Assembly: GCA_030625925.1 (NCBI GenBank)
Contig: DAOUPY010000022.1
Span: 1-10,888 of the forward strand
Source of the DNA: Fusobacteriaceae bacterium
GTDB lineage: Bacteria > Fusobacteriota > Fusobacteriia > Fusobacteriales > Fusobacteriaceae
DNA length: 10,888 nucleotides
Reading direction: 5' to 3'
The position numbers and the translations under genes are program-made. Positions 1-10,888 of this stretch are shown in pieces. Under the pieces are notes generated by a model that saw only the letters and a program-made list of their open reading frames with translations, had not been told where the DNA came from and did no database searches. Position 1 is the first letter of the stretch, and each line of letters opens with the position of its first letter.

Positions 1-8
1 TTTCCAAC

Positions 9-59
9 TTTTTAATCACGATAGTTTTTTAATCATGATAGTTTTTTAATCGCGATTAG
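9..59. repeat. Three 17-bp tandem repeats with palindromic cores
   Basis: Three consecutive units begin at 9, 25 and 42 and read approximately TTTTTTAATCRYGAT(T)AG. The AATC elements start at 14, 31 and 48, an exact 17-bp period. Each core is a palindrome or near-palindrome: ATCACGAT at 15-22 (imperfect), ATCATGAT at 32-39 (perfect) and AATCGCGATT at 48-57 (perfect). The units vary at the centre and conserve the half-sites, which suits a repeated protein-binding site better than simple slippage. The array may continue to the left of the window. Confidence 0.75.
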
Positions 60-201
60 TTTTCTTCTATACGTAATTTATACCCTATAAATTTATATAA
101 GTCAACATTAATTTTTAGAATAAAGTTATTTTTTTATCAAACTCCTTGAAAAATATATAGTTCAGCATAAAAAGTTATTTTAAAATTTTTCAAACTTTTT
201 T

Positions 202-216
202 AAAACAAATTGTTTT
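202..216. promoter_or_regulatory. 15-bp palindrome, possible operator
   Basis: AAAACAA at 202-208 and TTGTTTT at 210-216 form a perfect inverted repeat about a single central A. Size and symmetry suit a dimeric helix-turn-helix regulator such as the TetR-type protein encoded downstream. It lies about 310 bp upstream of that gene, and A/T-only half-sites arise easily by chance here, so the assignment is weak. Confidence 0.2.
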
Positions 217-454
217 GTTTTGAATCTTTTTATATTTTCTACAAGAATTTTATAATTTATGCGATACAAAAAAGAATGTTTTTATTTTATTGCGGCAGTT
301 ATAAAAAATTATAATTATAGTTATTTAATAAAATTTGTGAAATAAATAATTTTTACTAGAGCGTTATGATAGGTGTAAAAATCCTGTCTGTTAGTATATA
401 AAAAAGAAAATTCTAAAAGGAGTAAACATCTTCAAATAAAATAATTCATAAAAA

Positions 455-486
455 TTGTTTTTATTTTGGAATTTTTATTATATACT
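455..486 (+). promoter_or_regulatory. Possible promoter of the TetR gene
   Basis: A -35-like TTGTTT at 455-460 is followed by TATATA at 479-484 (18-bp spacer). An overlapping TATACT at 481-486 is a better -10 match but lies 20 bp away. Position relative to the start at 525 is sensible, with a leader of about 30 nt. The background is so AT-rich that similar matches are common. Confidence 0.3.
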
Positions 487-524
487 TAATAATAACTAGA
501 TTAATTTTACAGGAGAGAAAGAAG

Positions 525-1211
525 ATGACCAGACTAGAACGAAAGTTAAATGTAAAAAGGCTTTTTATAAATGCTACCATGACTATTATTCAAGAGGAAG
601 GCATAGAAGAGGTTAGTATAAGAAAGGTTGCCAAGATCACTGGCTACAACAGTGCAACCCTTTATACATATTTTAAAAATTTAGACCATTTAATCTTTTT
701 AGCTTCTATGAAATTTTTAAAGGAATATATAATTGGATTAGATGCCTATACTGAAAAAGCTGAAACCCCATTGGAGGAATCTATTCTCGTTTGGGAGTTT
801 TTTTGTAAATGCTCATTTAAAAAACCAGAGATCTACAAATCTATATTTTTTTCTAATTTAGATTTCAATAGGAAAGATTTTGAAAATTATTATGAGATAA
901 GGGAATTTTATAAGATCTATCCAGAGGAGATAACAAACTCCTTTGCAAAGTTCCATCGTATGATTTTAAAACTAGACATCTATGAGAGAAATAAAATCCT
1001 TTTGATAAAGACAGCTCGAAAAAAGTTGATTTCTCCGAGTAACATAACGACTATCAATGATATGCAGGTTCTTATGTATAAGGGACTTTTAGAGGAAGCT
1101 ACAAAACCTGAAAATATTTACAGGCGTAAAATTTTATGTAATAGAGCTATCAAATACATAAAAAACTGTTATAAATTATTTATCTTACAAGATTGTAGAT
1201 TATTAAAGTAA
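525..1211 (+). CDS. TetR/AcrR-family transcriptional regulator
   Basis: This 228-residue protein has the standard TetR layout. An N-terminal three-helix DNA-binding domain occupies about residues 8-58. Its recognition segment is SIRKVAKITGYNSATLYTYF, with the family-typical ALYxYF-like turn, followed by an all-helical ligand and dimer domain. The ATG at 525 is preceded by AGGAGAG at 511-517 with a suitable gap, so the start is well supported. The C-terminus is unusually rich in Lys, Arg and Cys. The gene stands alone and converges on the metallo-hydrolase gene, so its targets are not obvious. Possible self-regulation could use palindromes in the long upstream region, but that is inference. 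The ligand cannot be predicted, because the C-terminal domain matches no subgroup I recognise. Confidence 0.9.
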   Translation: MTRLERKLNVKRLFINATMTIIQEEGIEEVSIRKVAKITGYNSATLYTYFKNLDHLIFLASMKFLKEYIIGLDAYTEKAETPLEESILVWEFFCKCSFKKPEIYKSIFFSNLDFNRKDFENYYEIREFYKIYPEEITNSFAKFHRMILKLDIYERNKILLIKTARKKLISPSNITTINDMQVLMYKGLLEEATKPENIYRRKILCNRAIKYIKNCYKLFILQDCRLLK

Positions 1212-1252
1212 ATAAAATTAGGGGTAGTCTAAGACTACCCCTAATTTTATTT
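1210..1252. terminator. Bidirectional intrinsic terminator between tetR and the MBL gene
   Basis: A nearly perfect 21-bp inverted repeat has arms at 1210-1230 and 1232-1252. The core GGGGTAGTCT/AGACTACCCC is flanked by A-rich and T-rich ends on both sides. It begins at the stop codon of the TetR gene and ends 15 bp before the end of the converging metallo-hydrolase gene. The poly-T tail is in place for either strand, so it should stop transcription from both. Confidence 0.92.
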
Positions 1253-1266
1253 ACTGATTATTATAT

Positions 1267-1893
1267 TTATCTATTCAAAAATCTATTATGAATCTTTTCA
1301 TATTTTAAATTTGTATCTTCACCGTGTCCCGGATAGATAATGATATCATTGGGATATGTTTTAATTTTTTTCAGACTTTCTTTCATCTGTTCCTTACTAC
1401 TCAGTTGTGTGTTAGTAATACCTATAGTTTTTTTAAACAAAAAATCTCCTGTAAACATTACTTTATCTATTGGAAAGTAATATACAATGGAACAGGCAGT
1501 GTGTCCCGGAGTTTCTATTACAAAAAATTCAAAATTTCCTATCTTTTGCCTGCCCTCATCTAGATATTTGATATGGATCTTATCTATATCGAACCTTGTT
1601 CTTATTCCATATTTTTTTATGGTATAGTCAAAGTCAGCATCCATTATATAATTGGGCCGGCTGGAACTAAGGTAGACAGGAACCTTGTATTTATCGACAA
1701 ATTTATCCACTCCCAGCAGGTGATCCCAGTGGGTGTGGGTCAGCAGGATACCCACTACATTTAATTCTGATTTTTCTATGTACTCGTTGATAGTCTCAAA
1801 GTCACTTAAATCCACGATTAAACAGTCGTTACCCTTGATTAAAATATAGTTATTATTTTCGATTATTCCGCAAGTAATTTTTTTTACCTTCAT
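1267..1893 (-). CDS. Metallo-beta-lactamase-fold hydrolase, glyoxalase II-like
   Basis: With the start used here the protein is 208 residues. It carries the complete dinuclear metal site: THTHWDH (His53, His55, Asp57, His58), His131 in ETPGHTACS, Asp150 in MFTGDFLF and His190 in IYPGHGEDT. Overall length and the TPGHT and YPGHG motifs match single-domain hydroxyacylglutathione hydrolase-like proteins. True glyoxalase II has an extra C-terminal substrate domain, which is missing, so the thioester or other substrate is unknown. The frame opens at a GTG at 1914, but that codon has no ribosome binding site. The ATG at 1893 follows GGAGGAG closely and is preferred. The gene is 69 bp downstream of add on the same strand, with only a weak terminator between, so partial readthrough from add is likely. 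Cytoplasmic, with no signal peptide. Confidence 0.88.
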   Translation of the reverse strand: MKVKKITCGIIENNNYILIKGNDCLIVDLSDFETINEYIEKSELNVVGILLTHTHWDHLLGVDKFVDKYKVPVYLSSSRPNYIMDADFDYTIKKYGIRTRFDIDKIHIKYLDEGRQKIGNFEFFVIETPGHTACSIVYYFPIDKVMFTGDFLFKKTIGITNTQLSSKEQMKESLKKIKTYPNDIIIYPGHGEDTNLKYEKIHNRFLNR

Positions 1894-1931
1894 AACTCCT
1901 CCATGGTTAAACACTGTTTATTTAAAAGATC

Positions 1932-1954
1932 AAAAATTGTCCTTTGGACATTTG
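1932..1954 (-). terminator. Weak terminator-like hairpin after add
   Basis: Read on the minus strand, TGTCC-AAA-GGACA (1950-1938) forms a 5-bp stem with a 3-nt loop, followed shortly by TTTTT (1936-1932). The stem is short, so termination may be partial and allow readthrough into the MBL gene. Confidence 0.4.
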
Positions 1955-1962
1955 TATATTTT

Positions 1963-2955
1963 TTATTTTATATACTCTCTTAATTTTTGTTTTTCATCCT
2001 CTGAAATAAAAGCTGCTTCTACACTATTTAAATATATATTTGTATATTCTTCCTTTTTTAACTCAAAAGCTTTATCTATTTGGAAATATTCTTCAGTCAT
2101 GGTAGTATCTGAAACTGTTCTGTTGTCTGTATTTAATGTTATCATAATTTTATCATTATGAAAATCATATATTGGATGTTCCTTGTAATTTTTTACAGCC
2201 TTAGTCTGCACATTGCTGGTAGGACAGATCTCTAAAGGAATCTTTCTTTCTTTTACCAAATTATAGGCTTTTTTACTGTTAGTTATAAATACTCCATGTC
2301 CGATTCTTTCTGCTCCTAAAAGTTCAATTGCATCGGCAACATTTTCGCCTATACCTGTTTCTCCTGCATGGATAGTTATCCTATATCCATATTCCTTGGC
2401 TTTTTTCATGGGTTCAATAAATTTATGGCAAAATCCTGCTGCTTCTCCACCGCAAAGATCCACAGCGACAACTCCTTGCCCTATGAACGCCTTTCCCTCC
2501 TCAATTATTTTCATAGCTGATTCAGCTGAAAGATGTCTCATGCAAGATAATATGTAGTTTCCCTTTATATCATATATTTTCTCCGCTCTTCTCATCCCGC
2601 AGAGTACGCTTTGGATTATTTTTTTTGTAGTCAGCCCCTGTTTAGTATGCTGCTGAGGAGCAAATCTTATCTCTATATATTTTATATTTTCCATGGCAGC
2701 ATCTTCCATAAGTTCAAAAGACACCCTCTCTAAATCTTCTTTTGTCTGCATTACAGCTATTGGCAGGTCAAAACATCTGAGATATTCATCCAATGAACTG
2801 CAGCTTAAAGGTGCAGTCAATTGTTTTTTGACTTCTTCCAAATTTTGAGTTAATTCTAATTTATTTTTTATGATTATATCCAGAACTGTTTCACCTCTTA
2901 AACTACCGTCTAAGTGACAATGCAGGTCTATTTTTGGCATTTTTTTATAATTCAT
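1963..2955 (-). CDS. add: Adenosine deaminase
   Basis: This enzyme hydrolyses adenosine (and deoxyadenosine) to inosine and ammonia in purine salvage. The 330-residue length is normal for the family. All signature blocks are present: KIDLHCHLDGSLR with zinc ligands His12 and His14, HAGE with zinc ligand His196 and catalytic Glu199, RIGHG with His220, CPTSN and LNTDNRTVS with zinc ligand Asp277. The residue after Asp277 is Asn278, where animal and enterobacterial enzymes have Asp. I recall the TDNRTVS form from low-GC bacterial adenosine deaminases, so I read it as a subgroup trait rather than a defect. The ATG at 2955 follows AGGGGGA with good spacing. A consensus promoter and an adenine-type riboswitch with terminator lie directly upstream, so expression should rise with adenine. 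Confidence 0.96.
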   Translation of the reverse strand: MNYKKMPKIDLHCHLDGSLRGETVLDIIIKNKLELTQNLEEVKKQLTAPLSCSSLDEYLRCFDLPIAVMQTKEDLERVSFELMEDAAMENIKYIEIRFAPQQHTKQGLTTKKIIQSVLCGMRRAEKIYDIKGNYILSCMRHLSAESAMKIIEEGKAFIGQGVVAVDLCGGEAAGFCHKFIEPMKKAKEYGYRITIHAGETGIGENVADAIELLGAERIGHGVFITNSKKAYNLVKERKIPLEICPTSNVQTKAVKNYKEHPIYDFHNDKIMITLNTDNRTVSDTTMTEEYFQIDKAFELKKEEYTNIYLNSVEAAFISEDEKQKLREYIK

Positions 2956-3003
2956 TCTTATTCCCCCTATTATTTTGATCCGATCTATAGATTTCTGAGT
3001 AAT

Positions 3004-3060
3004 AAAAAAATTCCCATTACAAAGAAAGCTGTATAGACAGACCCTCTTCGTAATCAGGAA
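3004..3060 (-). terminator. Riboswitch-controlled intrinsic terminator upstream of add
   Basis: On the minus strand the 3' part of the purine aptamer pairs with downstream sequence. ATTACGAAGAGGG (3054-3042) pairs with CTTTCTTTGTAAT (3028-3016) in 13 pairs, three of them G-U. An outer TTCC/GGAA helix (3060-3057 with 3014-3011) lies beyond a small internal loop, and seven T follow at 3010-3004. The 5' arm contains the 3' strand of aptamer P1 plus the ligand-contacting U. Aptamer and terminator therefore exclude each other, the layout of an ON switch that works by antitermination. Confidence 0.88.
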
Positions 3061-3110
3061 TTATAGGTACCTGGTAGAAACCTCCAAACCATATTATTGG
3101 AGTTATACGA
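3048..3110 (-). promoter_or_regulatory. Purine riboswitch aptamer, adenine-specific type
   Basis: The 63-nt element reads on the minus strand from 3110 to 3048. P1 is TCGTA/TACGA (3110-3106 with 3052-3048). P2 is CTCCAA paired with TTGGAG around loop TAATATGG. The junction J2/3 is the invariant GTTTCTACC. P3 is CAGG/CCTG with an inner U-U mismatch, around loop CCTATAA. The loop-loop GG and CC that form the kissing contact are present. The base equivalent to position 74, which pairs with the ligand, is U (3053), which specifies adenine; guanine types have C. Relative to the Vibrio vulnificus add switch, the A-U pair in P1 is replaced by a compensating G-C, supporting a real helix. The gene controlled is an adenosine deaminase. 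Confidence 0.95.
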
Positions 3111-3128
3111 TGTTAAATTATTTATAAT

Positions 3129-3157
3129 ATTTTAACAATTATTTCACTTTATGTCAA
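3129..3157 (-). promoter_or_regulatory. Sigma-70-type promoter of add
   Basis: On the minus strand a perfect TTGACA (3157-3152) is followed by a 17-bp spacer and TAAAAT (3134-3129). The predicted start of transcription, near 3122, lies about 12 nt before the riboswitch, as expected. The -35 box abuts the stop codon of the PPC-domain gene, so add has its own promoter and does not depend on the upstream gene. Confidence 0.85.
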
Positions 3158-3559
3158 TTATGCCTGATTTTTTGATAGTGTCAATTCTTCATACCCTGTA
3201 TGTCGATCCATCTTTCTATCAAATTTATAATTTTCTAATATTCCTATGACCAATTCACATGTTGTATTAACTATATTTCCCTCTACAAGATGACCCCCGA
3301 AACTAATCCCATCTGAATCACTACAGCTTATGTGTATATGAACACCCTTTGGAGAGATAGTTCCATTCAATGAAAGGATCTCTAGATTTTTCTTAATCTC
3401 TCGAATGCTTATACCATCAGCCACTCTAAATCTAGCTTTTGATATACAGCCTACAGAGGAGAGTATAACTCCTGCTTGTATTTGTTCTGCCACAGCTATT
3501 TTTTCTATTTCAACCTTTAAATCCATTCCTTCAGTCAATCTAACAGCATATACCTTCAT
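3158..3559 (-). CDS. PPC domain (DUF296) protein
   Basis: The 133-residue protein is a single PPC/DUF296 domain, the fold also found attached to AT-hooks in plants and as stand-alone trimeric proteins in bacteria. Visible family blocks are AGVILSSVGCISKARFR (residues 29-45), the histidine cluster VHIHISCSDSDG (His74, His76), FGGHLVEG (His90), CELVIG and the closing FDRKMDRHTGYEELTL. His74, His76 and His90 probably form the metal site described for bacterial members. No AT-hook is present, so DNA binding should not be assumed and the molecular role is unknown. The ATG at 3559 follows GAGGAG with a 5-nt gap. It lies just upstream of the add promoter, and any link to purine metabolism is only positional. 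Confidence 0.85.
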   Translation of the reverse strand: MKVYAVRLTEGMDLKVEIEKIAVAEQIQAGVILSSVGCISKARFRVADGISIREIKKNLEILSLNGTISPKGVHIHISCSDSDGISFGGHLVEGNIVNTTCELVIGILENYKFDRKMDRHTGYEELTLSKNQA

Positions 3560-3579
3560 TTTATCTCCTCTATAAATAT

Positions 3580-3608
3580 ATTCTAATCTTAATGCTACTA
3601 TATTTAAA
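3580..3608 (-). promoter_or_regulatory. Possible promoter of the PPC-domain gene
   Basis: On the minus strand, TTTAAA (3608-3603) and TAGAAT (3585-3580) are 17 bp apart, followed by a short leader with the GAGGAG site. The -10 matches consensus at five of six bases and the -35 at four. Its place between the preceding terminator and the start codon supports it. Confidence 0.4.
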
Positions 3609-3624
3609 TAAAACTTACAAGTTG

Positions 3625-3655
3625 AAAAAAAGGCTGACCCCGGGATCAGCCTTTT
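3625..3655 (-). terminator. Intrinsic terminator after the 65-residue protein gene
   Basis: AAAAGGCTGA at 3628-3637 and TCAGCCTTTT at 3646-3655 form a 10-bp stem with an 8-nt GC-rich loop. On the minus strand the stem ends in seven consecutive T (3631-3625). It lies 14 bp beyond the end of the small gene at 3669, so it ends that unit before the PPC gene. Confidence 0.9.
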
Positions 3656-3668
3656 CTAGAGATAAACC

Positions 3669-3866
3669 TTACTTCCTCTTAAGAGCGATTATTCGGATTC
3701 CTAATTCTTTTTCCAGTGCAGAAATTTTTTGCAATTGTTCTTCTGGCAGCTTATCATAATCATACTGCGATTCATGGTAAGCGATGAGAAGAAGGTTATT
3801 CTCTTCCTCTATTTTTTTAATTTTTTCAATTCCCTTTTCGTCACAACCTGAAATAAAATGATGCAT
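3669..3866 (-). CDS. Hypothetical 65-residue protein
   Basis: I do not recognise this family. The coding call rests on a strong ribosome binding site (GGAGGGG, 7 nt before ATG at 3866), a terminator just after the stop, and a composition that looks like a folded protein. The sequence suggests helix (about residues 10-23, charged), strand LLLIAY (25-30), helix (40-54) and strand IRIIAL (57-62), ending in a basic KRK. That would be a compact alpha/beta domain. There is no signal peptide or membrane segment. It is a single-gene unit between two other small proteins, and the context gives no clear function. Confidence 0.7.
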   Translation of the reverse strand: MHHFISGCDEKGIEKIKKIEEENNLLLIAYHESQYDYDKLPEEQLQKISALEKELGIRIIALKRK

Positions 3867-3987
3867 AATTAATCCCCTCCATTATTTTAATTTTACAGTC
3901 TAACTAACTCTAACCTAAAAAAATCCAAAAATCAATTTTTTTATAGTATAGGAAATTATACTCCTAGGGAGGCCTAACCTTAGTCAG

Positions 3988-4263
3988 CTACTTTCTTCCT
4001 ATAATCATTGAATAGTATGACTTGTGAGGTTCCCCGGTCTTGATATCAATGACATCCGGATCATGCTCTATGATCTTAAATTCATTGAGATATTTTTTTA
4101 TGTCGTTTGCCTCGAATATGTGAGGTTCTAACTCAACGGTTTCATCCCCGTCAAAACGAATTCTGATCTCCTTGGGATGTTCCAGAGCTTTTTTTGATCC
4201 AGATTCCAAAAATTCATATCCGGCACCCTCCAATATTATTTTGATTTCATCGATTAGCCTCAA
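3988..4263 (-). CDS. Hypothetical 91-94 residue acidic protein
   Basis: I do not recognise this family. The protein is acidic and soluble, with an amphipathic N-terminal helix (RLIDEIKIILEGAGYEFLES), a beta-rich centre (IRIRFDGDETVELEP) and a closing YYSMIIGR strand. The start is uncertain. An ATG at 4272 would give 94 residues, but the AGGAGG ribosome binding site (4278-4273) directly abuts it with no spacer. A TTG at 4263, three codons in, has a 9-nt gap and is the start chosen here. A candidate promoter lies at 4288-4316. No clear terminator follows; only weak AT hairpins are seen between 3900 and 3960. Confidence 0.65.
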   Translation of the reverse strand: MRLIDEIKIILEGAGYEFLESGSKKALEHPKEIRIRFDGDETVELEPHIFEANDIKKYLNEFKIIEHDPDVIDIKTGEPHKSYYSMIIGRK

Positions 4264-4287
4264 ATCTATCATCCTCCTTTTATTTTA

Positions 4288-4316
4288 CTTAGATACAGCA
4301 GATATATTCTTGTGAA
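4288..4316 (-). promoter_or_regulatory. Possible promoter of the 91-94 residue protein gene
   Basis: On the minus strand TTCACA (4316-4311, five of six matches) lies 17 bp from TCTAAG (4293-4288, four of six). The start of transcription would fall only a couple of bases before the Shine-Dalgarno site, giving a very short leader, so this is tentative. Confidence 0.3.
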
Positions 4317-4324
4317 CTTTTATT

Positions 4325-4348
4325 AAAAAAGCCGCCTCAGGGGCAGCT
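4325..4348 (-). terminator. Intrinsic terminator after the DUF1540 gene
   Basis: On the minus strand AGCTGCC (4348-4342) pairs with GGCGGCT (4336-4330), seven pairs with one G-U, around a 5-nt loop CCTGA, followed by a run of T. It is 19 bp beyond the end of the cysteine-rich gene and separates it from the next small gene. Confidence 0.88.
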
Positions 4349-4366
4349 AAGGGAGAGAGAGTTACA

Positions 4367-4648
4367 TTATTTTTTTCGATAAGTTTGGCAGTCTACCTGA
4401 TTCCCTACAACCGACATATGAATCCCGGATGCAGTACATTCCAAAGAACTGTTAAAAGAACATGAATCTACCTTGCACGAACCTACTCCACCAGAAATAT
4501 CATCAAATCCAGCCTTTTTGGAGCCAGCCATAAATGTATCGCAACAGGCTACCTTGTCTCCTATATTTATAGCAGGGGTATGGCATTGTTTGTTTTTATT
4601 ATATACACAAGTTTCAGCATTGCAGTCAAATATTTTTGTAATATCCAT
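4367..4648 (-). CDS. Tandem DUF1540 cysteine-rich protein
   Basis: The 93-residue protein consists of two DUF1540-like repeats. Repeat one (residues 9-39) has Cys9, Cys14, Cys22 and Cys35/36 and contains CVYNKNKQCHTPAINIGD. Repeat two (58-90) has Cys58, Cys63, Cys71 and Cys87 and contains CSFNSSLECTASGIHM. The matching spacing Cx4Cx7C followed by a last cysteine suggests each repeat binds a metal ion, probably zinc. The two repeats are joined by a glycine-rich linker (DDISGGVGS). DUF1540 proteins are small cytoplasmic proteins of unknown role in low-GC anaerobes. The ATG at 4648 follows GGAGG with good spacing. The gene is divergent from the glycan operon and has its own terminator. No regulator site is evident in the shared 152-bp gap. 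Confidence 0.85.
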   Translation of the reverse strand: MDITKIFDCNAETCVYNKNKQCHTPAINIGDKVACCDTFMAGSKKAGFDDISGGVGSCKVDSCSFNSSLECTASGIHMSVVGNQVDCQTYRKK

Positions 4649-4800
4649 ATTTTATCCTCCATGACTCTCTCCTATATTTTATATACATCCTTCCTCTTTA
4701 TTTCCTTCAATTAAATGAATTTTTATTAATGTAAAAAAAAGAAATAATTTTTATTTTTGTATAGGATATATTAGAAAAGTTTAAAATGAGGTGATTTAAG

Positions 4801-5874
4801 GTGGATAAAAATAAAAGAAATAATAAAATTCAAAAAAAATTCCCATTAAAGGTGGCTTTAATTTCTCCCATAGCATGGAGAACCCCTCCCAGGCATTATG
4901 GTCCCTGGGAAAATATTGTTTCTTTACTCTGTGAAGGTTTAGTAAAAAGAGGAGTAGATGTAACGCTCTTTGCAACAGGTGAATCTATAACAGAAGGAAA
5001 ATTGAGATGGATGTGTCAAGTTGGGTACGAGGAGGATAAAGATATAGATCCCAAAGTTTGGGAAAGTCTCCATATAGCCAATGTATTTCAAAGTGCCCAT
5101 GAATTCGATATTATACACAACAACTTTGATTTTCTGCCGTTGACCTATAGTGGATTGGTGGATACACCAGTACTCACAACAATACATGGATTTTCCTCTG
5201 AAAAGGTACTTCCTGTATATGAAAAGTATAATGAGAGTACCTACTATGTTTCAATAAGCAATTCAGATCGAAGCAGTAATTTGAATTATATAGATACTAT
5301 ATACCACGGGATAGATCTAACTCAATTTACATATAGAGATATCCCAGAAGATTATCTATTATTTTTTGGAAGATTACATAAAGATAAAGGTCCAAAAGAA
5401 GCTATTGAAATAGCTAAAAGATCCAATAAAAAACTCATAATGGCAGGAATTATTCAAGATGAAGGATATTTTAAGGATGAAATAGGGCCCCATCTAAACG
5501 GAGATATTACCTATATAGGAAGTGTTGGCCCCAAAGAAAGGGATAGGTTACTAGGTGGAGCACAGGCTCTTCTACACCCTATATATTTCGAGGAACCCTT
5601 TGGATTATCTGTTATAGAAGCTATGGCTTGCGGGACACCTGTGATAGCTTACAACAAGGGCAGCATGCCAGAGCTTATAGAGGATGAGATCAATGGGTTT
5701 CTTGTGGATGATATAGACGGAGCTCTGCTGGCTTTGGAGAAGCTCTCAAGTATTGACAGGAAAAGGTGCAGAGAGATTGTAGAGAAAATTTTTTCAGTCA
5801 ATCGAATGGTAGATGACTATATGAAGGTATATGAAAAGATCCTTGAAGACCGAGGAAAGGCAGGTAAACGATGA
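4801..5874 (+). CDS. GT4-family glycosyltransferase (putative mannosyltransferase)
   Basis: The 357-residue protein is a GT-B-fold retaining glycosyltransferase of family GT4. The N-terminal acceptor domain opens after a basic tail with VALISPIAWRTPPRHYGPWE (about residues 18-36), the glycine-containing loop typical of this subgroup. The C-terminal donor domain has the phosphate-binding FFGRLHKDKG (Arg191, Lys196) and the EX7E motif FEEPFGLSVIE (Glu265, Glu273), so it looks active. The start is GTG at 4801, supported by GAGGTGAT at 4788-4795. It is first in the five-gene operon and overlaps the next gene by 4 nt (ATGA), so the two are probably translationally coupled. Partnership with GH130 genes suggests GDP-mannose as donor; that is inference. 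No signal peptide or membrane anchor, so it acts in the cytoplasm. Confidence 0.88.
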   Translation: MDKNKRNNKIQKKFPLKVALISPIAWRTPPRHYGPWENIVSLLCEGLVKRGVDVTLFATGESITEGKLRWMCQVGYEEDKDIDPKVWESLHIANVFQSAHEFDIIHNNFDFLPLTYSGLVDTPVLTTIHGFSSEKVLPVYEKYNESTYYVSISNSDRSSNLNYIDTIYHGIDLTQFTYRDIPEDYLLFFGRLHKDKGPKEAIEIAKRSNKKLIMAGIIQDEGYFKDEIGPHLNGDITYIGSVGPKERDRLLGGAQALLHPIYFEEPFGLSVIEAMACGTPVIAYNKGSMPELIEDEINGFLVDDIDGALLALEKLSSIDRKRCREIVEKIFSVNRMVDDYMKVYEKILEDRGKAGKR

Positions 5875-6803
5875 AGAGAGAAGTGGTAGTACGATATAAA
5901 AAAAATCCTATACTGACTAAAGATGATGTGCCGTATCCTGTGGCTACAGTTCATAATGCAGGAGTTGTTAAATATAAAGATAAATATATTATGTTGTTCC
6001 GTTCCCATCTGCTAAATGGAAGGTCGGTTATCGGAATGGCTAAAAGTGATGATGGTTATGATTTTAAAGTGGAACCGAAACCTTTTTTAACACCCTGTAT
6101 GGACAAGGAGTCAATATTTTCCCTGTATGAGGAATACGGTGTAGAAGACCTCAGGATCAGTGAGATAGATGGTGAATACCTCTTAACGTATAGTTGTTAT
6201 TCTAGGTATGGAGTTAGGATAGCCCTGGCGAAAACCCTTGATTTTATAGATGTAGAAAGGGTCGCTCTTATTACTCAGGCAGATCTGAGAAATGTAGTTA
6301 TATTTCCAGAAAAGATAGATGGACAGTATGTGAGGCTGGATAGACCTCATTCAGAGATATCTAAATGGTCCATTTGGATATCCTATTCACCAGATTTGAT
6401 ACATTGGGGAAGATCTAAATTAATAATGCAGCCCCATAAATATCATTGGGATGAGATGAAAATAGGTCCTGGAGCCACTCCTATAAAAACTGAAAAAGGA
6501 TGGTTAAATATATACCACGGTGTATTTAAAACCATGTCAGGATCTGTTTATAGACTGGGGGCAGCTCTTCATGATTTGAAAGATCCCTCTATTATGCTGG
6601 GAGTTTCAGATGACTGGATCCTGGAGCCGGAAGATCCATGGGAGGTAACGGGCTATGTGCCCAATGTAGTCTTTACTTGTGGAGCAGTAGATGAAGGAGA
6701 TGGGACTCTGAAGATCTACTGGGGCGGAGCCGACAGTGTCATGTGTGTAGGAGAAGCCAATATAAATAAGCTGATAGGGATGTGTTTAAGCGGGGGGGAG
6801 TAA
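5871..6803 (+). CDS. GH130 beta-mannoside phosphorylase-like enzyme (short form)
   Basis: The 310-residue protein is a complete five-bladed beta-propeller of GH130, an inverting family that acts on beta-mannosides. Recognisable blocks are KNPILTKDD, VHNAGVVKYKDKYIMLFR, GVEDLRIS with Asp93 as the likely catalytic acid, QYVRLDRPHSE, EMKIGPGATPIKTEKGWLNIYHGV and GYVPNVVFTCGA. Arg155/Arg158, Lys197, Tyr215 and His216 sit where GH130 phosphorylases bind phosphate. I therefore expect phosphorolysis of a beta-mannoside to mannose 1-phosphate, or the reverse synthesis, rather than hydrolysis. Linkage (beta-1,2 or beta-1,4) cannot be fixed from sequence alone. Start ATG at 5871 overlaps the upstream stop. 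Cytoplasmic, with no signal peptide, so the substrate is intracellular. Confidence 0.87.
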   Translation: MKREVVVRYKKNPILTKDDVPYPVATVHNAGVVKYKDKYIMLFRSHLLNGRSVIGMAKSDDGYDFKVEPKPFLTPCMDKESIFSLYEEYGVEDLRISEIDGEYLLTYSCYSRYGVRIALAKTLDFIDVERVALITQADLRNVVIFPEKIDGQYVRLDRPHSEISKWSIWISYSPDLIHWGRSKLIMQPHKYHWDEMKIGPGATPIKTEKGWLNIYHGVFKTMSGSVYRLGAALHDLKDPSIMLGVSDDWILEPEDPWEVTGYVPNVVFTCGAVDEGDGTLKIYWGGADSVMCVGEANINKLIGMCLSGGE

Positions 6804-6804
6804 A

Positions 6805-8244
6805 ATGGAGAAATTAAATGTAAAGAGGATAGGAAAGATATTTAAGCCAGACCCATCAAGAGTAATTATGAAATCTCATATACCATCAGGTGAAGGGCGT
6901 ATAGAGAATATCATAACACGCGTTTTAAACTTATCGGATGAGGAAGCCGATAAGATTTTGCAGGATATAATAGAAGACTTTTCAGGAAGGCATAAAAATA
7001 TCTGGGATGCACTGGATAAATACTATAATAGAATAAAAAAATATATCCCCTCAAATATAGGGATAAATGACACGAAAAGGGCCCTTTTAGGAGCTTATTT
7101 TTCCCAAGAGTATACAGTTCAATCAGCGGCTTTTTTTAATCCATCTATTGTGAAACATCCAGATCAAACTCAAGTCCCAGAAGGGAGTATAAGATTTATA
7201 TTAAGTTTCAGATCAGTGGGAGAGGGACACTTATCCTCTATAGAGTTTAGGGGCGGAATGGTAGATGAAGAAGGGAATTTTGAATTTGATGAGGTGAGCC
7301 CCTTTGTAGAAAGGGCCGTAGCCGTGAATAATCCTGTATATAAAAAAGATCTCTTTTTTTGTAAATTGGATGAGATGCATGAAGATTGCAGTTCCTTATC
7401 AAATCTAAAAGAACAACTATCAGATGAATTTAACTTATCCGAACTCCGGGCTCTTTTAAATATATCACCAGAAAAAAAAATTCATGATCTAAAGGATACC
7501 GTGTTGTGGTTAGCAGAATCCAACTATGAGCTGCAGTTTAAAATAGATCAAAAATTATCTGAAAGGATTATATTCCCCAGTTCACGAAATGAAAGTAATG
7601 GAATAGAAGATGCAAGGTTTGTGCGATTTGAATATGATGATGGAGAGGTAGTTTATTACGCTACATATACGGCCTATAATGGAGTTAAAATCCTGCCTCA
7701 AATATTGGAAACTAAAGATTTCTTTAACTATAAAGCTATAACATTAAACGGAGAGTATGCAGCCAATAAGGGGATGGCTCTTTTCCCGAAAAAAATCAAT
7801 GGAAAATACATGGTAATTTCCAGGGTTGATGGAGAAAACTTATATATAATGTCTTCTGAAAACATCCATTTTTGGGAAACTTCAGATCTGTTAAGACGAC
7901 CGAAATATGATTGGGAATTTATGCAGATTGGGAACTGCGGGTCCCCCATAGAAACAGACAGAGGATGGATAGTTTTAACTCATGGTGTGGGGCCCATGAG
8001 AAAATATTCTTTAGGAGCAATCCTCTTGGATCTAGAGGATCCAACAAAAGTAATAGGAGCTACCAGGGAGCCCATATTAGAACCACTGGAAAGTGAAAGA
8101 AATGGTTATGTGCCAAATGTTGTCTACTCTTGTGGTGGAATCATTCACGGGGATAATTTAATTATTCCTTATGCAATGTCAGATACAAATTCTGGGATAG
8201 CCTTAGTTTCCGTAACAGAATTGCTGGATTACATGTTAAATTAG
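6805..8244 (+). CDS. GH130-family protein, long form with N-terminal extension
   Basis: The 479-residue protein has about 100 N-terminal helical residues, then a GH130 propeller interrupted by an acidic helical insert (about 185-250). Propeller blocks are AAFFNPSIVKHPDQ (108-120), FILSFRSVGEGHLSSIEFRGG, NGIEDARFVRF with Asp269 as probable catalytic acid, FMQIGNCGSPIETDRGWIVLTHGVG and GYVPNVVYSCGG. Compared with the preceding GH130, the phosphate-binding positions differ: Gln374 replaces the Lys, Thr392-His393 replaces Tyr-His, and ISRVDG replaces RLDRP. It may therefore be a hydrolase, or use another leaving group such as a nucleotide sugar. It starts 1 nt after the preceding stop, with a GGGGGGAG site inside that gene. 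The two GH130s are too different to be a recent duplication. No signal peptide. Confidence 0.85.
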   Translation: MEKLNVKRIGKIFKPDPSRVIMKSHIPSGEGRIENIITRVLNLSDEEADKILQDIIEDFSGRHKNIWDALDKYYNRIKKYIPSNIGINDTKRALLGAYFSQEYTVQSAAFFNPSIVKHPDQTQVPEGSIRFILSFRSVGEGHLSSIEFRGGMVDEEGNFEFDEVSPFVERAVAVNNPVYKKDLFFCKLDEMHEDCSSLSNLKEQLSDEFNLSELRALLNISPEKKIHDLKDTVLWLAESNYELQFKIDQKLSERIIFPSSRNESNGIEDARFVRFEYDDGEVVYYATYTAYNGVKILPQILETKDFFNYKAITLNGEYAANKGMALFPKKINGKYMVISRVDGENLYIMSSENIHFWETSDLLRRPKYDWEFMQIGNCGSPIETDRGWIVLTHGVGPMRKYSLGAILLDLEDPTKVIGATREPILEPLESERNGYVPNVVYSCGGIIHGDNLIIPYAMSDTNSGIALVSVTELLDYMLN

Positions 8245-8256
8245 GGAGTTGAAAAA

Positions 8257-9474
8257 ATGATAGATAAAATTATAAATGGACAAGAAAAAATAGGTTTGAT
8301 AGGGACTTACCTCCCAAGACGGTGTGGGATAGCTACTTTTACAACAGATCTGAGTAATGCAATAAGAAGTGAATTATGTGGAGAAAATAGATTAATAAAT
8401 ATAGCGATGAATGACAGGGAGGAGGGGTATGATTATCCTTTAGAGGTGAAACTAACAATTTCAGAGGGAAACAGGGAAGAATATATTAAAACAGCCCACC
8501 ATCTGAATAAGAATGGATGTAGAGCAGTAATTATTCAACATGAATATGGAATCTACGGTGGTTCAGACGGGGAATATATTATAGATCTAATGAAGAGGCT
8601 GGAGATGCCTGTTTTGACCAATCTTCATACGGTATTGGAAAATCCAAGTCTCAGTCAGAGAAAGGTTATGAGTTCACTAGCTGAATACTCTGAAAAGCTC
8701 TTGGTGATGAGTAAAAAAGCTTTTAGTATATTGAGGGAAGTATACGGAATTCCAAAAGAGATGATAGCCTTTGTTCCTCATGGAATACCAGATACTCCCT
8801 TTGAAGAGCAAGGGACATATAATAAGATAATTGGCCTGGAGGGGAAAGAAATCATTCTTACCTTTGGTCTTCTGAGTCCTGGAAAGGGGCTGGAAGTAAT
8901 GATCGAGGCAATGCCTGCCATTGTGAAGGAAAATCCCAATGCAGTTTATTTAATACTGGGAAAAACCCATCCTCAGATCTTACGGAAAACAGGAGATGTG
9001 TACAGAGAGAAGTTAAAGGAGCAGATAAAGGGTTTAAATTTAGAAGAAAATGTTATTTTCCATGATAAATTTGTAGAGGTAGAAACCCTTGTAAGATATA
9101 TAAAGACATCCACTATATATTCTATTCCATATTTGAATAGGGAACAGATAACTTCTGGAACATTGGCCTATGCTCTTGGATCAGGGGCAGTAGTTGTATC
9201 TACGCCATTTTGGCATGCAGAAGAACTTTTAGCAGAAGGGAGGGGAGTGTTGGTGCCCTTTAGGGATTCAGAGAATTTGGCTAAGGAAATAAACATATTA
9301 TTAGCAGATCCAGAGAAACGTCAAAAGATTAGAAGAAGGGTCTACGATTATGCTAGATCTATGGTTTGGCCAGAGGTTGCTAGGAGTTATCTGAAGATAA
9401 TTGAGGAATGCAAAGAAAAAAAGAATACTCATGTATTTTTTACAAAAAAAAATATCTTGGAAAAAGATAAATGA
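8257..9474 (+). CDS. GT4-like glycosyltransferase (N-terminal half of a probable split fusion)
   Basis: The 405-residue protein has the GT-B fold. The N-terminal domain shows IGTYLPRRCGIATFTTDL (residues 14-32) and QHEYGIYGG (94-102). The donor domain includes FVPHGIPD, ILTFGLLSPGKGLE (199-213) and PYLNREQITSGTLAYALGSG. In the last block the first Glu of the EX7E motif is Glu296, but the second is replaced by Ala304. That pattern seems usual for this QITSGTLAYALG subgroup. The tail after about 385 (KEKKNTHVFFTKKNILEKDK) looks like a linker. The ATG at 8257 follows GGGAG with 8 nt spacing, 12 nt after the long GH130 gene. The next gene is in the same frame beyond one TGA at 9472-9474. Sugar transfer is likely, mannose by context. 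Confidence 0.85.
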   Translation: MIDKIINGQEKIGLIGTYLPRRCGIATFTTDLSNAIRSELCGENRLINIAMNDREEGYDYPLEVKLTISEGNREEYIKTAHHLNKNGCRAVIIQHEYGIYGGSDGEYIIDLMKRLEMPVLTNLHTVLENPSLSQRKVMSSLAEYSEKLLVMSKKAFSILREVYGIPKEMIAFVPHGIPDTPFEEQGTYNKIIGLEGKEIILTFGLLSPGKGLEVMIEAMPAIVKENPNAVYLILGKTHPQILRKTGDVYREKLKEQIKGLNLEENVIFHDKFVEVETLVRYIKTSTIYSIPYLNREQITSGTLAYALGSGAVVVSTPFWHAEELLAEGRGVLVPFRDSENLAKEINILLADPEKRQKIRRRVYDYARSMVWPEVARSYLKIIEECKEKKNTHVFFTKKNILEKDK

Positions 9475-9483
9475 GAGAAAGGG

Positions 9484-10554
9484 ATGAGATCAAGAAAGAT
9501 ATTTTATGGATTACCTGAGGTAGATTTATCGCATCTAAAAATATTGACAGATGATACAGGAATACTTCAACATGCAAAATATACTATTCCAGACTTAACT
9601 CATGGATATTGTACAGATGACAATGCCAGAGCACTGATCGCTGTATCGATGTGTTATAACCTCAAAGGAAATAGGGATATATATCCTTTTATTCAGAAAT
9701 ACTTAGCTTTTTTAAACTATTCATTTGATAAAAAGACAAAGAGGTTTGCAAACTTCATGTCCTACGACAGAAGATGGGTGGAAAATATAGGGAGTGAAGA
9801 TTCTCACGGGAGAACACTTTGGGCTCTGGGAGTCACAATTAAAAACATAAGGGATGAATCTATCCGTACTATGTCTATGAAGCTTTTTACATCTGCACTT
9901 TCTGTGGTGTCGGAGTTTACTTCTCCTAGAGCTTGGGCCTTTACAGTGCTGGGCTTATGGGCATATTTAGAGGTGGATCCAAAAGACACGGAAAAAAGAG
10001 AAATTCAAAGGGTTTTAGGTGAAAAAATTTATGGTCTATATAGGAATACAGCAACAACTGATTGGCTTTGGTGTGAGGAAACGGTTACGTATTCCAATGG
10101 AGTTTTACCCCACGCTTTAATATTAGCTGGGGAGCGTATTGATGATAAAGATATGTATAACATGGGAATTCAGTCTTTGAAATGGCTGCTAAAAATTCAA
10201 ACTGCTCCAGAGGGGCACCTTTCTGTAATAGGAAATGAGGGGTGGTTTACCAGAGATAAAGAAAAAGCTGCCTTTGGTCAGCAGCCGGTAGAGGCCATGT
10301 GCTTACTCAATGCTTGCCTGCATATATATAGAACTACGAAGGATGAGTGGTGGCTAGATGAGGCAAATAAATGTATGGCATGGTTTTTTGGAGAAAATGA
10401 TCTGGGAACTCCTATATATAATTATGAAGATGGCGGGTGTAGAGATGGATTAGATTCTCATGGGGTAAACCAGAATCAGGGGGCGGAATCTACATTAGCC
10501 GGGTTGATATCCCTGATTAACATCCGTGAGTCAGCAGGTAAAAACTTTAAATAG
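9484..10554 (+). CDS. Predicted (alpha/alpha)-barrel carbohydrate-active protein (C-terminal half of a probable split fusion)
   Basis: The 356-residue protein is rich in helices and resembles six-hairpin glycosidase-like barrels. Conserved-looking blocks are LTDDTGILQHAKYTIPDLTHGYCTDDNARAL (about 21-51; Asp45, Asp46, Asn47), GSEDSHGRTLWALG (103-116), CEETVTYSNGVLPHALILAG, AAFGQQPVEAMCL (262-274; Glu270) and GLDSHGVNQNQGAESTLAGL (322-341; Glu335). The acidic residues in these blocks are candidate catalytic or sugar-binding groups. I recall this domain as the C-terminal part of longer bacterial GT4 proteins; here it is a separate reading frame directly after the GT4 gene. The ATG at 9484 has only a weak, very close purine-rich site (GAGAAAGGG), so translation probably depends on coupling. 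Reaction unknown. Last gene of the operon, with no immediate terminator. Confidence 0.75.
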   Translation: MRSRKIFYGLPEVDLSHLKILTDDTGILQHAKYTIPDLTHGYCTDDNARALIAVSMCYNLKGNRDIYPFIQKYLAFLNYSFDKKTKRFANFMSYDRRWVENIGSEDSHGRTLWALGVTIKNIRDESIRTMSMKLFTSALSVVSEFTSPRAWAFTVLGLWAYLEVDPKDTEKREIQRVLGEKIYGLYRNTATTDWLWCEETVTYSNGVLPHALILAGERIDDKDMYNMGIQSLKWLLKIQTAPEGHLSVIGNEGWFTRDKEKAAFGQQPVEAMCLLNACLHIYRTTKDEWWLDEANKCMAWFFGENDLGTPIYNYEDGGCRDGLDSHGVNQNQGAESTLAGLISLINIRESAGKNFK

Positions 10555-10592
10555 AACTCAAAACCAATTAGGACAAAGAAAAGGAAAAGTTA

Positions 10593-10622
10593 TAGGCAAA
10601 CTAAATAAATATGTGGTATAAT
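10593..10622 (+). promoter_or_regulatory. Extended -10 promoter after the glycan operon
   Basis: A perfect TATAAT at 10617-10622 is preceded by TGG (10614-10616), giving an extended -10 element. A weak TAGGCA at 10593-10598 lies 18 bp upstream. It begins 39 bp after the operon's last stop codon, and transcription would begin near 10629. Confidence 0.7.
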
Positions 10623-10628
10623 GCTAAA

Positions 10629-10734
10629 TGGATCAACAGTTGTATATATAGTGGTAGAGCCTGAGGGTCCTTGCTGATACACTATCTTATCTTTATAAAA
10701 ATAAGGATATGATATGTAATATAAAATATATTGA
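10629..10734 (+). ncRNA. Candidate structured leader or small RNA of unknown class
   Basis: The region between a strong promoter and an intrinsic terminator has no open frame of note but has pairing potential. ATAGTG (10648-10653) pairs with CACTAT (10680-10685). An inner AGC/GCT (10658-10660 with 10673-10675) is separated from it by a GTAG/GATA internal loop. TATCTTTAT (10688-10696) pairs with ATAAGGATA (10701-10709) around an AAAA loop. GTCCTT in the first loop (10667-10672) could instead pair with AAGGAT (10703-10708), which excludes the second hairpin. This is the arrangement of an attenuator or of a free small RNA of about 135 nt. It matches no riboswitch class I recognise. Confidence 0.45.
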
Positions 10735-10764
10735 AAAAGCTTCCAAACTGGAAGCTTTTATTTT
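10735..10764 (+). terminator. Intrinsic terminator before the lysine-rich gene
   Basis: AAAAGCTTCCA (10735-10745) and TGGAAGCTTTT (10749-10759) form an 11-bp stem with a 3-nt loop AAC, followed by ATTTT. It is the first convincing terminator after the glycan operon and also ends the transcript from the promoter at 10593-10622. It lies only 22 bp before the next start codon, a position typical of attenuators. Confidence 0.88.
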
Positions 10765-10785
10765 GACTAAATTTAGGAGGAACAA

Positions 10786-10888
10786 ATGAAAAAAGGAAAA
10801 ACCAAAGCCGTTAAAATAAAAGGAAAAGTTAAAAATAAGAGCAAAAAAATGGGTAAGACACTGGTAAAAGCAAATATTAAAAGAAAGA
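10786..10888 (+). CDS. Lysine-rich protein, N-terminal fragment
   Basis: The frame opens with ATG at 10786, supported by an excellent AGGAGG (10775-10780) with a 5-nt gap, and runs off the window edge after 34 complete codons. The visible part begins MKKGKTKAVKIKGKVKNKSK. Fifteen of the 34 residues are lysine and one is arginine, with no acidic residue. This resembles a basic nucleic-acid-binding tail, such as those of histone-H1-like or ribosome-associated proteins. It is not a signal peptide, because no hydrophobic core follows. The product cannot be named from the fragment. Expression may be controlled by the leader and terminator just upstream. Confidence 0.7.
   Translation, partial: MKKGKTKAVKIKGKVKNKSKKMGKTLVKANIKRK

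Follow-up and report, generated by a model that had tools for sequence, protein, structure and literature searches.

The locus raises the question of what two adjoining GH130 genes do in a tight cluster with two glycosyltransferase-like genes and a barrel gene. The window (the whole stretch of DNA analysed, 10,888 nucleotides) contains five ORFs, all on the + strand, that span 4801-10554 with intergenic gaps of -4, 1, 12 and 9 bases (window ORF list), in the order GT4 (GTa), GH130 (GHs), GH130 (GHl), GT-B protein (GTb) and (alpha/alpha)6 barrel (BAR). A five-gene cluster with tight or overlapping spacing had been described in the first-pass annotation, and coordinates, gaps and Pfam matches agree with that description. 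The features are:

4801-5874, + strand: GTa, predicted retaining GT4 glycosyltransferase (357 aa, GTG start; PF00534, 89 bits)
5871-6803, + strand: GHs, GH130, predicted beta-mannoside phosphorylase (310 aa; PF04041, 182 bits)
6805-8244, + strand: GHl, long divergent GH130 (479 aa; PF04041 at residues 252-477, 128 bits)
8257-9474, + strand: GTb, GT-B protein of GT4 type with degenerate donor motif (405 aa; PF00534, 68 bits)
9472-9486, + strand: GTb/BAR junction, TGA, GAGAAAGGG (possible ribosome binding site) and ATG in a single frame
9484-10554, + strand: BAR, (alpha/alpha)6 barrel (356 aa; corresponds to the C-terminal half of the GTb-BAR of relatives)
10735-10759, + strand: terminator-like hairpin 3' of the cassette (consensus scan only)

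All five ORFs have homologues in other genomes, so the frames are not chance. Pfam Glyco_hydro_130 was matched by GHs (181.8 bits) and GHl (127.7 bits) over the curated cut-off of 26, which places both in GH130; Glycos_transf_1 was matched by GTa (89 bits) and GTb (68 bits), and BAR was without Pfam match. Hydropathy maxima (19-residue window) were 0.89-1.27 across the five proteins and none had a hydrophobic N-terminus. By hydropathy alone, signal peptides and membrane segments are therefore unlikely, in line with the earlier description of a cluster lacking signal peptides. That description had also excluded a transporter, secreted mannanase and mannose isomerase, and a Pfam scan of 11 of the 12 window ORFs of at least 80 aa brought up neither a transporter nor a mannanase or mannose isomerase (the ORF outside the scan is minus-strand 4939-5187, within the GTa gene; the window extends 334 bases 3' of BAR).

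Conservation was assessed in 83 loci with a GTb-BAR match, 3 of them Fusobacteriota regions added to a set of 80, and cassette loci were found in at least a dozen phyla. GH130 lay within 8 kb of GTb-BAR in 65/83 loci. When only well-covered loci were counted (5 kb or more to either side, n = 32), GH130 was within 8 kb in 30 and GTa in 23. The gene cluster is real and conserved across phyla; lack of conservation in other genomes, which the first-pass annotation had named as grounds for giving up its proposal, was tested and is contradicted by the 30 of 32. The four-gene unit is flanked by differing neighbours in three genomes (G056, G044 and G042), and the cassette is apparently mobile. No paper that unites GT4, GH130 and an (alpha/alpha)6 barrel in a single system came up in a literature search, and in that sense the cassette is apparently undescribed. 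Other loci have, in place of an absent GHl, a second degenerate GT4-like protein (GT4y), often with a third GH130. GHx and GT4y occurred together in 6/32 loci, an association that was not significant (p 0.13) and that weakens the idea that both always replace GHl together.

GTb and BAR are a single ORF in 73 of the 80 related loci, and the remaining 7 begin at a contig end; since they form one protein in most relatives, the cassette is elsewhere mostly four-gene. In the window the two lie in the same frame with one TGA and nine bases between them, and no stop was present at the junction in L003, G056, G044, G042 or G043. A sequencing error at the split would agree with the single GTb-BAR ORF of G056, G044, G042 and G043, but the possible ribosome binding site before the BAR ATG speaks against it. 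An error is disfavoured: P0008-P0010 are 356-aa barrels with differing first residues.

GT4 enzymes are marked by a GT-B domain with phosphate-binding Arg/Lys and an EX7E motif. The cluster had been credited with two such enzymes, of which one was upheld. GTa matched PF00534 and kept Y33, R191, K196, E265 and E273 in 30/30 aligned rows, and its GT4 active site is conserved. GTb also matched PF00534, and in 74 aligned rows the donor-binding residues were replaced: L205 (74/74) stands for the usual Arg, with K210 kept, and Q297 (74/74) and Y305 (73/74) replace EX7E, with a one-residue ambiguity in these positions from a weak profile alignment. Judged by these residues, GTb is not an ordinary GT4, and an alpha-linking role is consequently argued for GTa only. 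The closest solved relative of GTa was 7fg9 (262 bits, 334 residues aligned), the glucosylsucrose synthase TeGSS (tll1591; PMC9909042, in excerpt). The catalytic Tyr and Arg of TeGSS align with GTa and EX7E is present. TeGSS uses UDP-glucose and sucrose as donor and acceptor according to that excerpt; GTa, in contrast, is clustered with GH130s, and some of its relatives have a phosphomannose-isomerase domain. This domain, a mannose-6-phosphate-isomerase cupin tail (PF01050), was found in 11/42 GTa ORFs, in all 11 over the Pfam cut-off, and was missing from the window GTa and the other GTa ORFs (31/42 in all without it, some cut by contig ends). The fusions strengthen the link to mannose that had been proposed for the cluster.

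The two GH130 proteins had been described as divergent and adjoining, and this is confirmed by PF04041 matches over cut-off in both and by catalytic and phosphate residues that differ. Closest to GHs among solved structures were TM1225 (193 bits) and Lin0857 (177 bits). GHs kept E92-D93, R140, N141, R158, K197 and H216 in 25/25 aligned rows; D93 is the catalytic Asp, R140, R158 and K197 are the basic residues of a phosphorylase, and R140, N141, R158, K197 and H216 fall at the phosphate site in alignments with known GH130 phosphorylases. GHs looks like a competent phosphorylase. GHl has about 250 residues N-terminal to its Pfam match, and its closest solved structure was Teth514_1788. It has D269, K322 and R340, with K322, R340 and H393 kept in 26/26 rows, and the third basic phosphate residue was absent in 26/26: position 374 was Q in 23 rows and L in the other 3, and Q in 56/56 rows of alignment A2, where the solved GH130s compared have K or R. 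In BT3780-type beta-1,2-mannosidases glutamates replace basic phosphate residues (PMC4599007, in excerpt). By this residue rule, which stands in for a direct alignment to BT3780, GHl (R340 and Q374, no glutamates at the expected positions) was rejected as a hydrolase of that type, and GHs (R158 and K197 where glutamates are expected) is not of it either. The beta-1,2-specificity lysine (Lys199 of BT3780), when placed by spacing, would correspond to K322 in GHl (26/26) and to an Arg, R140, in GHs (25/25); the lack of this lysine in GHs counts against the main reading given below. On their residues GHs and GHl are not equivalent.

BAR was modelled as a confident (alpha/alpha)6 barrel resembling sugar enzymes, which favours the earlier assignment of the fifth protein as a glycoside-active barrel. 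N-acylglucosamine and cellobiose 2-epimerases combine this fold with a catalytic histidine pair in the C-terminal half, and GH76 and other (alpha/alpha)6 hydrolases carry a catalytic Asp-Asp pair at a fixed place. BAR shares the fold but has no conserved histidine in its C-terminal half, and a 2-epimerase was rejected on that ground. Among entries with this widespread fold, MmpH (7qsj), which acts in mycobacterial methylmannose polysaccharide recycling (PMC9883506, in excerpt), has 9% identity to BAR, and 37 other entries score higher. YPO2471 (7tem) was named a putative exported protein by its depositors, an entry name that states no function, whereas BAR is without a signal by hydropathy.

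We hold with roughly even confidence that the cassette is a cytosolic system that makes a soluble mannose-containing glycan and recycles it by phosphorolysis. GTa would transfer a sugar to an acceptor, most likely alpha-mannose from GDP-mannose, a donor suggested by the isomerase fusions of relatives; the use of UDP-glucose and sucrose by its closest characterised relative counts against this (PMC9909042, in excerpt). GHs would act on beta-mannosyl bonds by reversible phosphorolysis and yield mannose 1-phosphate, which could pass to GDP-mannose or to glycolysis, and GHl would be a modified GH130 on beta-mannosyl bonds whose phosphate site is without one basic residue. GTb-BAR would be a two-module protein, split here, with a GT-B domain without standard nucleotide-sugar contacts and a BAR module with a probable role in binding or trimming the glycan. 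Because GT4s act with retention, beta linkages are not expected from them, and no ordinary inverting mannosyltransferase was present among the five genes. The product may be a reserve, a protective solute (osmolyte) or a precursor. If this is correct, a mannose-based cytosolic glycan pathway exists beside glycogen in many uncultured and some cultured bacteria; groups named only 'glycosidase', 'glycosyl transferase family 1' and 'hypothetical protein' gain a shared role; bacterial GH130 enzymes gain a biosynthetic setting; and the enzymes worth assaying come to include a GT-B group that lacks EX7E and an (alpha/alpha)6 family as yet without a name.

The nearest described neighbourhood is the Thermoanaerobacter GT4/guanylyltransferase/GH130-GH130 cluster, Teth514_1785-1796 in Thermoanaerobacter sp. 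X-514 (Chiku et al., 2014, PMC4264767). As excerpted, it shares with the cassette two adjoining cytosolic GH130s and a GT4 in one cluster and mannose 1-phosphate as an intermediate; its two GH130s are also the nearest to GHl among solved structures. The role proposed there, in the same excerpt, for two adjacent GH130s, a GT4 and a mannose 1-phosphate guanylyltransferase was salvage, in which GH130s phosphorolyse cytosolic beta-mannosides to mannose 1-phosphate without ATP and the glycosyltransferases spend the resulting GDP-mannose. We consider salvage unlikely for the present cassette. The Thermoanaerobacter cluster holds an ABC transporter, a GH5 and the guanylyltransferase, whereas a sugar transporter, mannanase and guanylyltransferase were absent beside the cassette in the window and among 23/30 flanking ORFs of L090-L092 (Pfam); the sole transporter gene in the scanned flanks, in L091, codes for a symporter of the SBF family and lies 1.4 kb from the unit, and no transporter was recognised in representatives of six further neighbour groups recurring in at least 5 loci. 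(One of these six groups is a 116-aa protein without Pfam match.) No GTb-BAR appears among the Thermoanaerobacter proteins named in the excerpt, two further ones being hypothetical proteins; GHl differs in its long N-terminal part and in the missing phosphate residue, and GHs is closer to TM1225. That same closeness, together with Arg-Asn in GHs at the site of the Lys of beta-1,2 enzymes, would suit degradation of imported plant beta-1,4-mannan by the GH130s, but this is highly improbable: the sugar transporter and secreted mannanase that accompany GH130 in diet-mannan loci were found neither in the window nor in 23/30 flanking ORFs of L090-L092, no hydrophobic N-terminus was seen in the five proteins, and two glycosyltransferases are of unclear use in catabolism.

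Envelope and exopolysaccharide pathways commonly use GT4 enzymes and GDP-mannose, and the glycosyltransferases might build a surface glycan while the GH130s recycle side products. This is improbable, as a flippase, polymerase, lipid-carrier transferase and glycan exporter were absent from the scanned window ORFs and from 23/30 flanking ORFs of L090-L092, and membrane segments were absent from the five proteins by hydropathy. An AsmA/DUF748-like gene lies on the opposite strand in L090. A compatible solute is a rather doubtful alternative, in which a short oligosaccharide is made under salt or heat stress, as is cyanobacterial glucosylsucrose, and dismantled by the GH130s after stress. GTa's closest solved relative makes glucosylsucrose, and its synthesis is raised under salt or heat stress (PMC9909042, in excerpt); some record titles (Olavius symbiont, Arabian11, ETNP2) suggest, on our reading, marine or saline sources; and Hsp20 (6/80 loci) and RelA/SpoT (5/80) are recurrent neighbour families. 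These neighbours are few, however, and were counted per locus rather than per operon, and a small solute would hardly seem to need two GH130s plus a barrel.

A bolder form of the synthesis-and-recycling reading, which we regard as quite speculative, makes the cassette a bacterial counterpart of Leishmania mannogen, with GHl as a phosphate-independent GH130-fold mannosyltransferase, GHs as phosphorylase, GTa as the enzyme that lays down an alpha-linked primer, and GTb as a GT-B enzyme active without a normal nucleotide-sugar site and coupled to a trimming barrel. The presence of GT4y and a third GH130 where GHl is missing fits a swap of synthetic parts. The Leishmania enzymes (GT108/MPT) have a GH130-like fold, and the analogy lies in a cytosolic glycan that is both made and recycled. 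Differences are that GHl is far nearer to bacterial GH130s (E 2.2e-19) than to MPT-2 (E 1.0e-5), that the window's genome has glycogen synthase and that, to our knowledge, mannogen has no GT4 or barrel partner. The structural match of GHl to 6q4y was weak (E 1.0e-5).

Mannose supply was traced in 24 cassette genomes that we chose from the 80 loci, mostly on long contigs. Of these, 21 matched the guanylyltransferase part of TIGR01479, 7 over cut-off and 14 below it (242-371 bits). The 3 that lacked it count against the main reading, as do two genomes outside the 24: cassette genome G057 (62% complete) had a single match, below cut-off, and the window's genome (82% complete) had none better than E 1.7e-4. 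Below-cut-off matches are common in cassette-free Fusobacteriota, so such matches show supply and not linkage. In a quality set of 79 Fusobacteriota genomes (completeness 90% or more, contamination 5% or less), TIGR01479 was over cut-off in 4/4 cassette genomes, three of which belong to one genus; 8/98 genomes were positive overall. Fisher's test of TIGR01479 against the cassette gave p 2.3e-5 with 3 cassette-free positives among 75, a value that ignores genome kinship and is approximate because one cassette-free positive (G045, 6% contamination) lies outside the 79-genome set. Glycogen synthase (GlgA) was over cut-off in 89/98 Fusobacteriota genomes, the window's own included, which rules out the cassette as a replacement for glycogen.

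The cassette (4801–10554) comprised five genes on one strand, with intergenic gaps of -4, 1, 12 and 9 bases. Genes 1 and 4 (GTa and GTb) were assigned by Pfam to the GT4-type glycosyltransferases and genes 2 and 3 (GHs, short, and GHl, long) to GH130; gene 5 (BAR), an (alpha/alpha)6 barrel, had no match in Pfam or NCBIfam. Hydropathy analysis found no hydrophobic N-terminus or membrane segment in any of the five proteins, which look cytosolic by sequence. The nearest named relatives of GHl were from Psychrilyobacter (P0127, 94% identity) and an uncultured Ilyobacter (P0131, 87%). Between the TetR-like gene and GTa, the minus-strand genes (metallo-hydrolase, adenosine deaminase, PCC domain, a 94-aa ORF without a match, and DUF1540) look unrelated to the cassette; 3' of BAR the window held only 334 bases. 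Features upstream of the cassette were as follows:

525–1211, plus strand: TetR-like gene
1208–1254: hairpin of 20 pairs separating the TetR-like gene from the metallo-hydrolase gene convergent with it; it may serve as a terminator in both directions
1963–2955, minus strand: adenosine deaminase gene (TIGR01430, 311 bits)
3031–3130, minus strand: purine riboswitch (RF00167, 75.9 bits), directly upstream of the adenosine deaminase gene

GTa was aligned over 334 residues (262 bits) with PDB 7fg9, tied in the available text of PMC9909042 to TeGSS, which is described there as forming glucosylsucrose from UDP-glucose and sucrose. The Tyr and Arg aligned with the TeGSS catalytic pair, plus EX7E, were conserved in 30/30 rows. 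In GHs the catalytic Asp and aligned phosphate-site residues were conserved in 25/25 rows, and this protein is by sequence a competent phosphorylase. GHl kept its catalytic Asp, Lys, Arg and His in 26/26 rows, and the Lys is presumed to correspond to the beta-1,2 determinant described in the available text of PMC4599007. Its second basic position, Lys or Arg in the solved GH130s compared, was Gln in 23/26 rows and Leu in 3/26, with Gln invariant in the 56 rows of alignment A2. GTb carried Leu in place of the phosphate-binding Arg (74/74 rows) and retained Lys210 and His175; at EX7E it had Gln (74/74) and Tyr (73/74), as placed by a weak GTb–GTa profile alignment (E 0.0022, probability 12.8) that leaves the first Glu uncertain by one residue; the alternative, position 296, was not conserved.

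Of 42 GTa ORFs, not all of them complete owing to contig ends, 11 had 112–137 additional C-terminal residues beyond the GT domain. All 11 tails matched PF01050, the C-terminal cupin of mannose-6-phosphate isomerase, over cut-off (ten at 60–128 bits, that of locus L025 at 26.6 bits), and the four run against NCBIfam matched best to the last part of TIGR01479. This fusion, which is absent from GTa of the window and of the Fusobacteriota regions L090–L092, is the best sign of a pathway that would handle mannose. A search of 24 cassette genomes gave a match to the guanylyltransferase part of TIGR01479 in 21, seven of them over cut-off and 14 below it (242–371 bits); G098, G100 and G101 gave none. 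Below-cut-off matches were also common among Fusobacteriota without the cassette. The window's genome (82% complete) gave a best match of only E 1.7e-4, and G057 (62% complete) one match below cut-off. The cassette occurred in four of the 79 Fusobacteriota genomes with completeness of 90% or more and contamination of 5% or less, and all four had TIGR01479 over cut-off; over all 98 genomes, eight had such a match.

A mannogen-like, cytosolic operon for mannose glycan synthesis and recycling had been proposed in the first-pass annotation. Here too the simplest reading would be a soluble mannoside that is synthesised and then recycled by phosphorolysis: the proteins look cytosolic, one GH130 is by sequence a competent phosphorylase, the unit includes a normal GT4 (joined in relatives to a domain for mannose supply), and in the window and scanned flanks neither import nor export genes for sugars were found to belong to the unit. 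A plain glycogen substitute is unlikely, since glycogen synthase was matched over cut-off in 89/98 Fusobacteriota, the window's genome included. The nearest described neighbourhood, as far as the available text of Chiku et al., 2014 (PMC4264767) goes, is a Thermoanaerobacter cluster of two GH130 phosphorylases with GT4, M1P guanylyltransferase and transporter genes, for which a salvage role was proposed; the window shows neither transporter nor guanylyltransferase, and it has GTb-BAR. A literature search found no account of the whole gene set as one system. Of the 30 ORFs that flank the unit in L090–L092, 23 were scanned with Pfam, and the only transporter gene among them was an SBF-family symporter gene in L091, 1.4 kb from the unit; an 87-aa ORF and a gene for an ArsR-like regulator lie in between. 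In locus L089 (genome G061), a distant BAR-like ORF lay near two ABC-permease-like ORFs (one Pfam-confirmed, PF00528) on a contig also holding GH130 matches; this is a GH130 context of another kind, linked to import, within the same genus.

Genome contigs were scanned for BAR relatives, giving 473 stretches; the best 80 loci were kept, and three Fusobacteriota regions brought the loci with a GTb-BAR match to 83, of which 65 had a GH130 at most 8 kb away. In the 32 loci with 5 kb or more of sequence on either side, GH130 was present in 30, GTa in 23, GHs in 19 and GHl in 17; loci were sampled by BAR, and these counts give how often partners accompany BAR, not the converse. Both well-covered loci without GH130 (L016 and L067) had another GT4-like gene. 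Two layouts were seen, with partial gene sets in several loci. Type I, that of the window, combines GTb-BAR with GTa, GHs and GHl; in type II the place of GHl is taken by another GT4-like protein (GT4y), a third GH130 (GHx) or both. In the well-covered loci (Fisher tests, kinship ignored), GHl occurred with GT4y in 0/32 (p 1.8e-4) and with GHx in 3/32 (p 0.0036), GTa with GHs in 17/32 (p 0.015), and GHx with GT4y in 6/32 (p 0.13). The presumed beta-1,2 determinant was Lys in 23/25 GHx rows. GT4y, a degenerate GT4-like protein, and GHx were found in L028 (3637–5833) and other type II loci, where GHl is usually missing.

BAR was matched in 7/98 Fusobacteriota genomes (2/29 genera), full-length (>560 bits) in six and partial in G061 (86 bits). 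The same six had GHs-like and GHl-like matches, and GTa was 85–90% identical in the five other carriers; G061 and G040 had GH130s of other kinds. The four-gene unit was flanked by differing neighbours in G056 (same genus as the window's genome), G044 and G042. Its occurrence in Fusobacteriota is patchy, and the picture is of a cassette that moved horizontally. In G042 (L092), Mutator-type transposase genes lay on either side (3078–4184 and 11023–12246), one separated from the unit by a 141-aa ORF without a Pfam match. A resolvase gene was also near the L092 cassette, with type I restriction and HepT-like genes farther out. In a quickly built tree (75 GTb-BAR rows), the four fusobacterial sequences grouped together (support 100), within a 9-row group (support 96, long stem of 0.8) completed by L004–L008 from Spirochaetota, Desulfobacteraceae and a record titled Deltaproteobacteria; the method flagged the fusobacterial rows and L005 as differing in letter make-up from the others. 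The window's four-gene order recurred in L006, L007 and, just outside this group, L009; L005 and L008 had it minus GHs, and L004 was cut by a contig end.

GTb and BAR formed one ORF of 666–869 aa in 73 of the best 80 of 473 BAR-encoding stretches, the remaining seven starting at a contig end, and were also kept as one ORF in G056, G044, G042 and G043. In the window they share a frame, and at 9472–9486 a TGA is followed by GAGAAAGGG and then BAR's ATG, an apparent gene fission by a single TGA. Locus L003, on a contig apparently identical to that of L087 and L093, reads through this junction. Splitting seems present in other relatives, since P0008, P0009 and P0010 are 356-aa stand-alone barrels whose first residues differ. 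In L003 the fused GTb-BAR (1141–3411) was interrupted near the C-terminus of its BAR part, leaving ORFs of 666 and 85 aa. The 442-aa BAR relative P0007, with an N-terminus resembling a membrane helix and linker in place of GTb, may reflect faulty assembly or be a form anchored in the membrane. In L069, a second, weak BAR-like ORF (6184–7662, 33 bits) lay next to a GHx gene on the 5' side of the main cluster.
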